64,000 nt of DNA from Marmoricola sp. (lineage in GTDB: Bacteria > Actinomycetota > Actinomycetes > Propionibacteriales > Nocardioidaceae). A model generated the notes under the pieces. That model was not told the origin of the DNA. It saw nothing but the letters and a program-made list of their open reading frames with translations, and did no database searches. Of the stretch, positions 1 to 64,000 are shown piece by piece (the stretch's first letter is position 1; each line of letters opens with the position of its first letter). The stretch is from assembly GCA_025964775.1 (NCBI GenBank), contig JAOPYE010000014.1, positions 124,001 to 188,000 of the forward strand, written 5' to 3'. Made by a program: the position numbers and the translations under genes.

Positions 1-104
1 ACAAGCCGAGCATCCGGGTGCTCGCCAAGTGCGGGTTCACCTCGCTGCGCGGCTCGGACGAGGACGGCAACCTGGTGATGGTGCGGCCGGTCCCAGCCGG
101 TTGA
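1..104 (+). CDS. GNAT-family N-acetyltransferase, C-terminal end only
   Basis: The open frame starting at base 3 runs 33 codons into a TGA at 102-104 and enters from the left edge, so the 5' end is missing. The residues SIRVLAKCGF followed by a short acidic stretch match the last conserved block of GNAT acetyltransferases (N-x-x-S-x-x-V-x-x-K-x-G-F), which helps form the acetyl-CoA site. The substrate cannot be told from this fragment. It ends one base before the stop codon of the converging gene at 105-665. Confidence 0.65.
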   Translation, partial: KPSIRVLAKCGFTSLRGSDEDGNLVMVRPVPAG

Positions 105-665
105 TTACTGCCAGGCCAGCGGATCCCGACCGATGAAACCCATCAGACGGGTCTGCGGGTCGGCGTCGTCGGGCACCGCCACCTTCGGGCCGTACTGCCC
201 ACTCGAGCGCAGGACCTCGTCCATCTGCTCCATGCCGGCCAGCATCGCGCTGCAACGCGCCGGGTCCAGTGCGACCTGCTGGCCGGTGGCCCGTGCCAGG
301 TCCCAGGTGTGCAGGAAGACGTCGCCGGTGTAGATGTTGGCGATCGCCTGCTCCAGGGGCATGGTGCCGAGGTGCGGGTTGGTGAGCGTCCGCGTCGACG
401 TCGCCGGATCGTCGAGCACGGACTGCACTGCAGCGGCGTGGTGCGCCCATGCGCCGACGGGGTCGGTGGTCACGGACGGACCGGTCGGGAGAACGATCCC
501 CGTGCCGGACTCCAGGAATGCCGGGAACCACTGGGTCAGGTGCCCCACGACGTCGCGCGCCCGCCAGCCGGCCACCGGTGACGGTGCGTCCCAGTCGTTG
601 ACGCCGCCGGTGAATTCGGCGAACTGTCCGGCCACCTCGCGATGGTCCTGGGCCGCTCCGGTCAT
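105..665 (-). CDS. TIGR03086-like DinB/mycothiol-dependent maleylpyruvate isomerase-fold protein
   Basis: This 186-residue protein has the actinobacterial TIGR03086/MDMPI-N pattern: an early GWRARDVVGHL segment, in which the histidine is normally a metal ligand, and later DVFLHTWDLARATGQ with a second H-x-W-D-L-A-R block. Such proteins are four-helix DinB-fold cytosolic proteins, often metal binding, with mostly unknown substrates. The ATG at 665 was chosen because GGAGG lies just upstream; the frame stays open far beyond it with no coding character. It is divergent from the HAD gene, and a palindrome (679-694) sits in the shared promoter, so regulation by a repressor is likely. Confidence 0.8.
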   Translation of the reverse strand: MTGAAQDHREVAGQFAEFTGGVNDWDAPSPVAGWRARDVVGHLTQWFPAFLESGTGIVLPTGPSVTTDPVGAWAHHAAAVQSVLDDPATSTRTLTNPHLGTMPLEQAIANIYTGDVFLHTWDLARATGQQVALDPARCSAMLAGMEQMDEVLRSSGQYGPKVAVPDDADPQTRLMGFIGRDPLAWQ

Positions 666-678
666 GGTTCCTCCGTTG

Positions 679-694
679 TCAACCAATAGGTTGA
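679..694. promoter_or_regulatory. Palindromic operator candidate between divergent genes
   Basis: TCAACC-AATA-GGTTGA is a perfect 6+6 inverted repeat, extended by near-matching TT/AA flanks. It begins 14 bp upstream of the TIGR03086-like start at 665 and about 50 bp upstream of the HAD gene. The position suits a dimeric repressor site. No regulator gene is adjacent, so the binding protein is unknown. Confidence 0.45.
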
Positions 695-746
695 TAACGA
701 GCATAGCCGGGAACGGCACCTGCGTCACCTGACTAGGGTCGGTGGC

Positions 747-1583
747 GTGGACAGTGCGGACAGCGTGGGCGTGCCGGTGCGGCTCGTCGCCACCGATCTC
801 GACGGCACCCTGGTCCACTCCGACGGCTCCCTCACGCCGCGAACCCGGGCGGCTCTCGAAGCCGCGGAGGACGCCGGGGTCGATGTCGTCTTCGTGACGG
901 GTCGACCGTTGCGCTGGGCCGAGGACGTCTTCGCCCACGTCGGCGGACACGGCTTCGCGATCGTCTCCAACGGAGCCCTGGTCTGGGACGTGGCCCGGTC
1001 GCAGGTGCACCTGCAGCGACCGATCGATCCCGAGACCGGACTCGAGGTGGCGCGGCGGCTGCGGGACGCCGTACCGGGGACGGCCTACGCGGTCGAGACC
1101 AGCGCGGGGATCGCGGTGGAGACAGGGTTCCTGGAGCGGTATCCGTTGCCCCCCGGAAGCCTGCGCGGGTCGCTGGAGGAGATCTTCGCGGTTCCGACGC
1201 TGAAGATCCTGGCGCGGCACGAGGAACTCGGAGCGCAGGAGTTCTGGGACACCGCACGAGGGCTCGTCGCCGACCTCGTCGAGGTCACCTGGTCCTCGGC
1301 CACGACCCTGCTGGAGATGAGTGCGTACGGCGTCACCAAGGCCTCCACCCTCGAGCTCTTCTGCAGCGAGCGGGGCATCACCGCGGCCGAGGTGGTGGCG
1401 TTCGGGGACATGCCGAACGACCTCGACATGCTGGCCTGGGCCGGGACGTCGTACGCAATGGCGAACGCTCATCCCAGCGTGCGGGCGGTGGCCGACCACA
1501 TCGCCGGCACGAACGACGAGGACGGTGTGGCCGAGGTCATCGAGCGCCTCCTCGACAGCCCGTCGGCACCGCGAGGAAGATGA
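747..1583 (+). CDS. HAD-superfamily (Cof-type, IIB) phosphatase
   Basis: This 278-residue protein belongs to the Cof-type HAD hydrolases, which dephosphorylate small phosphorylated metabolites in the cytosol. Motif I is DLDGT with the nucleophile Asp17 and acid-base Asp19. Motif II is FVTGRP. Motif III/IV appears as AFGDMPNDLDML near residue 220, followed by a typical YAMANAHPSVRAVAD segment seen in Cof proteins. The GTG at 747 fits the family N-terminus; other in-frame GTG codons a few residues later are possible. It lies 4 bp before the pterin dehydratase gene, so the two are probably co-transcribed. The substrate is unknown. Confidence 0.88.
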   Translation: MDSADSVGVPVRLVATDLDGTLVHSDGSLTPRTRAALEAAEDAGVDVVFVTGRPLRWAEDVFAHVGGHGFAIVSNGALVWDVARSQVHLQRPIDPETGLEVARRLRDAVPGTAYAVETSAGIAVETGFLERYPLPPGSLRGSLEEIFAVPTLKILARHEELGAQEFWDTARGLVADLVEVTWSSATTLLEMSAYGVTKASTLELFCSERGITAAEVVAFGDMPNDLDMLAWAGTSYAMANAHPSVRAVADHIAGTNDEDGVAEVIERLLDSPSAPRGR

Positions 1584-1587
1584 GGAC

Positions 1588-1869
1588 ATGGCAGTCCTCG
1601 ACGACGATGAGATCGAGCGCGAGCTGGCGAGCGTCCCGGCCTGGTCGCGCGTGGGCAACACGATCGTCCGCACGACGAAGGCCGACTCGTTCCTGGCCGG
1701 CCTCGACCTCGTCGTCACGGTCGGTCGGGCGGCCGAGTCGGTCGACCACCACCCGGACATCGACATCCGCTGGCGCACGCTGACCTTCACCCTGAGCACG
1801 CATTCGGAGGGTGGGCTGACCGCGAAGGACTTCGACCTCGCCCGCACCATCGAGGGCCTGGTCGGATGA
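1588..1869 (+). CDS. 4a-hydroxytetrahydrobiopterin dehydratase (pterin-4a-carbinolamine dehydratase)
   Basis: This 93-residue protein is the full length of the PCD/DCoH family, which dehydrates 4a-hydroxytetrahydropterin after aromatic amino acid hydroxylation. The signature ESVDHHPDIDIRW (His54, His55, Pro56) and the downstream TLSTHSEGGLTAKDFDLA block with its conserved His are present. The ATG at 1588 follows the HAD stop by 4 bp. Its own TGA overlaps the next ATG (ATGA, 1866-1869), giving a three-gene run. No phenylalanine hydroxylase is nearby, so the pterin partner is not evident. Confidence 0.92.
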   Translation: MAVLDDDEIERELASVPAWSRVGNTIVRTTKADSFLAGLDLVVTVGRAAESVDHHPDIDIRWRTLTFTLSTHSEGGLTAKDFDLARTIEGLVG

Positions 1870-2573
1870 AGCGACTGACAGGAGGCGTCTCCCCGCCCCA
1901 TGGCCTGCTGCGCGCTGCCCCGCAGGCACCTCGCGGCGTTCTCGTCGTCGACGGCCAAACCCAAGCCGCCTTCCTCCTCGGCCTTGCGAGGCACGCAGCG
2001 GGACAACGCTCGCGACGGCCGAGGGCGGGGAGACGCCTCCTCCTGGTCGTCGCCGTGGCTGTGGGCATGCTCGTGCTCACACCAGGCACGTCGTGGGCGT
2101 GCAGCTGCGTCTCCAGCACGACGGCCGATCACGTCAAGCGTGCCGAAACGATCCTCGACGGCACCCTGGAGTGGACGTCGTCGAACGGACTCACCACGAC
2201 GTACGGCGTCCAGGTCGACGACGTCTTCAAGGGCCGCGCCGGAGTGCGGGAGAAGCTGCTCAGCCCGGCGAACGCCGCCACCTGCGGCCTGGGAGACCTG
2301 GCCACGAACGAGCGCTACGTGTTCTTCGTGACCGGGATCCACCCCGGGGTGATGCAGGTGAACTCGTGCGGCGGGTCGGCTCCGTACGCCTCCGCACTCG
2401 CCGCCCAGGTCCAGGCCGCCACCGGGCCACCGGGCAGACCGATCCCGGAACCGGTCGCGGTCGTCAGCGGCCGCGGCAGCGGACATCGCTGGGCGTGGAT
2501 CACCGGCGTGCTCGTGATCGGAGCCGCAGTGACCGGTGCCGTGACCTGGTCGCGCCGCAGGCTGACGACCTAG
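1866..2573 (+). CDS. Secreted, membrane-anchored NTR/TIMP-like protein with an altered N-terminus
   Basis: The start at 1866 overlaps the preceding stop (ATGA). Residues 57-80 form a signal peptide (arginine-rich, then LLLVVAVAVGMLVL) ending GTSWA just before CSC, so the mature protein would start Cys-Ser-Cys as in netrin/TIMP-like domains. Further cysteines (ATCGL, NSCGG) can pair with these. A Pro/Gly linker and a C-terminal hydrophobic segment (WITGVLVIGAAVTGAV) followed by RRR suggest a membrane anchor. The first ~55 codons are encoded by an inverted-repeat element (1880-2041). Removing it would leave MKRL directly before the hydrophobic core, which looks like an ancestral signal peptide. 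An internal start near 2067 is also possible. The stop overlaps that of bpa. Confidence 0.65.
   Translation: MKRLTGGVSPPHGLLRAAPQAPRGVLVVDGQTQAAFLLGLARHAAGQRSRRPRAGRRLLLVVAVAVGMLVLTPGTSWACSCVSSTTADHVKRAETILDGTLEWTSSNGLTTTYGVQVDDVFKGRAGVREKLLSPANAATCGLGDLATNERYVFFVTGIHPGVMQVNSCGGSAPYASALAAQVQAATGPPGRPIPEPVAVVSGRGSGHRWAWITGVLVIGAAVTGAVTWSRRRLTT
1880..2041. repeat. MITE/REP-like inverted-repeat element inside a coding sequence
   Basis: The ends are 19-bp perfect inverted repeats (1880-1898 and 2023-2041), and the interior also folds back imperfectly, giving a 162-bp fold-back. The length is a multiple of three (54 codons), so it keeps the reading frame of the secreted protein gene. No transposase and no clear target-site duplication are visible. 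No second copy was noticed in this window. Confidence 0.6.
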
Positions 2574-3115
2574 AGGTACATCCCGCCGGAGCTGTTCTCG
2601 GTCGCGGCGTCCATCCCGGGCTGCTCGTTGCCGGGCGGCATCGCACCCGGCAGGGCGCGGCGGATCTGCTCGAGCTGGGCGCGGGCTGCCATCTGCTGGG
2701 CATAGATCGCTGTCTGGATGCCGTGGAAGAGGCCTTCGAGCCAGCCGACGAGCTGGGCCTGCGCGATCCGGAGCTCGGACTCGGACGGGGTGGCATCGCT
2801 GAACGGGTCGATGAGCCGGTCGAGCTCGTCGCCGAGCTCGGGAGCCAGACCCCCCTTGAGCTCCTCGATCGAGGTCGCCAGCACGCTGGCAAGACGGGTG
2901 CGTCCGGCTTCGTCGACCGGGGCAGCCTTCACCTCTTCGAGCAGCATCCGGATCATGCTGCCGATCCGCATCACCTTGGCCGGCTCCTCGACCAGCTCGG
3001 TGACTTCCTCGTCACCGTCGCCGGCGGGTTCGACCGCGGAGGCGCCGGCAGGCACCCCCTGCGGGTCGATGATCATGACGCGCGGGTCCTGGTCCTCGGG
3101 CTGCTGGCTCGACAT
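2570..3115 (-). CDS. bpa: Bacterial proteasome activator (Bpa/PafE-like, DUF2587)
   Basis: This 181-residue protein matches Bpa/PafE, an ATP-independent ring that docks on the 20S proteasome and admits unfolded proteins. The N-terminal ~35 residues are acidic and disordered, followed by a helical bundle (EEPAKVMRIGSMIRMLLEEV, then ELRIAQAQLVGWLEGLFHGIQ). The extreme C-terminus is GGMYL. The penultimate Tyr-Leu matches the GQYL tail of mycobacterial PafE that inserts between proteasome alpha subunits. The core proteasome genes are not in this window. The stop codon overlaps that of the converging secreted-protein gene by 4 bp. Confidence 0.92.
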   Translation of the reverse strand: MSSQQPEDQDPRVMIIDPQGVPAGASAVEPAGDGDEEVTELVEEPAKVMRIGSMIRMLLEEVKAAPVDEAGRTRLASVLATSIEELKGGLAPELGDELDRLIDPFSDATPSESELRIAQAQLVGWLEGLFHGIQTAIYAQQMAARAQLEQIRRALPGAMPPGNEQPGMDAATENSSGGMYL

Positions 3116-3134
3116 GTCTGAAGCCTATCCGGGG

Positions 3135-4103
3135 TCACACACGCAGCAGGATCTTGCCGGTGTGCCCGCCCGTTTCCATCAACGCGTGGGCCGCGGCTGC
3201 ATCGGCGAGGGCGAACTCGGTGTCGACGACGGCACTGACCTTGCCGTCGGCGACGAGCGGCCAGACGTGCTCGACGACCGCGGCGCAGATGGCCGCTTTC
3301 TGAGCGGTGGGTCGAGCCCGGAGCGAGGTGGAGATGACGGCCCCGCGCTTGGCCATCAGGGCGGCGATGTCCAGCTCGGCTCGGGTACCGCCCTGCATGC
3401 CGATGATGACGAGCCGACCCTCGGTCGCCAGTGCCGTCACGTTCGGCGCGAGGTACTTCGCGCCCATGTTGTCGAGGATCACGTCGGCACCGCCGGCGGC
3501 GGCCAGGATCTCGGCGAAGTCCTCGTCGCGGTAGTTGATCGCCCGCTCGGCGCCGAGCCGGAGGCAGAGCTCCTGCTTATCGCTCGATCCGGCGGTGGCG
3601 AAGACCCGGGCACCGAGGGTGCTGGCGAGCTGGATGGCGAAGGTCCCGATCCCGCCGGCACCGCCGTGCACCAGGAAGGTGTTGCCCGGTGCCAGTCCGG
3701 CGGCCATGAACACGTTGGCCCAGACGGTGCAGGCCACCTCGGGCAGCGCAGCGGCCTGGTCGAGGGCGACGCCGGCCGGGATCGGCATCAGCTGACCTGC
3801 CGGTACGACGACCTGCTCGGCGTACCCGCCGCCGGCGAGCAGGGCGCACACCTCGTCGCCCACCGACCAGCCGGTCACGGCCGCACCGACGGAACGGATC
3901 CGGCCCGAGCACTCGAGCCCGAGGACATCACTGGCTCCGGGCGGTGGCGGGTAGAAGCCCATCCGCTGCAACGTGTCGGCACGGTTGACCGCACTCGCGA
4001 CGACATCGACGACGACCTCGTCGGGGCCGGGCTCAGGATCCGGAAGGTCTGCGGTGACCAGGGACTCGGGACCGCCCGGTGTGGGCACGACGACAGCGCG
4101 CAT
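3135..4103 (-). CDS. NAD(P)H:quinone oxidoreductase, zinc-independent MDR family
   Basis: This 322-residue protein is a full-length quinone oxidoreductase of the medium-chain dehydrogenase superfamily (PIG3/QOR type). It begins MRAVVVPTPGGPESL. NRADTLQRMGFYPPPPGASDVLGLECSG is the typical QOR catalytic-domain block, without the structural zinc cysteines. The Rossmann motif VHGGAGGIGTFAIQLA binds NADPH. It probably reduces quinones or reactive enones in the cytosol. It is preceded by a DUF6457 gene and followed by bpa on the same strand with a 19-bp gap; co-transcription is possible, but no functional link is known. Confidence 0.88.
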   Translation of the reverse strand: MRAVVVPTPGGPESLVTADLPDPEPGPDEVVVDVVASAVNRADTLQRMGFYPPPPGASDVLGLECSGRIRSVGAAVTGWSVGDEVCALLAGGGYAEQVVVPAGQLMPIPAGVALDQAAALPEVACTVWANVFMAAGLAPGNTFLVHGGAGGIGTFAIQLASTLGARVFATAGSSDKQELCLRLGAERAINYRDEDFAEILAAAGGADVILDNMGAKYLAPNVTALATEGRLVIIGMQGGTRAELDIAALMAKRGAVISTSLRARPTAQKAAICAAVVEHVWPLVADGKVSAVVDTEFALADAAAAHALMETGGHTGKILLRV

Positions 4104-4163
4104 GGGTACAGGCTAGAGCGCCGCGCGGTACATCTCGACAAGCTCGATGACCGGTGCGCGGCG

Positions 4164-4469
4164 TCAGGCGTCGACCGACTCCAGCTCTTCCTCGATCTCG
4201 GGATCGTCGTCCTCGTGGGCCAGGTCGGTCGGCGTCTTGTCCCAGCGCTGGGCCAGGCCCATGGCGATGGCCGCCAGCCGCTCCATCTCGTCCGGATCGC
4301 CGTTCGATGCGGCCGCGGCGTACCCGAGCAGGAACGCGGTCAGGGGCGAGGCCGACAGGTCCACGTACGTGGCAGCGTCTCGAGCAACGTCAAGGATCAG
4401 CGCTTCGTCCAGGTCCACCTCGACGTCGAGCGCGTCACACAGCTCGTCAATCCAGTCGTGCAGGTTCAC
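4164..4469 (-). CDS. DUF6457-like small acidic protein next to mobA
   Basis: This 101-residue helical acidic protein has the form of the DUF6457 family (VNLHDWIDELCDALDV..LDEALILDVARD), which in actinobacteria commonly sits beside or is fused to molybdenum-cofactor guanylyltransferase, as here. No catalytic motif is visible, and its role in molybdenum cofactor work is inferred only from context. The GTG at 4469 was chosen because the family begins there. An ATG at 4511 is in frame but without a ribosome site; the GTG has only a close AGGGG. Confidence 0.6.
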   Translation of the reverse strand: MNLHDWIDELCDALDVEVDLDEALILDVARDAATYVDLSASPLTAFLLGYAAAASNGDPDEMERLAAIAMGLAQRWDKTPTDLAHEDDDPEIEEELESVDA

Positions 4470-4550
4470 CCCCTCACGATCACTCAACCTCGCGACGTGT
4501 GCAAGAGGCATCCGGGGTTCGGTTCGTACCTCGGGACCTTTGGCGGCGGA

Positions 4551-5126
4551 TCAGTCCCCGAACGTCTCGCGCAGGTCTCGCAGATCGGCCCAGGTGTCGA
4601 TGTCCCGTGTCTCCGGTCCGAACGCCGGGACGTGGGCGAGTCCGAGTCCCCCGACGAGCTCGCGCATCGAGAGCCCGTGCTCCTGCTCGTACGGCGGCCG
4701 CGAGCGATCCAGGGCAGCCACTGAGTACAGCGCGCACAGGTACTGGAGCTTGCCACCGCCGTCGATCAGGGCAGCACCGTCGTGCTCGGCAGCCTCGGTG
4801 AGCCGGCGGATCGTCGCGCTGGTGACCAACGGCATGTCGACCGCCAGTGCGACCACCCAAGCCGGTCGGCGGGCGAAGCAGCGCAGGCCCTCGAGCAGCC
4901 CTGCGGCCGGGCCGCCGCCGCTCGGGTCCTCGCGGGTGAAGGTGACCGGGCGGGTCGTGGGAACCGGGTCTCCGACCACGACCACCTCGTTGATGTCGAG
5001 CAACGCACCGAGCGTGTGCTCGAGGAGGGTCAGGCCGCCGAGCTCGATCGACGCCTTGTCGGCGCCGTCCAGCCGCACGCCGCTGCCCCCGGTGAGGACA
5101 ACGGCACCGATCGCGTCGCTTTCCAT
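4551..5126 (-). CDS. mobA: Molybdenum cofactor guanylyltransferase (MobA-like)
   Basis: This 191-residue nucleotidyltransferase would transfer GMP from GTP to molybdopterin (Mo-bis-MGD synthesis). The N-terminal signature LTGGSGVRLDGADKASIEL corresponds to the family L-x-G-G-x-S-x-R-x-G-x-D-K, though slightly degenerate. GGGPAAGLLEGL and AVDMPLVT (metal-binding Asp) follow at about residues 70-95. The ATG at 5126 directly precedes this domain. The adjacent DUF6457 gene supports the assignment. A closely related CTP-type (MocA) activity cannot be excluded from sequence alone. Confidence 0.8.
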   Translation of the reverse strand: MESDAIGAVVLTGGSGVRLDGADKASIELGGLTLLEHTLGALLDINEVVVVGDPVPTTRPVTFTREDPSGGGPAAGLLEGLRCFARRPAWVVALAVDMPLVTSATIRRLTEAAEHDGAALIDGGGKLQYLCALYSVAALDRSRPPYEQEHGLSMRELVGGLGLAHVPAFGPETRDIDTWADLRDLRETFGD

Positions 5127-5215
5127 GGCTGGCAGTCTGGCACCGATCGACGACCGGGCGCCGGGTGTCGGGTGTTCACGTTGTTCGCCGGACCGGCGGC
5201 TGGCACGCTTGCGCC

Positions 5216-5989
5216 ATGGGCGGAGACGTGCGGGTGGCGCTGTGGCAGCACGCGTCTGCACTCGACCCCGCGGAGAACAGGGACGCGTTGTCGCGGATCG
5301 AGGTCGCCGAGGGCACCGGCCTGGTCGTTCTCCCCGAGGCGTTCGCGCGCGACTTCGGTGTCCCCGGCTCCACGCTGGCTCCGTACGCCGAACCGTTCAA
5401 CGGCCCGTTCGTCGAAGCCGTCGAGGCCCTCGCCCTCCGGCACAGTACGGCCGTGCTCGCCGGGATGTTCGAGACGTCCGCGGACCCCGACCGGCCCTAC
5501 AACACCTTGGTCCTGGCGGGGGCGGGCCCGGTGGCGGCGTACCGGAAGATCCATCTCTACGACTCGTTCGGTCAGCGGGAGTCCGACCTCGTCACGCCCG
5601 GGCCCACGGAGCCGACCGTGCGTGAGATCGGCGGCCTGCGGTTCGGGCTGATGACCTGCTACGACTTGCGGTTCCCCGAGCTCGGCCGGGCCCTGTCCCA
5701 GGCCGGCGCCGACGTGCTGGTCCTGCCGGCGGCCTGGGCGGCGGGTCCCGGCAAGGTGGCCCAGTGGGAGACGCTGCTGCGTGCCCGCGCGATCGAGAAC
5801 GTGTGCTGGGTGGTGGCTGCGGCGCAGCCCGGCCCGCGCTACTGCGGTCACTCGATGGTGGTGGCACCGACCGGCGATGTGGTCGCCGAGGCGCACGACG
5901 GGGAGGCCTGGCTCACGGCCGACCTCGATCTGGGCACCGTCGAGGCTGCCCGCGAGCGGAACCCGTCGCTGGCAAACCGACGGATGTGA
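5216..5989 (+). CDS. Carbon-nitrogen hydrolase (nitrilase superfamily amidase)
   Basis: This 257-residue protein carries the complete nitrilase-superfamily triad: Glu41 in VVLPEAFA, Lys111 in YRKIHLYDS and the nucleophile Cys148 in MTCYDLRFPE. The motif spacing resembles Nit2/NitFhit-like omega-amidases and deaminated-glutathione amidases rather than true nitrilases. It hydrolyses amide C-N bonds in the cytosol; the precise substrate is unknown. The ATG at 5216 follows the family start closely. It is divergent from mobA with ~90 bp between starts. Confidence 0.88.
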   Translation: MGGDVRVALWQHASALDPAENRDALSRIEVAEGTGLVVLPEAFARDFGVPGSTLAPYAEPFNGPFVEAVEALALRHSTAVLAGMFETSADPDRPYNTLVLAGAGPVAAYRKIHLYDSFGQRESDLVTPGPTEPTVREIGGLRFGLMTCYDLRFPELGRALSQAGADVLVLPAAWAAGPGKVAQWETLLRARAIENVCWVVAAAQPGPRYCGHSMVVAPTGDVVAEAHDGEAWLTADLDLGTVEAARERNPSLANRRM

Positions 5990-6023
5990 ACGTTGATATC
6001 CTTCGGGGTCCAGTGCATTTCCA

Positions 6024-7505
6024 GTGAAGGTGGGGCGGGTGTCCGATCCTGACCGCGCCCCGGGGCGGCGCCGCGCGGTACCTGAGAAGTCGAGCCGAAC
6101 ATCCGGCTCGACCCCGGCTCCCACGCATGCCCGTCCGGCTGCCCGTCCGGCATCGCGCGCTCCGAACCCGGCGCACTTCCCGGTCCTGGCACCCACCGAG
6201 CGCCCGCCCGCACGCCCTGCGCGCGCCCCAGCGGCGCCCTTGCGGGCCGATCCGGTGGTCGAGCCGATGGTCGAACCGGCTGTCGACCTGACCCAGACGA
6301 CCGAGAGCCCGGCTCAGGTTGCCCCGGCGCCGGTGCCGGTTCTGCGTGCCGATCCGCCGAAGGTGACACCCCCGGCCGGCCGTCGGGCGGCCCGCCCCGA
6401 ACCCGCGCCACGTCCCCGGGTTGCCCGTCCGCCGCGTCCGGTGCGCGAACCCCGCGCGCCGCGTCAGGCGCGGGAGCCACGACCGGCGCCGCCACGTCGG
6501 GAGTCGTCGGCAGACAACGAGCTGTCCCTGCTGACCAACGAGCGCGGCTGGCTGGTGCTCCTGCTCATCGGCGTCGCCGGCATCGCTGCCGCGCGGCTGG
6601 CTCCCGGCCTGCCGCACCAGATCCGCGATGTCGGCGCGGTGATGGTCTCCGCGTCCCTGGCCGGGGCGTTGGCTGTGCGGACCGGAGGGCGCCCGTTCTG
6701 GGCGGCCGGTCTCGCGACCGTCCTGGGCGGCACGGCCGTGGTCACCGAATCGCACCGGCTGCTCGCCGGCGCAGCGATCGGGACCGGCGTTCTCGCAGCC
6801 ACCCTGGCCGTGATGTCGACGGTGCCTGCCGCCACCTTTGCGCGCGCGATCAGGGAAGCGGTCGTGACGACGCTCATCGCGTGGACGGGTGCCCTGGGGG
6901 TCGTCGGGTACGGACACGTGACCGCCACCGACATCAACCTCAACAGGTTCGGGTACGTCGTCCTGGGCCTCTCTCTACTCGGCGCCTTTGCGCTGGTCTA
7001 CCGGCTCGGTGCGGGCCTGCACGGGCTCGGCAGGCGCGGGTACGTCGTGGCCGTCGGCGCCGTCGTGATGCTGGCGCTGGCCCTCGCCTACAGCCAGGCG
7101 ATTGCGCACTGGGGCTCACGCGACCTGGTCTCCACCGGTGACGACCTGCGCGACTGGACACGCACGACGCTGGGTGCCGTACCCCACCCGATCGTGGCCC
7201 TGCTGGGCTATCCGGCGCTGCTCTGGGGCGTGTTCATGCGGGCGCGTCGCCGTCAGGGCTGGTGGGTCAGCGCTTTCGGGGTCGCTGCCACCGCACCGAC
7301 CACCACCCGGCTGGTTGCCGCCGACACCGGGTTCGGCAGCGTCGTGCTCGGAGCGGTCTACAGCTTGGTGATCGGTGTTGCGATCGGGTACCTGGTGATC
7401 CGGATCGAGCAGTCCTTCACCGGAACCCACGGTCGACGTGCTCGCCGCGACGAGGAGGCCGAGGCGCACCGTCCGGAGCCGGGGCGTCTCAGCCCGCTGC
7501 ACTGA
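6024..7505 (+). CDS. Polytopic membrane protein with long Pro/Ala/Arg-rich cytoplasmic N-terminus
   Basis: Residues 1-165 are low-complexity, rich in Pro, Ala and Arg, and probably disordered. From about residue 170 there are some 9-10 hydrophobic segments, for example GWLVLLLIGVAGIAA, VLGLSLLGAFALVY and VVAVGAVVMLALALAY, then a basic C-terminal tail. No enzymatic motif was recognised. The GTG at 6024 was kept, but in-frame GTGs at 6030 and 6039 are equally possible. The biotin-carrier gene follows at 66 bp on the same strand; any functional link is unproven. Confidence 0.65.
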   Translation: MKVGRVSDPDRAPGRRRAVPEKSSRTSGSTPAPTHARPAARPASRAPNPAHFPVLAPTERPPARPARAPAAPLRADPVVEPMVEPAVDLTQTTESPAQVAPAPVPVLRADPPKVTPPAGRRAARPEPAPRPRVARPPRPVREPRAPRQAREPRPAPPRRESSADNELSLLTNERGWLVLLLIGVAGIAAARLAPGLPHQIRDVGAVMVSASLAGALAVRTGGRPFWAAGLATVLGGTAVVTESHRLLAGAAIGTGVLAATLAVMSTVPAATFARAIREAVVTTLIAWTGALGVVGYGHVTATDINLNRFGYVVLGLSLLGAFALVYRLGAGLHGLGRRGYVVAVGAVVMLALALAYSQAIAHWGSRDLVSTGDDLRDWTRTTLGAVPHPIVALLGYPALLWGVFMRARRRQGWWVSAFGVAATAPTTTRLVAADTGFGSVVLGAVYSLVIGVAIGYLVIRIEQSFTGTHGRRARRDEEAEAHRPEPGRLSPLH

Positions 7506-7570
7506 GGGCATCGACACCACGGGGGTGACGAACGCGCGAGTAACACCGGCGCCGGGGTAGCGTCACGCGC

Positions 7571-7801
7571 ATGCCCGGTACGCCGAACTCAGAGGTCCTC
7601 GCCGAGATGGTCGCGAGCGTCCTGTCCGTGCCGGTCAGCGCCGGAGACAGCGTTGCTGTCGGCGACACCGTGATGCTCCTCGAATCGATGAAGATGGAGA
7701 TCCCGGTCCTGGCCGACACCGCTGGAACCGTCGTCGAAGTGCGGGTCGTCCCCGGCGACGTGATCCAGGAGGGCGACGTCCTGGTCGTGCTGTCGCATTA
7801 G
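7571..7801 (+). CDS. Free-standing biotin/lipoyl carrier protein (BCCP-like)
   Basis: This 76-residue protein is a single biotinyl/lipoyl domain. ESMKMEIPV gives the biotinylation motif with Lys41 as the modified residue, and the paired glycines (AGDSV..GDTVM, PGDVIQEGD) mark the beta-hairpins. It resembles the small mycobacterial TB7.3-type carrier proteins. Stand-alone carriers work with a separate biotin carboxylase and carboxyltransferase; none is adjacent, and the carboxylase at 41759-43708 has its own carrier domain. Its stop codon lies in the start of a long terminator hairpin. Confidence 0.88.
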   Translation: MPGTPNSEVLAEMVASVLSVPVSAGDSVAVGDTVMLLESMKMEIPVLADTAGTVVEVRVVPGDVIQEGDVLVVLSH

Positions 7802-7868
7802 ATGACTGAGTCCGAGGGGAGCGCGCCGAGCACCGCTCGGCACGCACGCCCCTCGGACTCACTCATCT
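7800..7868. terminator. Long hairpin terminator after the biotin-carrier gene
   Basis: The arms 7800-7819 and 7849-7868 pair over 20 bp with one mismatch, with a second small stem (CCGAG/CTCGG) in the loop. There is no T-run, as is common in actinobacterial terminators. It overlaps the stop codon of the carrier gene and lies 50 bp before tRNA-Ser. Confidence 0.7.
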
Positions 7869-7917
7869 AGACTCACCCACTGTTGGCCGGATGATCCCCT
7901 GGGTTCGCCGGCCACGA

Positions 7918-8002
7918 GGAGGGGTGCCGGAGTGGCCGATCGGAATCGCCTTGAAAGCGATCGTAGGGAAACCTACCGGGGGTTCGAATCCCTCCCCCTC
8001 TG
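7918..8002 (+). tRNA. tRNA-Ser (anticodon UGA)
   Basis: The gene folds as a class II tRNA with a long variable arm. Acceptor GGAGGGG pairs with CCCCTCT at 7995-8001. The anticodon stem ATCGC/GCGAT encloses CTTGAAA with anticodon TGA at 7952-7954, and the T loop is TTCGAAT. The 3' CCA is not encoded. The first pair is a G-U wobble rather than the usual G-C, which is a mild oddity. Confidence 0.95.
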
Positions 8003-8008
8003 CGCCGG

Positions 8009-8057
8009 TGGTTGAGGTGCTCCGGAGCGAGGCACGAGCGAAGGAGCCTCGAAACCC
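8009..8057. repeat. Dispersed palindromic repeat (GGTTGAGG...CCTCGAAACC type)
   Basis: The segment starts TGGTTGAGGTGC and ends GGAGCCTCGAAACCC. It belongs with the related segments at 11338-11417, 38551-38620, 40138-40178 and 52811-52884, which share GGTTGAG and TCGAAACC/TTCGAGACGG words. Here it fills the space between tRNA-Ser and the DUF1990 gene. Confidence 0.55.
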
Positions 8058-8069
8058 GGTGACGGACCT

Positions 8070-8606
8070 GTGAGTGGCAACCGCCTCCGTCCGTTCGAAG
8101 CCGACCGACTCCGGGAGGCCGAGCTCACCTACGCCGAGGTCGGTGCCACCCTCGGTGACCTCCCGCCCGGCTACCACCACCTCGACGAACGCTTCGTGAT
8201 CGGGCAGGGCCGGGCGGTGTTCGACGATGCGTCCGCCGAGCTGCTGCGTTGGGGCTTGCAGCGCCGGTCCGGACTCGCCGTGGCGTCCTCGGCCGACCAG
8301 GTCGAGACCGGGGGAGTCGCCGTGGTGCGGATCCGGTTCGGCCCGCTGTTCATGCGCGCCCCGGTGCGGGTGGTGGCGGTCGTGGACGAGCGCGACCGCC
8401 AGGGATTCGTGTACGGCACCTTGCCGGGGCATCCCGAGTGCGGCGAGGAGCTGTTCGTGGTCGAGCAGGACGACGTCGGCGTCGTGAGGCTGCGCGTGCG
8501 CGCCTTCTCGAAACCGGGCTCGCTGCCCGCCCGTGTCCTCGGCCCGGTGGGCAGGGTGCTCCAGCGTCAGGTCACCCGGCGGTACGGGCGAGCGCTGCGT
8601 CGCTGA
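8070..8606 (+). CDS. DUF1990 family protein
   Basis: This 178-residue protein has the DUF1990 pattern seen in actinobacteria and plants: an N-terminal LTYAEVGATLGDLPPGYHHLDERFVIGQG block, then WGLQRRSGL, a beta-rich middle, and GFVYGTLPGHPECGEELFVVEQ followed by VRLRVRAFSKP. The family has no experimentally settled function that I know of; the fold suggests a lipid or small-ligand binding beta barrel. The GTG at 8070 was chosen. A repeat immediately precedes it, so its promoter lies within or close to that repeat. It converges with the gene at 8610. Confidence 0.85.
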   Translation: MSGNRLRPFEADRLREAELTYAEVGATLGDLPPGYHHLDERFVIGQGRAVFDDASAELLRWGLQRRSGLAVASSADQVETGGVAVVRIRFGPLFMRAPVRVVAVVDERDRQGFVYGTLPGHPECGEELFVVEQDDVGVVRLRVRAFSKPGSLPARVLGPVGRVLQRQVTRRYGRALRR

Positions 8607-8609
8607 GCC

Positions 8610-8966
8610 CTACTCCGAGCCGCCGATCTCCATCGAGACCGAGTCGTAGACCAGGTCGTGCATCCTCTGCCGGTAGTGCTCGACGTCGTTGAGCAACCGG
8701 CGTACCTCGATCGCCACGCGATCGGTGTCGAGCCGGTCGCGAAGTCCGTTGGCCAACGACGTGATCCGTCCGAGCAGCTGCATCCGCTCGCGATCGTTGG
8801 CGCCGCTGCGGGCGGCGAGCCATCCGTCCCAGGTCGCGAAGCGCTCATCGCTGAGGGCTTCGCGGACGAGAGCCAGCTGCTGGCGCGTCATCATCCGCCA
8901 GTTCGCGGCCGTTCTCGTCCCGCTGAGCGTCTGCTTCAGGTCCGAGATTGCTGACTCGAGTGTCAT
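8610..8966 (-). CDS. Small helical protein of unknown function
   Basis: This 118-residue protein is all-helical and charged, without signal peptide, membrane segment or cysteines. It starts MTLESAISDLKQTL and ends DVEHYRQRMHDLVYDSVSMEIGGSE. I do not recognise the family. The ATG at 8966 is supported by GGAGG 9 bp upstream; in-frame sequence further upstream has no coding character. It converges with DUF1990 (3-bp gap) and is divergent from the PH-like membrane protein. A function cannot be assigned. Confidence 0.7.
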   Translation of the reverse strand: MTLESAISDLKQTLSGTRTAANWRMMTRQQLALVREALSDERFATWDGWLAARSGANDRERMQLLGRITSLANGLRDRLDTDRVAIEVRRLLNDVEHYRQRMHDLVYDSVSMEIGGSE

Positions 8967-9116
8967 GAGCCACCACCTCCACGAAGGTTGGTCGTGCACA
9001 GATGGAGTCTTGAGTGTGACCCACGACACATGTCTGCACAAGGGCTGCTGAGACATTCAGGACCTCGGTCCCACCCCACCTCGACTCCCGGGTCGGGCGA
9101 CCGCTGTAATTGCCCG

Positions 9117-9578
9117 ATGACGACGACCACAGCGCGCGACTACGGCCTCGCTCCCCAGTTGCGCGCGCGGCTGATGGGCGGGTTCCTGGCCCTCGTCGGC
9201 GTCTCGTTGCTGGCCGTCACGATCATCACGTTCGCGTTCAACCTGCCCGGCGATGTGATCAGCGTGCTGGTGATCCTGGTGGTCGTCTCCATCTTCACCC
9301 TCGGGTTCCTGCTGGCCCGTCGCTGGTTCGTCGTACGGGTCGACGAGACCGGCTACCAGGTCCGTTTCGTCCGGGGAGCGGGCGCGAAACAAGCCCGCTG
9401 GACCGACGTCGAGGACCTCGCCACGTCCTTCGTCGTCGGCGAGGAATGCGTCGTCCTGCGGCTGCGGGACGGACGGACGACGACCATCCCGGTGAACCTG
9501 ATCGAAGGCGACCGCGAGGAGTTCGTCGACGAGCTCAAGGGCCGCCTCGACGTAGCCCACGGTCGCCGCCAGGCTTGA
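9117..9578 (+). CDS. Small membrane protein with a PH-like/bacterial YcxB-type cytosolic domain
   Basis: This 153-residue protein has two close transmembrane helices at residues 20-40 (GFLALVGVSLLAVTIITFAF) and 45-65, followed by a beta-rich cytosolic domain: WFVVRVDETGYQVRF, RWTDVEDLATSFV, CVVLRLRDGRTTTIPV. This resembles the bacterial PH-like domains often fused to paired TM helices. The ATG at 9117 was chosen because it directly precedes the first TM segment. It lies upstream of a tRNA gene and no partner gene is evident. The role is unknown. Confidence 0.7.
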   Translation: MTTTTARDYGLAPQLRARLMGGFLALVGVSLLAVTIITFAFNLPGDVISVLVILVVVSIFTLGFLLARRWFVVRVDETGYQVRFVRGAGAKQARWTDVEDLATSFVVGEECVVLRLRDGRTTTIPVNLIEGDREEFVDELKGRLDVAHGRRQA

Positions 9579-9657
9579 GGTCCCGCGGCTCCCGGACCAG
9601 GCGGGGGCCGATTTCCCGGACCGGTCACCGGGTGGGTAACCTGTCTCTCGCTGTCTG

Positions 9658-9746
9658 GGAGGCGTCGCCTAGCCCGGTTTATGGCGCCCGCCTGCTAAGC
9701 GGGTTCAGGTTAATCCCTGTCGGGGGTTCAAATCCCCCCGCCTCCG
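9658..9746 (+). tRNA. tRNA-Ser (anticodon GCU)
   Basis: This is a class II tRNA. Acceptor GGAGGCG/CGCCTCC is perfect, the anticodon stem CCCGC/GCGGG encloses CTGCTAA with anticodon GCT at 9694-9696, the long variable arm is present, and the T arm is GGGGG-TTCAAAT-CCCCC. CCA is not encoded. Confidence 0.96.
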
Positions 9747-9755
9747 CCCAGAGCG

Positions 9756-9785
9756 AAGCCCCGCCCGGTGTACCGGGCGGGGCTT
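9756..9785 (+). terminator. Hairpin terminator after tRNA-Ser(GCU)
   Basis: AAGCCCCGCCCGG (9756-9768) and CCGGGCGGGGCTT (9773-9785) form a perfect 13-bp stem with a 4-base loop, ten bases after the tRNA. Confidence 0.85.
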
Positions 9786-9962
9786 GTCCATGCGTGGGGA
9801 GCGCGGTTTCGTCGAAGCCGGCCGCGTTGCATGAACCTGCAGGAAGGTGCACTGCACATTCATGAGGTAACTGGTCTACTAGCCCGCCTCCGGGCACTCG
9901 GCAAGGATAGGTACATCCGGTTGCATCCCCTGAGCGACCGGAAAAATTGGGAGGGCACCACG

Positions 9963-10121
9963 ATGAGGAGTTTCAAGCAGTTGGTCCGTGTCGCCGCGGC
10001 CACGATCATCGCAACAGGAGTATTCGCGGGTGCCGTCAGCCCGGCCGACGCAGCTCCGGTACACAGCCATCGAACCGTCGTCGTCACCCCTATGACCACC
10101 GACACCGGGTGGGGCCCGTAG
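9963..10121 (+). CDS. Small secreted peptide precursor ending DTGWGP
   Basis: This 52-residue precursor starts at an ATG preceded by GGGAGGG. Residues 1-30 are a clear Sec signal peptide: basic MRSFKQLVR, a hydrophobic Ala/Ile/Val core, and the cleavage motif ADA before Ala31. The predicted mature peptide is 22 residues, starts APVHSHRT, ends TTDTGWGP and has no cysteine. It is far smaller than secreted enzymes, which suggests a signal, toxin or cell-wall peptide. The next gene, facing it across a bidirectional hairpin, encodes a TrmB/LuxR-like regulator. I do not know a described family for it. Function as an extracellular signal is inference. Confidence 0.7.
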   Translation: MRSFKQLVRVAAATIIATGVFAGAVSPADAAPVHSHRTVVVTPMTTDTGWGP

Positions 10122-10206
10122 GAATCCAGAACTTCACAGACTCGAGACGAGGACGCACCGTCACCCCCCAGACGTCGTCGCTCCACCTAAGGACCGTCTC
10201 GTGACC

Positions 10207-10238
10207 AAGAGCGGAGAGATCCCCCACTCTCCGCTCTT
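10207..10238. terminator. Bidirectional hairpin terminator between peptide and regulator genes
   Basis: AAGAGCGGAGAG (10207-10218) and CTCTCCGCTCTT (10227-10238) form a perfect 12-bp stem with an 8-base loop. It sits between converging genes and can terminate both. A weaker inverted repeat CGAGACG/CGTCTCG lies just before it. Confidence 0.8.
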
Positions 10239-10251
10239 GTCATGTCCGGAC

Positions 10252-11277
10252 TCAGGTATCGGACCCGGCTCCTCCGGCCGCCCGGTCCCGCGCCTTGTCG
10301 CGAATCTCCTGCTGGGCGATCGCGTAGCCGAGCTGGAAGCGGGTCTCCACGCCGTACTCGACCTTGAGCGACGCGATGTAGCCGGCGTACGTGCGGGTGC
10401 TGACGCCGACGCGCTTGGCCGACGCGTTGTCGCTGTGGCCCTCGACGAGCATGCGGACCGTCATGTTGTGGACGTCGTCGGCGATCTCGCGCTCGGTCGC
10501 TGACTCACGGTCGGTGAAGACCCGCGCCCGCTCCCAGAAACGCTCGAAGATGTCGACGATGTAGGCCACCAGGCTCGGATCGTGGACCACGATCGCCACG
10601 TGGGCGCCTTCGGCACCGGGAACGATCGCCAGGCGCCGGTCGACGACGATCAACCGGTTGAAGAACTCGTCGAGGGTGCGAACCTCGCCGCCGGCCTTGA
10701 TGACCTGGTCGACGTACTCACGGGTTGCCACGCTGCGGCGTGCGGAGTGCTGGTAGAGCGTGCGCATCTTCACGCCGCGGGCCAGCGCGCGGGTGTCCCG
10801 CTCGATCGCCTCGTCCAGGATCGCGGCCGAGCGGGCGCCGTCGGGCTGGGCGGTCAGGAGCTCGTGCTCCGCATCGCCGACAGCCGCGGTCAGGAACCGG
10901 TTGATGTTCGGCAGTCCGCGCAGCTCGACGATCGAGAGGTCTGCAGGCGCCGTACGGCGGTAGGCCAGGCCGAGCTCGGCGAAGGTGGTCGCCCAGCCGG
11001 TCGACTCGGCCAGCAGCTCAGCGGCCCGCTGCCCCATCGGCGCGACGATCCGGGACTGGACGATCGCGGGATCGACCGGCAGGTAGGTGTCGGTCGATGA
11101 GTCCAGGGCGACCAGCCCGAGATCGATCAGGAACGCGAACGTCTCGTGCTCGGGGCCGCCGGCGACGATGCGCGCGTCGTCCTTGGCGACCGCACCCTCC
11201 AGGACGATCTTCTGGTACAGGTCGCCGGCCTCGTGCTGCAGCAGCTCGCGATGCTGGGCATCGAAATCGCCGGTCAT
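10252..11277 (-). CDS. TrmB/LuxR-type transcriptional regulator
   Basis: This 341-residue protein has the layout of large actinobacterial regulators with a TrmB-like N-terminus and a LuxR C-terminal HTH. An N-terminal winged-helix region (YQKIVLEGAVAKDD..FLIDLGLVAL) is followed by a sensor-like middle (ALARGVKMRTLYQHSARRSVATREYVDQVIKAGGEVRT..DRRLAIVPG). At residues 285-325 comes a LuxR-like HTH (MLVEGHSDNASAKRVGVSTRTYAGYIASLKVEYGVETRFQLGYA). It is not preceded by a kinase gene. The ATG at 11277 was chosen as the first start before conserved sequence. It converges with the secreted-peptide gene. What it senses is unknown; the peptide is a candidate. Confidence 0.8.
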   Translation of the reverse strand: MTGDFDAQHRELLQHEAGDLYQKIVLEGAVAKDDARIVAGGPEHETFAFLIDLGLVALDSSTDTYLPVDPAIVQSRIVAPMGQRAAELLAESTGWATTFAELGLAYRRTAPADLSIVELRGLPNINRFLTAAVGDAEHELLTAQPDGARSAAILDEAIERDTRALARGVKMRTLYQHSARRSVATREYVDQVIKAGGEVRTLDEFFNRLIVVDRRLAIVPGAEGAHVAIVVHDPSLVAYIVDIFERFWERARVFTDRESATEREIADDVHNMTVRMLVEGHSDNASAKRVGVSTRTYAGYIASLKVEYGVETRFQLGYAIAQQEIRDKARDRAAGGAGSDT

Positions 11278-11337
11278 GTGCCCGATGGTCGCAGAAGGAT
11301 GCAATATCGGACACCCGGACCCCCTTGTTGACGGCGT

Positions 11338-11417
11338 TGGTTGAGGAGGTCGCACGGCGACCGTCTCGAAACTTGGTGCGGTGGTTTCGAGACGGGCCTG
11401 GCGGCCCTCCTCAACCA
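11338..11417. repeat. Dispersed palindromic repeat downstream of pckG
   Basis: TGGTTGAGGAGG at the left end pairs with CCTCCTCAACCA at the right end, and CCGTCTCGAAAC pairs with GTTTCGAGACGG inside, making an 80-bp fold-back. It lies between the regulator promoter and the pckG stop. It could serve as a pckG terminator, together with a small GCGGG/CCCGC hairpin just after it. Confidence 0.7.
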
Positions 11418-11430
11418 GCGGGAAGCCCGC

Positions 11431-13278
11431 TCAGAGGCCGAGGCGTGCCTTGAGGCCGTCGAGCTCGGTCCACAGCACGGCGGGAAGGTCGTCGCCGAAC
11501 TTCTCGAACCACTCGGTGATCTGCGGGATCTCGGCCTTCCACTCCTCGACGTCGACCCGGAGCACCTCGGCGAGCTGCTCCTCGGTCATGTCCAGACCGT
11601 CGATGTCGAAGGAGCCCGGTGCCGGCACGTGACCGATCGGGGTCTCGACCGCGGCAGCCTGGCCGTCGATGCGCTCGATGATCCACTTCAGGACGCGGCT
11701 GTTCTCGCCGAAGCCCGGCCACAGGAACGCGCCGTTCTCGTCGAGACGGAACCAGTTCACGTAGAAGATCCTGGGCATCTTGGACGCGTCGTTGTTCTTG
11801 CCCATGTCGATCCAGTGGCCGAAGTAGTCACCCGCGTTGTAGCCGATGAACGGGATCATCGCCATCGGGTCGCGGCGCACGACTCCGACCTGGCCGACCG
11901 CTGCGGCAGTGGTCTCGCTGGACAGCGTCGCTCCCAGGAACGTCCCGTGGGTCCAGTCGCGCGCTTCGGAGACCAGCGGGATCGTGGTCTTGCGACGTCC
12001 ACCGAAGAGGATCGCGTCGATCGGCACACCGCGCGGGTCGTCGTACTCGGGTGCGAGCATGTCGCACTGCTTGATCGGCGTGCAGTAGCGGCTGTTCGGG
12101 TGGGAGCTCAACTCAGCTGATGCCGGAGTCCAGGGCTCGCCCTTCCACGACGTGGCGTGCGCGGGCGGGTTCTCGAGTCCCTCCCACCAGACGTCGCCGT
12201 CCTCGGTGAGGGCGACGTTGGTGAAGACCGAGTTGCCCTTGTTGATGGTCTTCATCGCGTTCGGGTTGGTGTGCTCGTTCGTGCCGGGAGCGACCCCGAA
12301 GAAGCCGTACTCCGGGTTGACCGCCCACAGCCGGCCGTCCTCGCCGATCCGCATCCAGGCGATGTCGTCGCCGATCGCCTCGTCCTTCCATCCGGGGATG
12401 GTCGGCTCGAGCATCGCCAGGTTCGTCTTTCCGCACGCGCTCGGGAAGGCCGCGGCGACGTACTTGGTGACGCCCACCGGCGAGGTGAGCTTGAGGATCA
12501 GCATGTGCTCGGCCATCCAGCCCTCGTCGCGTGCCATCACCGACGCGATCCGCAGCGCGTAGCACTTCTTGCCGAGCAGCGCGTTGCCGCCGTACCCGGA
12601 CCCGAAGCTCCAGATCGTCCGCTCCTCGGGGAACTGGACGATGTACTTGACCTCGTTGCACGGCCACGCCACGTCGGCCTGGCCCTCGGCGAGCGGGTGA
12701 CCGACCGAGTGGAGCGCCGGCACCCAGGGCACCTCGTGACCGGCGGCGTCCAGCTCTTCCATCCTGCGCAGGACCGGCGTGCCCATCCGGGCCATCACGC
12801 GCATCGAGGCGACGACGTACGCCGAGTCGGTGATCTCGACGCCGAACATCGGCTTGTCGGCCTCGAGGTGGCCCATCACGAACGGGATCACGTACATCGT
12901 CCGGCCCTGCATGGCTCCGGCGTACAGCCCGCGCATGATGGTCTTCATCTCGGCGGGGTGCATCCAGTTGTTGGTGGGCCCGCAGTCCTTCTCGTCGATC
13001 GAGCAGATGAACGTCTTGTCCTCGACACGCGCGACATCGCCTGCGTCGGAGGCCGCGTAGAACGAGTTGGGCTTCTTGCTCTCGTCGAGCTTGATGAACG
13101 TGCCGGTCCCGACCAGGAAGTCGGTCAGCTCGGTCCACTCCTCGTCGGAGCCGGTGCACCAGTGAACGGCATCGGGCTGCGTCATCGCGGCGACGTCGGC
13201 GACCCAGTCCAGGACGGCCTGGAAGGTCGTGGGTGCGTCCTGGGTCGGCGCGGTGGTGCTCATGGCTTCGGCGGTCAT
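11431..13278 (-). CDS. pckG: GTP-dependent phosphoenolpyruvate carboxykinase
   Basis: This 615-residue enzyme has the usual length of GTP-PEPCK. It interconverts oxaloacetate plus GTP with PEP, CO2 and GDP. The kinase P-loop FPSACGKTN contains the reactive Cys282. Other signatures are [53 protein letters not shown] and [15 protein letters not shown]. The ATG at 13278 has AAAGGA upstream; a second ATG five codons later is less well placed. A dispersed repeat lies downstream. It is the canonical bacterial/animal-type enzyme, unlike the second PEPCK at 18693-20534. Confidence 0.97.
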
Positions 13279-13536
13279 GCCTGGTTCCTTTCGATCGCGG
13301 GTCGCGTTCGGGAACGCGCACCGGCCGCCGAGCGCATCGACGGATCTTGAAAGTGGAGGGATGGCAGATCGCCGCGCCCTTGCAGGCGATCAGATCCCGC
13401 GAATTTACTCGCGGGCTCCGCGACGGCCTATTGGATCGATCAAGGCGCCCGACCCGGGCCCGATTCGAACCATCGGCCGAGGTCGGCTAACATATGCCAG
13501 TCCTCGTGGCGGTGACTTCATGCCTGCTGCGGGCGG
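13279..13536. other. pckG leader/divergent intergenic region with one hairpin
   Basis: There is no gene in these 258 bases between pckG and tRNA-Arg. CCCGCGA (13396-13402) pairs with TCGCGGG (13409-13415) around a 6-base AT-rich loop, about 120 bases upstream of the pckG start. It could act in the pckG leader or as a terminator. No known riboswitch was recognised. Confidence 0.4.
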
Positions 13537-13609
13537 GCGGCTGTAGCTCAACGGATAGAGCATCTGACTACGGATCAGAAGGTTCGGGGTTCGAATCCCT
13601 GCAGCCGCG
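13537..13609 (+). tRNA. tRNA-Arg (anticodon ACG)
   Basis: The cloverleaf is complete: acceptor GCGGCTG/CAGCCGC, D arm TAGCTCAACGGATAGAGCA, anticodon stem TCTGA/TCAGA around CTACGGA with anticodon ACG at 13570-13572, and a T arm with TTCGAAT. CCA is not encoded. Confidence 0.96.
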
Positions 13610-13614
13610 CACGA

Positions 13615-13653
13615 CGACGAAGCCCCAGGTCCAGCGGACCTGGGGCTTCGTCG
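13615..13653. terminator. Strong hairpin terminator after tRNA-Arg
   Basis: Arms 13615-13632 and 13636-13653 pair perfectly over 18 bp with a 3-base loop. It can stop both the tRNA transcript and the converging SDR-thiolase operon that ends at 13675. Confidence 0.85.
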
Positions 13654-13674
13654 ATCTCGGGCGTCGCAGACGTG

Positions 13675-14388
13675 TCAGGAGGCGGCCAGCTGCGGGTAGA
13701 GCGCTTCGACCGGGGCGGCGAGCCCGGCCTTGACCTGGCGCGAGACGTCGTCGGCGAGGATCTCGTACGAGCCCGCGGCGAGTCCGGCGTACGCCTGCGC
13801 GACGACGTCCGCCGGGTCGTTCTTGGGGGCGTCGACCCCGGCGGTCATCGGAGTGTCGGTGTACCCGAGGTGAAGCGAGGTGACCAGGGTGCCCTGGTCG
13901 GCGAGCTGCACGCGCTGGGTGTTCGTGGCCGACCACAGCGCTGCCTTGGTCGCGCTGTAGCCGTCGCCGATGCCGAGCCAGCTGAGCACCGAGAGCACGT
14001 TGAGCAGTGCGCCGCCGCCGTTGGTCTTCAGGACGGGCGCGAAGGTGTCGGCAACCGTGAGAGCCCCGAAGAAGTTCACGTCGAACAGGTCCCGCAGCGC
14101 CTGCGTGCCGGTCCCGGCCACGCTTGCTCCGTTGCTGGCCCCTGCGTTGTTGATCACCACGGTCACGTCCTGCGCGGAGGCGGCAGCCAGGGCGACCGAT
14201 TCCGGGTCGGTCACGTCCAGGGCCAGCGGTACGACGCGCGCGTCGTCCCACTCGCGCGGCGTCCGCGCGCTGGCGTAGACCTTCGCGGCGCCGAGTGCGA
14301 GCGCCTGGCTCACGAACTCCTGCCCGAGTCCTCCGTTCGCGCCGGTGACGAGGACGACTGCTCCGTTGATGTCGATCGCGTTGCTCAT
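13675..14388 (-). CDS. Short-chain dehydrogenase/reductase (SDR)
   Basis: This 237-residue protein is a classical-type SDR. It has the cofactor motif TGANGGLGQ near residue 16, DVTDP, NNAGAS near residue 80, and the active-site Y-x-x-x-K as GYSATKAAL. It oxidises or reduces a hydroxy/keto group with NAD(P)H; the substrate is unknown. It starts two bases after the stop of the thiolase gene, so both are expressed together. The likely regulator is the divergent HxlR protein. Confidence 0.88.
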   Translation of the reverse strand: MSNAIDINGAVVLVTGANGGLGQEFVSQALALGAAKVYASARTPREWDDARVVPLALDVTDPESVALAAASAQDVTVVINNAGASNGASVAGTGTQALRDLFDVNFFGALTVADTFAPVLKTNGGGALLNVLSVLSWLGIGDGYSATKAALWSATNTQRVQLADQGTLVTSLHLGYTDTPMTAGVDAPKNDPADVVAQAYAGLAAGSYEILADDVSRQVKAGLAAPVEALYPQLAAS

Positions 14389-14390
14389 GA

Positions 14391-15557
14391 TCAGATCCTT
14401 TCGATGATGGTGGCGTTCGCGAGGCCGCCGGCCTCGCACATGACCTGCAGGCCGTAGCGGCCGCCGCGCTGTTCCAGCACGGAGAGCAGGGTGGTCGTCA
14501 GCCGGGCGCCGGAGGCGCCGAGCGGGTGGCCGATCGAGATCGCGCCGCCGTTGACGTTGACCTTCGAGGGGTCGGCTCCGGTCTCGTGCTGCCAGGCGAG
14601 CACGACCGAGGCGAACGCCTCGTTGACCTCGAACGCGTCGATGTCGGCGATGCCCAGACCAGCCTTGGCGAGGACCTTCTGCGTCGCCGGGATGATCCCG
14701 GTCAGCATGAAGATCGGGTCGTCACCGGCCACGGCGAAGGAGTGCAACCGGGCCCGGGGCTTGAGACCGAGCCGGGCGGCCGCATCCTCGGACGTGACCA
14801 GGACGGCAGCCGAGCCGTCGTTGACCGGCGAGCTGTTGCCGGCGGTCACCCTCCAGTCCAGGTGCGGGTAGCGCTCGGCCCAGTAGTCGTTCTGGAACGC
14901 CAGCCGAAGCCCGGCAAGGCCCTCGGCCGTCGTCTCGGGCCGGATCGTCTCGTCGGTGTGCAGGTCGTTCACCAGCGTCACCTCGTTCTCGAACAGCCCG
15001 TCCTTCCAGGCACGGGCCGCACGCTGGTGCGACTCCGCCGCGAACTCGTCGAGCTGGTGCCGGCTGAGCTTCCACCGATCGGCGATCAGCTCGGCGCTGA
15101 TGCCCTGCGGGACGAGCCCGCCGGCGTACCGCTCGCCGACCAGCGAGCCGGCGAAGTCCTTGCCGAGCGTCTGGGACCCGATCGGGATCCGGCTCATCGA
15201 CTCGACGCCCGAGGCGACGGCGACGTCGTACGCGCCGCTGATCACGCCCTGGGCCGCGATGTGCAGGGCCTGCTGGCTGCTGCCGCACTGGCGGTCGATC
15301 GTGACTGCCGGGACCGACTCGGGAAAGCCGGCACCCAGGACGGCCCAGCGGGCTGCGTTCGCGGACTGCTCGCCGACCTGGCCGACGACGCCGCTGATCA
15401 CGTCGTCGATCTCCGCCGGGTCGAGGCCGGTACGGTCGACCAGGGCACGCAGCGCGTGCGCATGCAGGTCAGTGGGGTGGATCTCGGAGTAGGCCCCGCC
15501 GGGCTTGCCCTTGGCGACCGGTGTCCGGACTGCGTCGACGATGACTGCGGTGCTCAT
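14391..15557 (-). CDS. Acetyl-CoA C-acyltransferase (thiolase)
   Basis: This 388-residue thiolase has all catalytic residues: Cys91 in DRQCGSSQQ, His344 in SIGHPLGASGAR and Cys374 in VMCEAGGLAN. The start AVIVDAVRTPVAKGKPGGAYSE and NEAFAS block are those of degradative (beta-oxidation) thiolases, which cleave 3-ketoacyl-CoA to acetyl-CoA and a shorter acyl-CoA. The ATG at 15557 has GGGAG upstream. It is the first gene of a two-gene operon with the SDR. The divergent HxlR regulator and the double operator at 15622-15658 point to inducible expression. Confidence 0.93.
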   Translation of the reverse strand: MSTAVIVDAVRTPVAKGKPGGAYSEIHPTDLHAHALRALVDRTGLDPAEIDDVISGVVGQVGEQSANAARWAVLGAGFPESVPAVTIDRQCGSSQQALHIAAQGVISGAYDVAVASGVESMSRIPIGSQTLGKDFAGSLVGERYAGGLVPQGISAELIADRWKLSRHQLDEFAAESHQRAARAWKDGLFENEVTLVNDLHTDETIRPETTAEGLAGLRLAFQNDYWAERYPHLDWRVTAGNSSPVNDGSAAVLVTSEDAAARLGLKPRARLHSFAVAGDDPIFMLTGIIPATQKVLAKAGLGIADIDAFEVNEAFASVVLAWQHETGADPSKVNVNGGAISIGHPLGASGARLTTTLLSVLEQRGGRYGLQVMCEAGGLANATIIERI

Positions 15558-15621
15558 GACGAAACTCCCGTTCTCTCGGCGGCGCCGCGCGGCGCCGCTT
15601 GAGGTCAACGTACTGACGCGA

Positions 15622-15658
15622 GTTGGATATTCCAACGAACTGGATTGTAATTTCCAAC
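15622..15658. promoter_or_regulatory. HxlR-type double operator between thiolase and regulator genes
   Basis: GTTGGA-TAT-TCCAAC (15622-15636) is a perfect inverted repeat. A second, imperfect copy (ACTGGA...TTCCAAC) lies at about 15639-15658, overlapping the promoter zone of the HxlR gene. Both promoters of the divergent pair could be controlled by the HxlR dimer. The area is AT-rich relative to its surroundings. Confidence 0.6.
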
Positions 15659-15674
15659 TGAGTAGACTCGAGGC

Positions 15675-16103
15675 ATGCAGAACGCCGGGGTCCGCCAGTG
15701 CTCCATCGCCCGCACGCTCGATGTCGTGGGCGAGAAGTGGAGCCTGCTCGCGGTGCGCGAGCTGATGCTGGGCACGCACCGGTTCGACGAGATCGTGCGC
15801 TACACAGGTGCTCCGCGCGACATCCTCACGGCACGGCTGCGCAAGCTCGAGGAGCACGGGCTGGTCGAGCGTCGCCAGTACTCCGAACGGCCGCCGCGGT
15901 TCGAGTACCACCTCACGCCGTCGGGGAAGTCGCTCTTGCCGATCATCACGACGCTGCGCGACTGGGGCGACGAGCACCTGGCCGGTGACGACGGTCCGCC
16001 GGTCGTGTTCCGGCACTCCTGCGGCGCCGACCTGAAGGCCGAGGTGACGTGCGCCGCGTGTCATCAGCCAGTACGTGCGCAGGACATGTCGGTCATCAGT
16101 TGA
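15675..16103 (+). CDS. HxlR-family transcriptional regulator with C-terminal cysteine motif
   Basis: This 142-residue winged-helix protein has the HxlR core: CSIARTLDVVGEKWSLLAVRELMLGTHRFDEI, IVRYTGAPRDILTARLRKLEEHGLVERR and YHLTPSGKSLLPII. Cys9 sits where redox- or electrophile-sensing HxlR members keep a conserved cysteine. The C-terminus adds HSCGADL...VTCAACHQP, resembling a small zinc-binding knuckle. It is divergent from the thiolase-SDR operon and most likely represses it. The stop codon overlaps the TTGACACGTGTCAA palindrome. Confidence 0.88.
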   Translation: MQNAGVRQCSIARTLDVVGEKWSLLAVRELMLGTHRFDEIVRYTGAPRDILTARLRKLEEHGLVERRQYSERPPRFEYHLTPSGKSLLPIITTLRDWGDEHLAGDDGPPVVFRHSCGADLKAEVTCAACHQPVRAQDMSVIS

Positions 16104-16113
16104 CACGTGTCAA
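16100..16113. promoter_or_regulatory. 14-bp perfect palindrome upstream of the amidohydrolase
   Basis: TTGACACGTGTCAA is perfectly symmetrical, lies 21 bases before the amidohydrolase ATG and covers the stop codon of the HxlR gene. It resembles TetR-type operators. Its cognate regulator is not identified. Confidence 0.45.
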
Positions 16114-16134
16114 GTTGTCCCGTTCGATGTCCTC

Positions 16135-17925
16135 ATGACCTACGACGTGATCATCCGCGACGGCCTCTGGTTCGACGGGACGGGTGCTCCCGGCGCCGTA
16201 CGACACCTCGGGATCGTCGACGGTCGGGTGGCAGCGGTCTCCGAGACACGGCTGGACGAGACCGGGTGCCGTGAGGTCATCGATGCCACCGGCACCTGGG
16301 TGATCCCGGGCATCGTCGACATCCACACGCACTACGACATCGAGGTCCTCGGCGACCCCACGCTGCCCGAATCGTTGCGCCACGGTGTGACCACGATCTT
16401 CCTGGGTTCGTGCTCGCTGTCCACGGTCCACGTCGACGCCGTCGATGCCGGTGACCTCTTCGGTCGGGTCGAGGCGATCCCGCGCCAGCACGTGATCGAC
16501 GGTGTCCAGCGGCACAAGAACTGGTCCAGCGCCGCCGAGTACGTCGAGGCTCTCGAGTCTCTGCCGCTGGGGCCGAACCTCGCCGGCTTCCTGGGTCACT
16601 CCGACATCCGGACCGCAGTGATGGGCCTGGATCGGGCCACCCGCAAGGGGATCCGGGCATCGAACGCGGAGATCGCCCGGATGGAGGCGATGCTCACCGA
16701 GGCGCTCGACGCCGGGTTCCTGGGGATGAGCTCGCAGCAGCTGCTCTTCGACAAGCTCGACGGTGACACCTGTCGTTCGCGCACCCTGCCGTCGACGTTC
16801 GCGAGGACCCGCGAGCTGCGTCGCCTCAACGCGGTCCTGCGGCGTCGTGACCGCGTGCTCCAGTCCGGCCCGAACATCAAGAACCCGCTGAACATCCTGG
16901 CGCAGTCGTTCTCCTCGCTCGGCCTGTTCCGCAAGCGCCTGAAGACCAGCCTGCTCTCGGCGGCGGACATCAAGGCCCTGCCGGTCGTCATCAGGATCAT
17001 GGGCCCGATCGCGCGGATCGTGAACGGCCTCGGCGGCAACTTCCGCTGGCAGCACCTGCCGGTCCCGTTCGAGGTGTACGCCGACGGCATCGACCTGGTG
17101 ATCTTCGAGGAGTTCGGCTCCGGTGCCGCAGCCCTGCACCTGTCGGAGCAGGTCGCGCGCAACAGCCTGCTGGCCGACGAGGAGTACCGGCGGGCGTTCC
17201 GCAAGGACTACGACGCCAAGTACGGGCCACGGGTCTGGCACCGCGACTTCTTCGACGCCGACATCGTCGAGTGCCCGGACGCGTCGCTGGTCGGCAAGTC
17301 CTTCGGCCAGGTCGGGGTCGAGCGAGGTGGCCTGCACCCGGTCGACGCGTTCCTCGACCTCGTCCTCGAGCACGGCACCCGGCTCCGCTGGCGCACCACG
17401 ATCTCCAACCACCGCCCCGAGTTCCTCAGGAAGATGGCGCAGGAGCCCGGCATCCAGATGGGCTTCTCGGACGCCGGGGCACACCTGCGGAACATGGCGT
17501 TCTACAACATGGGCCTGCGGCTGCTGAAGCATGTGCGCGACGCCGAACGAGCTGGTACGCCGTTCATGACCACCGAGCACGCGGTCCACCGGCTCACCGG
17601 CGAGCTGGCCGAGTGGTACGGCCTGGACGCGGGGCACCTGCGCGTCGGCGACCGTGCCGACATCGCGGTCATCGACCCCGAGCGGCTCGACGCCAGCCTG
17701 GAGGCCTACTCGGAGAGTCCGGTCGAGGAGTACGGCGGCCTGTCACGGATGGTGAACCGCAACGACGCGACCGTCCGCGCGGTCATCGTCGCCGGCCGGC
17801 CCGTGTTTCGTGACGGCGTACCGACGGCCGTGCTTGGTCAGGAGCGGATCGGTCGTTTCCTCCGGGTCGACGAGGCGGCCGGCACCGCGACCACCGGCGC
17901 TACCGCGGCCGTGCTGGCGTCCTGA
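16135..17925 (+). CDS. Amidohydrolase-superfamily protein (D-aminoacylase/N-acyl-D-amino-acid deacylase-like)
   Basis: This 596-residue protein has the amidohydrolase metal motif IVDIHTHYD near residue 65 and the composite small beta-domain built from both termini (DVIIRDGLWFDGTGAPG and DRADIAVIDPERL..VRAVIVAGRPVFRDG). SDAGAHLRNMAFYN provides the catalytic Asp. Such proteins are annotated as D-aminoacylases or dihydroorotase-like enzymes, but actinobacterial members of this length usually have unknown substrates. The ATG at 16135 was chosen over an upstream in-frame ATG inside the HxlR gene. A palindrome just upstream suggests regulation. Confidence 0.82.
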   Translation: MTYDVIIRDGLWFDGTGAPGAVRHLGIVDGRVAAVSETRLDETGCREVIDATGTWVIPGIVDIHTHYDIEVLGDPTLPESLRHGVTTIFLGSCSLSTVHVDAVDAGDLFGRVEAIPRQHVIDGVQRHKNWSSAAEYVEALESLPLGPNLAGFLGHSDIRTAVMGLDRATRKGIRASNAEIARMEAMLTEALDAGFLGMSSQQLLFDKLDGDTCRSRTLPSTFARTRELRRLNAVLRRRDRVLQSGPNIKNPLNILAQSFSSLGLFRKRLKTSLLSAADIKALPVVIRIMGPIARIVNGLGGNFRWQHLPVPFEVYADGIDLVIFEEFGSGAAALHLSEQVARNSLLADEEYRRAFRKDYDAKYGPRVWHRDFFDADIVECPDASLVGKSFGQVGVERGGLHPVDAFLDLVLEHGTRLRWRTTISNHRPEFLRKMAQEPGIQMGFSDAGAHLRNMAFYNMGLRLLKHVRDAERAGTPFMTTEHAVHRLTGELAEWYGLDAGHLRVGDRADIAVIDPERLDASLEAYSESPVEEYGGLSRMVNRNDATVRAVIVAGRPVFRDGVPTAVLGQERIGRFLRVDEAAGTATTGATAAVLAS

Positions 17926-17970
17926 CGTCCTGACGTCCGGCCCTGCGCCGGTGCGAGGCATGCTGGTCCC

Positions 17971-18372
17971 GTGCAATTCTCCGAAGCCGAGCTCACTGCC
18001 GCTGTGACGGGCGCCGCCAAGGCGACCCTCGCGGCCCAGGACAAGGAGATCCGCAAGGGTCGCCTCGACGTCGAGCAGGTCTGGCATGACCTCGGCGGGT
18101 ACGGCCGCTACCAGCTGATCGAACCCATCGGCACCCAGATCCTGCCGATCCTGCTGGCGCTGCCGGACGTGCCGCGCGTCGTCGGCGAGCGGCCGTCGTA
18201 CAGCGGTGGCCAGATCCGCAAGGTGGTCGAGCAGCACACCGCCGACGACGGTGCCGGCCGGATCAGGCGCGCAGCACTGATCGTGGCGCGGGCAGCACTG
18301 GTGGCCTCGGCGCTGGCGAGCATCCCGCCGTGGCGCGATCCCGACGAGTTCGTCGTGCCCGACTCCCTCTGA
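17971..18372 (+). CDS. Conserved-looking hypothetical protein
   Basis: This 133-residue soluble protein starts at a GTG (MQFSEAELTAAVTGAAKATLAAQDKEIRKGR). It is helical at both ends and contains VWHDLGGYGRYQLIEPIGTQILPILLALPDVPRV. No membrane segment or catalytic motif is visible and I do not recognise the family. It sits 45 bp after the amidohydrolase on the same strand. It converges with the ribbon-helix-helix gene (4-bp gap). Confidence 0.65.
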   Translation: MQFSEAELTAAVTGAAKATLAAQDKEIRKGRLDVEQVWHDLGGYGRYQLIEPIGTQILPILLALPDVPRVVGERPSYSGGQIRKVVEQHTADDGAGRIRRAALIVARAALVASALASIPPWRDPDEFVVPDSL

Positions 18373-18376
18373 GTCC

Positions 18377-18586
18377 TCAGGGCTGCATCGGTGCTTCCCA
18401 CTCCTCGGGGTCGCTGCGGGTCCGGAGGATCTCGGCGCCTCGCTCGATGGACTTCTCGTGCTGGTAGCTGATCACGGCCTGCGTCACGACGGCTGCGCGC
18501 GTGGGCTGGCCGGCGGCGACCTGGTCGTCGAGGAACCTGACCAGGTGGTCCGGAAGCCGGATCACGATCCGGGTGCCTGTGGTCAT
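18377..18586 (-). CDS. Ribbon-helix-helix DNA-binding protein, orphan antitoxin-like
   Basis: This 69-residue protein has the RHH fold pattern: beta strand TRIVIRLPDHLVRFLDDQV, then QPTRAAVVTQAVISYQHEKS, as in CopG/MazE-like antitoxins of actinobacteria. It would bind operator DNA as a dimer. The C-terminal tail EILRTRSDPEEWEAP would normally wrap a toxin. No toxin gene overlaps or follows it: the next gene on that strand is absent and a terminator lies upstream. It is therefore either a solitary regulator or a degraded toxin-antitoxin pair. Confidence 0.75.
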   Translation of the reverse strand: MTTGTRIVIRLPDHLVRFLDDQVAAGQPTRAAVVTQAVISYQHEKSIERGAEILRTRSDPEEWEAPMQP

Positions 18587-18639
18587 CCGGTGATCATGAG
18601 GCCCTTCGCCGTTTCGCGCGAACGGTCGTCCACAGGCAC

Positions 18640-18683
18640 AACGAGAAACCCCCGGCCAGTGATCTGACCGGGGGTTTCTCGTT
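18640..18683. terminator. Hairpin terminator after the second PEPCK
   Basis: AACGAGAAACCCCCGG (18640-18655) pairs with CCGGGGGTTTCTCGTT (18668-18683), a 16-bp perfect stem with a 12-base loop. It lies 9 bases beyond the stop of the PEPCK-like gene. Confidence 0.85.
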
Positions 18684-18692
18684 GTTCGTGCC

Positions 18693-20534
18693 TCAGGCTT
18701 CGGGTTCGTTCTCCAGGGCGGCGGCCACGCGGCGGTGTGCCTCCCAGATCGCCTCGGGCATGTTCGGGAACTGGGCGAGGTGCTCTTCGCGGTTCGCCAT
18801 CTCCTGCTTCCAGCGCGGCACGTTGATCGTCAGGATCGTGTTGAGGTCCTCGGGCGTGATGTCGACGCCCTCGAGGTTCAGCTCGTCCTCGGTCGGGATG
18901 ATGCCGACCGCGGTCTCACGACCCTTGACCTCGCCGTTCTTGAGCTGGAGCAGCCAGAGCAGCGGGCGCAGGTTGTCGCGGTAGCCGGGCCACAGGAAGC
19001 GGCCGTCGTCGCCGCGCTGGAACCAGTTCACGTGGGCGAAGATCGGCTGGTCGGTGGCCGCCCCGACGATGTCGAGGTAGTGCTGCGCGTAGTCGCCCTC
19101 GCCGTACGCCATGAACGGGCGGTTCGACATCGGGTCGTACCGGAGCACGCCCTCCTTGCCCTCGGCCGCAGCAGTCGCCTCGGCGCCCAGGGTCAGGCCG
19201 TCGTACACGCCCTCGGCGAGGTCGTGGACCGCGCGGATCAGCGGCTCGCGGTCACGGGTGCGGCCGCCGAAGATGATCGCGTCGATCGGCACGCCCGAGG
19301 CGGCGTTGTAGTCGCTCGCGATGTTCGGGACGTTGTCCAGCGTGGTGGTGAAGCGGCTGTTCGGGTGCGCCCACGGAGAGTCGTCGCCAGGCTCACGGTC
19401 CGCAATCGCGTTGCCGAGCCAGTCCACCCAGCCGTGCACGTCGGCCGGCGGCGCGGGAGTACGGCCCTCCCACCAGACCTCGTGGGTGATCGTGTTGTAG
19501 GCGATGTTGGTGAAGATCGCGCCGGTGCCCGGTGCGACCGACTCCAGTGCGGTCGGGTTCGTGCCCTCGTTGGTGTCCTTCGCGACACCGAAGACGCCGT
19601 ACTCCGGGTTCATGCCGTAGAGCTTGCCGGTGGCCTCGTCGACCCACAGCCAGGCGATGTCGTCGCCGTAGAAGGAGACGTGGTACCGCTCGCCGAGGGC
19701 GTCGGGGGCCAGCATCATCGCGAGGTTGGTCTTGCCGGAGGCACTCGGGAAGCCACCACAGATGTGGTACGTCTTGCCGGTCTCCTTGTCCTTGATCCCG
19801 ATGAGCATGTACTGCTCGGCGAGGAACTTGCCCGACGCCCAGCCGTCGTACGCCGCCTGGCGCAGGCCGTGGGCGATCTTGCCGAGCAGGGCGTTGCCGC
19901 CGTACGACGACCCGAAGTGCAGGATCGTCCGCTCGTCGGCGACGGTGACGAAGTAGCGCTGGTCCTCCGGCGTGCCCTGGCCGAGGTTCTCCAGGTCGCC
20001 GGTGACGTGCACGGCGCGGACGAACTGGTTGGGGTCGGCGAGGTCGTTGACGTACTCGATGCCGACGCGGGCCATCCGGATCATGTGCAGCACGACGGTG
20101 CGGCAGTCGGTCACCTGGACACCGGTGGCCCAGGGGGCCAGCGCGTTGCCGGGAGGCGCCATCAGGTACGGGATCACGTACATGGTCTTGCCGGCGGACG
20201 CGCCACGCATCTTCTCGGTGAGCATCGGCGTCATCTCGCCGGCCGAGCGCCAGTTGTTGTACAGGCCCTTGTCGGACTCGTTGCTGGTCGCGACGACGGT
20301 GCGCTCCTCGGAGCGGGCGGTGTCCTTGTGGTAGCTGCGCGAGTAGTAGAGGCCGTCCCCGGCCGGGTCGAGCTCGCCGGCCTCGAGGCACTCGGCGATC
20401 AGGCGGGCGTCGTCAGCGGCGCTGACCACCTCGACGTTGGCCGCACCGGTGAGGTCGGCCCAGTACGCGACGTACTCGCGCACCTCGGGGTTGGTGACGC
20501 CAGCGGCGTCCAGAACACTCTCGACGTCAACCAT
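18693..20534 (-). CDS. Second, archaeal-style GTP phosphoenolpyruvate carboxykinase
   Basis: This 613-residue protein is a GTP-PEPCK homologue clearly distinct from pckG. The P-loop reads GGFPSASGKTN: Ser266 replaces the reactive Cys of the canonical enzyme, as in archaeal/thermophile PEPCKs. Conserved blocks [49 protein letters not shown] and AHPNSRFTT show an intact active-site scaffold. It is likely to interconvert oxaloacetate and PEP; the preferred direction and nucleotide are not known. The ATG at 20534 was chosen. It is a single-gene unit ending in a strong hairpin. Acquisition by transfer is plausible, but its GC content matches its neighbours. Confidence 0.88.
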   Translation of the reverse strand: MVDVESVLDAAGVTNPEVREYVAYWADLTGAANVEVVSAADDARLIAECLEAGELDPAGDGLYYSRSYHKDTARSEERTVVATSNESDKGLYNNWRSAGEMTPMLTEKMRGASAGKTMYVIPYLMAPPGNALAPWATGVQVTDCRTVVLHMIRMARVGIEYVNDLADPNQFVRAVHVTGDLENLGQGTPEDQRYFVTVADERTILHFGSSYGGNALLGKIAHGLRQAAYDGWASGKFLAEQYMLIGIKDKETGKTYHICGGFPSASGKTNLAMMLAPDALGERYHVSFYGDDIAWLWVDEATGKLYGMNPEYGVFGVAKDTNEGTNPTALESVAPGTGAIFTNIAYNTITHEVWWEGRTPAPPADVHGWVDWLGNAIADREPGDDSPWAHPNSRFTTTLDNVPNIASDYNAASGVPIDAIIFGGRTRDREPLIRAVHDLAEGVYDGLTLGAEATAAAEGKEGVLRYDPMSNRPFMAYGEGDYAQHYLDIVGAATDQPIFAHVNWFQRGDDGRFLWPGYRDNLRPLLWLLQLKNGEVKGRETAVGIIPTEDELNLEGVDITPEDLNTILTINVPRWKQEMANREEHLAQFPNMPEAIWEAHRRVAAALENEPEA

Positions 20535-20636
20535 TATTGCTCGTTTCTTCTATGACGGACGGGCCCGACTGAGGTTACAGGCAGTCGCGGCGGTGTTGTC
20601 CCCGGCAACCGCATTGCGGTCTCCGGGCCGCTCGGC

Positions 20637-20993
20637 TCACTCCGGCAGCTCGTCCGCGCGCAGCTCGACGAGCACGCCGGGAGCCGTGAGACGCCAAGCC
20701 TCGAAGGTGAGCTCGCAGAGCTCGTCGCGCTCCAGCCGCTCGAGGTGGACGACGACCCACCCGAAACCCCACGAGGTGAATTGCACCTCAAAAACCTCAG
20801 GACGCTCGGCGACCAGCGCGATCTGCTCGGCCACGGTCTGCTTGAGGCCGACGGTCCTGGTCGGCTCCCACAGGTAGCCGAAGGTGCGCCCGGAAACGTC
20901 GAACTTGCTGTACCGGTCGTAGTCGATCCGGCTCACCTCGGGCAGCTGCTCGATGATCTCGAGGAAGTCGGCGATCTCGGTGGGCACGGGCAC
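20637..20993 (-). CDS. MmcQ/YjbR-like small protein
   Basis: The 118-residue protein resembles MmcQ/YjbR (CyaY-like fold) proteins: FGYLWEPTRTVGLKQTVAEQIALVAERPEVFEVQFTSWGFGWVVVHLERLERDELCELTFEAWRLTAP. These are small DNA-binding-like or unknown cytosolic proteins, and no enzymatic site is known. The GTG at 20993 (or 20987) was taken as start, since the frame upstream is non-coding. It is preceded by the SCO6745-like gene on the same strand. Confidence 0.7.
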   Translation of the reverse strand: MPVPTEIADFLEIIEQLPEVSRIDYDRYSKFDVSGRTFGYLWEPTRTVGLKQTVAEQIALVAERPEVFEVQFTSWGFGWVVVHLERLERDELCELTFEAWRLTAPGVLVELRADELPE

Positions 20994-21031
20994 ATCATGC
21001 CCCCGGGATCCGACACGGTTCGAAGGGCGGG

Positions 21032-21880
21032 TCAGGACGGCAGCGGGAGGCCCATCGGGTTGCCGGCCGGGAGCGAGCCTGCTGCCTGGAGCGCTTTCGC
21101 GAGCCGGGTCAGCACCGGGCGCAGCAGGGCGACATCGTCGGCGATCGCGCCGAGCGCGGGGCGGGAGAGCCGATCCGTGGTGGCTTCGACCTGGGCACGC
21201 GTCTCGGCGCCGGTCGAGGTCAGCCGACCAGCGGTGTCCAGCAGGCCGCGCAGGAGGAGCAGCTCGGTCGCTGCGGCCCACTCCTCGTCGGTCCAGCCCC
21301 GATTGGGCTGCATCGTCTCGCGGGTGACTCCGCCGCTCGCGATGTGGGTCAGGGTCGTCTCCAGGCCCGTCAGCCCGGCATGGGTCGCGGCCAGCACGTG
21401 CCCATCCCCGCGGTACTCGCGCAGCACCGTGGTGGCCCACCAGAGCCGTGCGGCCAGGTCGTCGCCCGGATCGACGCCCTGCCAGGCCGCGGCCAGTGCC
21501 CGGCCGTCGGCGGGAATGCAGCGGGCGGCGTGCACCAGGACGTCGGTGGCCCTCCGTACGTCGTCGAGGTCGGCATCCTGGAGGAAGCCCGAGAGCACGG
21601 TGTTGACCGAGGTCAGCCGCGATGCGATCGCCTGCTCCGGGCTCACCCGTCCCCAGACCTTCGGCACCGCCTTGGCCACCATCGCCGGGGCGAACCCGAA
21701 GAACAGTGCGGTGACTGCTTCGGGTCCGACTGCGCCCAGGGGCGCTGCGCGTCCCGCGAAGTAGCCGTTCCAGAAGCCGTGCAGCCCGAGCTCGCCGAGG
21801 CAACCGGAGACGACCGGGTCGAAGTAGACGATCACGTGCACGGGCTCGACCAGGGACCAGAGCTCGCGTTCGGGGGTCAC
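21032..21880 (-). CDS. SCO6745/SalK-like protein
   Basis: This 282-residue, all-helical protein matches the actinobacterial SCO6745 family, including WSLVEPVHVIVYFDPVV near the start, LHGFWNGYFAGRAAPLGAVGPEAVTALFFGFAPAMV, and RGWTDEEWAAATELLLLRGLLD with a winged-helix-like end. The family is sometimes named after SalK, but no activity is firmly established. The GTG at 21880 was chosen. It ends 38 bp before the YjbR-like gene and could be co-transcribed with it. Confidence 0.78.
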   Translation of the reverse strand: MTPERELWSLVEPVHVIVYFDPVVSGCLGELGLHGFWNGYFAGRAAPLGAVGPEAVTALFFGFAPAMVAKAVPKVWGRVSPEQAIASRLTSVNTVLSGFLQDADLDDVRRATDVLVHAARCIPADGRALAAAWQGVDPGDDLAARLWWATTVLREYRGDGHVLAATHAGLTGLETTLTHIASGGVTRETMQPNRGWTDEEWAAATELLLLRGLLDTAGRLTSTGAETRAQVEATTDRLSRPALGAIADDVALLRPVLTRLAKALQAAGSLPAGNPMGLPLPS

Positions 21881-21902
21881 GTTGCGCAGGTTAGTCCTGC
21901 CG

Positions 21903-22289
21903 TCACGCGGGGGCGAGAACTCTGAGTCCGAGCGCACGAGCGGCGGTGGTCATCTGCTTGTCGTAGCTGACGATGCGGTCAACACCGATCCTGATGGCGG
22001 CTGCCAGGTGCAGAGCGTCCAACGATCGGAGATTGCCTGCGAGAAGGCCGGCCTCACGAAACAGGGATGAGGGCGTCTCGAACAGATCGAGGCCGTCCAG
22101 GAAGTCCGACACCGCTTGCTGGGTCAGATGTGTGTGTCGGCTGACGGCGCGACGCAGCTCGGTCTCCAGGAGCATGCAGGCGACGAGGTCAGGCGCCTGG
22201 TCGTCGAGGTGTCGAGCGAGGGCAGCGGATTCCGGCTCCTCATCCAGCAACTTGATAGCGGCCGACGAGTCCAGGTACCAGCGAGTCAA
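21903..22289 (-). CDS. vapC: VapC-type PIN-domain ribonuclease toxin
   Basis: This 128-residue PIN-domain protein begins TRWYLDSSAAIKLL. The acidic active-site residues are recognisable: Asp7, Glu42/Glu44 in LLETELRR, Asp91 in SLDALHLAAA and Asp110 in SYDKQM. These bind Mg and cleave RNA. The start is a TTG at 22289 that overlaps the antitoxin stop (TTGA), giving tight translational coupling and probably low toxin yield. It is preceded by the VapB gene, and together they form a complete type II toxin-antitoxin module. Confidence 0.9.
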   Translation of the reverse strand: MTRWYLDSSAAIKLLDEEPESAALARHLDDQAPDLVACMLLETELRRAVSRHTHLTQQAVSDFLDGLDLFETPSSLFREAGLLAGNLRSLDALHLAAAIRIGVDRIVSYDKQMTTAARALGLRVLAPA

Positions 22290-22531
22290 CGGTCGCCCCG
22301 GAGGTAGTCGATCGTCACGCTGGTCGGCTCGGACGGCTGAACACGCTTGATGTCGGAGAACCGCCTCCGGGTTGTCGCCGGCCGATCGATCTTCAGGTCC
22401 GGCTCCGAGATCGGAACGATGCGCGCTACGGGGACGCCACGTCGCGTGACGACGTACGTTTCGCCTGCTTCGACACCGCGCATGATCTCGGCGTTGTCGT
22501 TGCGTAGTTCGCGCTGACTGATCTGCTTCAC
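22286..22531 (-). CDS. vapB: VapB/Phd-type antitoxin
   Basis: This 81-residue protein is a Phd/YefM-like antitoxin: VKQISQRELRNDNAEIMRGVEAGETYVVTRRGVPVARIVP at the N-terminus binds DNA, and a basic C-terminal tail should contact VapC. The GTG at 22531 fits the family start; an in-frame GTG at 22597 would add a non-conserved extension. Two GTAGCAC words (22542-22548 and 22552-22558), one helical turn apart just upstream, may be the autoregulatory site. The stop overlaps the toxin start. Confidence 0.85.
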   Translation of the reverse strand: MKQISQRELRNDNAEIMRGVEAGETYVVTRRGVPVARIVPISEPDLKIDRPATTRRRFSDIKRVQPSEPTSVTIDYLRGDR

Positions 22532-22634
22532 CCTATCGAGCGTAGCACCATGTAGCACATGACCTCCAGCCGTGTGGATTCGAGTGCTCACGCTCACGGA
22601 TCAGGGGTGCCGGTGCAATCCGCCGTCCACAGGT

Positions 22635-23882
22635 TCAGGCGTACCGGACCGGCATCTCCTTGATCCCGTTCAGCCACCCCGACCGGAGCCGCTTCTCCGG
22701 TCCGGTCCGGGTGATGTCCGGGGCCAGATCGGCGATCGCGTCGAAGATGAACCGGATCTCGGTGCGAGCCAGGTTGGCGCCGATGCAGTAGTGAGCGCCG
22801 TGGCCGCCGAAGGCGAGGTGCGGGTTGTTCGCGCGGGTGATGTCGAAGGTGTCCGGGGCGTCGAACACGTCTTCGTCGTAGTTGGCGCTGGCGTAGAACA
22901 GCCCGACGCGCTGCCCTGCCTTGACGGCGACCCCACCGATCTCGGTGTCCTCCAGGGCGGTGCGCTGGAACGAGGTCACCGGGGTCGCCCAGCGGATCAC
23001 CTCGTCGACCATCGTGCCCGGCCGCTCCCGGACCCACAGGTCCCACTGGTCCGGGTGGTCGAAGAACGCCTTCATGCCGTGCGTGGTGGCGTTGCGGGTC
23101 GTCTCGTTGCCGGCGACCGCCAGGGCGATCACGAAGAAGCCGAACTCGTCGTCGGTCAGTCCGCGGCCGTCGACGTCGGCGTTGACCAGCTTGGTGACGA
23201 TGTCGTCGCGCGGGTTCTCCCGCCGGTCAGCCGAGAGGCCCATCGAGTACACCAGCACCTCGGTCGCTGCGGCAGCCGGGTCGTTGTCCTCCCGGGCCAG
23301 GTCCTCGTCCTCGGCGCCGGTCATCTGGTTGGTCCAGTCGAAGAGCCTCTGCCGGTCCTCGACCGGGATGCCGAGCATGTCGCCGATCACCTCGAGCGGG
23401 TACTGCGAGGCGACCTGGTCGACGAAGTTGCCGCTCCCGGTGGCGACCGCGTTCGCGACGATCCTGCGGGCGACCTCCTCGAGGCCCTTCTCGAGCGCGT
23501 CGATGGCGCGCGGGGTGAAGCCGCGACTGATGATCGAGCGCAGCTGGGTGTGCTCGGGGGCGTCCTGGTTGATGATCACCACCTGGGTCATCTCGATCGA
23601 CTCGCGGGTCGCGGTCTCGGGGTTGCGGATGATCACCCCGTTCTCGCGGCTCGAGAAGACCTTGCTGTTCTTGGACACGGCCAGCACGTCGGCATGCTTG
23701 GTCACCGCCCAGTAGCCCGAGCCCGAGGCCTCCGACATGCCGGCGCGCGCGTTCTCGGGTTGCTCGACCCAGAAGACTGGCTGGGAGGTGCGTAAGGCCG
23801 CGAACTCGTCGTACGGGATGCCGGCCAGGTTGGTGTCGGGATCGGTGAAGTCGAAGCCGGGCGGCAGGGCGTGGGCAGTCAT
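22635..23882 (-). CDS. CYP125-family cytochrome P450 (steroid C26/27 hydroxylase-like)
   Basis: This 415-residue P450 follows mycobacterial CYP125 closely in many blocks: LPPGFDFTDP at the start, DAPEHTQLRSIISRGFTPRA, LGIPVEDRQRLFDWTNQMTG, AVAGNETTRN (I helix), FGGHGAHYCIGANLAR with haem ligand Cys366, and RLRSGWLNGIK at the end. CYP125 oxidises the terminal carbon of the cholesterol side chain to alcohol, aldehyde and acid. A good ribosome site precedes the ATG at 23882. It is the third gene of an operon with an AhpD-like protein and an aldehyde dehydrogenase, headed by a KstR-type box at 26119. Confidence 0.9.
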   Translation of the reverse strand: MTAHALPPGFDFTDPDTNLAGIPYDEFAALRTSQPVFWVEQPENARAGMSEASGSGYWAVTKHADVLAVSKNSKVFSSRENGVIIRNPETATRESIEMTQVVIINQDAPEHTQLRSIISRGFTPRAIDALEKGLEEVARRIVANAVATGSGNFVDQVASQYPLEVIGDMLGIPVEDRQRLFDWTNQMTGAEDEDLAREDNDPAAAATEVLVYSMGLSADRRENPRDDIVTKLVNADVDGRGLTDDEFGFFVIALAVAGNETTRNATTHGMKAFFDHPDQWDLWVRERPGTMVDEVIRWATPVTSFQRTALEDTEIGGVAVKAGQRVGLFYASANYDEDVFDAPDTFDITRANNPHLAFGGHGAHYCIGANLARTEIRFIFDAIADLAPDITRTGPEKRLRSGWLNGIKEMPVRYA

Positions 23883-23905
23883 GGCACTCCTTGGATGGGT
23901 ACGGG

Positions 23906-24598
23906 TCAGAGAACGGTCAGCACGCCGTCGGCGTCGGTGGTGAAGAGCTCGACACCGTCAGTGACAGTCGCGGCATCGGCTCCCAGGGCCACGGCGATCT
24001 TGTTGGCGGCGTTGCGCATGACGTCCAGGACGACCTCGGTGAAGCGCTCATCGCCGAGCAGTTCGCGCGCGTCCCGGGGCACTTCAGCGCCGAGGACGAG
24101 GGCATCGACCACCCCGAGCGCGGCCTTCCCGGTCGCGTCGAGGTCCGAGTCAGGCCAGTGGTCGACCTGCGCGAACAGGGCCTCGTCGGCACCGGCATCG
24201 AGGGCGTCCTGGCTGCGCCGCGACTTGCAGACGGCACAGTCGTGCAGCCGCGCCCCGCGCAGCCGGACGAGCTCGGTGAGAGTCGGGTCGAGGGAGTTCA
24301 GGCGGGCTACGGCGACCATGAAGTCCTGCAGCAGCGCCCAGGTGTCCCCGTCGTACGGCGTCGCGATCGGCGCCTCGGGGAGCACCCGCCGCACCCGGGG
24401 CACGAAGTCGTGCGCGTAGATGCGCTGGACGACGGCGAAGGCCTGATCGCCGGTCGCTGCGAAGAACGCGGCTCGCTGGCCGTCGTCGACCGACGAGATG
24501 TCCAGGGTGAACTGGTCGGCGAACTCGCGGACGGCCGGATCGGACAGGTCCAGCTCCGGGATGCCGGCGACCTCGGCGAAACGGTCGAGCGCCCTCAC
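23906..24598 (-). CDS. Carboxymuconolactone decarboxylase/AhpD-like protein
   Basis: This 230-residue protein carries the CMD/AhpD fold with the redox or general-acid motif LHDCAVCKSRRSQDAL (C-x-x-C at about residues 121-124) and the helical repeat SLDPTLTELVRLRGARL before it. AhpD-type members reduce peroxides with the C-x-x-C pair; others act as decarboxylases. In this operon, between aldehyde dehydrogenase and CYP125, a peroxidase or lactonase-type helper role is possible but unproven. The GTG start overlaps the upstream stop (GTGA, 24595-24598). Confidence 0.8.
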   Translation of the reverse strand: MRALDRFAEVAGIPELDLSDPAVREFADQFTLDISSVDDGQRAAFFAATGDQAFAVVQRIYAHDFVPRVRRVLPEAPIATPYDGDTWALLQDFMVAVARLNSLDPTLTELVRLRGARLHDCAVCKSRRSQDALDAGADEALFAQVDHWPDSDLDATGKAALGVVDALVLGAEVPRDARELLGDERFTEVVLDVMRNAANKIAVALGADAATVTDGVELFTTDADGVLTVL

Positions 24599-26088
24599 AC
24601 GCCACGTCGCTTCGCGTAGCGGAACTTCACCATCTTGCGGACCTGCTCGAAGTCATCGGGCCGTCGCGGGAACGACTGCATGTCCGGACCCATCTGGAAG
24701 CGCTTGGTCGTCGTCGCCTTCGGAGCGGCGAACTCACGCAGGCCGTCGTCGCCGTGGAAACGGCCGAAGCCGGAGTCCCCGATCCCGCCGAACGGGACCG
24801 AGGGCATCCCGACGAAGGTGAGCACCGAGTTGATCGTGGTGCCGCCGGCCTTGAGGCGGTGCGCGATCTCGCGACCACGACGCGCCGAGAACACCGAGGA
24901 GCCGAGGCCGAACCTGGTGGCGTTCGCCTTGGCGATCGCCTCGTCGACATCAGCGACGGTGTTGATCACGATCACCGGTCCGAACGTCTCCTCCTGCACG
25001 GCCGGGTTGTCCTCCGGTACGTCGACCAGGACGACCGGATCGACGAAGGGAGCCCTGATCGAGTCGACCCCGCCGACCAGGGCCGTCGCACCGGCGTCGA
25101 TCGCAGCGGTCACGTGGCGTCGTACGAGGTCGATCTGGGCGGGCACGATCATCGGGCCGTAGGCGTCGCCCTCGTCCAGGCCGGTCGTGACCTTCGAGGC
25201 GATCTCCTTGACCCGGGCCAGGAACGGCTCGCGGACGGCACGGGTCACGTAGACGCGTTCGATCCCGACGCAGGCCTGGCCGCCGTTGAAGAACCCGCCC
25301 CATACGACGGCCTGCGCCGCCTTCTCGACGTCTGCGTCCTCGGCGACGATCGTGACGTCCTTGCCGCCGAGCTCAAGCAGCACCGGGGTCAGGTGTTCGG
25401 CGCACGCGGCCATCACCTTGCGGCCGGTCGGCACCGACCCGGTGAAGGCGATCTTGTCCAGGCCTGTGGTGCACAGCGCGTTGCCGGTCTCCGCGAAGCC
25501 GGTGATCCAGCTGATCAGCCCGGCCGGAGCATCGGGGTTCGCGGTGGCGAAGGCTTCGATCACCAGCACCGAGCTCGCCGGTGCGTACTCGCTCGGCTTC
25601 ACGATGGCGGCGTTGCCGGCGGCCAGCGCGTAGGCGATCCCGCAGAGCACGGTGTAGATCGGCACGTTCCACGGCGCGATCACGCCGACGACGCCGAGCG
25701 GCGGGTAGGAGACCCGGGCGCCGAAGTTGAACAAGGCCATCCCGGGCGCGACCCTCCTCTCCTTCAGGACGCGTTCGGCATGGGCTGCCGCCCAGCGCAG
25801 GTCCTCGAGGCCCGCGATGAGCTCGAACTGCACGTCGCCGCGCGGGCGACCGGTCTCGGCGAACCCGAGGTCGCAGATCTCATCGGACTGGCTCGCGATC
25901 GCCGCGATCCACCGGTTGATCCGGCGCTTGCGGTCGGCGAACGTCAGCCCGGCCCACCAGGCCTGTGCGGTCCGCGCCGCGGTCGCACGCTCCGCGATGT
26001 CCTCGGCCGTGTGGATCGGGAAGGTACCCACCGATTCGCCGGTCGCAGGGTTGGTGACGGTGAAGGTGTTCGTCGCGGTCTGGGTCAC
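24595..26088 (-). CDS. Aldehyde dehydrogenase (NAD(P)-dependent)
   Basis: This 497-residue ALDH contains VVGVIAPWNVPIYTVLCG, the cofactor motif FTGSVPTGRKV, catalytic Glu in LELGGKDV, catalytic Cys in NGGQACVGIERVYV, and EETFGPV. The length is normal for the family. It oxidises aldehydes to acids; with CYP125 in the operon it probably handles the side-chain aldehyde of a steroid or a related alkyl aldehyde. The GTG at 26088 was chosen; no strong ribosome site is visible, so a leaderless transcript is possible. The KstR-type box lies 31-44 bp upstream. Confidence 0.92.
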   Translation of the reverse strand: MTQTATNTFTVTNPATGESVGTFPIHTAEDIAERATAARTAQAWWAGLTFADRKRRINRWIAAIASQSDEICDLGFAETGRPRGDVQFELIAGLEDLRWAAAHAERVLKERRVAPGMALFNFGARVSYPPLGVVGVIAPWNVPIYTVLCGIAYALAAGNAAIVKPSEYAPASSVLVIEAFATANPDAPAGLISWITGFAETGNALCTTGLDKIAFTGSVPTGRKVMAACAEHLTPVLLELGGKDVTIVAEDADVEKAAQAVVWGGFFNGGQACVGIERVYVTRAVREPFLARVKEIASKVTTGLDEGDAYGPMIVPAQIDLVRRHVTAAIDAGATALVGGVDSIRAPFVDPVVLVDVPEDNPAVQEETFGPVIVINTVADVDEAIAKANATRFGLGSSVFSARRGREIAHRLKAGGTTINSVLTFVGMPSVPFGGIGDSGFGRFHGDDGLREFAAPKATTTKRFQMGPDMQSFPRRPDDFEQVRKMVKFRYAKRRGV

Positions 26089-26118
26089 CCGATCACGGTA
26101 GACCGGCAGGCGGGAAAG

Positions 26119-26132
26119 TGGAACAGGTTCTA
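26119..26132. promoter_or_regulatory. KstR-type operator box
   Basis: TGGAACAGGTTCTA fits the published KstR consensus TnnAACnnGTTnnA exactly. It lies 31 bp upstream of the ALDH start and 28 bp upstream of the divergent small membrane protein. KstR is a TetR repressor of cholesterol catabolism that is released by cholesterol-derived CoA esters. No kstR gene is in this window. Confidence 0.65.
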
Positions 26133-26160
26133 CTAGGGTCGCTGGTGCGACACTCGACCC

Positions 26161-26325
26161 ATGCGCAAGTTCTTCGGTCAGGTCCCGCTCGGTGTCTGGT
26201 GCGGACTGACGATCCTGGTGCTCGCCGCCTGGTCCCGTGATGTGCTCGGTCTGGCGCTCGGCGTCGGGTTGACGGTGGTCACCCTGATCACGACGAGTCG
26301 CCGCGACAAGAACGAGCGTCGCTGA
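26161..26325 (+). CDS. Small two-helix membrane protein
   Basis: This 54-residue frame opens with ATG at 26161 (MRKFFGQVPLGVWCGLTILVLAAW) and ends RRDKNERR. Two hydrophobic segments (residues 11-24 and 28-45) are separated by SRDV. The basic ends suit a membrane protein with both termini inside. It is divergent from the ALDH operon and shares its KstR-type box. I do not recognise the family. Confidence 0.55.
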   Translation: MRKFFGQVPLGVWCGLTILVLAAWSRDVLGLALGVGLTVVTLITTSRRDKNERR

Positions 26326-26435
26326 GCGACCTCGCCCGCAAGAACTGTCCGATCCGCGCCTGTTCTGTTTGCCAGGTGTGCGACCCCCGACGAAGACCGA
26401 GCCGTGCGTGTCCCGGCACCTTCCGGTGCGCGGAC

Positions 26436-27884
26436 CTACAGGATCGCGTAGTTGATCCACGCCCCCGCGGCTCCGGCTACCTCGTGCAGGGCGGAGTTCT
26501 GGTCGCCGGCGCGAGGCAGCGCGAAGGTAGAGCCGATCGCCGTGCACGCGGCGGGCGCCGACGCGGCGTCGACGGGCGTGGTCACCGTCCACGTGGTTCC
26601 GGACAGGCAGGCAGCCGGGTGGGAGCCCGCGCACGGTGCAGCGACCCAGCGCCCGTCGGCCCCTTGCAGGGTGCAGCTTCCTCCACCGGATTGCGGCTCG
26701 CCGGGTGCCCAGCTCCAGATCGAGGACTGGATCCGACCGTCCTCCGGCAGGAGCTGGTCGAAGCCGAAGAGGTTGACGCCGCAGCCCGTCATCGACGCGA
26801 CCTTGTCCGGCGTCAACGCCTCGGGGTTTCCCGGAGGCGCCAGTGGTGTCAGTAGGGCGGAGACCAGGGTGCTGTCCTCGAAGTAGCGGACCATCTGCGA
26901 GGCGTAGACGTCCGGGCCGTACGTCGCGTCGCACGCCGGGTAGGGCTGGTACGCCGAGGTTGATCCGCTCTCGACGTGCGACGGGTTCCAGTCGAAGACG
27001 TCGGCTGACCAGCCGGGGGCACACGAGCCGACCAGGATGACGCGGGCACCGGAAGCGCGCACGTCGTCGCGCGAGATGCCCATCGGCAGCGGAGTGCAGC
27101 CGTTGCCCGCTCGCTGGGTCGGGTCGGGTCGGTAGATCAGGCTGGTGCCGTCCGGGCGCCGCAGCACCCGGTCCAGGGTGGAGATCGTCGAGGCGTAGGC
27201 GGCCGCGTTGCTCATCTCGTCCTCGAGGTAGAGCAGGATCACCTGGTTCGAGCGCACCGGGGCGTTCAGCCAGGTCGCGATCTCCGGCAGGACGGTGCTG
27301 AACAACGGCTCGGTGGTGCAGCCGAGGTTGCCGGCGCTCGGACCCTGGCCGTGGCAGACCGTGACGGCACTTGCCCCGAGGAGCTCCAGGCGGGGGATGT
27401 AGTGCAGGTCGAGTTCGAGCGCGCGCACGTCGATGTCGAGCTGCTGGGTGAGGGTGAGCTGCTGGTTGGAGTCGGCATGGGAGATGGTCAAGCCGTTGGT
27501 CAGGCTGTTGAAAGAGTTGTGGGTTCCGAGCCACTGGGCATCACGCATCGGCAGCGAGTCGCCCAAGGCGTACTGGAACCGGGCGGCCTGGTGAACCCAG
27601 GAGACCTGGTACGCATCGCGCGCGGCCTGGGTGACGTTGTGCGCGAGCGGCAGCGTGCACAGCGCATCCGGTACGCCGACCCGGCGACACTCGGTCGCGA
27701 CGGCGTCCGACACCTTCCCCAGGGCGACGCAGGGGACCGCATACGGACTGATCGCATCGCACGGCGCCGTCGGCGCAGGCGGGTTGGTCCCCGAGGCGTT
27801 GCCTCCGGTCGTCAGCGACACGGTCAGCAGCACAGCCACGGCGAGTGCTGCCGTTGTCCGGGTGATCCAGCGGTGGGCGGCCAT
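26436..27884 (-). CDS. Secreted PI-PLC X-domain-like protein with C-terminal lectin-like domain
   Basis: This 482-residue protein has a signal peptide (residues 1-30). His122 in WLGTHNSFN matches the first catalytic His of phosphatidylinositol-specific phospholipase C, DIDVRALELDLHY supplies the acidic block, and a second His lies in VCHGQG. Disulphide-type cysteines are numerous, as expected outside the cell. The last ~110 residues (CTLQGADGRWVAAPC...PAACTAIGSTFALPRAGDQNSALHEVAGAAGAWINYAIL) resemble a C-type-lectin-like domain. The protein may bind and cleave glycolipids or phosphodiesters. The ATG at 27884 lies downstream of the 27908 palindrome. Confidence 0.72.
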   Translation of the reverse strand: MAAHRWITRTTAALAVAVLLTVSLTTGGNASGTNPPAPTAPCDAISPYAVPCVALGKVSDAVATECRRVGVPDALCTLPLAHNVTQAARDAYQVSWVHQAARFQYALGDSLPMRDAQWLGTHNSFNSLTNGLTISHADSNQQLTLTQQLDIDVRALELDLHYIPRLELLGASAVTVCHGQGPSAGNLGCTTEPLFSTVLPEIATWLNAPVRSNQVILLYLEDEMSNAAAYASTISTLDRVLRRPDGTSLIYRPDPTQRAGNGCTPLPMGISRDDVRASGARVILVGSCAPGWSADVFDWNPSHVESGSTSAYQPYPACDATYGPDVYASQMVRYFEDSTLVSALLTPLAPPGNPEALTPDKVASMTGCGVNLFGFDQLLPEDGRIQSSIWSWAPGEPQSGGGSCTLQGADGRWVAAPCAGSHPAACLSGTTWTVTTPVDAASAPAACTAIGSTFALPRAGDQNSALHEVAGAAGAWINYAIL

Positions 27885-27907
27885 GGGACAGATTTGCACA
27901 GTGTCAC

Positions 27908-27923
27908 TCTCTGGCGCCAGAGA
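27908..27923. promoter_or_regulatory. 16-bp perfect palindrome between divergent genes
   Basis: TCTCTGGCGCCAGAGA is a perfect palindrome located 24 bp from the PI-PLC-like start and 46 bp from the DUF3556 start. It is a likely repressor site controlling both genes. Confidence 0.5.
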
Positions 27924-27968
27924 TTCGCAATCCTTGCCGGGACGGCTCGGCCACAGCAGACTCCGGGC

Positions 27969-29798
27969 ATGGGATTCATCAACCCGAGTGAACAGCCCGT
28001 CGAACCGGCCACCTTCCTGCAGCTCCCGCTGCGCGAGCGGATACGGATCCTCGCCGTGCACTGGGTCGACGACGGTTTCGGCACGCCCCGCGTCCTGCAC
28101 GTGGTCTACGTCCTGAAGATGCTCGGGCTGTACTTCGGGGTCGGCCTGGCGATCACGTCGTGGACGACGGCCGGGGTGCACTTCGGCGATCCGGGCACCT
28201 GGTTCGACAACATCGTCGTCTACCAGAAGCTCGCCATCTGGCTCATGCTGCTCGAGGTCCTCGGGCTCGCCGGCGCCTTCGGTCCGCTGTGCGGCCACTT
28301 CACCCCGATGCTGGGCAACGTCCGTTACTGGATCCGCCCGGGAACGTTGCGGATGGCGCCCTGGGGTCGGCACGTCCCGGGCACCGGTGGTGACGAGCGC
28401 ACTCTCCTGGACGTGGGGCTCTACCTCGCGGTGCTCGCCAGTCTCGTCTACCCGCTGGCTGTGCACGCTGTCCGGGTGAGCCACGTCCCGCTGGGTACAG
28501 GACCGCAGGAACTCGTGCCGGTCCACGCCTTCATCCCGATCCTGGTGACGATGCCGTTGATGGGCCTGCGGGACAAGGTGGTCTTCCTGGCGGCGCGGTC
28601 CGAGCAGTACCTGCCGATCATGCTGTTCTCCGCCACCCTGGGTGCTTTGGTGACCCGGCACGGTGCCACCTCGGCCGACTTCGTCGACCTGGTCGTGGCG
28701 TTCAAGATCATCATCTGCATCGTCTGGATCGGCGCGGGGACCTCGAAGCTCGGCCTGCACTTCGTGAACGTCGTGCCGGCGATGGTCTCCAACCAGCCCG
28801 GGCAGCCGGGCTTCGTGAAGCGCGCCCACTACCGCAGCTTCCCCGACGACCTGCGGCCCAGCAGCCTGGCCTGGTTCATGGCACACGTCGGCGGAACCAC
28901 GGTCGAGATCATCATCCCCGTGACGCTGCTGCTGACCACCAACAACACCGTCGCGAGGATCGGCGCGATCGCCATGCTCGTGTTCCACATCTTCATCACC
29001 TCGACGTTCCCGCTCGCTGTGCCGCTGGAGTGGAACGTGTACTTCGGCTACATCGCGATCGTGCTGTGGGGCGGGTTCGGGCACGGCTTCGGCGCGTCGG
29101 TCTACAACATCTGGAGCTTCGACAAGCCGCTGCTGCTGATCCCGGTGTTCGCGCTGCTGACCTTCTGGCCGATCCTCGGCAACCTGCGCCCCGAGCTGGT
29201 CTCCTTCCTGCCCTCGATGCGTCAGTACGCCGGCAACTGGGCGTCGGCGATCTGGCTGATGAAACCCGGGATCGAGGAGCGGCTCAACGAGCTGCCCATG
29301 GTCGAGAACCAGGTCGATCAGCTCCAGCGGATGAAGCCGACGCCGTACGAGAAGGACGACGCTGAGATGACCCTCCAGAAGGTCACCTCGTGGCGTGCCC
29401 TGCACAGCCAGGGACGCGGCCTGTTCTCAGCTGCCCAGGTCCACCTCGACGACATCGAGACGCGCACGATCCGGGACGGCGAGTTCGTCTGCAACGCGAT
29501 CCTCGGCTGGAACTTCGGGGACGGTCACCTGCACGACGACCGGTTGATCGCTGCGGTGCAGAAGCGGCTGAACCTCGCGCCCGGCGACCTGGTGGTGGCG
29601 TACTGCGAGTCGCAGCGGACGCCGTGGCTGAACCCGCCGCAGGAGTACCGGGTCATCGACGCGGCTCTCGGCGTGGTCGAGCGCGGGACCTGGGACGTCG
29701 CCGACTGCGTGGCCGAGCAGCCGTGGCTACCGAACGGCCCGATCCCGCTCAATGTCACGTGGACCCGGCCTGGCTACACGCGGACCCCGGTCGCGTGA
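27969..29798 (+). CDS. DUF3556 polytopic membrane protein
   Basis: This 609-residue protein matches actinobacterial DUF3556: a short cytosolic start (MGFINPSEQPVEPATF), about ten hydrophobic segments through residue ~430 (YVLKMLGLYFGVGLAI, YLAVLASLVYPLAV, IGAIAMLVFHIFITSTFPLAV), and a soluble C-terminal domain (GEFVCNAILGWNFGDGHLHDDRLIAAVQKR..YCESQRTPWLNPPQEYRVIDA). I know of no biochemical function. Its GTGA overlap with the FAD oxidoreductase gene implies a common task, perhaps lipid or isoprenoid modification at the membrane. Confidence 0.8.
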   Translation: MGFINPSEQPVEPATFLQLPLRERIRILAVHWVDDGFGTPRVLHVVYVLKMLGLYFGVGLAITSWTTAGVHFGDPGTWFDNIVVYQKLAIWLMLLEVLGLAGAFGPLCGHFTPMLGNVRYWIRPGTLRMAPWGRHVPGTGGDERTLLDVGLYLAVLASLVYPLAVHAVRVSHVPLGTGPQELVPVHAFIPILVTMPLMGLRDKVVFLAARSEQYLPIMLFSATLGALVTRHGATSADFVDLVVAFKIIICIVWIGAGTSKLGLHFVNVVPAMVSNQPGQPGFVKRAHYRSFPDDLRPSSLAWFMAHVGGTTVEIIIPVTLLLTTNNTVARIGAIAMLVFHIFITSTFPLAVPLEWNVYFGYIAIVLWGGFGHGFGASVYNIWSFDKPLLLIPVFALLTFWPILGNLRPELVSFLPSMRQYAGNWASAIWLMKPGIEERLNELPMVENQVDQLQRMKPTPYEKDDAEMTLQKVTSWRALHSQGRGLFSAAQVHLDDIETRTIRDGEFVCNAILGWNFGDGHLHDDRLIAAVQKRLNLAPGDLVVAYCESQRTPWLNPPQEYRVIDAALGVVERGTWDVADCVAEQPWLPNGPIPLNVTWTRPGYTRTPVA

Positions 29799-31219
29799 GC
29801 ACGGCTGTCGTCGTCGGCAGCGGGCCCAACGCGCTCGCCGGCGCCGTGCGACTCGCCCAGGCCGGCCTGGAGGTCACCGTCCTCGAGGCGGCAGACGTCG
29901 CCGGCGGCGGAACCCGTACGACGGAACGCATCGTGCCCGGGTTGCGTCATGACGACTGCTCGGCCTTCCACCCGACCGGGGTGACCTCGCCGTACTTCAC
30001 GACGCTCGGGCTGGAGGACCTCGGCCTGCGCTGGCTGTGGCCCGAGGTCGACTTCGCGCATCCGCTCGACGACGGCCGCGCCGGGGTCGTCAGCCGCGGC
30101 TTCACCGACACCGACGCGACCCTCGGCGCCGACGCGAAGGCCTGGCGGCGGGTCTTCGGGCCACTGGTCCGCACCTTCGAGGAGATCATCGTCGACGCGA
30201 TGGGGCCAGCGGTCCACCTGCCGAAGCATCCGATCGCGTTCGGCCGGTTCGGCCCGCAGGCCCTACTGCCGGCGACCTGGACGGTGAAGCGCTGGAAGGA
30301 CGATCCGGCACGCGCGCTGTACACCGGCGTCGCGGCACACGCTTTCGGACGCCTCGACACGCCGCTGAGCGGGTCGATCGGCCTGATGCTGACCGCAGCC
30401 GGGCATCGTGCCGGCTGGCCCGTGGCCGAGGGAGGTTCGCAGTCGATCGCGGATGCGCTGATCGCCAAGCTGGCCTCGCTCGGCGGGACCGTGCGTACCG
30501 GCGTGCGGGTCACCTCGCGGGCCCAGCTGCGCGAGGTCGCCGGGTTCGAGCCGGACGTCGTGCTGCTCGACCTCGCACCGGCGGGGGTCCTGGACCTGCT
30601 CGGTGACGAGCTGCCCGCGCGGATCCGGCGGGCGTTCCGGCGCTACGAGTACGGTCCGGCTGTCCACAAGGTCGACTACGCGATCGAGGGCGACGTGCCG
30701 TGGACCAACGAGGACTGCCGTCGCGCCGGCACGCTGCACCTGGGCGGAACCGCCGAGGAGATCGTCGCTGTCGAGGCGGCGACCGCGCGCGGCGAGATGC
30801 CCGAGAAGCCCTTCGCGCTGATCGGGCAGCAGTACCTGGCCGACCCGTCGCGATCGGTCGGCTCGATCAATCCGCTCTGGGCCTACGCGCACGTGCCGGC
30901 CGGCTACACCGGTGACGCGACCGAGGCACTGACGTCCCAGATCGAGCGCTTCGCGCCGGGCTTCAGGGAGCGGATCGTCGGGACCTACGTCCGCTCGGCA
31001 ACCGACATGGCGGCGTACAACGCGAACTACGTCGGCGGCGACATCGGGGCCGGCGCGAACAACGCTCGGCAGATCGTCTTCCGGCCGCGGGTGGCCGCCA
31101 ACCCCTACACGTTGGGGATCCCGGGGGTCTACCTGTGCTCGTCTGCGGCAGCGCCGGGCGGTGGCGTGCACGGGATGTGCGGCTTCAACGCGGCCGAGAC
31201 CGCTCTGAAGCGGTTGTGA
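29795..31219 (+). CDS. FAD-dependent oxidoreductase, phytoene desaturase-like
   Basis: This 474-residue protein starts with a dinucleotide-binding motif VVVGSGPNALAGAVRLAQAGLEVTVLEAADVAGGGTRT and continues with blocks typical of the phytoene desaturase/retinol saturase group: AGWPVAEGGSQSIADAL in the middle and GVYLCSSAAAPGGGVHGMCGFNAAETAL at the C-terminus. It probably reduces or desaturates a lipid or isoprenoid using FAD. The GTG start overlaps the DUF3556 stop (GTGA), so the pair is translationally coupled. The substrate is unknown. Confidence 0.85.
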   Translation: MSTAVVVGSGPNALAGAVRLAQAGLEVTVLEAADVAGGGTRTTERIVPGLRHDDCSAFHPTGVTSPYFTTLGLEDLGLRWLWPEVDFAHPLDDGRAGVVSRGFTDTDATLGADAKAWRRVFGPLVRTFEEIIVDAMGPAVHLPKHPIAFGRFGPQALLPATWTVKRWKDDPARALYTGVAAHAFGRLDTPLSGSIGLMLTAAGHRAGWPVAEGGSQSIADALIAKLASLGGTVRTGVRVTSRAQLREVAGFEPDVVLLDLAPAGVLDLLGDELPARIRRAFRRYEYGPAVHKVDYAIEGDVPWTNEDCRRAGTLHLGGTAEEIVAVEAATARGEMPEKPFALIGQQYLADPSRSVGSINPLWAYAHVPAGYTGDATEALTSQIERFAPGFRERIVGTYVRSATDMAAYNANYVGGDIGAGANNARQIVFRPRVAANPYTLGIPGVYLCSSAAAPGGGVHGMCGFNAAETALKRL

Positions 31220-31235
31220 CGGCCGGGCGAGAACC

Positions 31236-31760
31236 TCAGACGGGCGTGATCCCCGCGCGATGCCGCTGCGCCAGCTCGGCGTAGTACGGCGGATTCGCCT
31301 CGACCCAGAACTGTGCGGCGGTGCCCTCGATCGGCTTCTTCACCACCGCCGGGGTCCCGGCGGCGAGGACGCCTGCCGGAATGGTCGTGCCCGGGCTGAC
31401 CAGCGACCCGGCGGCGACCATCGAGCCGGCACCGAGGCGGGTGTCGTCGAGCATCGTGCTGCTGTTGCCGAGCAGCGCCTTCTCCTCCAGGACAGCGCCG
31501 TGAACCACGCACGAGTGCGCCACCGTCGCTCCCGGACCGACTTCGACCAGGGCGTCCGGGGCTCCGTGCAGGACCGAGTTGTCCTGGACGTTGGCTCCCT
31601 CGCGGATCACGATGCGGCAGATGTCGGCACGCAGGACGGCGCCGTACCAGATGCTCGCGCCCTTCTCGACGGTCACGTCGCCGATCAGGGTCGCGGTCGG
31701 CGCAACGAAGGCGTCGGGGTGCACGGTCGGGCGCTTGCCCTCGAATTCGAAGAGGTTCAC
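31236..31760 (-). CDS. Gamma-carbonic anhydrase-like hexapeptide-repeat protein
   Basis: This 174-residue left-handed beta-helix protein shows repeated hexads (PDAFVAPTATLIGDVTVEKGASIWYGAVLRAD). The metal-ligand histidines of the gamma-CA family appear in SVLHG, AHSCVVHG and neighbouring turns. It forms trimers that bind zinc or iron; many family members have little or no CO2 hydration activity. The GTG at 31760 was chosen. It lies 10 bp after the cyclase stop on the same strand. Confidence 0.85.
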   Translation of the reverse strand: MNLFEFEGKRPTVHPDAFVAPTATLIGDVTVEKGASIWYGAVLRADICRIVIREGANVQDNSVLHGAPDALVEVGPGATVAHSCVVHGAVLEEKALLGNSSTMLDDTRLGAGSMVAAGSLVSPGTTIPAGVLAAGTPAVVKKPIEGTAAQFWVEANPPYYAELAQRHRAGITPV

Positions 31761-31770
31761 GCCGAGAACG

Positions 31771-33222
31771 TTACGGGGACTCGGGCGGGGCGGCGGGTTG
31801 AGGGGACTCCGCGTGGTCGACGACCGGGTCCTCGTCCGGTTCGGTCGGGTAGTCCGCTGCTCCGAAGCGCTGGATCGGGACCGTCCCGGGTGTGGTCAGG
31901 GTCGGCGCCGGGGCCCGGGTGTCCTCGATCGTCACCTCGACCGGCTCGGGAATCCCGGCGAGGGTGAGCACTGTGCGGCTCCAGCCCGGGGACTCCTCCA
32001 GGGCGCGCGCCGTTCCCGGGCCCATCAGGATCTCGCCGTCCTGGGCGATCGAGCACAGCCGGGCGGACAGGTTCACGGTGGTGCCGACCGCGGCGTACTC
32101 GAGCTGCTGTGCGGTGCCGATCGCACCGACCGCGCACTCGCCGGACGAGATCCCGATACCGACACCGAGCGGTGTTTCCGGCGTCGACCACTTGTCGGTG
32201 ACCTCGCGAACCCGGTTGATCATGTGCCGGGCCAGGCGGAGTCCGACCCGGGTGTGATCCGGTCGGGGGAACGGTGCGCCCACCAGGATCAGGGCGCCGT
32301 CACCGGCGAAGTCCTTCACGGTGGCGCCGTACTCCTGGGCTGCCTCGATCACGACCGCGTAGTACTCCTGCAGCACCTGGACCATGAACTCGGCACCGTG
32401 CTGCTGGGTGAACGTGGTGAAGCCGCGGAGGTCGATGCTCACGGCGGTCAGGCTGTAGATCTCGGTCCGCAGGTTCAGGTTCAGCCCGGACAGGTGCGCG
32501 GTCTCGGCGATGTCGGGCGAGACGAACCGGGCCATGTTGCTGCGCTCGTCGAAGAGCGCTTCCTGCTGCGCGTCGATGATCAGGTGGTCGACGTAGGTCT
32601 GGCGGGTGATCCACTCGATCGTCAGGTTCAGGACCATGCCCGAGAGCAGGGCCGTGACGGGGATGAAGAGCCCGACCGCGAACTGCTGGTTCGTGACGTG
32701 TCCCTCAGCGTGCATCCGGATGACGGCGGCGCCGTCGAGCACGATGTAGGTACCGACGGACGCCAGGGCCACCGTCGGTGGCAGCCGGAACATGGTCAGG
32801 CCGAAGAAGGCCGCCATCGTCACGCAGGCACCCGTGAGTGCCGGGTCGTTCATCTCGTAGGTCAGGGCGACGGCGAGGCAACCGCCGATCAGGTTCGCGA
32901 CCGCCCCCCAGGCCAGGACCTGGTGGCTGCGTGACTCGATGCCGGTCACGATGCCGCCCACGAGCAGGAGCAGAGCCATCAGCGGGATCAGGATCAGCGC
33001 GAGTACCCGCAGGTGACTCAGGGCGCCGAAGACGACGGCGACGAAGGCGCACGTCGCAGCACCGCTGGCGCCGTACATGGCGACCTGCATGAAGGCGCGG
33101 ACGTGGCCACGTCTCCACACCTTGTAGTCGGCCTCGACCGACTCATCTGTGAATGTCAGCCCCCAACGCGTCTCCGGCGAGGAGAGATCGGAAACGACGG
33201 GCCATCCATCGGGCCGGGTCAT
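31771..33222 (-). CDS. Membrane class III nucleotide cyclase
   Basis: This 483-residue protein has about five or six membrane helices between residues 45 and 200, then a linker and a class III cyclase domain at about 255-420. The two metal-binding aspartates are Asp264 (VSIDLRGFTTF) and Asp308 (FAGDGALILVGAP). GTTVNLSARL supplies the transition-state Asn and Arg. The residue before TVN that selects ATP in many adenylate cyclases is not a clear Asp (AAVGTTVN), so cAMP or cGMP is uncertain. The C-terminal tail is proline rich. The cNMP-binding gene precedes it by 9 bp, suggesting a signalling unit. Confidence 0.85.
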   Translation of the reverse strand: MTRPDGWPVVSDLSSPETRWGLTFTDESVEADYKVWRRGHVRAFMQVAMYGASGAATCAFVAVVFGALSHLRVLALILIPLMALLLLVGGIVTGIESRSHQVLAWGAVANLIGGCLAVALTYEMNDPALTGACVTMAAFFGLTMFRLPPTVALASVGTYIVLDGAAVIRMHAEGHVTNQQFAVGLFIPVTALLSGMVLNLTIEWITRQTYVDHLIIDAQQEALFDERSNMARFVSPDIAETAHLSGLNLNLRTEIYSLTAVSIDLRGFTTFTQQHGAEFMVQVLQEYYAVVIEAAQEYGATVKDFAGDGALILVGAPFPRPDHTRVGLRLARHMINRVREVTDKWSTPETPLGVGIGISSGECAVGAIGTAQQLEYAAVGTTVNLSARLCSIAQDGEILMGPGTARALEESPGWSRTVLTLAGIPEPVEVTIEDTRAPAPTLTTPGTVPIQRFGAADYPTEPDEDPVVDHAESPQPAAPPESP

Positions 33223-33231
33223 CGCGCGACG

Positions 33232-33660
33232 TCAGTCACCCTGGTCGTGGTGGACGCGCTCCTCGACGACACCGGTGAGCGCGTCCTTGAAGTGCGGGAT
33301 CTTCTCGTTCAGCGCGGCCACGGCCTCGTCGGTGAAGTGCAGGGCCTCGAGGGGGGTCTCCGTGACGACGGTCGCCGACCGGAGCCTGTGGTTGACCAGG
33401 GCCATCTCGCCGACCAGCTCACCGGCGCCCACCCGGGCGACCTCGGCGCCGCCCCGACGTACCGAGACCTCGCCCGAGAGGATCAGGTAGGCCTTGTCGG
33501 CGGGGGTGTTCTCGGCCATCATCGCCCAGCCCTCGGGCACGGTCAGGTACGTCGCCGCGTCCAGGACCATGCTCATCTCGGCGTCGCTGAAATCGGAGAA
33601 ACGGGCCTTCCTCGCAAGCTGCGCGATACGGGCGTTCTCGTCGGAATCTTTGCCGCGCAT
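33232..33660 (-). CDS. Cyclic nucleotide-binding domain protein
   Basis: This 142-residue protein is essentially one cNMP-binding domain: FSDFSDAEMSMVLDAATYLTVPEGWAMMAENTPADKAYLILSGEVSV, then VGAGELVGEMALVNHRLRSATVV. The phosphate-binding cassette normally reads G-E-[LI]-[AG]-L-...-R-[ST]-A; here GEMALVNHRLRSATV keeps the Glu and Arg. No DNA-binding or enzymatic domain is attached, so it acts through a partner. GAGGAG precedes the ATG at 33660. The cyclase gene follows immediately and could make the ligand. Confidence 0.85.
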   Translation of the reverse strand: MRGKDSDENARIAQLARKARFSDFSDAEMSMVLDAATYLTVPEGWAMMAENTPADKAYLILSGEVSVRRGGAEVARVGAGELVGEMALVNHRLRSATVVTETPLEALHFTDEAVAALNEKIPHFKDALTGVVEERVHHDQGD

Positions 33661-33790
33661 CCACGGACTCCTCTCGTACGACCGCAACCCCGGTCACGCG
33701 GGCCCATCCCCCTGCGCCTGATTGTGGAGGTCGAGGGACCCCTTGTCCATCATCCGGCCGACCGGTCCAGCGCGCCGTGTGCCCGGTGTC

Positions 33791-34372
33791 CTAGGTGCCG
33801 TTGTTGAAGATGCCGGCCCCGTTGCCGCCGTACAGGGCGAAACCCAGCGTGACGATCAGGCCCACCAGCCAGGCACGCTCGAGGAACCGGGCCGTCATGG
33901 CGCGCTGGGCCCGTGTCGGCCCGGTCGCGGTCGACTTGTTCAGGATCAGCAGCACGAGGCCTGTGAAGGCGCCCCCGACCACGTTCGCGAGCACCCCCCA
34001 CACCCAGCCGGCGCTGAGCGGGTCGCCGACGAGGATGCCGGCGGTGCCGAACTGCCAGGACACACCGAAGACCCGCGCCGGGAGGATGAACAGGTTGGCG
34101 CCGCAGACCACGGCCATCGCGTAGGTCCAGGCGATCACGTTCGTCCGCTTCATCCGGCTGCGTTCGAACCACAGCAGGCACGCGATCGGGAACGGCGGGC
34201 CGCCGATGAGCCAGCCGATGAAGAGCCAGCCGTTGGTGGTGGTCGGCGTGTCCTGCAGCGTGAGCGCGATGCTGGGCCCCCACACCAGGCCGAGGACCAG
34301 GAAGAAGACCGCAGCGACCGAGGTGGCGATGGCGAACCGGCGCCGAGTCGTCAGAGTCGGGCTGGTCCGCAT
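33791..34372 (-). CDS. Polytopic membrane protein of unknown function
   Basis: This 193-residue protein has four to five hydrophobic segments: FAIATSVAAVFFLVLGLVW, NGWLFIGWLIGGPPFPIACLLW, VIAWTYAMAVVCGANLFIL, GWVWGVLANVVGGAFTGLVLLIL and ERAWLVGLIVTLGFALY. No catalytic motif or known family was recognised. The ATG at 34372 was chosen. The next gene upstream on this strand is the RDD protein, whose stop lies 9 bp away, so the two may be co-transcribed. Confidence 0.65.
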   Translation of the reverse strand: MRTSPTLTTRRRFAIATSVAAVFFLVLGLVWGPSIALTLQDTPTTTNGWLFIGWLIGGPPFPIACLLWFERSRMKRTNVIAWTYAMAVVCGANLFILPARVFGVSWQFGTAGILVGDPLSAGWVWGVLANVVGGAFTGLVLLILNKSTATGPTRAQRAMTARFLERAWLVGLIVTLGFALYGGNGAGIFNNGT

Positions 34373-34381
34373 GCGGCGAAT

Positions 34382-35098
34382 CTACTGGGTCGGGTACGGC
34401 GGCGGCGCGTAGCCGGCCTGCGGGTACTTGGGAGCCGGCACGACCACGGTGTGCATGATCTTGTCGGCGAAGGTCTGGCGCTTGTCGTCCCACAGCGGCC
34501 ACAGGTAGCCGATGTCGCAGGGCAGCCCGTCGAGGATGTGCAGGAATGCGCGCCCCAACGTCGCCCAACCGCCGATCGGCTGTCCGGTCTGTTCGCTGAC
34601 CAGGCGGATGTTCACCCACTGCTTGCCCAGGCTCTGACCTGTCCGGCCCTGGCGGATGATCTGGTTCCAGATGCTGAACCCGATTGCGGCCACGAATCCG
34701 ATGATCCCGAACACGACACCGATGGTGACGGCAGCGTTGCTCGCCCCACTGCTTCCGGCGACCCCGATCCCGATCTCGCCGACGATGTAGCCGGGAATGA
34801 TCAAGATCGAGTCGAGCAAGTAGCCGGCGAACCGCAGTCCCCAGTGCGCGTACGGGCTCGGGGCGTCGTACGCCGACTGCTGGTACTGCCCGTACTGGGG
34901 CTGCCCGTACTGGGGCTGCCCGTAGGCCGGAGGCTGCCCGTAGGCCGGTGGCGGCGCGTAGGTCGGTGGCAGCCCGTACGCCGGTGGCTGCCCGTACGTG
35001 GGCGGTGGAGGATACGCGGGTGGCGGCGGGTAGGCCGACGGTGGCGGCGGAGGTGGCGTGACGGGCTGGTTCGGGTCGGGCTGGTTCGGATCGGACAC
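34382..35098 (-). CDS. RDD-family membrane protein with proline/tyrosine-rich N-terminus
   Basis: This 238-residue protein has a low-complexity N-terminus of about 85 residues built from PPAYGQ/PPPP-type repeats (DNA repeats near 34870-34960), then an RDD domain: AHWGLRFAGYLLDSILI (the Arg and Asp that name the family), two or three TM helices, RQGRTGQSLGKQWVNIRLV, and a C-terminal GYLWPLWDDKRQTFADKIMHTVVV signature. RDD proteins sit in the cell membrane; some act in ion homeostasis, but most are unknown. The GTG at 35098 has AGGAGG 6 bp upstream, which decides the start over an upstream in-frame codon. Confidence 0.85.
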   Translation of the reverse strand: MSDPNQPDPNQPVTPPPPPPSAYPPPPAYPPPPTYGQPPAYGLPPTYAPPPAYGQPPAYGQPQYGQPQYGQYQQSAYDAPSPYAHWGLRFAGYLLDSILIIPGYIVGEIGIGVAGSSGASNAAVTIGVVFGIIGFVAAIGFSIWNQIIRQGRTGQSLGKQWVNIRLVSEQTGQPIGGWATLGRAFLHILDGLPCDIGYLWPLWDDKRQTFADKIMHTVVVPAPKYPQAGYAPPPYPTQ

Positions 35099-35192
35099 GC
35101 GAATCCTCCTGCAGTCGAGTGGCACTGACGCTAGGTCATGCGGGCGGCAGAGGCGAACGACTCTCCGCAGCCCGGGCCCCGTCTGGTGGGAC

Positions 35193-35693
35193 TCAGAAAC
35201 GGACGCCGGGCAGGTAGAGGACAGCCGTGTTCATGGCCTTGTCGGCGAAGGTCTGGCGCTTCTTGTCCCAGAGCGGCCACAGGTACCCGAGGCCGAACGG
35301 CACGCAGTCCAGCACGTGCATCACGTAACGCCCGAAGGTCGCGAGACCGCCGATCGGACGAGCGTCGTTCATCGAGAGGACCAGGATTCCGAAGCACTGC
35401 TTGCCGATGCTGGCGCCGTGGCGACCTTGGCGCACGATGCTGTTCCAGATCGCGAACACCAGGGACGCGATCGACACCGCGAGCCCGACCAGGTCGGCGA
35501 TCAGCCTGACCACGAGACCGGAGTGGGGATCAGTAGCGATCGACGTGATGATCACCGTCAGCACCACGAACGGGAGCTGCAGGCCGGTGTCGAGAAGGGC
35601 GGCACCGACTCGACGGCCCCAGTGCGCCCAGGGTTCGACGAACGGCTCGGGCTCCGCACCCGTGTGGACGGTCGTCGGGTAGGTGTCGGTCAT
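35193..35693 (-). CDS. RDD-family membrane protein, paralogue of the neighbour
   Basis: This 166-residue RDD protein (AHWGRRVGAALLDTGLQL, then RQGRHGASIGKQCFGILVL and GYLWPLWDKKRQTFADKAMNTAVL) lacks the long repetitive N-terminus of the neighbouring RDD gene, but shares its C-terminal signature almost word for word. A tandem duplication is likely. Three TM segments are predicted. GGAGG precedes the ATG at 35693. It lies 94 bp upstream of the sister gene on the same strand. Confidence 0.85.
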   Translation of the reverse strand: MTDTYPTTVHTGAEPEPFVEPWAHWGRRVGAALLDTGLQLPFVVLTVIITSIATDPHSGLVVRLIADLVGLAVSIASLVFAIWNSIVRQGRHGASIGKQCFGILVLSMNDARPIGGLATFGRYVMHVLDCVPFGLGYLWPLWDKKRQTFADKAMNTAVLYLPGVRF

Positions 35694-35801
35694 GGTGCTG
35701 CCTCCTGGGATGGACGTCCCCGACCCTAGGGACAAAAGGCGCATAAGTCTCAAGATCGACATATTCTCGAACTGGAAGGCGAGGTCTGTCCAGCAACTAA
35801 A

Positions 35802-35815
35802 AGTCAGGCTTGACT
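35802..35815. promoter_or_regulatory. TetR-type operator candidate for the Atu-like operon
   Basis: AGTCA-GGCT-TGACT is a perfect 5+5 inverted repeat 31 bp before the TetR start. Its second arm overlaps a -35-like TTGACT. TetR autorepression with control of the whole downstream operon is likely but unproven. Confidence 0.5.
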
Positions 35816-35845
35816 GTTTGTTGTTTACCGGGTCACGATGGTGCG

Positions 35846-36457
35846 GTGACGACCACCCGGGTTCCCCAGGAGGAGCGGACGCGTGCCATGCGTCAGCGCC
35901 TGCTCGAGGCGACCGCCCAGTGCCTGGTCGACTGCGGCTGGAGCAGGACCTCGACCACGCTGGTCTCCCAGCGCGCGGGCGTGAGTCGCGGAGCGCAGCT
36001 GCACCACTTCCCGACCAAGAACGACCTGGTGATCGCCGCCGTCGAGCACCTGGCGCTTCTGCGGCGCGACGAGCTCGCCCAGGCTGCTGCCACGCTGCCC
36101 GACGGACCCGCTCGCACCCGAGCGGTCCTGGAGATGCTCGGCGAGCACTTCACCTCCGACGTCTTCGTGGCCGCCCTGGAGCTGTGGGTCGCTGCCCGCA
36201 GCGACCCGACGCTCCTCGCCGCCCTCGGCCCGTTCGAGCAGGTCACGGGCCGGGAGACGCACAAGCTGACCGTGAAGATGCTCGCCGCGGACGAGTCGCA
36301 GCCCGGGGCCCGCGAGCTGGTCCAGGCGACGCTCGACCTGATCCGAGGTCTCGGCCTGGCCAACACGATCAGCAACGACCAGAAACGGCGCTCGAAGATC
36401 CTCGACCGCTGGGCCGCCGTCCTCGAGGACGAACTACCCCGACGGGAGTCAGCATGA
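35846..36457 (+). CDS. TetR-family regulator, first gene of the Atu-like operon
   Basis: This 203-residue TetR protein has the HTH at residues 15-60 (RQRLLEATAQCLVDCGWSRTSTTLVSQRAGVSRGAQLHHFPTKNDLV) and a ligand domain typical of actinobacterial fatty-acid/CoA-responsive TetRs. The GTG at 35846 was chosen. The region just upstream lacks a ribosome site, so the transcript may be leaderless. The operator-like palindrome lies 31 bp upstream, and the next gene overlaps by ATGA. It probably represses the operon until an acyl-CoA intermediate appears. Confidence 0.88.
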   Translation: MTTTRVPQEERTRAMRQRLLEATAQCLVDCGWSRTSTTLVSQRAGVSRGAQLHHFPTKNDLVIAAVEHLALLRRDELAQAAATLPDGPARTRAVLEMLGEHFTSDVFVAALELWVAARSDPTLLAALGPFEQVTGRETHKLTVKMLAADESQPGARELVQATLDLIRGLGLANTISNDQKRRSKILDRWAAVLEDELPRRESA

Positions 36458-37257
36458 ACCGAGGAACCAACGCTGTGCTGGAACAGGTCCTGGTCGACCT
36501 CAGCGCCGAGGGAGATGCCCTGGCGACACTGGTCTCGGGGCTGGACGAGGCCGGCTGGCGCACGATGACGCCGGCGGAGGGCTGGGACATCGCCACCACG
36601 ATCGTGCACCTGGCGTGGACCGACGAGAGCGCGATCGCCGCGGGCACCGACAAGGAGGCCTGGGACGCCCTGGTCCTCGAGGCGATGGCTGACCCGAACG
36701 GCTTCGTCGATGCCCAGGCCTTTGAGGGCGCCGAGGCATCGGGAGCCGAGATCTTCGCCCGCTGGCAGGCCGGTCGCCCGGCGTTGGTCACCATGCTGCG
36801 CGACTACCCGGCGGGGCAGAAGCTCCCGTGGTACGGGCCGCCGATGAGCCCCGCCTCGATGGCGACCGCACGTTTCATGGAGACCTGGGCGCACGCGCTC
36901 GACGTCGCCGATGCGCTAGGAGTGAAGCTGGAGCCCACCGACCGGCTGCGGCACGTCACCCACCTCGGCGTGCGCACCCGCAACTACGCGTACAGCGTGC
37001 ACCAGCTCGAACCGCCGACCGAGGAGTTCCGGATCGACCTGGTCTCACCGTCGGGCGAGCTGTGGTCCTGGGGACCACAGGACGCGGCGCAGACCCTGAC
37101 CGGGTCGGCGTACGACTTCTGCTTGCTGGTGACCCAGCGCGCGCACCGCGACGATCTCGACCTGGTCGCGACCGGGCCCGACGTCGACCGCTGGCTCGAC
37201 ATCGCCCAGGCCTTCGCCGGCCCGTCGGGCGAGGGGCGCGCGGCCACCCATGGCTGA
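36454..37257 (+). CDS. TIGR03084 DinB-fold protein
   Basis: This 267-residue protein matches the TIGR03084 family: TPAEGWDIATTIVHLAWTDESA (first His ligand), MATARFMETWAHALDVADALG and LRHVTHLGVRTRNYAYSVH (further His ligands), characteristic of DinB/MDMPI-fold metal-binding proteins. These proteins often occur in actinobacterial acyl-CoA clusters and are suspected thiol- or CoA-dependent transferases or isomerases. The start overlaps the TetR stop (ATGA) and the stop overlaps the AtuA-like start by 8 bp, so it is part of the operon. Confidence 0.85.
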   Translation: MNRGTNAVLEQVLVDLSAEGDALATLVSGLDEAGWRTMTPAEGWDIATTIVHLAWTDESAIAAGTDKEAWDALVLEAMADPNGFVDAQAFEGAEASGAEIFARWQAGRPALVTMLRDYPAGQKLPWYGPPMSPASMATARFMETWAHALDVADALGVKLEPTDRLRHVTHLGVRTRNYAYSVHQLEPPTEEFRIDLVSPSGELWSWGPQDAAQTLTGSAYDFCLLVTQRAHRDDLDLVATGPDVDRWLDIAQAFAGPSGEGRAATHG

Positions 37258-38995
37258 CGCGGTGCGGATCGGCAACTGTTCCGGGTACTACGGTGACCGG
37301 CTCTCGGCGATGCGCGAGATGCTCGAAGGTGGCGACCTCGACTACCTGACCGGTGACTACCTGGCCGAGCTGACGATGCTCATCCTGGGCAAGGACCAGC
37401 TGAAGGACCCGAGCCTCGGCTATGCGCGCACGTTCGTCGCCCAGGTCGCCGACTGCCTGGCGCTGGCACGGGAGAAGAAGGTCACGCTGGTCTCCAATGC
37501 CGGTGGCCTGAACCCGGCCGGCCTGGCAGCGAAGCTCGCCGAGGTCTCGGCGGCGCTGGGTCTGGACGCCAGGATCGCCTGGGTCGACGGTGACAACCTC
37601 GTGCCCCGGGCCGCGGAGCTCGGCCTCGGCAACGCGCTGACGGCCAATGCCTATCTCGGTGCGTTCGGCATCGCTCGGGCCCTGAGCGAGGGCGCTGACA
37701 TCGTCGTCACCGGCCGGGTCACCGATGCCTCCGTGGTCGTCGGACCGGCGATCGCCCACCACGGCTGGACGCCGACCTCGTACGACGAGCTGGCCGGGGC
37801 CGTGGTCGCCGGGCACATCATCGAGTGCGGCACCCAGGCCACCGGCGGGAACTTCTCCGGCTTCCTCGAGCTGGCGCGGGACGCCACGCCGCTGGGCTTC
37901 CCGCTCGCCGAGGTCGCCGCAGACGGCTCCTTCGTGGTGACCAAGCAGGCCGGTACCGGTGGCCGGGTCTCGGTCGACACCATCACCGCCCAGCTGGTCT
38001 ACGAGGTGCAGTCGACGCTCTACCTCGGCCCCGATGTCACCACCGACCTCGCCTCGATCCAGCTCGACGACGACGGCCCTGACCGGGTCCGGGTCAGCGG
38101 GGTTCGCGGGATGGCGCCGCCGGAGACGTTGAAGGTCTGCGTCAACGAGCTGGGTGGCTGGCGCAACCAGATGGAATTCGTGCTGACCGGCCTGGACATC
38201 GACGCGAAGGCCGCGTGGTTGAGGACCCAGCTCGACGCCCGGCTCGCTGCCACCCCTCCGGCCAGCGTCAACTGGTCACTGGGCGCGCGCCCGGCCGTCG
38301 ACGCGGACACCGAGGAGGGCGCGTCCTGCCTGCTCCGGGTCACCGTGAAGGACCCGTCGGCCGAGGCCGTCGGCAAGCCGTTCACCGCCGCGGCGGTCGA
38401 GCTGGCGCTGGCGTCGTACCCGGGCTTCACGTTGACCGCACCGCCGGGTCGAGGGTCGCCGTACGGGATCTACCGGCCGGCGTACGTCGCCCGGGACGAG
38501 GTGACCGAGACGGTCCACCTCTGGGACGGGCGTGCTCTGGTGATGGATCAGGTTTCGACAGGCTCAACCACCGGGGCTGAGGCAGCGACCGAACTACCGT
38601 CGGTTGAGCCTGTCGAAACCCCGCCAAGGCCCGCCGACGACTCCCCGACCGCGATCCATCCGCTCGGAACGTTCGTGCACGCCCGGTCGGGCGACAAGGG
38701 CGGCGACGCCAACGTCGGCCTGTGGGTCGGCGGTGCACCGGGTCCGGCCCGCTACGCCCGGATCGGCTGGCTGCTCCACCTGATCACTCCGGATGCCATC
38801 CGGGCGCTGCTGCCCGAGTCGGCAGACCTGCCTGTCGAGGTCTACCCGCTCCCGAACCTGGGCGGCGTGAACGTGCTCATCCGCGGACTGCTCGGCGACG
38901 GTGTCGCCGCCAGTACCCGTTTCGACCCGCAGGCCAAGGCCGTCGGCGAGTGGCTCCGGTCGCGCCACGTCCACATCCCCGAGGAGCTGTTGTGA
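37250..38995 (+). CDS. AtuA-like protein (DUF1446 plus C-terminal domain)
   Basis: This 581-residue protein combines the DUF1446/AtuA domain (RIGNCSGYYGDRLSAMREMLEGG..LTGDYLAELTM, VSNAGGLNP, DIVVTGRVTDASVVVGPAIAHHGW) with a C-terminal AtuA-like ferredoxin-fold domain (HARSGDKGGDANVGLWVG). AtuA is required for citronellol/geraniol use in pseudomonads, but its exact reaction is unsettled. Between the domains, residues ~435-458 are encoded by a palindromic repeat (38551-38620). It lies in a run of overlapping genes for acyl-CoA carboxylation and dehydrogenation. Confidence 0.85.
   Translation: MADAVRIGNCSGYYGDRLSAMREMLEGGDLDYLTGDYLAELTMLILGKDQLKDPSLGYARTFVAQVADCLALAREKKVTLVSNAGGLNPAGLAAKLAEVSAALGLDARIAWVDGDNLVPRAAELGLGNALTANAYLGAFGIARALSEGADIVVTGRVTDASVVVGPAIAHHGWTPTSYDELAGAVVAGHIIECGTQATGGNFSGFLELARDATPLGFPLAEVAADGSFVVTKQAGTGGRVSVDTITAQLVYEVQSTLYLGPDVTTDLASIQLDDDGPDRVRVSGVRGMAPPETLKVCVNELGGWRNQMEFVLTGLDIDAKAAWLRTQLDARLAATPPASVNWSLGARPAVDADTEEGASCLLRVTVKDPSAEAVGKPFTAAAVELALASYPGFTLTAPPGRGSPYGIYRPAYVARDEVTETVHLWDGRALVMDQVSTGSTTGAEAATELPSVEPVETPPRPADDSPTAIHPLGTFVHARSGDKGGDANVGLWVGGAPGPARYARIGWLLHLITPDAIRALLPESADLPVEVYPLPNLGGVNVLIRGLLGDGVAASTRFDPQAKAVGEWLRSRHVHIPEELL
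38551..38620. repeat. Perfect 19-bp inverted repeat inside the AtuA-like gene
   Basis: GGTTTCGACAGGCTCAACC (38551-38569) is repeated as its exact complement at 38602-38620, with a 32-bp centre. It encodes the interdomain linker of the AtuA-like protein without a stop codon. It has the look of the dispersed REP-like family seen elsewhere in this window. Confidence 0.75.
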
Positions 38996-40134
38996 GTTTC
39001 TACACCGATGACCGCCGCGCCCTGCAGGCGAGCGCGCGCACTTTCGTCGAGCGCGAGATCACGCCACACCTCCAGGAGTGGGAGGACGCCGGCACGATGC
39101 CGCGCTCGCTGCACCTCGCCGCCGCCAAGGCTGGCCTGCTCGCGCTCGGGTTCCCCGAGGAAGCCGGCGGTGAGGGCGGCGACCTCGCCGATGCCACCGC
39201 GATGCAGGAGGCGTTCTTCGCTGCCGGCGCCTCATCCGGGCTGATGGCCGGCCTGTTCACCCACGGCATCGCCCTGCCGCACATCGTCGCCAACGGCAGC
39301 GCCGAGCTGATCGACAGATACGTGCGCCCGACGTTGGCCGGTGACCTGATCGGTTCGCTCGGCGTCACCGAGCCGAACGGTGGCTCGGACGTCGCCGGCA
39401 TCACCACCTCGGCCGTGCGCGATGGCGACCACTACGTCATCAACGGCGCGAAGACCTTCATCACCTCGGGCGTCCGCGCGGACTTCGTCACGACTGCGGT
39501 CCGCACCGGGGGTCCGGGCCACGCGGGCATATCGCTGATCGTCGTCGACAAGGACACGCCCGGCTTCACCGTTGACCGGTCGCTGAAGAAGATGGGCTGG
39601 CACTGCAGCGACACCGCCGAGCTGTCCTACGTCGACGTCCGCGTCCCGGCGGCCAACCTGGTCGGGGTCGAGAACTCAGGCTTCTACTACATCGCCGAGC
39701 AGTTCGTCGTGGAGCGGATCGGGCTGGCCGTGCACGGTTATGGCATCGCCGCGCGTGCGCTCGAGCTCACCGCGCAGTACTGCCGCGACCGGGAGACCTT
39801 CTCACAACCGCTGATCAGCAACCAGGTCGTCCGGCACAAGCTGGTCGAGATGCGGCGCCTGGTGGAGATCTCACGCAGCTACACCCACGAGGTGATCGGC
39901 CGGCACATCGCGGGCGAGAACGTGATCGCGGAGGCCTGTCTGGCCAAGCAGACGGCGGTCGAGGCCTGCGAGGCAGTTGTCGACTCCGCTGTCCAGCTGC
40001 ACGGCGGCACCGGCTACATGCACGGCACCGAGGTCGAGCGGCACTACCGGGACTCCCGGATCCTGCCGATCGGCGGCGGCGCCACCGAAGTCCTCACCGA
40101 CCTGGCCGCACGACTGTTGGGATACGGCTCATGA
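38992..40134 (+). CDS. Acyl-CoA dehydrogenase (AtuD-like)
   Basis: This 380-residue ACAD has the FAD/substrate blocks GSLGVTEPNGGSDVAGITTSA, GAKTFITSG, QLHGGTGYMHGTEVERHYRDSRI and the arginine-rich helix before it. Length and motifs are typical; it makes a trans-2-enoyl-CoA and passes electrons to ETF. In the Atu pathway AtuD oxidises citronellyl-CoA; an isovaleryl-CoA-type role is also possible. The GTG start overlaps the previous stop (GTGA), and the ATGA at 40131-40134 couples it to the carboxyltransferase. Confidence 0.9.
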   Translation: MSFYTDDRRALQASARTFVEREITPHLQEWEDAGTMPRSLHLAAAKAGLLALGFPEEAGGEGGDLADATAMQEAFFAAGASSGLMAGLFTHGIALPHIVANGSAELIDRYVRPTLAGDLIGSLGVTEPNGGSDVAGITTSAVRDGDHYVINGAKTFITSGVRADFVTTAVRTGGPGHAGISLIVVDKDTPGFTVDRSLKKMGWHCSDTAELSYVDVRVPAANLVGVENSGFYYIAEQFVVERIGLAVHGYGIAARALELTAQYCRDRETFSQPLISNQVVRHKLVEMRRLVEISRSYTHEVIGRHIAGENVIAEACLAKQTAVEACEAVVDSAVQLHGGTGYMHGTEVERHYRDSRILPIGGGATEVLTDLAARLLGYGS

Positions 40135-41747
40135 CCGCCCTTCGAGACGGCGCTGGCGCGCCTCCTCAGGAACCGACGTCCACTCGCCGGGCTTCCATGC
40201 TCGCCAAGCTCGCCGACCTCGACGAGCAGCACGCGATCGCTGTCGCCGGCGGCGGCGAGCGGTACGTCGAGCGGCATCGCGCCCGCGGCAAGCTGACCGC
40301 CCGCGAACGTATCGAGCTCCTCGTCGACCCGGGCTCGGCCTTCCTGGAGCTCTCGCCGCTCGCCGGGTGGGGCTCGGACTTCACCGTCGGTGCCAGCGTC
40401 GTGACCGGCATCGGGGTGATCGAGGGGGTCGAGTGCCTGATCACGGCGAACGACCCGACGGTCAAGGGTGGCGCTTCCAACCCCTGGACCCTGAAGAAGG
40501 GCTTCCGCGCCTCGCAGATCGCCGAGGAGAACCGGCTGCCCACGGTGGCCCTGGTCGAGTCGGGCGGTGCGGACCTGCCGACCCAGAAGGACATCTTCAT
40601 CCCCGGCGGCAAGATGTTCCGCGACATCACCCGGTCCTCGGCGGCGCGGGTGCCGACGATCGCGCTGGTCTTCGGCAACTCGACCGCCGGCGGCGCCTAC
40701 ATCCCCGGCATGAGCGACTACACCGTGATGGTCAAGGGCAACGCCAAGGTCTTCCTCGGTGGTCCGCCCCTGGTGAAGATGGCCACCGGCGAGGAGTCCG
40801 ACGACGAGTCGCTGGGTGGTGCCGAGATGCACGCACGCACCTCGGGCCTGGCTGACTACCTGGCTGTCGACGAGTACGACGCGATCCGGATCGGGCGCCG
40901 GATCGTCGCGCGCCTGAACTGGCGGAAGGCGACACCGTCAGGGGTCGAGTTCGCCGAGCCCCAGTCGGATCCGGACGGCCTGCTCGACCTGATCCCCGCC
41001 GATCTCAAGGAGCCGTTCGATCCGCGCGAGGTGATCGCCCGCGTCGTCGACGGACGTTCCGCGACCAACGGTGCCGTCTTCGACGAGTTCAAGCCGCTCT
41101 ACGGCAACTCGCTGGTGACCGGGTGGGCGAAGATCCACGGGCATCCGATCGGGATCCTGGCCAACGCCCAGGGCGTGCTGTTCTCCGAGGAGGCGCAGAA
41201 GGCGACCCAGTTCATCCAGTTGGCCAACCAGGTCGACGTACCCCTCCTGTTCCTGCACAACACCACGGGCTACATGGTGGGCAAGGAGTACGAGCAGGGC
41301 GGGATCATCAAGCACGGTGCGCAGATGATCAACGCGGTCAGCAACTCGAAGGTCCCGCACATCTCGGTGGTGATGGGGGCGTCGTACGGCGCGGGCAACT
41401 ACGGCATGAACGGGCGCGCCTTCGACCCGCGTTTCCTCTTCACCTGGCCGAGCGCCAAGTCTGCGGTGATGGGCCCGGCCCAGCTCGCCGGCGTGCTCAG
41501 CATCGTCGCGCGGGCCGCGGCCGAGGCCAAGGGCAAGGAGTACGACGAAGAGGCGGATGCCGGCATGAAGGCGTTCATCGAGGCCTCGATCGAGGAGCAG
41601 AGCCTGCCCTACTTCCTCTCCGGGATGGTCTACGACGACGGCGTCATCGACCCCCGTGACACCCGCACCGTCCTGGGCATCTGCCTCTCCGTGATCGACA
41701 ACAACCCCATCGAGGGCACGGACCGCTTCGGCGTGTTCCGGATGTGA
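40131..41747 (+). CDS. Acyl-CoA carboxylase carboxyltransferase (beta) subunit, geranyl/methylcrotonyl-type
   Basis: This 538-residue protein is a full carboxyltransferase subunit. Residues ARGKLTARERIELL and SGGADLPTQKDIFIPGG are followed by LHNTTGYMVGKEYEQGGIIKHGAQMINAVSNSKVP and GASYGAGNYGMNGRAFDPRF, the oxyanion-hole regions of MccB/AtuC-type enzymes. It transfers CO2 from biotin to a branched enoyl-CoA. The first ~14 residues (TALRDGAGAPPQEP) come from a dispersed repeat (40138-40178), so the natural start may once have been further on. It is coupled to the biotin carboxylase subunit downstream. Confidence 0.92.
   Translation: MTALRDGAGAPPQEPTSTRRASMLAKLADLDEQHAIAVAGGGERYVERHRARGKLTARERIELLVDPGSAFLELSPLAGWGSDFTVGASVVTGIGVIEGVECLITANDPTVKGGASNPWTLKKGFRASQIAEENRLPTVALVESGGADLPTQKDIFIPGGKMFRDITRSSAARVPTIALVFGNSTAGGAYIPGMSDYTVMVKGNAKVFLGGPPLVKMATGEESDDESLGGAEMHARTSGLADYLAVDEYDAIRIGRRIVARLNWRKATPSGVEFAEPQSDPDGLLDLIPADLKEPFDPREVIARVVDGRSATNGAVFDEFKPLYGNSLVTGWAKIHGHPIGILANAQGVLFSEEAQKATQFIQLANQVDVPLLFLHNTTGYMVGKEYEQGGIIKHGAQMINAVSNSKVPHISVVMGASYGAGNYGMNGRAFDPRFLFTWPSAKSAVMGPAQLAGVLSIVARAAAEAKGKEYDEEADAGMKAFIEASIEEQSLPYFLSGMVYDDGVIDPRDTRTVLGICLSVIDNNPIEGTDRFGVFRM
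40138..40178. repeat. Dispersed repeat segment at the 5' end of the carboxyltransferase gene
   Basis: CCCTTCGAGACGGCGCTGG followed by CGCGCCTCCTCAGGAACC closely matches the tandem copies at 52811-52884 (CCCTTCGAGACGG...CCTCCTCAGGGACCG). It codes for a poorly conserved N-terminal extension. Confidence 0.6.
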
Positions 41748-41758
41748 AGGCGACTGAC

Positions 41759-43704
<1,946 letters not shown>

Positions 43705-43708
<4 letters not shown>

Positions 43709-44871
43709 GCACTGTTCCGTTCACCGAACCCGAGGAGCGCATCGCCCTGCGCGACGCCGTGTCCAAGCTGGCCGGCAGCTACGGGCACAGTTACGTCGCG
43801 GAGAAGACCCGCAACGGTGAGAAGCTCACCGAGCTCTGGAACGACATGGGCAAGCACGGCTTCCTCGGCGTGAACATTCCCGAGGAGTACGGCGGCGGTG
43901 GCGGCGGCATGGCCGACCTGGCCGCGGTGCTCGAGGAGGCTGCAGCCGCCGGTGCACCGCTGCTCATGATGGTCGTCAGCCCGGCGATCGTCGGCACGAT
44001 CATCACCCGCTGCGGCACCCCTGCGCAGAAGGAGCGGTGGCTGCCGAAGATCGCCGACGGGTCGATGATAATGGCGTTCGCGATCACCGAGCCCGACGCC
44101 GGTTCGAACAGCCACCGGATCACCACCACCGCCACCAAGGACGGCGACGAGTGGGTGCTCAAGGGCCAGAAGGTGTTCATCTCCGGCATCGACGAGGCGG
44201 ACGCCGTCCTGATCGTGTCGCGTACCGCGGACGCCAAGACCGGCAACCTGAAGCCGGCCCTGTTCGTGGTGCCGACCGACGCCAAGGGACTGTCCTGGCA
44301 GCACATCCCGATGGACTTCCACGCGCCCGAGAAGCAGTTCCAGGTGTTCATCGACGACGTCCGGCTTCCGGCCGACGCCCTCGTCGGCGATGAGGACGGT
44401 GGCCTGTGGCAGCTCTTCGCCGGCCTCAACCCGGAGCGGATCATGGGTGCGGCGTTCTCCAACGGGATGGCGCGCTACGCGCTGAACGCGGCCGTCGAGT
44501 ACGCCAAGACCCGCCAGGTCTGGAAGGACGTGATCGGCACCCACCAGGGGATCGCGCACCCGCTGGCCAAGTCGAAGATCGAGCTGGAGCAGTCGCGCCT
44601 GCTGATGCAGAAGGCCGCGGCGCTCTACGACGCGGGCGACGACACGGCCGCCGGCGAGTACGCCAACATGGCCAAGTACTCCGCGGGCGAGACTGCGTGC
44701 AACGCGCTCGACACGGCCGTGCACACCCACGGCGGCAACGGCCTGGCCACCGAGTACGGTCTGGGCAACCTGCTGATCGCTGCGCGCCTGGGCCGGATCG
44801 CTCCGGTGAGCCGCGAGATGATCCTCAACTTCGTGGCCATGCACAGCCTCGGGCTGCCGAAGTCCTACTGA
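43705..44871 (+). CDS. Second acyl-CoA dehydrogenase of the operon
   Basis: This 388-residue ACAD shows ITEPDAGSNSHRITTTATKDG, LKGQKVFISGIDEAD, QVFIDDVRLPADALVGDEDGG and HTHGGNGLATEYGLGNLLIAARLGRIAPVSREMI. It is distinct from the ACAD at 38992 and likely acts on a different chain length or branch. Start and preceding stop overlap (ATGA). A hairpin follows the stop, so the transcript may partly end here before the enoyl-CoA hydratase gene. Confidence 0.9.
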
Positions 44872-44880
44872 ACGAAGTCG

Positions 44881-44941
44881 ATAGTCCGGCACGTTTTAGC
44901 CCCGCGAGGCAGCCCCAGAGGGCTAGAACGTGCCGGAGTAT
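44881..44941. terminator. Hairpin between acyl-CoA dehydrogenase and enoyl-CoA hydratase genes
   Basis: CCGGCACGTTTTAGCCC (44886-44902) pairs with GGGCTAGAACGTGCCGG (44920-44936) with one wobble, and the outer bases pair partly. It may attenuate transcription into the next gene, stabilise mRNA, or be a repeat element. Confidence 0.6.
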
Positions 44942-44960
44942 CCCTGTTGAAAGGCCGACG

Positions 44961-45713
44961 ATGACCACCTACGACGAGCTGGTCCACTACGCCACGACCG
45001 ACGGCGTCGCGACGATCACCCTCGACTCGCCGCACAACCGGAACGCGCTGTCGCGCCAGCTGGTCGACGAGCTCTTCGGTCGGCTCGAGGAGTCGGCGGC
45101 CGACGACGAGGTGCGGGTGGTGGTGCTGAGGTCGGCCGACCGGGTGTTCTGCTCGGGCGCCGACCTGGGCGAAGCCTCCGGTGGCTCGATGGTCGAAGGG
45201 GCGGGAGCGCTGGTCGAGCTGCAGCGACTGATCTTGACCCACCCGAAGCCGGTGGTGACCAGGCTGGGCGGACCCGTCCGGGCCGGCGGCCTGGGCATCG
45301 TCGCCTCCAGCGACGTGGTGATCTGCAGCGACGACGTCACCTTCGCCCTCACCGAGTCGCGACTCGGCCTGGCACCCGCGGTGATCTCGCTGACCCTGGT
45401 CCCGCGCCTGACCAGCCGGGCGGCGTACGACACGTTCCTGACCGGCCGGGCCTTCGATGCGGCCGAGGCTGCGGCGATGGGTCTGGTCACCCGTGCGGTG
45501 CCGGCCGACCAGCTCGACGCCGCCATCGACGAGGTCGTCGCTGAGCTCCTCAAGGCTCACCCGCAGGGGCTGCGCGAGACCAAAAAGGTGCTCGCGCGCG
45601 ACATCCTGGCCTACCTGGAGGCGAACGCCGAGGAGATGGTCGCCCTCAGCGCCCGACTCTTCGGTTCGGATGCAGCACGCGAGGCGATGCTCGCCTTCCT
45701 GACCAAGAAGTAG
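44961..45713 (+). CDS. Enoyl-CoA hydratase/isomerase family protein
   Basis: This 250-residue crotonase-fold protein has the oxyanion loop VFCSGADLGEASGG and the second block GGPVRAGGLGIVASSDVVICSDDVTFALTESRLGLAPAVIS. GAAKGRG is not the usual catalytic form: TESRLGL keeps one acidic position. It could hydrate a carboxylated enoyl-CoA (3-methylglutaconyl- or isohexenylglutaconyl-CoA) in this pathway. AAAGG precedes the ATG at 44961. It is the last gene of the operon and converges with a secreted protein gene. Confidence 0.88.
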   Translation: MTTYDELVHYATTDGVATITLDSPHNRNALSRQLVDELFGRLEESAADDEVRVVVLRSADRVFCSGADLGEASGGSMVEGAGALVELQRLILTHPKPVVTRLGGPVRAGGLGIVASSDVVICSDDVTFALTESRLGLAPAVISLTLVPRLTSRAAYDTFLTGRAFDAAEAAAMGLVTRAVPADQLDAAIDEVVAELLKAHPQGLRETKKVLARDILAYLEANAEEMVALSARLFGSDAAREAMLAFLTKK

Positions 45714-45715
45714 GA

Positions 45716-46384
45716 CTAGTTCGGCAGCGCGCTCGGGGTGTACGCCCGGGGTCCTGTGGCCGGCGGGTTCTTCAGCTGCGTGCCGGAGTAGTACCCGTCG
45801 TCGAAGTAGCCGCGGAGATAACCCGTCACCTCGGTGAGCCGCGGCCCGACGGCAACCCAACGCGGGTAGCCCAGGCACCGGCGCGGTACGACGAGCAGGA
45901 CGGTGTTGGCCCCGTAGTCGATCGTGCGGGCCATGCCGGAGCAGGCGAGCCGGTTCCCGTGGGCGCCGAACATCATCGGCGGCGAACCGGTCCAGTAGCT
46001 ACCGCGATCGATCGGAGGAGCCTGTCCGGGCCAGGCCCCGAAGGTCACGCTTCGGGTGAATCTCGGGGTGCGGATCGTGTACTCGTAGGCGTGTTGCTCC
46101 CCGGTCGGGTTGAGCTCGACGAAGCGGAGGAAGACACGTACTGAGGTCCGCGTGTGCGTGAGCCGTACGGAACTGATGTCCCCGTTCCTGCGGGTGGGCG
46201 CGGCCTGCTGGATGAAATCGCCATTGATGGTGGGGAGGCTGAAGTGCTGCACGTCACCGCGAGCATCGGCTCGGACCACCAGGCTGGTGGGCGGCGGCGG
46301 TGTCGAGGCGTCGGCCCGGGAGACCAGGACGCCCGCCGCCAGGGTGAGGCATCCGAGCGCGGTCACGGCGGTTCGTACCTTCAT
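45716..46384 (-). CDS. Exported protein of unknown function
   Basis: This 222-residue protein has a signal peptide (MKVRTAVTALGCLTLAAGVLVSRADAS) and a beta-rich mature part: DISSVRLTHTRTSVRVFLRFVELN, then TRSVTFGAW and a pair of cysteines (LACSGM, RRCLGY). It resembles no family I can name with confidence; similar exported proteins appear next to lipid-metabolism genes in nocardioform actinobacteria. It converges with the enoyl-CoA hydratase (2-bp gap). Confidence 0.7.
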   Translation of the reverse strand: MKVRTAVTALGCLTLAAGVLVSRADASTPPPPTSLVVRADARGDVQHFSLPTINGDFIQQAAPTRRNGDISSVRLTHTRTSVRVFLRFVELNPTGEQHAYEYTIRTPRFTRSVTFGAWPGQAPPIDRGSYWTGSPPMMFGAHGNRLACSGMARTIDYGANTVLLVVPRRCLGYPRWVAVGPRLTEVTGYLRGYFDDGYYSGTQLKNPPATGPRAYTPSALPN

Positions 46385-46440
46385 GGCTGCCTCCAGTGGG
46401 GTTCGTCGCGCCGTCTGTGCGAATGCTAGGCGAACCGGGG

Positions 46441-47670
46441 CTACAGGTGAGTCACCGGCAGCGAGACCCAGCCTCGCACGAACGCGGACTCGTGCCGGAT
46501 CCCGCGGGTCGGGTCGACGCTCACGTGCGGGTGCGCCGCCAGCAGCTCCTCGAGGGCGACCCTCGCCTGCAACTTCGCCAGGTGGCTGCCGATGCAGAAG
46601 TGCGGCCCGCTGCTGAAGGCGAGGTGGCGGGTGAAGGACCGGTGCAGGTCCAGCCTGTCCGCGTTCTCGCCGAACTCGCGCGGGTCGCGGTTGGCCGCCC
46701 CGTAGAGCATCATCACCTTCTCGCCGGCCGGGATCGTCACGTCCTGGATCGTGATGTCGCGGGTCGTCGTGCGCGCGAGTCCCTGGACCGAGGACTCCAG
46801 CCGGAGGAACTCCACCAGCCCCGGCGAGATCAATGTCGGGTCGTCGAGGAGCAGCTGTCGCTGGTCAGGAGCGTCGTCGAGCAGCATCACGGCGTGCGAC
46901 ATCAGCGCAGCCGTGGTGTCGCTGCCGCCGGCGGTGACCACGAAGCAGAACCCGAGGATGTCCCAGTCCGAGAGGCGCTCACCGTCGAGCTCGGCCGCGA
47001 CCAGGGCGCCGATCAGGTCGTCCTCGCTGCCCGAGGAGCGTCGCTCGGCGATCACCGCAGAGAAGTACGCGAGCAGCTCGGCCACCGCGCCGATCCCGTC
47101 CGCGCGGGCCGGGTCGTCCAGGCCGCCGCCGTTCAGGGTCTGGTCCTGCAGGGCGGTGACGTTGCGGACCCAGGGGCCGAACCGAACCCGATCACTCTCG
47201 GGGACGCCGAAAAGCTCGGCCAGGACGAACGTCGGGATCGTTGCGGAGTAGTTCTGGTGCAGGTCGATCGCTTCGCCGTCCCCGGCACGATCCGACATCT
47301 CCGCGAGCCGGGCTCGCGCGAACCGGCGGATCGACTCCTCGAGCCGGGTGACATGTCGGGGGGTGAAACCGCGGCCGATCAGGCTGCGGAGCCGGGTGTG
47401 GTGCGGCGGATCGAGCATCACGATGTTGGGCGGCAGCCCGAGCATGGCGATCTCGTCGGGGAAGAACGTGAGTCCCCGTGCTGAGGAGAAGAGATCCGGT
47501 TGCCGCACCGCTGTCCAGATGTCGTCGAACCGCGAGAGTGCCCAGAAACCCGGTGTCCGCGACGTGCCCAGATGGTGGTGCACCGGGTCGGAGTCGCGGA
47601 GCCAGCCGTACGTCGGGTACGGATCGGCCAGGAAGTCGACGTCCAAGGGGTCGTAGGCCAGCACCGGCAT
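46441..47670 (-). CDS. Cytochrome P450
   Basis: This 409-residue P450 has the I-helix VVTAGGSDTTAALMSHA, the E-x-x-R helix (EFLRLESSVQGLARTTTRD, with the Arg displaced compared with textbook spacing), and the haem loop FSSGPHFCIGSHLAK with Cys359. It is soluble and of bacterial class I type, needing a ferredoxin supplied elsewhere. The substrate is unknown. The ATG at 47670 sits directly behind GGGGG. It is divergent from a TetR regulator with a clear palindrome between them, which suggests substrate-induced expression. Confidence 0.9.
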   Translation of the reverse strand: MPVLAYDPLDVDFLADPYPTYGWLRDSDPVHHHLGTSRTPGFWALSRFDDIWTAVRQPDLFSSARGLTFFPDEIAMLGLPPNIVMLDPPHHTRLRSLIGRGFTPRHVTRLEESIRRFARARLAEMSDRAGDGEAIDLHQNYSATIPTFVLAELFGVPESDRVRFGPWVRNVTALQDQTLNGGGLDDPARADGIGAVAELLAYFSAVIAERRSSGSEDDLIGALVAAELDGERLSDWDILGFCFVVTAGGSDTTAALMSHAVMLLDDAPDQRQLLLDDPTLISPGLVEFLRLESSVQGLARTTTRDITIQDVTIPAGEKVMMLYGAANRDPREFGENADRLDLHRSFTRHLAFSSGPHFCIGSHLAKLQARVALEELLAAHPHVSVDPTRGIRHESAFVRGWVSLPVTHL

Positions 47671-47678
47671 CCCCCTTT

Positions 47679-47713
47679 CTAACAGGTCTTGTTAGTAACT
47701 ACCTCCGTTAGTA
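47679..47713. promoter_or_regulatory. TetR operator region between P450 and regulator
   Basis: CTAACA-GGTCT-TGTTAG (47679-47695) is a perfect inverted repeat. GTTAGTA recurs at 47691-47697 and 47707-47713, giving a second half-site. The spacer starts only nine bases from the P450 start codon. Confidence 0.6.
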
Positions 47714-47722
47714 TCTGGAATT

Positions 47723-48322
47723 GTGGCTCGCGACGCAACCCAGACCCGTGCCCGGTTGCTGCGCGCCGGAGAGCGGCGCTTCGCCCGCGACGGTGTGGCC
47801 GGGGCCAAGCTGAGTGACATCGTCCGGGACGCAGGCCAGCGCAACGACTCCGCGGTCGGCTACCACTTCGGGTCACGGCAGGGCCTGCTCGCGGCCATCG
47901 TCGCCAAGCACATGGCGGTGATGGAGGCCGATCGGCAGGTGCCGGCACCAGGTGCCGATCTCACCGCGGTGGTCCGTTCCATTGTCGTACCGACGGCAGC
48001 ACTGCTGGGCACCGAGGACGGCCGCGACTTCCTGCGCATCACCGAGCAGCTCGCGGCCTGGTCGGGAGTCGGGACCGGCCAGCCCAACCGGGTCCTCGCC
48101 GGGACCGTGCTCGGCAGGCAGCTCGCCTGTCTCGATGTGCTCCTCGAGCCCCGGGTCGGGGCGACGCTGGCCCGGGAACGCGGGGCACTCCTGGTGACCT
48201 TCCTCACCGCTGCCCTTGCCGAGCGGGCCCGCTCCCGCGAGGCGGGCACACGTCAGCGCCTCAATCACCAACGTTTCGTCGACCACGTCGTAAATGTGCT
48301 CAGCGGAGGCCTCTCGGCCTGA
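47723..48322 (+). CDS. TetR-family regulator
   Basis: This 199-residue TetR protein has the HTH TRARLLRAGERRFARDGVAGAKLSDIVRDAGQRNDSAVGYHFGSRQGLLAAIV at residues 8-60 and a helical ligand-binding domain with a C-terminal region typical of TetR_C proteins. The GTG at 47723 was chosen. It is divergent from the P450 and most likely regulates it, and itself, through the operator at 47679-47713. The ligand is probably the P450 substrate; this is inference. Confidence 0.87.
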   Translation: MARDATQTRARLLRAGERRFARDGVAGAKLSDIVRDAGQRNDSAVGYHFGSRQGLLAAIVAKHMAVMEADRQVPAPGADLTAVVRSIVVPTAALLGTEDGRDFLRITEQLAAWSGVGTGQPNRVLAGTVLGRQLACLDVLLEPRVGATLARERGALLVTFLTAALAERARSREAGTRQRLNHQRFVDHVVNVLSGGLSA

Positions 48323-48335
48323 GACCCTTTTGACC

Positions 48336-49283
48336 ATGCGGGTCTGGGGAAAGCGTTCGATGACGGCAGCACTGACGATCGTGTTGGCGCCCTGTGCCGT
48401 GCTCGTTCCCGCCGCTGCGCACGCGTCCACGGGAGGACAACGACCGCCGGTGCCGGCACCGTGTTCGGCCGGACTGGTGGCGCTGACCTTCGACGACGGC
48501 CCGTCGAAGACGGTGACCCCCGTCCTGGTGAAGACCCTGCTGGCCAAGAAGGTGCCCGCCACGTTCTTCATGATCGGCTCGCGCATCAGGACCGCGCCGG
48601 CAGCGGGCCGCCTGGTCCAGAACTCAGGTTTCAAGATCGGCAACCACACCTGGGACCATCCCCAGCTCACGATGCTGTCCGATGATGCGGTGCACCGGGA
48701 GCTTCAGATGACCCGGCGGGAGATGCTCGCCGACCACCTGGTCCCGAGCAACCTGATGCGACCGCCGTACGGCGCCATCAACCCGCGGGTGCGCAGGGAC
48801 ATCCGTGCGTTCGGGCTGGTGCCGGTGTTGTGGACGATCGATTCGCGTGACTGGGCGGGCGGAGGCCCGGCGCAGATCGCTGGTCGCGTCCTCAGTGCGC
48901 TCCGGCCCCACCAGACCAATATCGTGCTGCAGCACGACGGTGTGACGAACTCGCCGGCGTCAGTCGCCGCCGTTCCGGAGATCGTCCGGGTCGCTCGCCG
49001 TCGCGGCTTCTGCTTCACCCATCTCGGCGAGCACGGCGGCATGGCCGACACGCCCGGGCCGCCGCCGACACCGCCGGTGCCTGCACCGACGACGACCTCG
49101 GCCCGGATGTCGGCGTCGACCGAGGCCTGGATCCCGCGTACCGAGCCGACCTTGGACACCACGGGCGCACCGCTGACACTGGATGCCTGGTTCTCGGCTC
49201 CGGTGATCGAGGAGCAGTTCTGGTCCAAGAGCTCGTTCCGGGTGCTCTTCGGCTCGCCCTCGGGCGTCGTCGTCCCGCGCTAG
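48336..49283 (+). CDS. Secreted polysaccharide deacetylase (NodB domain)
   Basis: This 315-residue protein has a signal peptide (MTAALTIVLAPCAVLVPAAAHAS) and a NodB domain with the five motifs ALTFDDGPSKT, NHTWDHPQLTML, MRPPYGAINPRV, LWTIDSRDW and IVLQHDGV. It removes acetyl groups from peptidoglycan or another polysaccharide, using a metal bound by the Asp and two His. A Pro/Thr-rich linker leads to a ~60-residue C-terminal tail of unknown role. The ATG at 48336 was chosen over an upstream in-frame start inside the TetR gene. The stop overlaps that of the converging MOSC gene. Confidence 0.92.
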   Translation: MRVWGKRSMTAALTIVLAPCAVLVPAAAHASTGGQRPPVPAPCSAGLVALTFDDGPSKTVTPVLVKTLLAKKVPATFFMIGSRIRTAPAAGRLVQNSGFKIGNHTWDHPQLTMLSDDAVHRELQMTRREMLADHLVPSNLMRPPYGAINPRVRRDIRAFGLVPVLWTIDSRDWAGGGPAQIAGRVLSALRPHQTNIVLQHDGVTNSPASVAAVPEIVRVARRRGFCFTHLGEHGGMADTPGPPPTPPVPAPTTTSARMSASTEAWIPRTEPTLDTTGAPLTLDAWFSAPVIEEQFWSKSSFRVLFGSPSGVVVPR

Positions 49284-50119
49284 AACGCCTCGACGGCGTC
49301 CCCGACCCGGATCTCGCCGGTCCCGGTCGGGATCAGGTGGATGGCGAACCAGGTCAGCTGATCAGCGAGTCGGTGCCGCGCCAGCGTTCGGATCGGTTCC
49401 TTGGTCGAGGTCAGGTCCTCGGCCGAGATCGTGGTCATCACGCACCGGTCCACGCGTTTGGCCTTGAGGAAGGTCACCTCGCCGATCCGTACGCCGTCCC
49501 AGTCGTCCTCGGAGAACGCAGCGTTGCCCTGGACGGTGACGTTCGGCCGGAACCGTTGCACCGGAAGCGGCACCGGCGGTTCCTCGCCGCGTTCGAGGGC
49601 GTCGCTGATCATCCAGTCGTTCAGCTGGGCCAGTGAATCCAGCGACGCCAATGTCACCGGATAGCCGTCGGCGAACCCGGTGTGGTCGCCCGGCCGGCTG
49701 TGCGCGGGGCTGAGGATGCGCCGCGACGGGTCGTCGCACCAGATCAGGGTGAGATCGTCCCGACCGGTCGCGGTACGCATCCAGGCGCTGGCAGCCGGAT
49801 CGGCAGGGCGACCTTGCAGGTCGTTGCTGTGCAGCCGGACGTCGACCAGGTCGCTGTCCGGCTCGAACACCACGAGCGGGTCGAGCCCCGGCGCAGTCAG
49901 CCGCAACGGCACATCGAGGCCGGGGCAGGTCGAGGCCGTGTCGGCAACGACGGTGAACAGGGTGCGGAGCTCGCGGGCGCTGACCAGGGTGTTGTCTGCG
50001 CCGACGACCATCCAGCGGCGATCACCGTCCAGGCCCCATGGACGCACCTCGGCCTGCTGGACCTCGCGGATCGCGGTGCTCTTGACCGGGTGGATGCCGA
50101 GTCCGGTGACGACCGTCAT
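49280..50119 (-). CDS. MOSC-domain protein (MOSC N-terminal beta barrel plus MOSC)
   Basis: This 279-residue protein has an N-terminal MOSC_N domain (TGLGIHPVKSTAIREVQQAEVRPWGLDGDRRWMVVGADN) and a C-terminal MOSC domain (FRPNVTVQGNAAFSEDDWDGVRIGEVTFLKAKRVDRCVMTTI, with the conserved Cys in DRCVMTTI). Such proteins carry molybdenum cofactor or sulphur; eukaryotic relatives are mARC enzymes that reduce N-hydroxylated compounds. The ATG overlaps the aminotransferase stop (ATGA), so both are co-expressed. Its stop overlaps the deacetylase stop by 4 bp. Confidence 0.88.
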   Translation of the reverse strand: MTVVTGLGIHPVKSTAIREVQQAEVRPWGLDGDRRWMVVGADNTLVSARELRTLFTVVADTASTCPGLDVPLRLTAPGLDPLVVFEPDSDLVDVRLHSNDLQGRPADPAASAWMRTATGRDDLTLIWCDDPSRRILSPAHSRPGDHTGFADGYPVTLASLDSLAQLNDWMISDALERGEEPPVPLPVQRFRPNVTVQGNAAFSEDDWDGVRIGEVTFLKAKRVDRCVMTTISAEDLTSTKEPIRTLARHRLADQLTWFAIHLIPTGTGEIRVGDAVEAF

Positions 50120-51288
50120 CGCAGCCAGCCGCCGAGCCGGTCCAGGCCCCGGGTGATCTCCTCGGCGTTGCCGGCGAAGGAGAGCCGGACGAACTCGTGG
50201 CCGCGGCGGGTGTCGAAGTCGATGCCCGGTGCCATCGCGACCCCGGTGTCGGCGAGCGCCCGCTGGCACCAGCCGTAGCTGTCGTCGGTCAGGTGACCGA
50301 TGTCGGCGTAGATGTAGAACGCGCCGTCTGCCGGGGCGAGCCGATCGATGCCGAGACGGGGCAACCCCTCCAGGAGCAGGGCACGGTTGCCGGCGTACCG
50401 GGTGACGTGGCCGTCGAGCTCGGCGTAGGCCTGGGGCGTGAACGCGGCCAGGGCGGCGTACTGGGAGAGGACCGGGGGACAGATGGTGAAGTTGCCGGTC
50501 AGGACGTCGACCGGGCGGCGCAGGTCCTCGGGCACGACCATCCAGCCCAGGCGCCAGCCGGTCATCGAGAAGTACTTCGAGAACGACCCGAAGATGACTC
50601 CGGTGCGCGAGGTCTGCCACGCCGAGCTGGTCTCGGCGTGGCCGTAGGTGATCCCGTGGTAGATCTCGTCGGAGATCAGACGGACGCCGTTCTGCTCGCA
50701 CCAGCGTGCGAGGGCTGCCAGCTCCTCGGCGGCGATCATGGTGCCGGTCGGGTTGGCCGGCGACGCGATCACGAGTCCGGCAACGGGCCCGGGGACCGAG
50801 GCGACCAGGTCGACCGTCGGCTGGAAGCGGGTGTCGGGTCCGCAGTCGATCTCGAGGACATCGCACCCCAGCGCTTTCAGGACGTTGCGGTAACAGGGAT
50901 AGCCGGGGTTCGCCATCACGACGCGGTCGCCAGGCTCGAACGCGGCCAGGAACGCCAGCAGGAAGCCGCCCGAGGATCCGGTGGTGATCACGATGTCGTC
51001 GGCCGTGACCTCGATGGCCGACGCGTTGCGGTGGTGCTCGGCGACAGCGGCGCGGAGCTCCGGGATCCCGGTGGCGACCGAGTAGCCGAGCAGGTCCGCG
51101 TCGAGCAACCGCTTGGCCTCCTCGCGGACCGCGCGCGGGGCTCCCGTCGACGGCTGACCAGCGACGAAGTTGACGAGGTCGCCGTGGCTCGCCTGCCGGG
51201 CCTGTGCCGCGGCGAGCAGGTCCATCACGTGGAACGGCGGCACGTTCGCACGCGCAGCCACCCGCAGGCGCTGGTCCGTCTGAGTCAC
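50116..51288 (-). CDS. PLP-dependent class I/II aminotransferase
   Basis: This 390-residue protein has the aspartate-aminotransferase fold: ANPGYPCYRNVLKALG, ASPANPTGTM, LISDEIYHGITY and the PLP lysine Lys238 in SFSKYFSMTGWRLGW, followed by a C-terminal FVRLSFAGN. It transfers amino groups between an amino acid and a 2-oxoacid in the cytosol; the substrate is unknown. The GTG at 51288 was chosen. It is 16 bp downstream of the flavoprotein gene on the same strand and overlaps the MOSC gene by 4 bp, forming a three-gene unit. Confidence 0.9.
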   Translation of the reverse strand: MTQTDQRLRVAARANVPPFHVMDLLAAAQARQASHGDLVNFVAGQPSTGAPRAVREEAKRLLDADLLGYSVATGIPELRAAVAEHHRNASAIEVTADDIVITTGSSGGFLLAFLAAFEPGDRVVMANPGYPCYRNVLKALGCDVLEIDCGPDTRFQPTVDLVASVPGPVAGLVIASPANPTGTMIAAEELAALARWCEQNGVRLISDEIYHGITYGHAETSSAWQTSRTGVIFGSFSKYFSMTGWRLGWMVVPEDLRRPVDVLTGNFTICPPVLSQYAALAAFTPQAYAELDGHVTRYAGNRALLLEGLPRLGIDRLAPADGAFYIYADIGHLTDDSYGWCQRALADTGVAMAPGIDFDTRRGHEFVRLSFAGNAEEITRGLDRLGGWLR

Positions 51289-51304
51289 GGACCCACGGTA
51301 GTGC

Positions 51305-52774
51305 TCAGGCCAGCGTCGCCGCGTGCCGTCCTGCCCGGCGACCGAAGTACGACCCCTCTGCGAGCTGGGTGCCGGAGGCATAGCCCTTGCCGTCCTGCGC
51401 GATGTTCGCGGCGCAGGCACCTGCGGCGTACAGGCCGTCGATGACCGAGCCGTCCTCGCGCTGGACCTGGCCGTCGACCGAGCACCGCATGCCGCCGAGG
51501 GTGAAGCCGGCGTACAGCGCCTTGCCCAGGGTCAGGTCGTAGGCGCCCCAGGGACCGTGGTCCTGCGGCGCGACCCAGTCCGGGTGCTTGTGGAACTCGG
51601 GGTCCTGGCCCTCGTGCGCGCTCTTGTTGTACGACGCCAGCGTCGCGACCAGGCGGCCTTCGGGGATGCCGAGCGCCGACTCCATCTCCTCGACCGTCTC
51701 CCAGCCGTCGATGAACGGGCACAGCGGCATCGTCGGGTGCTCGATGTGGGCCGAGTCGACGATCAGGTACGCCGCCTGGTCGGGCTGGTCCATGACGAAG
51801 CCGGAGGTCCGCGAGTGGTAGCTGTCCTCGGCGACGAACCGGTCGCCGTTCTTGTTCACCACGATGCCGGTGACCAGTTGTGACGGCGGGTAGAAGGGGG
51901 CAGTGATGAACGGCTGGTCCATGAACTTCAGCTGCGCGCCGGCCGATGCGCCCAGCCGGATGCCCAGGCCGTCGTCGTAGGTGTTGCCGAGGACGAACAG
52001 CTTCTCGCCGAGCGCCGGGGTGTTGGCAGCAACCATGTCAGCGTTCATCACGAACCCGCCGGCAGCGATGATCACAGCCTTCGCGCGCAGGGTGCCGGTC
52101 TCGCTGAACTTGCGCCACGCGACCCCGACCACGGCACCCGCCCCCCCATCAGGCGCTGCGTCGGTGATCAGGTGGGAGGCACCCGTCTCGTAGCGCACCT
52201 CGACGCCGGCCTCGGTGACGCGCTGGTCGAGCAGGTCCATCACCATCTGGGTGCCGCCGGTGTCACCGGGCACGGGCACCTTGTGGCCCCGCGGAGCCGG
52301 GATCGCCTGGTCGCGGAAGGGGTAGACCTTCTCGTTGCCGGTGAACATGAGGCCCTCGGTCTTCGGCTGGATCACGGCCTTGCCGGGGAAGTAGGAACGC
52401 TCGAACTGGAATCCCAGGGACTCGACCCAGTCGAAGTGCTCGACGCTGTCGTCGCAGAACGCGCGGATCTTGTCGGGCTCGGGTTCGCGGCTGATCGCGA
52501 GCAGGTACTTGTACATCTCCTCGGCGCTGTCCTCGTGCCCGGTCGCCTTCTGCACGGCGGTTCCACCACCGAGGTAGAAGTGACCCCCGGACATCGCGCT
52601 CGTGCCTCCGTATGTCGCGGCACGCTCGAGCAGGATCACGCGGGCACCGGCGCGGGCGGCCTCGAGTGCGGCACATCCTCCAGCGATGCCGAAGCCGATC
52701 ACGATCACGTCGGTCTCCTCGCAGTCCGCAGGGAGCGTGGCGGCAGCGACGAGGTCGGGGAGGTCGGTGGTCAT
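51305..52774 (-). CDS. FAD-dependent dehydrogenase (ketosteroid dehydrogenase/fumarate reductase-like)
   Basis: This 489-residue flavoprotein has the FAD motif DVIVIGFGIAGGCAALEAARAGARVILLERA at residues 22-52, TSAMSGGHFYLGGGT, AKAVIIAAGGFVMN, and a C-terminal GGMRCSVDGQVQREDGSVIDGLYAAGACAANIAQDGKGYASGTQLAEGSYFGRRAG. The layout is that of 3-ketosteroid delta-1-dehydrogenases and fumarate reductase flavoproteins. A KstR-type box (52797-52810) lies 23 bp upstream of the ATG at 52774, which favours a steroid catabolic role. Downstream are an aminotransferase and a MOSC gene. Confidence 0.82.
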   Translation of the reverse strand: MTTDLPDLVAAATLPADCEETDVIVIGFGIAGGCAALEAARAGARVILLERAATYGGTSAMSGGHFYLGGGTAVQKATGHEDSAEEMYKYLLAISREPEPDKIRAFCDDSVEHFDWVESLGFQFERSYFPGKAVIQPKTEGLMFTGNEKVYPFRDQAIPAPRGHKVPVPGDTGGTQMVMDLLDQRVTEAGVEVRYETGASHLITDAAPDGGAGAVVGVAWRKFSETGTLRAKAVIIAAGGFVMNADMVAANTPALGEKLFVLGNTYDDGLGIRLGASAGAQLKFMDQPFITAPFYPPSQLVTGIVVNKNGDRFVAEDSYHSRTSGFVMDQPDQAAYLIVDSAHIEHPTMPLCPFIDGWETVEEMESALGIPEGRLVATLASYNKSAHEGQDPEFHKHPDWVAPQDHGPWGAYDLTLGKALYAGFTLGGMRCSVDGQVQREDGSVIDGLYAAGACAANIAQDGKGYASGTQLAEGSYFGRRAGRHAATLA

Positions 52775-52796
52775 GGTGACCAGCGTAAGCGGAAAC

Positions 52797-52810
52797 TAGA
52801 ACAAGTTCTA
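52797..52810. promoter_or_regulatory. Second KstR-type operator box
   Basis: TAGAACAAGTTCTA is a perfect palindrome and an exact match to the published TnnAACnnGTTnnA consensus of KstR. It is 23 bp from the flavoprotein start, so binding would block transcription. Confidence 0.7.
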
Positions 52811-52884
52811 CCCTTCGAGACGGGCGCTGCCCGCCCTCCTCAGGGACCGCCCTTCGAGACGGCTCCCGTCATCCTCAGGGACCG
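52811..52884. repeat. Tandem dispersed repeat
   Basis: Two similar units, 52811-52849 and 52850-52884, each begin CCCTTCGAGACGG and end CCTCAGGGACCG. They match the segment at the start of the carboxyltransferase gene (40138-40178). The location is intergenic, between the flavoprotein and antiporter genes. Confidence 0.65.
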
Positions 52885-52940
52885 GACTGTGACGACCAGC
52901 CGATAGACTCAACCTCCGACTACCCGCCGAGGTGCCAGTC

Positions 52941-54431
52941 ATGACACTCGACGTCCACACCCTCAACCAGGGTCTCCTGGCGGGCTGTGGTGTGCTGCTG
53001 GTCGCGATCCTCGCAGTGCGGGCGTCGGTGCGTGCGGGCCTGCCGAGCCTGTTGCTGTACCTGCTCATCGGAGTCGGCCTCGGCGATGCCGGCCTGGGCG
53101 TGCACTTCTCGGATGCCGCAGTGGCCAACGCCCTCGGGTTCGCGGCACTGGTGATCATCCTGGCCGAGGGCGGTCTGACCACGAACTGGTCCGAGATGCG
53201 GCCGGTGGCCCGGATCGGGCTGTCGCTGGCCACCCTCGGGGTCGGAGTCAGTGTCGGGGTGGTGGCCGTCGCGGCCCACCTGCTGTTCGGGATGAACTGG
53301 CAGATCTCGGTGCTGCTCGGAGCGCTGACGTCGCCGACCGATGCGGCGGCGGTGTTCTCGGTGCTGCGCCGGGTGCCGCTTCCCCGACGGCTGAACTCGA
53401 TCCTCGAGGCCGAGTCGGGTCTCAATGACGCGCCGACGGTCGTCCTGGTCACCCTGGTCAGCGCGAGCGGCCATCACGCGATCGGCGGGTTCTTCGGCGA
53501 GGTTGCCCTCGAGCTCGCGATCGGCGTCCTCGGCGGCGCGTTGATCGGCTTCGGTGGCACGTGGCTGCTCCGGCGGGCGGCGCTGCCGTCGTCCGGCCTG
53601 TACCCCCTGGCGGTCCTCGCCTTCGCCGTCCTCGCGTACGCCGCGACCGCGACGATCCACGGGTCCGGGTTCGCCGCCGTCTACGTGGCCGCACTCTTCC
53701 TGGGCAACTCCGAACTGCCGCACCGCGCTGCGACCCGCTCCTTCGCCGAGGGGATGGCCTGGCTCGCCCAGATCGGGCTGTTCGTGATGCTCGGGCTGCT
53801 GGTCTCGCCGGGGCGGATCACCTGGGAGCACGTGGGTCTGGCCGTCGCTGCCGGGCTGGTCCTCACCTTCGTCGCGCGGCCGATCTCGGTGCTCGTCGCG
53901 TCCGTGGTCCAGCCGATGCCGTTGCGCGAGCTCGCCTTCATCAGCTGGGCCGGGCTGCGCGGTGCCGTGCCGATCGTGCTCGCCACGATCCCGCTCGCCA
54001 AGGGGGTGGACGGTGCACCCCGGCTTTTCGACATCGTCTTCGTGATGGTGGTGATCTACACCCTGGTCACTGCGCCGACGCTGCCGCTGGCCGCGCGGGT
54101 GCTCAAGGTCGCCCGACGCAACGAGCCGCGCGACCTCGAGGTCGAGGCCGCACCGCTCGAGCGCATCGCGGCCGATCTCCTGATGGTGACGATCTCGCCG
54201 AAGTCACTGATGCACGGGGTCGAGGTCGGCGAGCTCCGCCTGCCCAAGGGCACCTCGGTCTCGCTGATCGTGCGCGACGGCACGACGTTGGTGCCGCAGC
54301 CGCGCACGGTCCTGCGTCACGGTGACGAGCTGCTCGTCGTCGCTCCGAGGAAGTCGCGCGAGGCAGCCGAGGCGCGGCTGCGCGCGGTGTCCCACGGAGG
54401 CCGGCTGGCCCAGTGGCTGCATCCCGACTGA
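52941..54431 (+). CDS. Potassium/proton antiporter (CPA1 family with TrkA_C domain)
   Basis: This 496-residue protein has about 12 TM helices of the Na+/H+-exchanger fold (ALVIILAEGGLTTNW, GALTSPTDAAAVFSVLR, AESGLNDAPTVVLVTLVSASG), including the charged pair needed for transport. A C-terminal TrkA_C domain (residues ~410-490; LPKGTSVSLIVRDGTTLVPQPRTVLRHGDELLVVAP) suggests nucleotide-regulated K+/H+ exchange, as in CvrA/YjbQ relatives. The ATG at 52941 follows GAGGTG at a good distance; an in-frame GTG at 52932 is less likely. It stands alone as a transcription unit. Confidence 0.88.
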   Translation: MTLDVHTLNQGLLAGCGVLLVAILAVRASVRAGLPSLLLYLLIGVGLGDAGLGVHFSDAAVANALGFAALVIILAEGGLTTNWSEMRPVARIGLSLATLGVGVSVGVVAVAAHLLFGMNWQISVLLGALTSPTDAAAVFSVLRRVPLPRRLNSILEAESGLNDAPTVVLVTLVSASGHHAIGGFFGEVALELAIGVLGGALIGFGGTWLLRRAALPSSGLYPLAVLAFAVLAYAATATIHGSGFAAVYVAALFLGNSELPHRAATRSFAEGMAWLAQIGLFVMLGLLVSPGRITWEHVGLAVAAGLVLTFVARPISVLVASVVQPMPLRELAFISWAGLRGAVPIVLATIPLAKGVDGAPRLFDIVFVMVVIYTLVTAPTLPLAARVLKVARRNEPRDLEVEAAPLERIAADLLMVTISPKSLMHGVEVGELRLPKGTSVSLIVRDGTTLVPQPRTVLRHGDELLVVAPRKSREAAEARLRAVSHGGRLAQWLHPD

Positions 54432-54455
54432 CACAGCCGTGATGTAGGACGCGTT

Positions 54456-54506
54456 TGCAACGTCTCGGTTGTCCATGACCGTAAAACGCAACCGAGGTGT
54501 TGCAAC
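54456..54506. terminator. Inverted repeat downstream of the antiporter gene
   Basis: TTGCAACGTCTCGGTTG (54456-54472) and CAACCGAGGTGTTGCAA (54490-54506) pair at 15 of 17 positions with a 17-base loop. It may be a terminator or a large operator for the next gene, whose start lies ~50 bp on. There is no T-run. Confidence 0.5.
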
Positions 54507-54554
54507 GGGTCTCATTCGAAACGGAATCGCGACGCGATACCTATGCTGCCGGGC

Positions 54555-54998
54555 ATGGACAGCGCGCGCGAGATCGAGAACCTGCTCTACACCTACGCCG
54601 AGAGGATCGATCTCGGCGACTTCGACGGGGTCGCCGATCTCTTCACGCACGCCACGATCTTCGCCTCGGAGGACGGGCCGCCCGAGACCCGTTTCGTCGG
54701 CCGCGAGGGCGCGCTGAAGATGTACAGCATGTCGACGCGCCGGTACGACGACGACGGCACGCCGAAGACCAAGCACCTCACGACCAACGCGATCATCCAC
54801 GTCGACGAAGCAGCAGGCACAGCGACCTGTCGCTCGTACTACTGCGTCATCCAGGCAACCCCGGCACTGCCGCTGCAACCGATCATCGCCGGTCGCTACC
54901 ACGACACGTTCGAGGTCATCGACGGCTCGTGGTGGTTCGCGACCCGCACCCTGTTCGTCGACCTGATGGGTGACCTGAGCCAGCACCTGCTCTGGTGA
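54555..54998 (+). CDS. SnoaL-like (NTF2-fold) protein
   Basis: This 147-residue protein has the NTF2/SnoaL alpha-plus-beta pattern: REIENLLYTYAERIDLGDFDGVADLFTHATIF at the N-terminus, then ATCRSYYCVIQATPALPLQPIIAGRYHDTFEVIDGSWWFATRTLFVDLMGD at the C-terminus. The cavity can hold small steroids, polyketides or other ligands and some members are isomerases or hydroxylases. The ATG at 54555 was chosen over one 12 bases upstream because the conserved helix begins just after it. The upstream inverted repeat may control it. Confidence 0.82.
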   Translation: MDSAREIENLLYTYAERIDLGDFDGVADLFTHATIFASEDGPPETRFVGREGALKMYSMSTRRYDDDGTPKTKHLTTNAIIHVDEAAGTATCRSYYCVIQATPALPLQPIIAGRYHDTFEVIDGSWWFATRTLFVDLMGDLSQHLLW

Positions 54999-55016
54999 CG
55001 CGGCGCCCGTCTCGAA

Positions 55017-55544
55017 CTACTTGCAGGTGACCACGGGGTGCGTGAGCAGGATCCGTTGCGGAGCGTGCCGGGCGAGCTTCTTGAACTGGTCACCGATGAA
55101 GACGTCGATCCCCGGACCGTAGTCGGTCACGTCGACGACGACCTTGGTCTGCGGGCCGAGCGCCTCGGCGACGAGCTTGGCCTTCGGGTCGTTGATGATC
55201 GTGGTGCGCACCTGGGCGCGAGAGACCACGATGCCGGCGGCGGCGTTGCCGATCGCACCCGGCTTGAAACCGGCGTGCTCGAGCAGGTTGAGCGTGGCCT
55301 GGGCCCGGCCGCTGAGCTGGCCGGCGTTGAAGACGCTGACGGTCACGTCGCTGCGGCGCACGTAGCGCACGATCGTCTGGTTCTGAGCACTGCACGTCGG
55401 CCCTGTGCTCGGAGTCGCTGCCGGCGAGCTGTCCTTCTTGATCGGCGCAGTCACAGCGTTGATGCCCCAGATCGACATGAAGACGACCACGGCCGCGGTG
55501 CCGACCAGCGTGACCGCCGTGATCAGGTGCCGCCGATCCGTCAC
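55017..55544 (-). CDS. LytR C-terminal-domain membrane protein
   Basis: This 175-residue protein has one TM helix near the start (ITAVTLVGTAAVVVFMSIWGI), a Ser/Pro linker and a LytR_C domain (SDVTVSVFNAGQLSGRAQATLNLLEHAGFKPGAIGNAA...AEALGPQTKVVVDVTDYGPGIDVFIG). LytR_C proteins are found next to cell-wall attachment enzymes, although no LCP domain is present here. The GTG start overlaps the upstream stop (GTGA, 55541-55544), so the pair is coupled. It ends in a cysteine-containing tail. Confidence 0.82.
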   Translation of the reverse strand: MTDRRHLITAVTLVGTAAVVVFMSIWGINAVTAPIKKDSSPAATPSTGPTCSAQNQTIVRYVRRSDVTVSVFNAGQLSGRAQATLNLLEHAGFKPGAIGNAAAGIVVSRAQVRTTIINDPKAKLVAEALGPQTKVVVDVTDYGPGIDVFIGDQFKKLARHAPQRILLTHPVVTCK

Positions 55545-55840
55545 GGGGTCACCAGGTGCACCCGGGCGTGCACGACGTGGCGTTGCTGGAGCGCGGCGCG
55601 GAGGGCCCGGTGCAGGCCGTCCTCGAGGTACAGGTCGTCGCCCCACTGCACCACGTGGGCGAACAGGTCCCCGAAGAACGTCGAGTCCTCGTCGAGGAGC
55701 GCGGCGAGCTGCAGGGTGTCCTTGGTCGTCACGAGCTCATCGAGGCGCACCGGGCGCGGTGGCAGCGCCGCCCAGTCCCGCGGCCCCAGATCGTGGGCCG
55801 GATACGGGCGCCCGTCGCCGATGCGCTTGAAGATCACCAC
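55541..55840 (-). CDS. VapB-annotated small actinobacterial protein
   Basis: This 99-residue protein has the pattern FKRIGDGRPYPAHDLGPRDWAALPPRPVRLDELVTTKDTLQLAALLDEDSTFFGDLFAHVVQWGDDLYLEDGLHRALRAALQQRHVVHARVH. The family is annotated as VapB-type antitoxin in databases but is very conserved, is often near LytR_C genes, and no PIN toxin is adjacent here. A non-toxin role is therefore possible. The GTG at 55840 (or 55837) was taken as start. Confidence 0.75.
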   Translation of the reverse strand: MVIFKRIGDGRPYPAHDLGPRDWAALPPRPVRLDELVTTKDTLQLAALLDEDSTFFGDLFAHVVQWGDDLYLEDGLHRALRAALQQRHVVHARVHLVTP

Positions 55841-55894
55841 GCCATCATAGGAAAGTCGGGGAAGGAGACTTCCCGCACAGTCGATCCGTGGTCT

Positions 55895-55911
55895 ATTGAC
55901 ACACGTTCAAT
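55895..55911. promoter_or_regulatory. Weak palindrome upstream of the EphD-like pair
   Basis: ATTGA and TCAAT are inverted arms separated by 7 bases, and the site contains a -35-like TTGACA. It lies 19 bp before the hydrolase start and may be a promoter with an operator overlapping it. Confidence 0.35.
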
Positions 55912-55930
55912 GACGTAGAACGGTGCGTAC

Positions 55931-56839
55931 ATGACCCAGACGTTTGTCAAGACCGTGACGTCGGCCGACGGCACCCGAGTGGCGGTGTTCGAGTCCGGCA
56001 ACCCCGCGGGTCCGGCCGTCGTTGCCGTCCACGGCTACCCCGACAACCACACGGTCTGGGACGGCATCGCCACCGAGCTCGGCGACCGCTACCGGGTCAT
56101 CAGCTACGACGTGCGCGGTGCTGGTGAGTCCGACAAGCCGACGGCCAGGACGGCGTACCGGATCGAGCGGCTGACCGAGGACTTCGCGGCCGTCATCGAC
56201 GATGTCAGCCCGGATTCACCGGTGCACCTGCTGGCCCACGACTGGGGCGCCATCCAGTCCTGGGGTCCCGTGAGCGACCCCGCATTCCGTGGCCGGATCG
56301 CGTCCCACACGTCGATCTCAGGCCCCTCGATGGACTACGCCGGCGCCTGGATGCGCGATCGGAGCCACCTCGGCGCGACGGCGCGCCAGCTCCTGCACTC
56401 GTACTACATGTTCCTCTTCCAGATCCCGCGGCTGCCCGAGCGCCTGGTGCGGCTGGCGTTCGTGGAGCGGGGCATCGCGCGCGTCGAGCTCCTCGGTCGT
56501 CCCGACGCCGACAGCGCCACCCCCGTGGTGCGCGGTATCGCGGACAGGACCAACGGCATCAACCTGTACCGGGCCAACGTCCTGCAGCGGGTGACCCGGC
56601 CGAAGCCGCAGCGCACGTTCGTTCCGACCCAGGTCCTTGCCCCGGTCGACGATCCGTTCGCCGGCGTTGCGGTGGCCACCGGCGCCCCGGTCCCGTACGT
56701 CGACGACCTCACCGTCGTCGAGATTCCCGGGAGCCACTGGGTCGTGACCGCGCGCCCGGACCTGATCGCGATGTACGTCCACGACTTCATCGAAGCCACG
56801 GTGCCGGCGGCCACGCCCGGGAAGCGGGCCCGTCGATGA
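55931..56839 (+). CDS. Alpha/beta hydrolase, epoxide-hydrolase-like (EphD N-terminal half homologue)
   Basis: This 302-residue hydrolase has VHGYPDNHTVWDGIA, the nucleophile Asp104 in LLAHDWGAIQSWG (H-D-W-G type as in epoxide hydrolases and dehalogenases), and the C-terminal catalytic His in VEIPGSHWVV. It looks like the first half of mycobacterial EphD, which is fused to a short-chain dehydrogenase; the SDR is the next gene here. It may open epoxides or hydrolyse lipid esters. The ATG at 55931 was chosen. Confidence 0.85.
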   Translation: MTQTFVKTVTSADGTRVAVFESGNPAGPAVVAVHGYPDNHTVWDGIATELGDRYRVISYDVRGAGESDKPTARTAYRIERLTEDFAAVIDDVSPDSPVHLLAHDWGAIQSWGPVSDPAFRGRIASHTSISGPSMDYAGAWMRDRSHLGATARQLLHSYYMFLFQIPRLPERLVRLAFVERGIARVELLGRPDADSATPVVRGIADRTNGINLYRANVLQRVTRPKPQRTFVPTQVLAPVDDPFAGVAVATGAPVPYVDDLTVVEIPGSHWVVTARPDLIAMYVHDFIEATVPAATPGKRARR

Positions 56840-56910
56840 TCCCGGCGCACGACCCGGTCCGGGTCGTCGCGCTTGCCGGGACGTCATGACCAGCCTAGGA
56901 AAGGCAACCC

Positions 56911-57735
56911 ATGAGCTACTCGAAGATCGACCTGAGCGGCGCGGTCGTCGCGATCACCGGCGGAGCACAGGGCATCGGCCGGGCGACCGCCGAGGCCTTC
57001 GCCGCGCGCGGTGCAGTCGTCGCGGTCGGTGACCTCGACGACGTACTGGCCAAGGAGACGGCGGCCACGTACGGCGGGACCGGCTACGCCCTCGACGTGA
57101 CCGACCCGGACGCGTACGCGGCCTTCCTCGAGAACGTGGAGAACCAGCACGGCCCCCTCGACATCCTGGTCAACAACGCCGGTGTGATGCCGAACGGCGG
57201 CTTCCTCGAGCTCGATGCGCGCACCGACCGGATGACCATCGAGATCAACCTGTTCGGCGTGCTCCACGGGATGCGGCTGGCGTTGCCCGGCATGCTCGAG
57301 CGCGGTCGTGGGCACATCGTCAACGTCGCGTCGCTCGCCGGGAAGTTCCCGGTCAAGGGCCTCGCGACGTACAACGCCAGCAAGTTCGCGGTGGTCGGGC
57401 TGACCGCGGCGACCCGGCTCGAGTACGCCGATCGCGGGGTGAGCATCACGGCGGTGCTGCCGTCAGCGGTCGACACGGCGCTGGCCTCCGGCCTGGACAT
57501 GAAGCCGATCCCGAAGGTCAAGGCGTCGGACATCGCCGACGCGGTCGTCGGGTCGGTCGCCTCGCGGAAGGGCGAGATCGCCGCACCCGGGTACGTCGGC
57601 GCGTTGGCGAACGCGGCCACGCTGACACCGGAGCCGGCGATGAAGCTGATCCGCCGGCTGATGCGCGATGACCGGGCGTTGCTGCCGGACTCGGACGAGC
57701 GGAAGGCCTATCGGGCCCGGCTCGAGCTCGAGTAG
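56911..57735 (+). CDS. Short-chain dehydrogenase (EphD C-terminal half homologue)
   Basis: This 274-residue classical SDR has VVAITGGAQGIGRATAEAF, NNAGVMPNGGF, the catalytic Ser in VASLAG and Y-x-x-x-K in TYNASKFAV. It sits 71 bp after the hydrolase, the order in which both domains appear in mycobacterial EphD; the two proteins may work together on lipids. The start ATG follows AAAGG upstream. It converges with a small membrane-protein gene. Confidence 0.88.
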   Translation: MSYSKIDLSGAVVAITGGAQGIGRATAEAFAARGAVVAVGDLDDVLAKETAATYGGTGYALDVTDPDAYAAFLENVENQHGPLDILVNNAGVMPNGGFLELDARTDRMTIEINLFGVLHGMRLALPGMLERGRGHIVNVASLAGKFPVKGLATYNASKFAVVGLTAATRLEYADRGVSITAVLPSAVDTALASGLDMKPIPKVKASDIADAVVGSVASRKGEIAAPGYVGALANAATLTPEPAMKLIRRLMRDDRALLPDSDERKAYRARLELE

Positions 57736-57736
57736 G

Positions 57737-57976
57737 TCAGAGCGAGGCGCGCAGCGGCGCGGCCTCGACCGGCAGGCTGGTGATGAACTCGTACGTGCTG
57801 CGTCCGGCGTCGGTGCGCACCGCGATCGTGTCGCTCGAGGTCCGCTGCTCGGGGATGGGGCGAGCGGCGGCGACCGTCGGAGGACCGACCAGCGGGATGA
57901 CGGACTTGGAGGCTTCGATCAGGACGACGGCGCATGCCGCAGCGATCAGGATCAGGCCCAGGGCGATGACGAGCAT
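57737..57976 (-). CDS. Small single-TM protein
   Basis: This 79-residue protein starts with a TM helix (MLVIALGLILIAAACAVVLIEAS) and has a Pro/Ala-rich linker and short soluble tail (RSTYEFITSLPVEAAP). AGGAGG precedes the ATG at 57976. It has no recognised domain. It is divergent from the LLM oxidoreductase gene, with the ~120-bp region between them presumably holding both promoters. Confidence 0.65.
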   Translation of the reverse strand: MLVIALGLILIAAACAVVLIEASKSVIPLVGPPTVAAARPIPEQRTSSDTIAVRTDAGRSTYEFITSLPVEAAPLRASL

Positions 57977-58100
57977 GTCTACCTCCTTCGTCCGACCTCC
58001 GCAGTTTTGCGGTGGTGTGCACGGATAAACGACGCTCGTCACCGTCTGGTTACGGCTTTCGGTCCGGTTTGCCGGAATCTTTCGCCAGTACGCTTCGGCG

Positions 58101-59117
58101 GTGCTCCTTGACACCTCCCCGATCCTCGATCTCGCCTACCACGGGGACCCGTCCGGAGTCGCCGCGACGGCTCGTGCTGCCGAGGCGAGGGGAGTCGGTG
58201 CGTTGTTCGTCGCTGAGGCGGCGCACGACCCGTACGTCGCCCTCGCGCTGGCGTGCACCTCGACCCGGCGGATGACGCTGGGCACCTCGGTCGCGGTTGC
58301 CTTCGCGCGCACGCCGATGGCGACGGCGTACTCGGCGTGGGACGTGCACCGGCTCTCCGGCGGTCGCCTGGTCCTCGGCCTCGGGACCCAGATCAAGCCG
58401 CACATCACCCGACGGTTCGCGATGCCGTGGTCGAGCCCCGCTGCCCGGATGGCCGAGTACGTCGAGGCGCTGCGCGCGATCTGGAGCAGCTGGCAGACCG
58501 GTGAAGCGCTGGATTTCCACGGGGAGTTCTACACGCACACGCTGATGCCGCCGCTGTTCAACGCCGGGCCGATCGACGCCGGTCCGCCACCGGTGTGGTT
58601 GGCGGCGGTCGGTCCACGCATGGTGTCCGTGGCCGGGGCGGTCGCGGACGGGTTGATCTGCCACCCGTTGCTCTCGCGCAGCTACCTCACGGACGTGGTC
58701 CTGCCGACGATCCAGTCGTCCCGTGCTGGCGGAGCGCGCGCGGCGGAGCCCTTCACGGTCTCCTCCCTGTGCCTCGTCGCCACCGGGCGCACCCAGGAGC
58801 AGCTGGCGGCCGCCGTCGTGCGCGTTCGCCGGCAGATCGGGTTCTACGCCTCGACCCCGGCCTATCGGACGGTGCTCGACCACCACGGCTGGGGCGAGCT
58901 GCACGAGCAGGCGCACGCCTTCACCAAGGCCGGACGCTGGACCGAGCTCGGTGACCTGGTCGACGACGAGGTGCTGGGCACCTTCGCCGTCGTGGGTGGG
59001 CTCGCCGACGCCCGGGCCGGCCTGCGCGAACGGTTCGCGCGCCTGGCCCAGCGGTGCTGCCCTTCGATGCCGTACGTCGCCGACGAACTACTTGCCCTCG
59101 ACCTCGTCGCGGGCTGA
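58101..59117 (+). CDS. LLM-class F420-dependent oxidoreductase
   Basis: This 338-residue protein matches the luciferase-like monooxygenase superfamily: DLAYHGDPSGVAATARAAEARGVGALFVAEAAHDPY, LGTSVAVAFARTPMATAYSAWDVHRLSGGRLVLGLGTQIKPH, and PPVWLAAVGPRMVSVAGAVADGLICHPL. The TIM-barrel uses F420 or FMN; in actinobacteria F420 is likely. The reaction is unknown. The GTG at 58101 was chosen. Its last 30 bases overlap the tail of the MurJ gene on the other strand. Confidence 0.85.
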   Translation: MLLDTSPILDLAYHGDPSGVAATARAAEARGVGALFVAEAAHDPYVALALACTSTRRMTLGTSVAVAFARTPMATAYSAWDVHRLSGGRLVLGLGTQIKPHITRRFAMPWSSPAARMAEYVEALRAIWSSWQTGEALDFHGEFYTHTLMPPLFNAGPIDAGPPPVWLAAVGPRMVSVAGAVADGLICHPLLSRSYLTDVVLPTIQSSRAGGARAAEPFTVSSLCLVATGRTQEQLAAAVVRVRRQIGFYASTPAYRTVLDHHGWGELHEQAHAFTKAGRWTELGDLVDDEVLGTFAVVGGLADARAGLRERFARLAQRCCPSMPYVADELLALDLVAG

Positions 59118-60764
59118 GTGATGCCCTCGCGCCGCGAACACCGCTCGCAGATCCGAAGCTTCCGCTACCCGAATGACCCTTCCTGACAGGAAGAGGAGGG
59201 CGCTGAATGCGACAGCCGTCGCTGTGACTGTCGCCATCGAGCCCACCTTGGTCGTGGGTCGTGCCACCAGGTCGCCGCTCACGGCGTAGTTCAACGCGAG
59301 GCACCCGACCGTGGCCAGAGCCGTGCATCCACCAACGCTGGCGAGCGTCGTGAGGATCCGCCGAAGTTCGATTGTTCCGACCATTCGCCGCAGTACCTGC
59401 CACGAGATGAACGAGCCGACTGCATAGGCGAGTGCGAAGGCAGAAGCCAGCGCCGGCGCTGTCGTCGCTCGGTCCGTCAGGTGAACCAGCAGGATCGCTG
59501 CTCCGACGTTGACGACTGCGATCACCGTCTGGATCCCGAAGATCACTCGAGTCGCCTCAAGCGCGTACAGCCCGCGAAGGGCGACGTAGTGAGCGGTGAA
59601 GAAGAACAAGGCCACACCGAAGCAGCTGACGGTCGGGCTGAACCGCTCGTACGTGCTTGCACCGGCTCCGTAGCCCCACACCAGGTTCGAGATCGCGACG
59701 GACAGCAATTCGATCAGCGCGATGCCGGGCATCATCGCGACCATGACCAGCCTGAGCGAGGACGAGAGCCGGCGGCCCAACTCCCCGAGCCTGCCAGTCG
59801 ACGCCAGTGTGGCCAGGCCCGGGAGATGCGCCGTCATGAGCGAGACCGTGATGATCGCATGTGGAGCCATGATCAGCAGATTTGCGGAGGAGTAGACCGT
59901 GAAGCCGGTGCCGCCATCGGGCGCGCCGCCGGTGCAGCTGCTGACCGAGGCAGCCCCGCCGGACGCCAACCGCACTATGACGCCGTACGCCAACTGGTTG
60001 ACCAGGACCACGGCTACCGTCCAAGCGCCGAGCCGGATCGTGGCTCTCATTCGGTCCGACATCAGGTCGGCCGTCGGTCGGAAGTGGATTCCTGCCCGCT
60101 TCAGGTAGGGAACCAGTGCAAGACATTGAACGATGACGCCCGCAGTCATCCCGACTCCGAGAAGCCGCTCCTGCCCGCCGGCATAACCGCCACAACCGTC
60201 TGCAACCGAGCCGTAGGCGCTCAGGTACGCGGCCAGAACAGCAATGGACACGACGTTGTTGAGAACTGGCGCCCACATCATCGGGCCGAATGCTCCACGT
60301 GCGCTCAGGATCTGGCCGATCAAGGCGAACATGCCGTAGAAGAAGATCTGCGGTAGGCAGAGGTACGCGAGCGCGATCGCTGAGTGGTACTGGCCAGCGA
60401 ACTGCTGGTCGGCAAGTTGGGGCGCCAGGAAGAGCCTCGTCAGCCCCGGAGCTGCCACCGTGATCAGCACGGTCGCGACGAGCAGGAACCCTCCGAACAA
60501 CGTGATGACTTCGTTGACGTAGGAAGCGCCGTCTCCCGAGCGGTCTGCTTTGACGACCTGGGGCACCAGGACGGCGTTGAAGATCCCAGCCCCGAGCAGC
60601 ACGACAAGCATGTTCGGAATCGTGTTGGCGATCGCAAACAGGTCCGCGTGCAGCGCGTTGCCCAGCGTCGCGACCAGCAGGATCGATCGCAGATAACCAG
60701 TGAGCCGAGCGAACACCGTTCCGAGTGCCATTCCCAGGCCAGCTCGAAGCTCGGGCTCGACCAC
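59088..60764 (-). CDS. MurJ/MviN-like lipid II flippase family protein
   Basis: This 558-residue protein has about 14 TM helices of the MATE/MurJ fold, with GTVFARLTGYLRSILLVATLG and ADLFAIANTIPNMLVVLLGAGIFNAVLVPQVV near the start and LGAWTVAVVLVNQLAYGVIVRLASG in the middle. MurJ flips lipid-linked peptidoglycan precursors; other members export other lipid-linked glycans. The GTG at 60764 has GGGAG upstream; longer in-frame starts exist without one. Codon use is less GC-biased than in neighbouring genes, so a recent transfer or paralogue is possible. Confidence 0.87.
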   Translation of the reverse strand: MVEPELRAGLGMALGTVFARLTGYLRSILLVATLGNALHADLFAIANTIPNMLVVLLGAGIFNAVLVPQVVKADRSGDGASYVNEVITLFGGFLLVATVLITVAAPGLTRLFLAPQLADQQFAGQYHSAIALAYLCLPQIFFYGMFALIGQILSARGAFGPMMWAPVLNNVVSIAVLAAYLSAYGSVADGCGGYAGGQERLLGVGMTAGVIVQCLALVPYLKRAGIHFRPTADLMSDRMRATIRLGAWTVAVVLVNQLAYGVIVRLASGGAASVSSCTGGAPDGGTGFTVYSSANLLIMAPHAIITVSLMTAHLPGLATLASTGRLGELGRRLSSSLRLVMVAMMPGIALIELLSVAISNLVWGYGAGASTYERFSPTVSCFGVALFFFTAHYVALRGLYALEATRVIFGIQTVIAVVNVGAAILLVHLTDRATTAPALASAFALAYAVGSFISWQVLRRMVGTIELRRILTTLASVGGCTALATVGCLALNYAVSGDLVARPTTKVGSMATVTATAVAFSALLFLSGRVIRVAEASDLRAVFAARGHHSARDEVEGK

Positions 60765-60900
60765 GCACTGGCTCCCATCGCTGACGGTGTACCACCCACC
60801 TTGGAAGAAGAATGGTAACAACGCGTAACAAGAGGGCATAAACGCGGGTCAACAAGGTGAGCTTCGCTGACGGTCGGCGATTGCGATCGAGAGGTGACCC

Positions 60901-61362
60901 ATGATGCAGACGAGACTGATTCGGCCGCCCCGGCGCATCCTGAGGGGCACCTTGATGGCGCTCGCCTCTGTGGTAGCGATCGTCACCATGACAGCTGCGC
61001 CGTCACAGGCAGTCGCCTGCCCCACCGGTACCTGGCCCTATCACCAGGGGCTGCCCGGTGGATGCGGGTACGGCAGGTGGTCGAAAGGCGTCGACTATCT
61101 GGGACGTCCGTGGTTCAAACTGGCCGGGACGGTGGGCGACCGTCTGGCCGATGGATCGTGTGCGCGAGTCGAGGTCAAGATCCGGGTTACCTGGGTGTCG
61201 GACAGCACTCAGACCTACCGGGTTTGCGGAAACGGGCGGACGACTGCCATCAACTTCTATGACATCGACTCGTCCTCCGGCTTCATCGGTTCCGTTCAGG
61301 CGTGGTCGGTACGCCTGTGTGTCGGAGGCACCTGCACCCGATACGTCGATTTCGTGCCGTAA
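60901..61362 (+). CDS. Small secreted cysteine-containing protein
   Basis: This 153-residue protein has a signal peptide (residues 1-37: RRILRGTLMALASVVAIVTMTAAPSQA) and a mature part with six cysteines, including CPTGTW near the start and RLCVGGTCTRYVDF at the end. The body is beta-rich with aromatic residues. No family is recognised, but the architecture is like secreted ligand-binding or inhibitor proteins. The ATG at 60901 was chosen; GAGGTG lies upstream. It is divergent from the MurJ gene. Confidence 0.72.
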   Translation: MMQTRLIRPPRRILRGTLMALASVVAIVTMTAAPSQAVACPTGTWPYHQGLPGGCGYGRWSKGVDYLGRPWFKLAGTVGDRLADGSCARVEVKIRVTWVSDSTQTYRVCGNGRTTAINFYDIDSSSGFIGSVQAWSVRLCVGGTCTRYVDFVP

Positions 61363-61371
61363 ACCGCCCGT

Positions 61372-61728
61372 TCAGCTGGGCTTGGCGTACGCCGCGACTC
61401 CGGTGTCGTACATGACGCACGGCTCGTTGCCGAGGGTCCAGGCGTCGTGGCCGGGTTCGATGACCACGACGTCGCCGGCACCGATCGTCATTTCAGTGCC
61501 ATCGTCGTAGCGGATGGTCATCGAGCCAGCAACGCAGACGCCGGTGTGGTGTACCTGGCAGGAGTCGGTACCGGCGATCGGCTTGACGTCGGCCGACCAC
61601 CGCCAGCCGGGTTCGAACGTGCCGCGGCCGACGGTGAAGTCGCCCAGGGTGACGACGTCCATGTGGCCGTGGGCCACGAACGGTCGGGTCTCGTGCGGGT
61701 CGTTGATGCTCTGCATGGCTGAGGACAT
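61372..61728 (-). CDS. Cupin-domain protein
   Basis: This 118-residue protein is a single small cupin: TFEPGWRWSADVKPIAGTDSCQVHHTGVCVAGSMTIRYDDGTEMTIGAGDVVVIEPGHDAW. A His-x-His and the Glu-containing strands usually hold a metal; the HH here could serve. It may be an enzyme or sensor of unknown substrate. AAGGA precedes the ATG at 61728. It converges with the secreted-protein gene (9-bp gap). Confidence 0.82.
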   Translation of the reverse strand: MSSAMQSINDPHETRPFVAHGHMDVVTLGDFTVGRGTFEPGWRWSADVKPIAGTDSCQVHHTGVCVAGSMTIRYDDGTEMTIGAGDVVVIEPGHDAWTLGNEPCVMYDTGVAAYAKPS

Positions 61729-61832
61729 GGTGGTTCCTTCGATCCGTTGGTGCTGGGTGCTTCGAATCGGGCGGTTCCGAGAACCCCAACCGGGGCCCGC
61801 CCGTGGGCTCGATCCGGACGATCGAGTCGTGG

Positions 61833-62422
61833 TCAGGCCGACTCGAACCAAGGGTGGTGCAGGTCGTAGAAGGTGGCGTCGGCCATCAGGGACTGCAGCG
61901 CTTCGGCGATCTCCGCCGGAGGTCCTTCACCGGCTTCCCCGCTGCGAGCGCTGGCCTCGTCGGTGAACGCGACGGTCTGGGTGAACGTGCCGTCGCCGGT
62001 GATCGCGAACGTGCCACCGATGATCTCGGGACGCATCTGCCGCAGGGCATCCGTGTCCGACATCATCACCTTGACGAGATTGCGATCAGTGACGTGACCG
62101 CGGATCACCTGGACGAACCCGGCGTCGTCGGAGCCGCCGTCGAGGAACTCGGTCACGTCGGTGCAGTCGTGGAACTCGACGGGCCGTCGAAGGCGGCCAT
62201 GAACTTCTCGGCCCACGCGCCCTGCTCGGGGCGGTCCGAGTTCGCCATCGCGAGCTCCTGGGACTCGAATCGGACCACGCCGATGAATTGGTCGTCATCG
62301 GTGAAGCCGAACGTGCCTCCGAGCCAGCCGGCAGCGCCGCCCACGTCGGTATGCCACGCATCCACGGCCGCTCGCAGGTCGTCCCGGCGGGTGCACGGGC
62401 CTTGCATCACTTGAATGAACAT
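61833..62422 (-). pseudogene. Duplicated EthD/antibiotic-monooxygenase-like hypothetical protein, frameshifted
   Basis: Two reading frames on this strand fit together as one ~195-residue protein: 62422 down to ~62180 (MFIQVMQGPCTRRDDL...EKFMAAFDG) and ~62180 down to 61833 (VEFHDCTDVTEFLDGGSDDAGFVQVIRGHVTD...DLHHPWFESA). Loss of one G at GGCCCG-TCGAG (about 62180-62185) would create the shift. The two halves repeat the same motif (FIQVMQG/FVQVIRG, WLGGTFGF/IIGGTFAI), so the family is a two-repeat ferredoxin-like fold. It is either a pseudogene or an assembly error. Confidence 0.75.
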
Positions 62423-62540
62423 CGGTGCCTCCGATCGAGCGGCCTCCCGGCGAGGCGATCGCTCGGTTCGACGCTAGACCCGGAAGCGCCCGCGGGCCAT
62501 GGCGAGAACGTGACTGAGTTCTTACACATGCATGCAAAAC

Positions 62541-62566
62541 GGCGCCGCACGGGTGCGGCGCCGTCG
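62541..62566 (-). terminator. Intrinsic terminator downstream of the tRNA-Ser fragment
   Basis: On the minus strand, ACGGCGCCGCA pairs with TGCGGCGCCGT and is followed by TTTTGC, a stem plus T-run. It lies just after the tRNA-Ser 3' end and would stop its transcription. Confidence 0.8.
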
Positions 62567-62570
62567 AGTG

Positions 62571-62627
62571 GCGGAGGATAGGGGATTCGAACCCCTGAGA
62601 GCTTTCACTCAACCCGCTTTCCAAGTC
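62571..62627 (-). tRNA. 3' fragment of tRNA-Ser (GGA), attachment-site relic
   Basis: The minus strand reads C-TTGGAAA-GCGGG, then the variable arm, GGTTCGAAT, CCCC, and ATCCTCC-G-CCA: the anticodon loop (GGA) to the 3' end of a tRNA-Ser, with CCA encoded. The 5' half is absent: the sequence upstream of the anticodon does not pair. Such a 3' fragment is what tyrosine-recombinase elements leave at one end after integrating into a tRNA gene. The intact tRNA should lie at the other element end, outside the window on the higher-coordinate side. Confidence 0.85.
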
Positions 62628-62687
62628 GGCTGAGGGCTGTTTCGGGGAGTTCGGAACCGGCCGTTGCGCTCAGCAGTGACAGGCTGG

Positions 62688-62706
62688 GACCCCCTTGAAC
62701 GGGGTC
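62688..62706. other. Hairpin near the element edge
   Basis: GACCCC (62688-62693) pairs with GGGGTC (62701-62706) around a 7-base loop, within the non-coding stretch between the tRNA relic and the first element gene. Confidence 0.4.
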
Positions 62707-62716
62707 GACTCAGGAC

Positions 62717-62739
62717 AACTGAGACTAGAACTGAGACTA
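62717..62739. repeat. Tandem 11-bp direct repeats, possible integrase arm sites
   Basis: AACTGAGACTA occurs at 62717-62727 and again at 62729-62739, a 12-bp period, about 90 bp from the tRNA relic. Arm-type integrase sites are often direct repeats of this size near attachment sites. Confidence 0.45.
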
Positions 62740-62995
62740 CGGACGTAGCGGAGGCTCACGCCGGAATGGCGCGGCGAGATCACAAATCCTGGGACCTGGA
62801 AACCTACATTGCGTATGCTTTCACAAGGCCACCGAATGAGGTGGCCGGCGGCGCCTGCCCTGGAAGACACGACGCCACCGGCCCGGCTGGCTTGGCGTAT
62901 ACGGTCGCCTCGCCCTCCTTCCCCATGAGGAGCGGCGGGGTGGAATCGCCGCGTCTTCGGAGTTTGGACCCCCTCAGACCCCATGAGGCAAACCT
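62740..62995. other. Non-coding stretch in the element
   Basis: No credible gene was found between the direct repeats and the DUF5343-like gene. Open frames here overlap each other and lack ribosome sites or recognisable domains. Base composition is less GC-rich than most of the window. Confidence 0.5.
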
Positions 62996-63742
62996 TCAGT
63001 CGCTCCCTCCCGTGCCGTTCCTGGACGACGGGTTGGAGGAAGTGCCAATACCGAGCGCCTTCTCGATCCGGTTAAGCAGCTCGATCTGAACATCGCTGTC
63101 GCCCTTCGACGCGAGGTCCATCAACATGTCGACGTACTTGGCCTTCTGCTGCTCCTCGGTGGTGACCTTAGGAGCGGGCGGGAGTGGCGGAGGCACCGAA
63201 GCGATCGCCTTCTTTGCAGCCCGCTTGCGGGGAGTCCCGTTGGTCGCCGCGACGCGTCCGTTCTTGAAGTGACCGCTCACCTCGACGCCGACGTCCTCCG
63301 CCATAGCGAGGAAGTATGAGATCGCCTTCTGGATCGTCGTGCCACTCAGCCCGCGCGCCCGGAAGACCTCGGCCAACTGACCGCTCGTAGCGTTCTGATC
63401 CAGCGCGAGAGCGTCGGCGTACTTCTCCTCAAAGATCATCTTCAGGTACTGCTGCTGGTCCGCGGGGTCGGCGGCGACGATCCCCTTGAGAAGGTCAGTC
63501 GGGTGCTTGTCGTCGTCGATCAGCTCGAGGTACCGGAGCGTGCCGCGGACCTGGGCCACGAGGCTGCCTGACGCGTTGCCGAAGTAGCTCTTGTCCAGAC
63601 GAGCTGGCAGACCGCCGGGTTCGGAGAACTTCATGAGGTAGTTCTTGAAGCCCTTATAGGACATGTAGGGCGCGCTCGCAGCCTGCTGCTTTGCGTCGTC
63701 CGATGTCGGAATCGGACCCTCCTCGAATACCAGGTCAGTCAC
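62996..63742 (-). CDS. DUF5343-like protein
   Basis: This 248-residue protein matches the DUF5343 pattern: YMSYKGFKNYLMKFSEPGGLPARLDKSYFGNASGSLVAQVRGTLRYLELIDDDKHPTDLLKGIVAA, then RGLSGTTIQKAISYFLAMAEDVGVEV. A basic, proline-rich linker (RKRAAKKAIASVPPPLPPAP) leads to a helical C-terminus. The function is unknown; such genes are often on mobile elements and near defence genes. The GTG at 63742 was chosen. It is the only gene visible in the integrated element so far. Confidence 0.75.
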   Translation of the reverse strand: MTDLVFEEGPIPTSDDAKQQAASAPYMSYKGFKNYLMKFSEPGGLPARLDKSYFGNASGSLVAQVRGTLRYLELIDDDKHPTDLLKGIVAADPADQQQYLKMIFEEKYADALALDQNATSGQLAEVFRARGLSGTTIQKAISYFLAMAEDVGVEVSGHFKNGRVAATNGTPRKRAAKKAIASVPPPLPPAPKVTTEEQQKAKYVDMLMDLASKGDSDVQIELLNRIEKALGIGTSSNPSSRNGTGGSD

Positions 63743-64000
63743 GGCGGCGATACCTCGAATCTGCGGGCTCGGTGCCCACCCTCAAAGGGTAGAGCATCAA
63801 TTGCGCTCAGACCAAACAACTATGCCCAGATCGGCGTGGCCTCTGCCGCACGGTGCGGCGACTATTGGCACTCTCCACAACCGTGGACGTCGAGATACAT
63901 TCGCAAACGTGCAGGTCAAAGGCACTATTTGAGCCGCCATGTGCACAGTGGTGGACACCGATCGCCCTCGTCTGATGCATCGGCAGATTTCCTGTGTGAA
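63743..64000. other. Upstream region of the DUF5343-like gene, no gene seen
   Basis: These bases are AT-richer than the chromosome to the left and contain no open frame with a recognisable product. They probably hold the promoter of the DUF5343-like gene. Confidence 0.45.

Follow-up and report, generated by a model that had tools for sequence, protein, structure and literature searches.

A short secreted-type peptide and its neighbouring TrmB-like regulator as a candidate peptide-signalling pair in Nocardioidaceae and Streptomyces-type genomes

Is a tiny peptide with a signal sequence, encoded opposite a large orphan regulator, the signal to which that regulator responds? The question is raised by the window, a stretch of 64,000 nucleotides analysed here from a 3.9-Mb genome whose closest named kin in the scan are Marmoricola and Nocardioides records (best regulator identity 86%, records of the source genome itself possibly being left out of that scan). 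The pair and the elements belonging to it are arranged as follows.

9963-10121, plus strand: secreted-type peptide precursor of 52 residues, of which 1-30 form the signal peptide and 31-52 are predicted to be released
10101-10112, plus strand: core tetrapeptide DTGW (precursor residues 47-50), the part constrained in multi-copy precursors
10203-10241, no strand assigned: hairpin between the convergent genes, from the fold of 10122-10251
10252-11277, minus strand: regulator of 341 residues (winged helix, long helix, PLD-like domain at about residues 110-250, C-terminal helices of an HTH)

The precursor has a basic N-terminus, then a hydrophobic stretch, then SPADA/APVHSH (signal-peptide calls here and throughout were made by eye and with a simple heuristic script), and the predicted cut after residue 30 would leave 22 residues that contain no cysteine and end in DTGWGP; a GGAGG-type ribosome site lies upstream of its ATG. 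The sequence-only reading had described such a 52-residue precursor with a signal peptide and a 22-residue product, and the ORF agrees with it. The hairpin that it placed between the two convergent genes is also real, since the intergenic region folds at -48.5 kcal/mol where shuffled sequences average -34.4 (z -3.95), and is perhaps a bidirectional terminator. Its picture of a two-gene layout isolated between tRNA genes holds only in part, as tRNA-Ser (9658-9748) and tRNA-Arg (13537-13610) do flank the peptide gene and the regulator, but PEPCK (11431-13278; Pfam PEPCK_GTP and PEPCK_N) shares the interval. The regulator start was taken as ATG 11277, an alternative upstream GTG giving 367 residues, and the source genome has a single regulator copy at E up to 0.001. 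Importer or protease genes were not recognised among the few neighbouring genes examined.

An AlphaFold2 model of the regulator from a 46-member alignment (pLDDT 87.8, pTM 0.61) consists of an N-terminal winged helix, a long helix, an alpha/beta domain and C-terminal helices. Foldseek matched this model to TrmBL2 (5bpd, E 5.7e-16), to TrmB and to phospholipase-D-fold proteins (e.g. the PLD Nuc, 1byr, E 2.7e-7), and a profile search of solved structures agreed with it (TrmBL2 5box, E 1.6e-5). The regulator therefore has the TrmB-like order of a winged helix followed by a PLD-like sensor domain, in agreement with the winged-helix N-terminus and sensor-like middle proposed from the letters alone. 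Pfam at E up to 0.01 found TrmB in 4 and PLDc_2 in 3 of the 46 members, and 30 of the 46 matched HTH_23 and not the GerE-type HTH; some relatives are annotated as LuxR C-terminal-related or LuxR family. Neither the window peptide nor the regulator (P0002) had a Pfam or NCBIfam match above curated cut-offs. The PLD-like domain is probably a ligand sensor rather than an enzyme, because the window regulator seems to have FNRLIVVD (from residue 206) where PLD enzymes carry HxKxxxxD. No signal peptide or membrane segment was seen by eye, so the regulator is taken as cytosolic. In the family, 265 of 341 genomes have a relative at E up to 1e-10; in the class, the profile matched 161 of 394 genomes, and weak matches there may be distant kin. 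One group (coded g46), with matches to one peptide-linked regulator in 103 of 121 sampled genomes (E up to 1e-40), is taken as Streptomyces because 53 of the 55 plasmid records with relatives are Streptomyces.

Within Nocardioidaceae the set comprised 152 regulator ORFs (loci L001-L154 less L031 and L032), 112 of them distinct, and 106 of these 112 face a convergent ORF with signal-peptide character and a D-x-x-W core (97 by a stricter motif); 81 precursors have one core and 25 have two to six. In secreted-type short ORFs the strict motif was found 97 times in the expected slot, which totals 84,407 bp, and once in the 516,973 bp outside it at the same loci, the single exception being the partner of L019 itself. 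Among the six regulators outside the 106, L019 does have a partner, L025 is cut off by the edge of its contig, the DTSW of L109 and L127 stands in frames where no signal peptide was recognised, and no partner peptide was found at the loci L084 and L152. PEPCK is also present at 98 of the 112 distinct loci, so the pairing in this family is mostly one inherited syntenic locus that represents few independent events, and the independent support comes from outside Nocardioidaceae.

Among 68 Streptomyces-type and other loci (L155-L222, not deduplicated) the best-matching peptide gene is divergent from the regulator in 37, convergent in L195 and L209 and on the same strand in L204; convergent, divergent and same-strand orders of the pair all occur. 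The best matches at L177 and L191 were judged false. No DxxW peptide was present at 26 loci, and when these and L177 were rechecked with [DNE]xxW nothing was found in 25 of the 27, a clear precursor appearing only in L205 (NSSW twice) and a single doubtful NLGW in L221, so that many relatives of the regulator are not peptide-linked. At L215-L222 (families coded f18 and f29) there is no clear core-bearing peptide within 800 bp, and these relatives may sense something else. Deduplication left 32 divergent pairs, and the divergent Streptomyces-type precursors carry 1 to 10 tandem cores. A further 90 Streptomyces-type loci, picked by similarity to one peptide-linked regulator and thus overstating the general rate, yielded a divergent DxxW precursor in 72 (68 of these new and distinct), and the other 18 have an NSTW, NTSW, NSSW, EISW, EPSW or EPTW precursor at the equivalent position with the operator kept. 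These N- or E-first loci are L257, L260, L261, L263, L266-L268, L277, L295, L298, L299, L314, L316, L317 and L319-L322, to which L205 may be joined.

The pair is also carried by a phage.

KU958700.1 21172-22447: Streptomyces phage Chymera pair (L223), gp29 and gp30, divergent, near integrase and immunity repressor genes

The regulator has a relative in gp29 (E 4e-16, with 32% identity over 56% of P0002), and gp30 is a 59-residue secreted-type peptide with two DPGWG; both are annotated as hypothetical, and the genes after them are gp31, gp32 (integrase) and gp33 (immunity repressor), a placement reminiscent of arbitrium. No relatives were found when viral contigs were scanned with query A1, and the phage regulator as query found three (L229-L231; regulator identity 100, 88 and 68%), each of which keeps both genes and two DPGWG. 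Repeated co-occurrence with a conserved peptide tail, which had been set beforehand as the check on the proposal, is thus seen in two large groups and a phage, with three different gene orders. A Kitasatospora plasmid also has a regulator with a divergent peptide ending in DDTSWGG. On a Streptomyces plasmid (L224, 2525-4246) the regulator is accompanied by a same-strand short peptide ending in GDSAWG, upstream of genes for a 2-ketoarginine methyltransferase and beta-methylarginine biosynthesis, and on another plasmid (L227, 2127-3535) it diverges from a secreted-type peptide that lacks the usual core and ends in CPQDDEWHVGCP, with an AfsA-related gene coming after the regulator.

The precursors themselves indicate which part of the peptide is under selection. 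Of 205 distinct DxxW precursors 106 have at least two cores, and in 102 of these 106 the cores are of a single type, whereas 38 different cores occur across the 205. In the 53 precursors with at least three cores, 369 of the copy-to-copy differences at the two inner core positions were synonymous and 4 nonsynonymous (D and W, fixed by the search, being excluded), compared with 526 and 2085 at the six flanking positions examined, these counts running over all copy pairs, which are non-independent. Identity between copies was 0.30 at the residue before the core, 0.76 immediately after W and 0.41 or less farther out. The synonymous excess in the inner core and this identity profile point to a selected unit of four or five residues, conserved as protein beyond what recent repetition of the DNA would give. 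The DDDW core at L193 is probably a false match and was retained in the counts.

Upstream of the peptide genes lies a conserved TGCA-rich element, and the window has a related, shorter element ahead of the regulator.

9828-9856, plus strand: predicted operator of the peptide gene, with TGCA at 9828, 9838, 9848 and 9853 (spacing 10, 10, 5)
11290-11304, minus strand: TTGCATCCTTCTGCG element upstream of the regulator start, of the form TGCA-N6-TG[C/A] at -25/-26 in L001-L008

In Nocardioidaceae TGCA-N6-TGCA was present in 93 of 106 peptide upstreams against 4 of 789 control windows, and the longer TGCA-N6-TGCA-N-TGCA in 85 of 106 against none of 789. Streptomyces-type peptide promoters have the related element AGGAACATGATGC, found in 23 of 32 promoters of the first set and 55 of 68 of the second, compared with 9 of 816 random windows of the first-set loci, some of which hold true sites. 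The regulator would be the protein that binds these sites. Its own upstream region contains the full operator in only 6 of 106 cases, and the shorter form at -25/-26, seen in L001-L008, is rare across the remaining set; the TTGCATCCTTCTGCG element is a possible autoregulatory site.

If the regulator reads the peptide directly, residues of its sensor domain would be expected to vary together with the core, and two codons of the window (counted from ATG 11277) are of interest in this respect.

10858-10860, minus strand: codon of regulator residue 140 (Leu in the window), predicted reader of peptide position 2
10795-10797, minus strand: codon of regulator residue 161 (Asp in the window), candidate reader of the Ser/Thr hydroxyl at peptide position 2

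By identity-matched contrasts over 138 pairs, column 140 came top of the 341 columns for Streptomyces and second for Nocardioidaceae, and only the Nocardioidaceae ranking exceeded permutations that ignore phylogeny (the Streptomyces top score of 0.54 was below the 95% limit of 0.69). Met140 accompanies Ser at core position 2 in both groups. Applied to 68 distinct, previously unused pairs from the same Streptomyces-like genus, the rule was right in all 68, the 25 Ser2 pairs all having Met140 and the 43 others none, and it is also followed by 18 of the 18 N- or E-first loci. Over 118 Streptomyces-type rows, training rows included, Ser2 occurs with Met140/Asp161 (47 of 48), Thr2 with Val140/Asp161 (22 of 22), Pro2 with Leu140 when 161 is Val, Met or Ile (15 of 15), and Ile2, Leu2 or Val2 with a residue 140 that is Val, Ile or Ala and a residue 161 that is Gly, Ser, Ala or, once, Val (32 of 32); the lone DDDW row has Leu140/Val161. 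The phage regulator, aligned by eye against P0002, has Leu140 and Ala161, in line with Pro2 of its peptide. In all 206 DxxW rows Met140 is absent from 6 of the 63 Ser2 rows (five of them from Nocardioidaceae) and is found in no row with another residue at position 2.

Kinship was taken into account with a FastTree tree of the 206 DxxW rows from which the columns in question had been omitted. It gave 20 independent Ser2 contrasts, in which Met140 changed in the same direction in 16.7 on average and in the opposite direction in none (median p 1.5e-5), and the association also appears inside each group alone (p 0.016 and 0.0039). The corresponding contrasts for a hydroxyl at position 2 and an acid at residue 161 were 5, 0 and 3, which is borderline (p 0.0625). 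Three further associations looked convincing in the raw tables and failed the independent-contrast test, namely Gly3 with a small residue 184 in Streptomyces, and Gly3 with Asn126 and Thr3 with Glu161 in Nocardioidaceae. Arg occupies position 149 of the regulator in all 106 Nocardioidaceae rows, in 77 of 100 Streptomyces D-type rows and in none of 7 Streptomyces N-type rows, and its link to the first core residue is only a lead, since the N-type may be one clade. The AlphaFold2 model places residue 140 in a strand (139-144) and residue 161 in a helix (151-166) of the PLD-like domain. A larger side chain paired with a smaller peptide residue, and an acid with a hydroxyl, would be chemically sensible. 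The covariation of residue 140 with peptide position 2 thus supports, at the level of sequence, direct recognition of the peptide by the regulator.

An adjacent precursor gene, cores that are uniform within precursors and diverse between them, a shared operator and the covariation all speak for a signal read directly by the regulator, and we consider it likely that the two genes form a peptide-signalling module in which the pheromone core binds the PLD-like domain of the adjacent cytosolic regulator. Our confidence depends mainly on the held-out test of residue 140, the independent contrasts and the synonymous counts in the inner core. Gene pairing, core constraint, a conserved operator and covariation were observed; the remaining parts of the model (secretion, processing, import, binding, the sign of regulation and the physiological output) are inferred. 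Sec would export the precursor and proteases would release short peptides containing the core [D/N/E]-x-x-W (DTGW in the window), which would then re-enter the cell, presumably via an oligopeptide importer; re-import is the simplest route because the regulator looks cytosolic while the precursor is exported. The peptide would bind the PLD-like domain of the regulator encoded next door, with residue 140, and perhaps 161, reading peptide position 2. The regulator would then act at the TGCA-rich sites ahead of the peptide gene, so providing feedback, and presumably has further targets; in the closest relatives of the window it may act also upstream of its own gene.

The main rival is sensing before export, in which the regulator would bind the core on the unexported, cytosolic precursor and so report Sec capacity or precursor dosage within one cell. 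In its favour, the regulator seems to be cytosolic and the core is already present in the unexported precursor; such a monitor also accounts for the covariation equally well. Multi-copy precursors, whose cores are alike within loci and of 38 kinds between them, and carriage by phages are a better fit to a signal between cells or genomes, and we regard sensing before export as unlikely. The peptide could also be an extracellular effector (antimicrobial, adhesive or structural) whose gene is controlled by a regulator that senses something else. A conserved operator upstream of the peptide gene would be equally expected under such an arrangement, and many relatives of the regulator lack a peptide of this kind nearby, but it predicts neither the covariation of a sensor-domain residue with peptide residue 2 nor constraint confined to four or five residues, and we consider it improbable. 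Finally, synteny and common descent might by themselves have kept the two genes together, with no functional link. This would suit the PEPCK-linked site of Nocardioidaceae, but against it stand the 20 independent contrasts, the purifying selection acting on the repeated core, the three gene orders and the copies in plasmids and phage, and we give it hardly any weight. The candidate peptide-signalling pair of the sequence-only reading is thus supported at sequence level by recurrent pairing, a conserved core and the covariation of residue 140 with position 2.

In the RRNPP systems a secreted short propeptide is encoded alongside its cytosolic TPR receptor, and a phage version exists as arbitrium (AimR/AimP). 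The present pair shares with these Firmicutes systems a gene for a short propeptide (its secretion here being predicted) that adjoins the gene of a presumed cytosolic receptor, and with arbitrium a phage version, which in Chymera lies close to integrase and immunity repressor genes. It differs from them in its occurrence in Actinobacteria, in its tandem [DNE]xxW cores, in the residue code for peptide position 2 and in its receptor, which combines a TrmB-like winged helix, a PLD-like domain and a C-terminal HTH in place of TPR. No TPR family was among the Pfam matches of the 46 members, and no TPR protein among the Foldseek matches listed (50 of 943). By analogy the present system would work like the RRNPP quorum-sensing systems (see PMC10075063), but it is not assigned to them because the TPR feature is lacking. 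Archaeal TrmB, TrmBL2 and TbsP have the same winged helix and PLD-like sensor fold, but the present regulator has a C-terminal HTH in addition and is paired with a secreted-type peptide. TrmB is a sugar-binding protein, and the structure of its sugar-binding domain (2f5t) is among the Foldseek matches of the regulator model. The yeast alpha-factor precursor likewise has several identical signal copies between variable spacers of one secreted protein, whereas the present precursors are bacterial, their core has four or five residues and no fixed processing motif was noticed. In Streptomyces, the ABC transporter BldK imports an extracellular oligopeptide that triggers the bald cascade (PMC11303876). 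The present peptides would resemble that signal as extracellular oligopeptides, and BldK is a candidate importer for them.

Searches of open-licence PMC papers brought up no description of a system of this form, in agreement with the earlier statement that none was known, and no family of cytosolic peptide-pheromone receptors in Actinobacteria. Nor do we know of any described family of such receptors in this phylum. On balance we favour the view that these pairs belong to a class of peptide communication that has not been described before and is common in both Streptomyces and Nocardioidaceae, with tandem [DNE]-x-x-W words and PLD-fold receptors. Its simple residue code would join Ser2 to Met140/Asp161, Thr2 to Asp161 and either Val140 or Leu140, Pro2 to Leu140 and a hydrophobic residue 161, and Ile2, Leu2 or Val2 to a small residue 161. 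There would be dozens of separate channels, and paralogues might listen in on them; the phage version might feed into the lysis-lysogeny decision. Most clinical antibiotics come from Streptomyces (PMC12680351). If the proposed class is real, its ligands could be read from sequence and made as short peptides, and these could be used to look for gene clusters or developmental steps under their control and to ask whether the signal imported by BldK is one of them. The residue code would yield sharp predictions, and the phage pair would suggest arbitrium-like logic beyond Firmicutes.

Two to five paralogues of the regulator often surround one peptide gene in Streptomyces-type loci, as in the 16 loci L163, L165, L167, L174-L176, L179, L180, L197-L199, L202, L203, L207, L208 and L211. 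The regulator adjoining the peptide gene obeys the residue code there, and the other paralogues carry different codes and may listen to other peptides; the outermost paralogue has Val140/Ala161/Gly184 in 14 of the 16.
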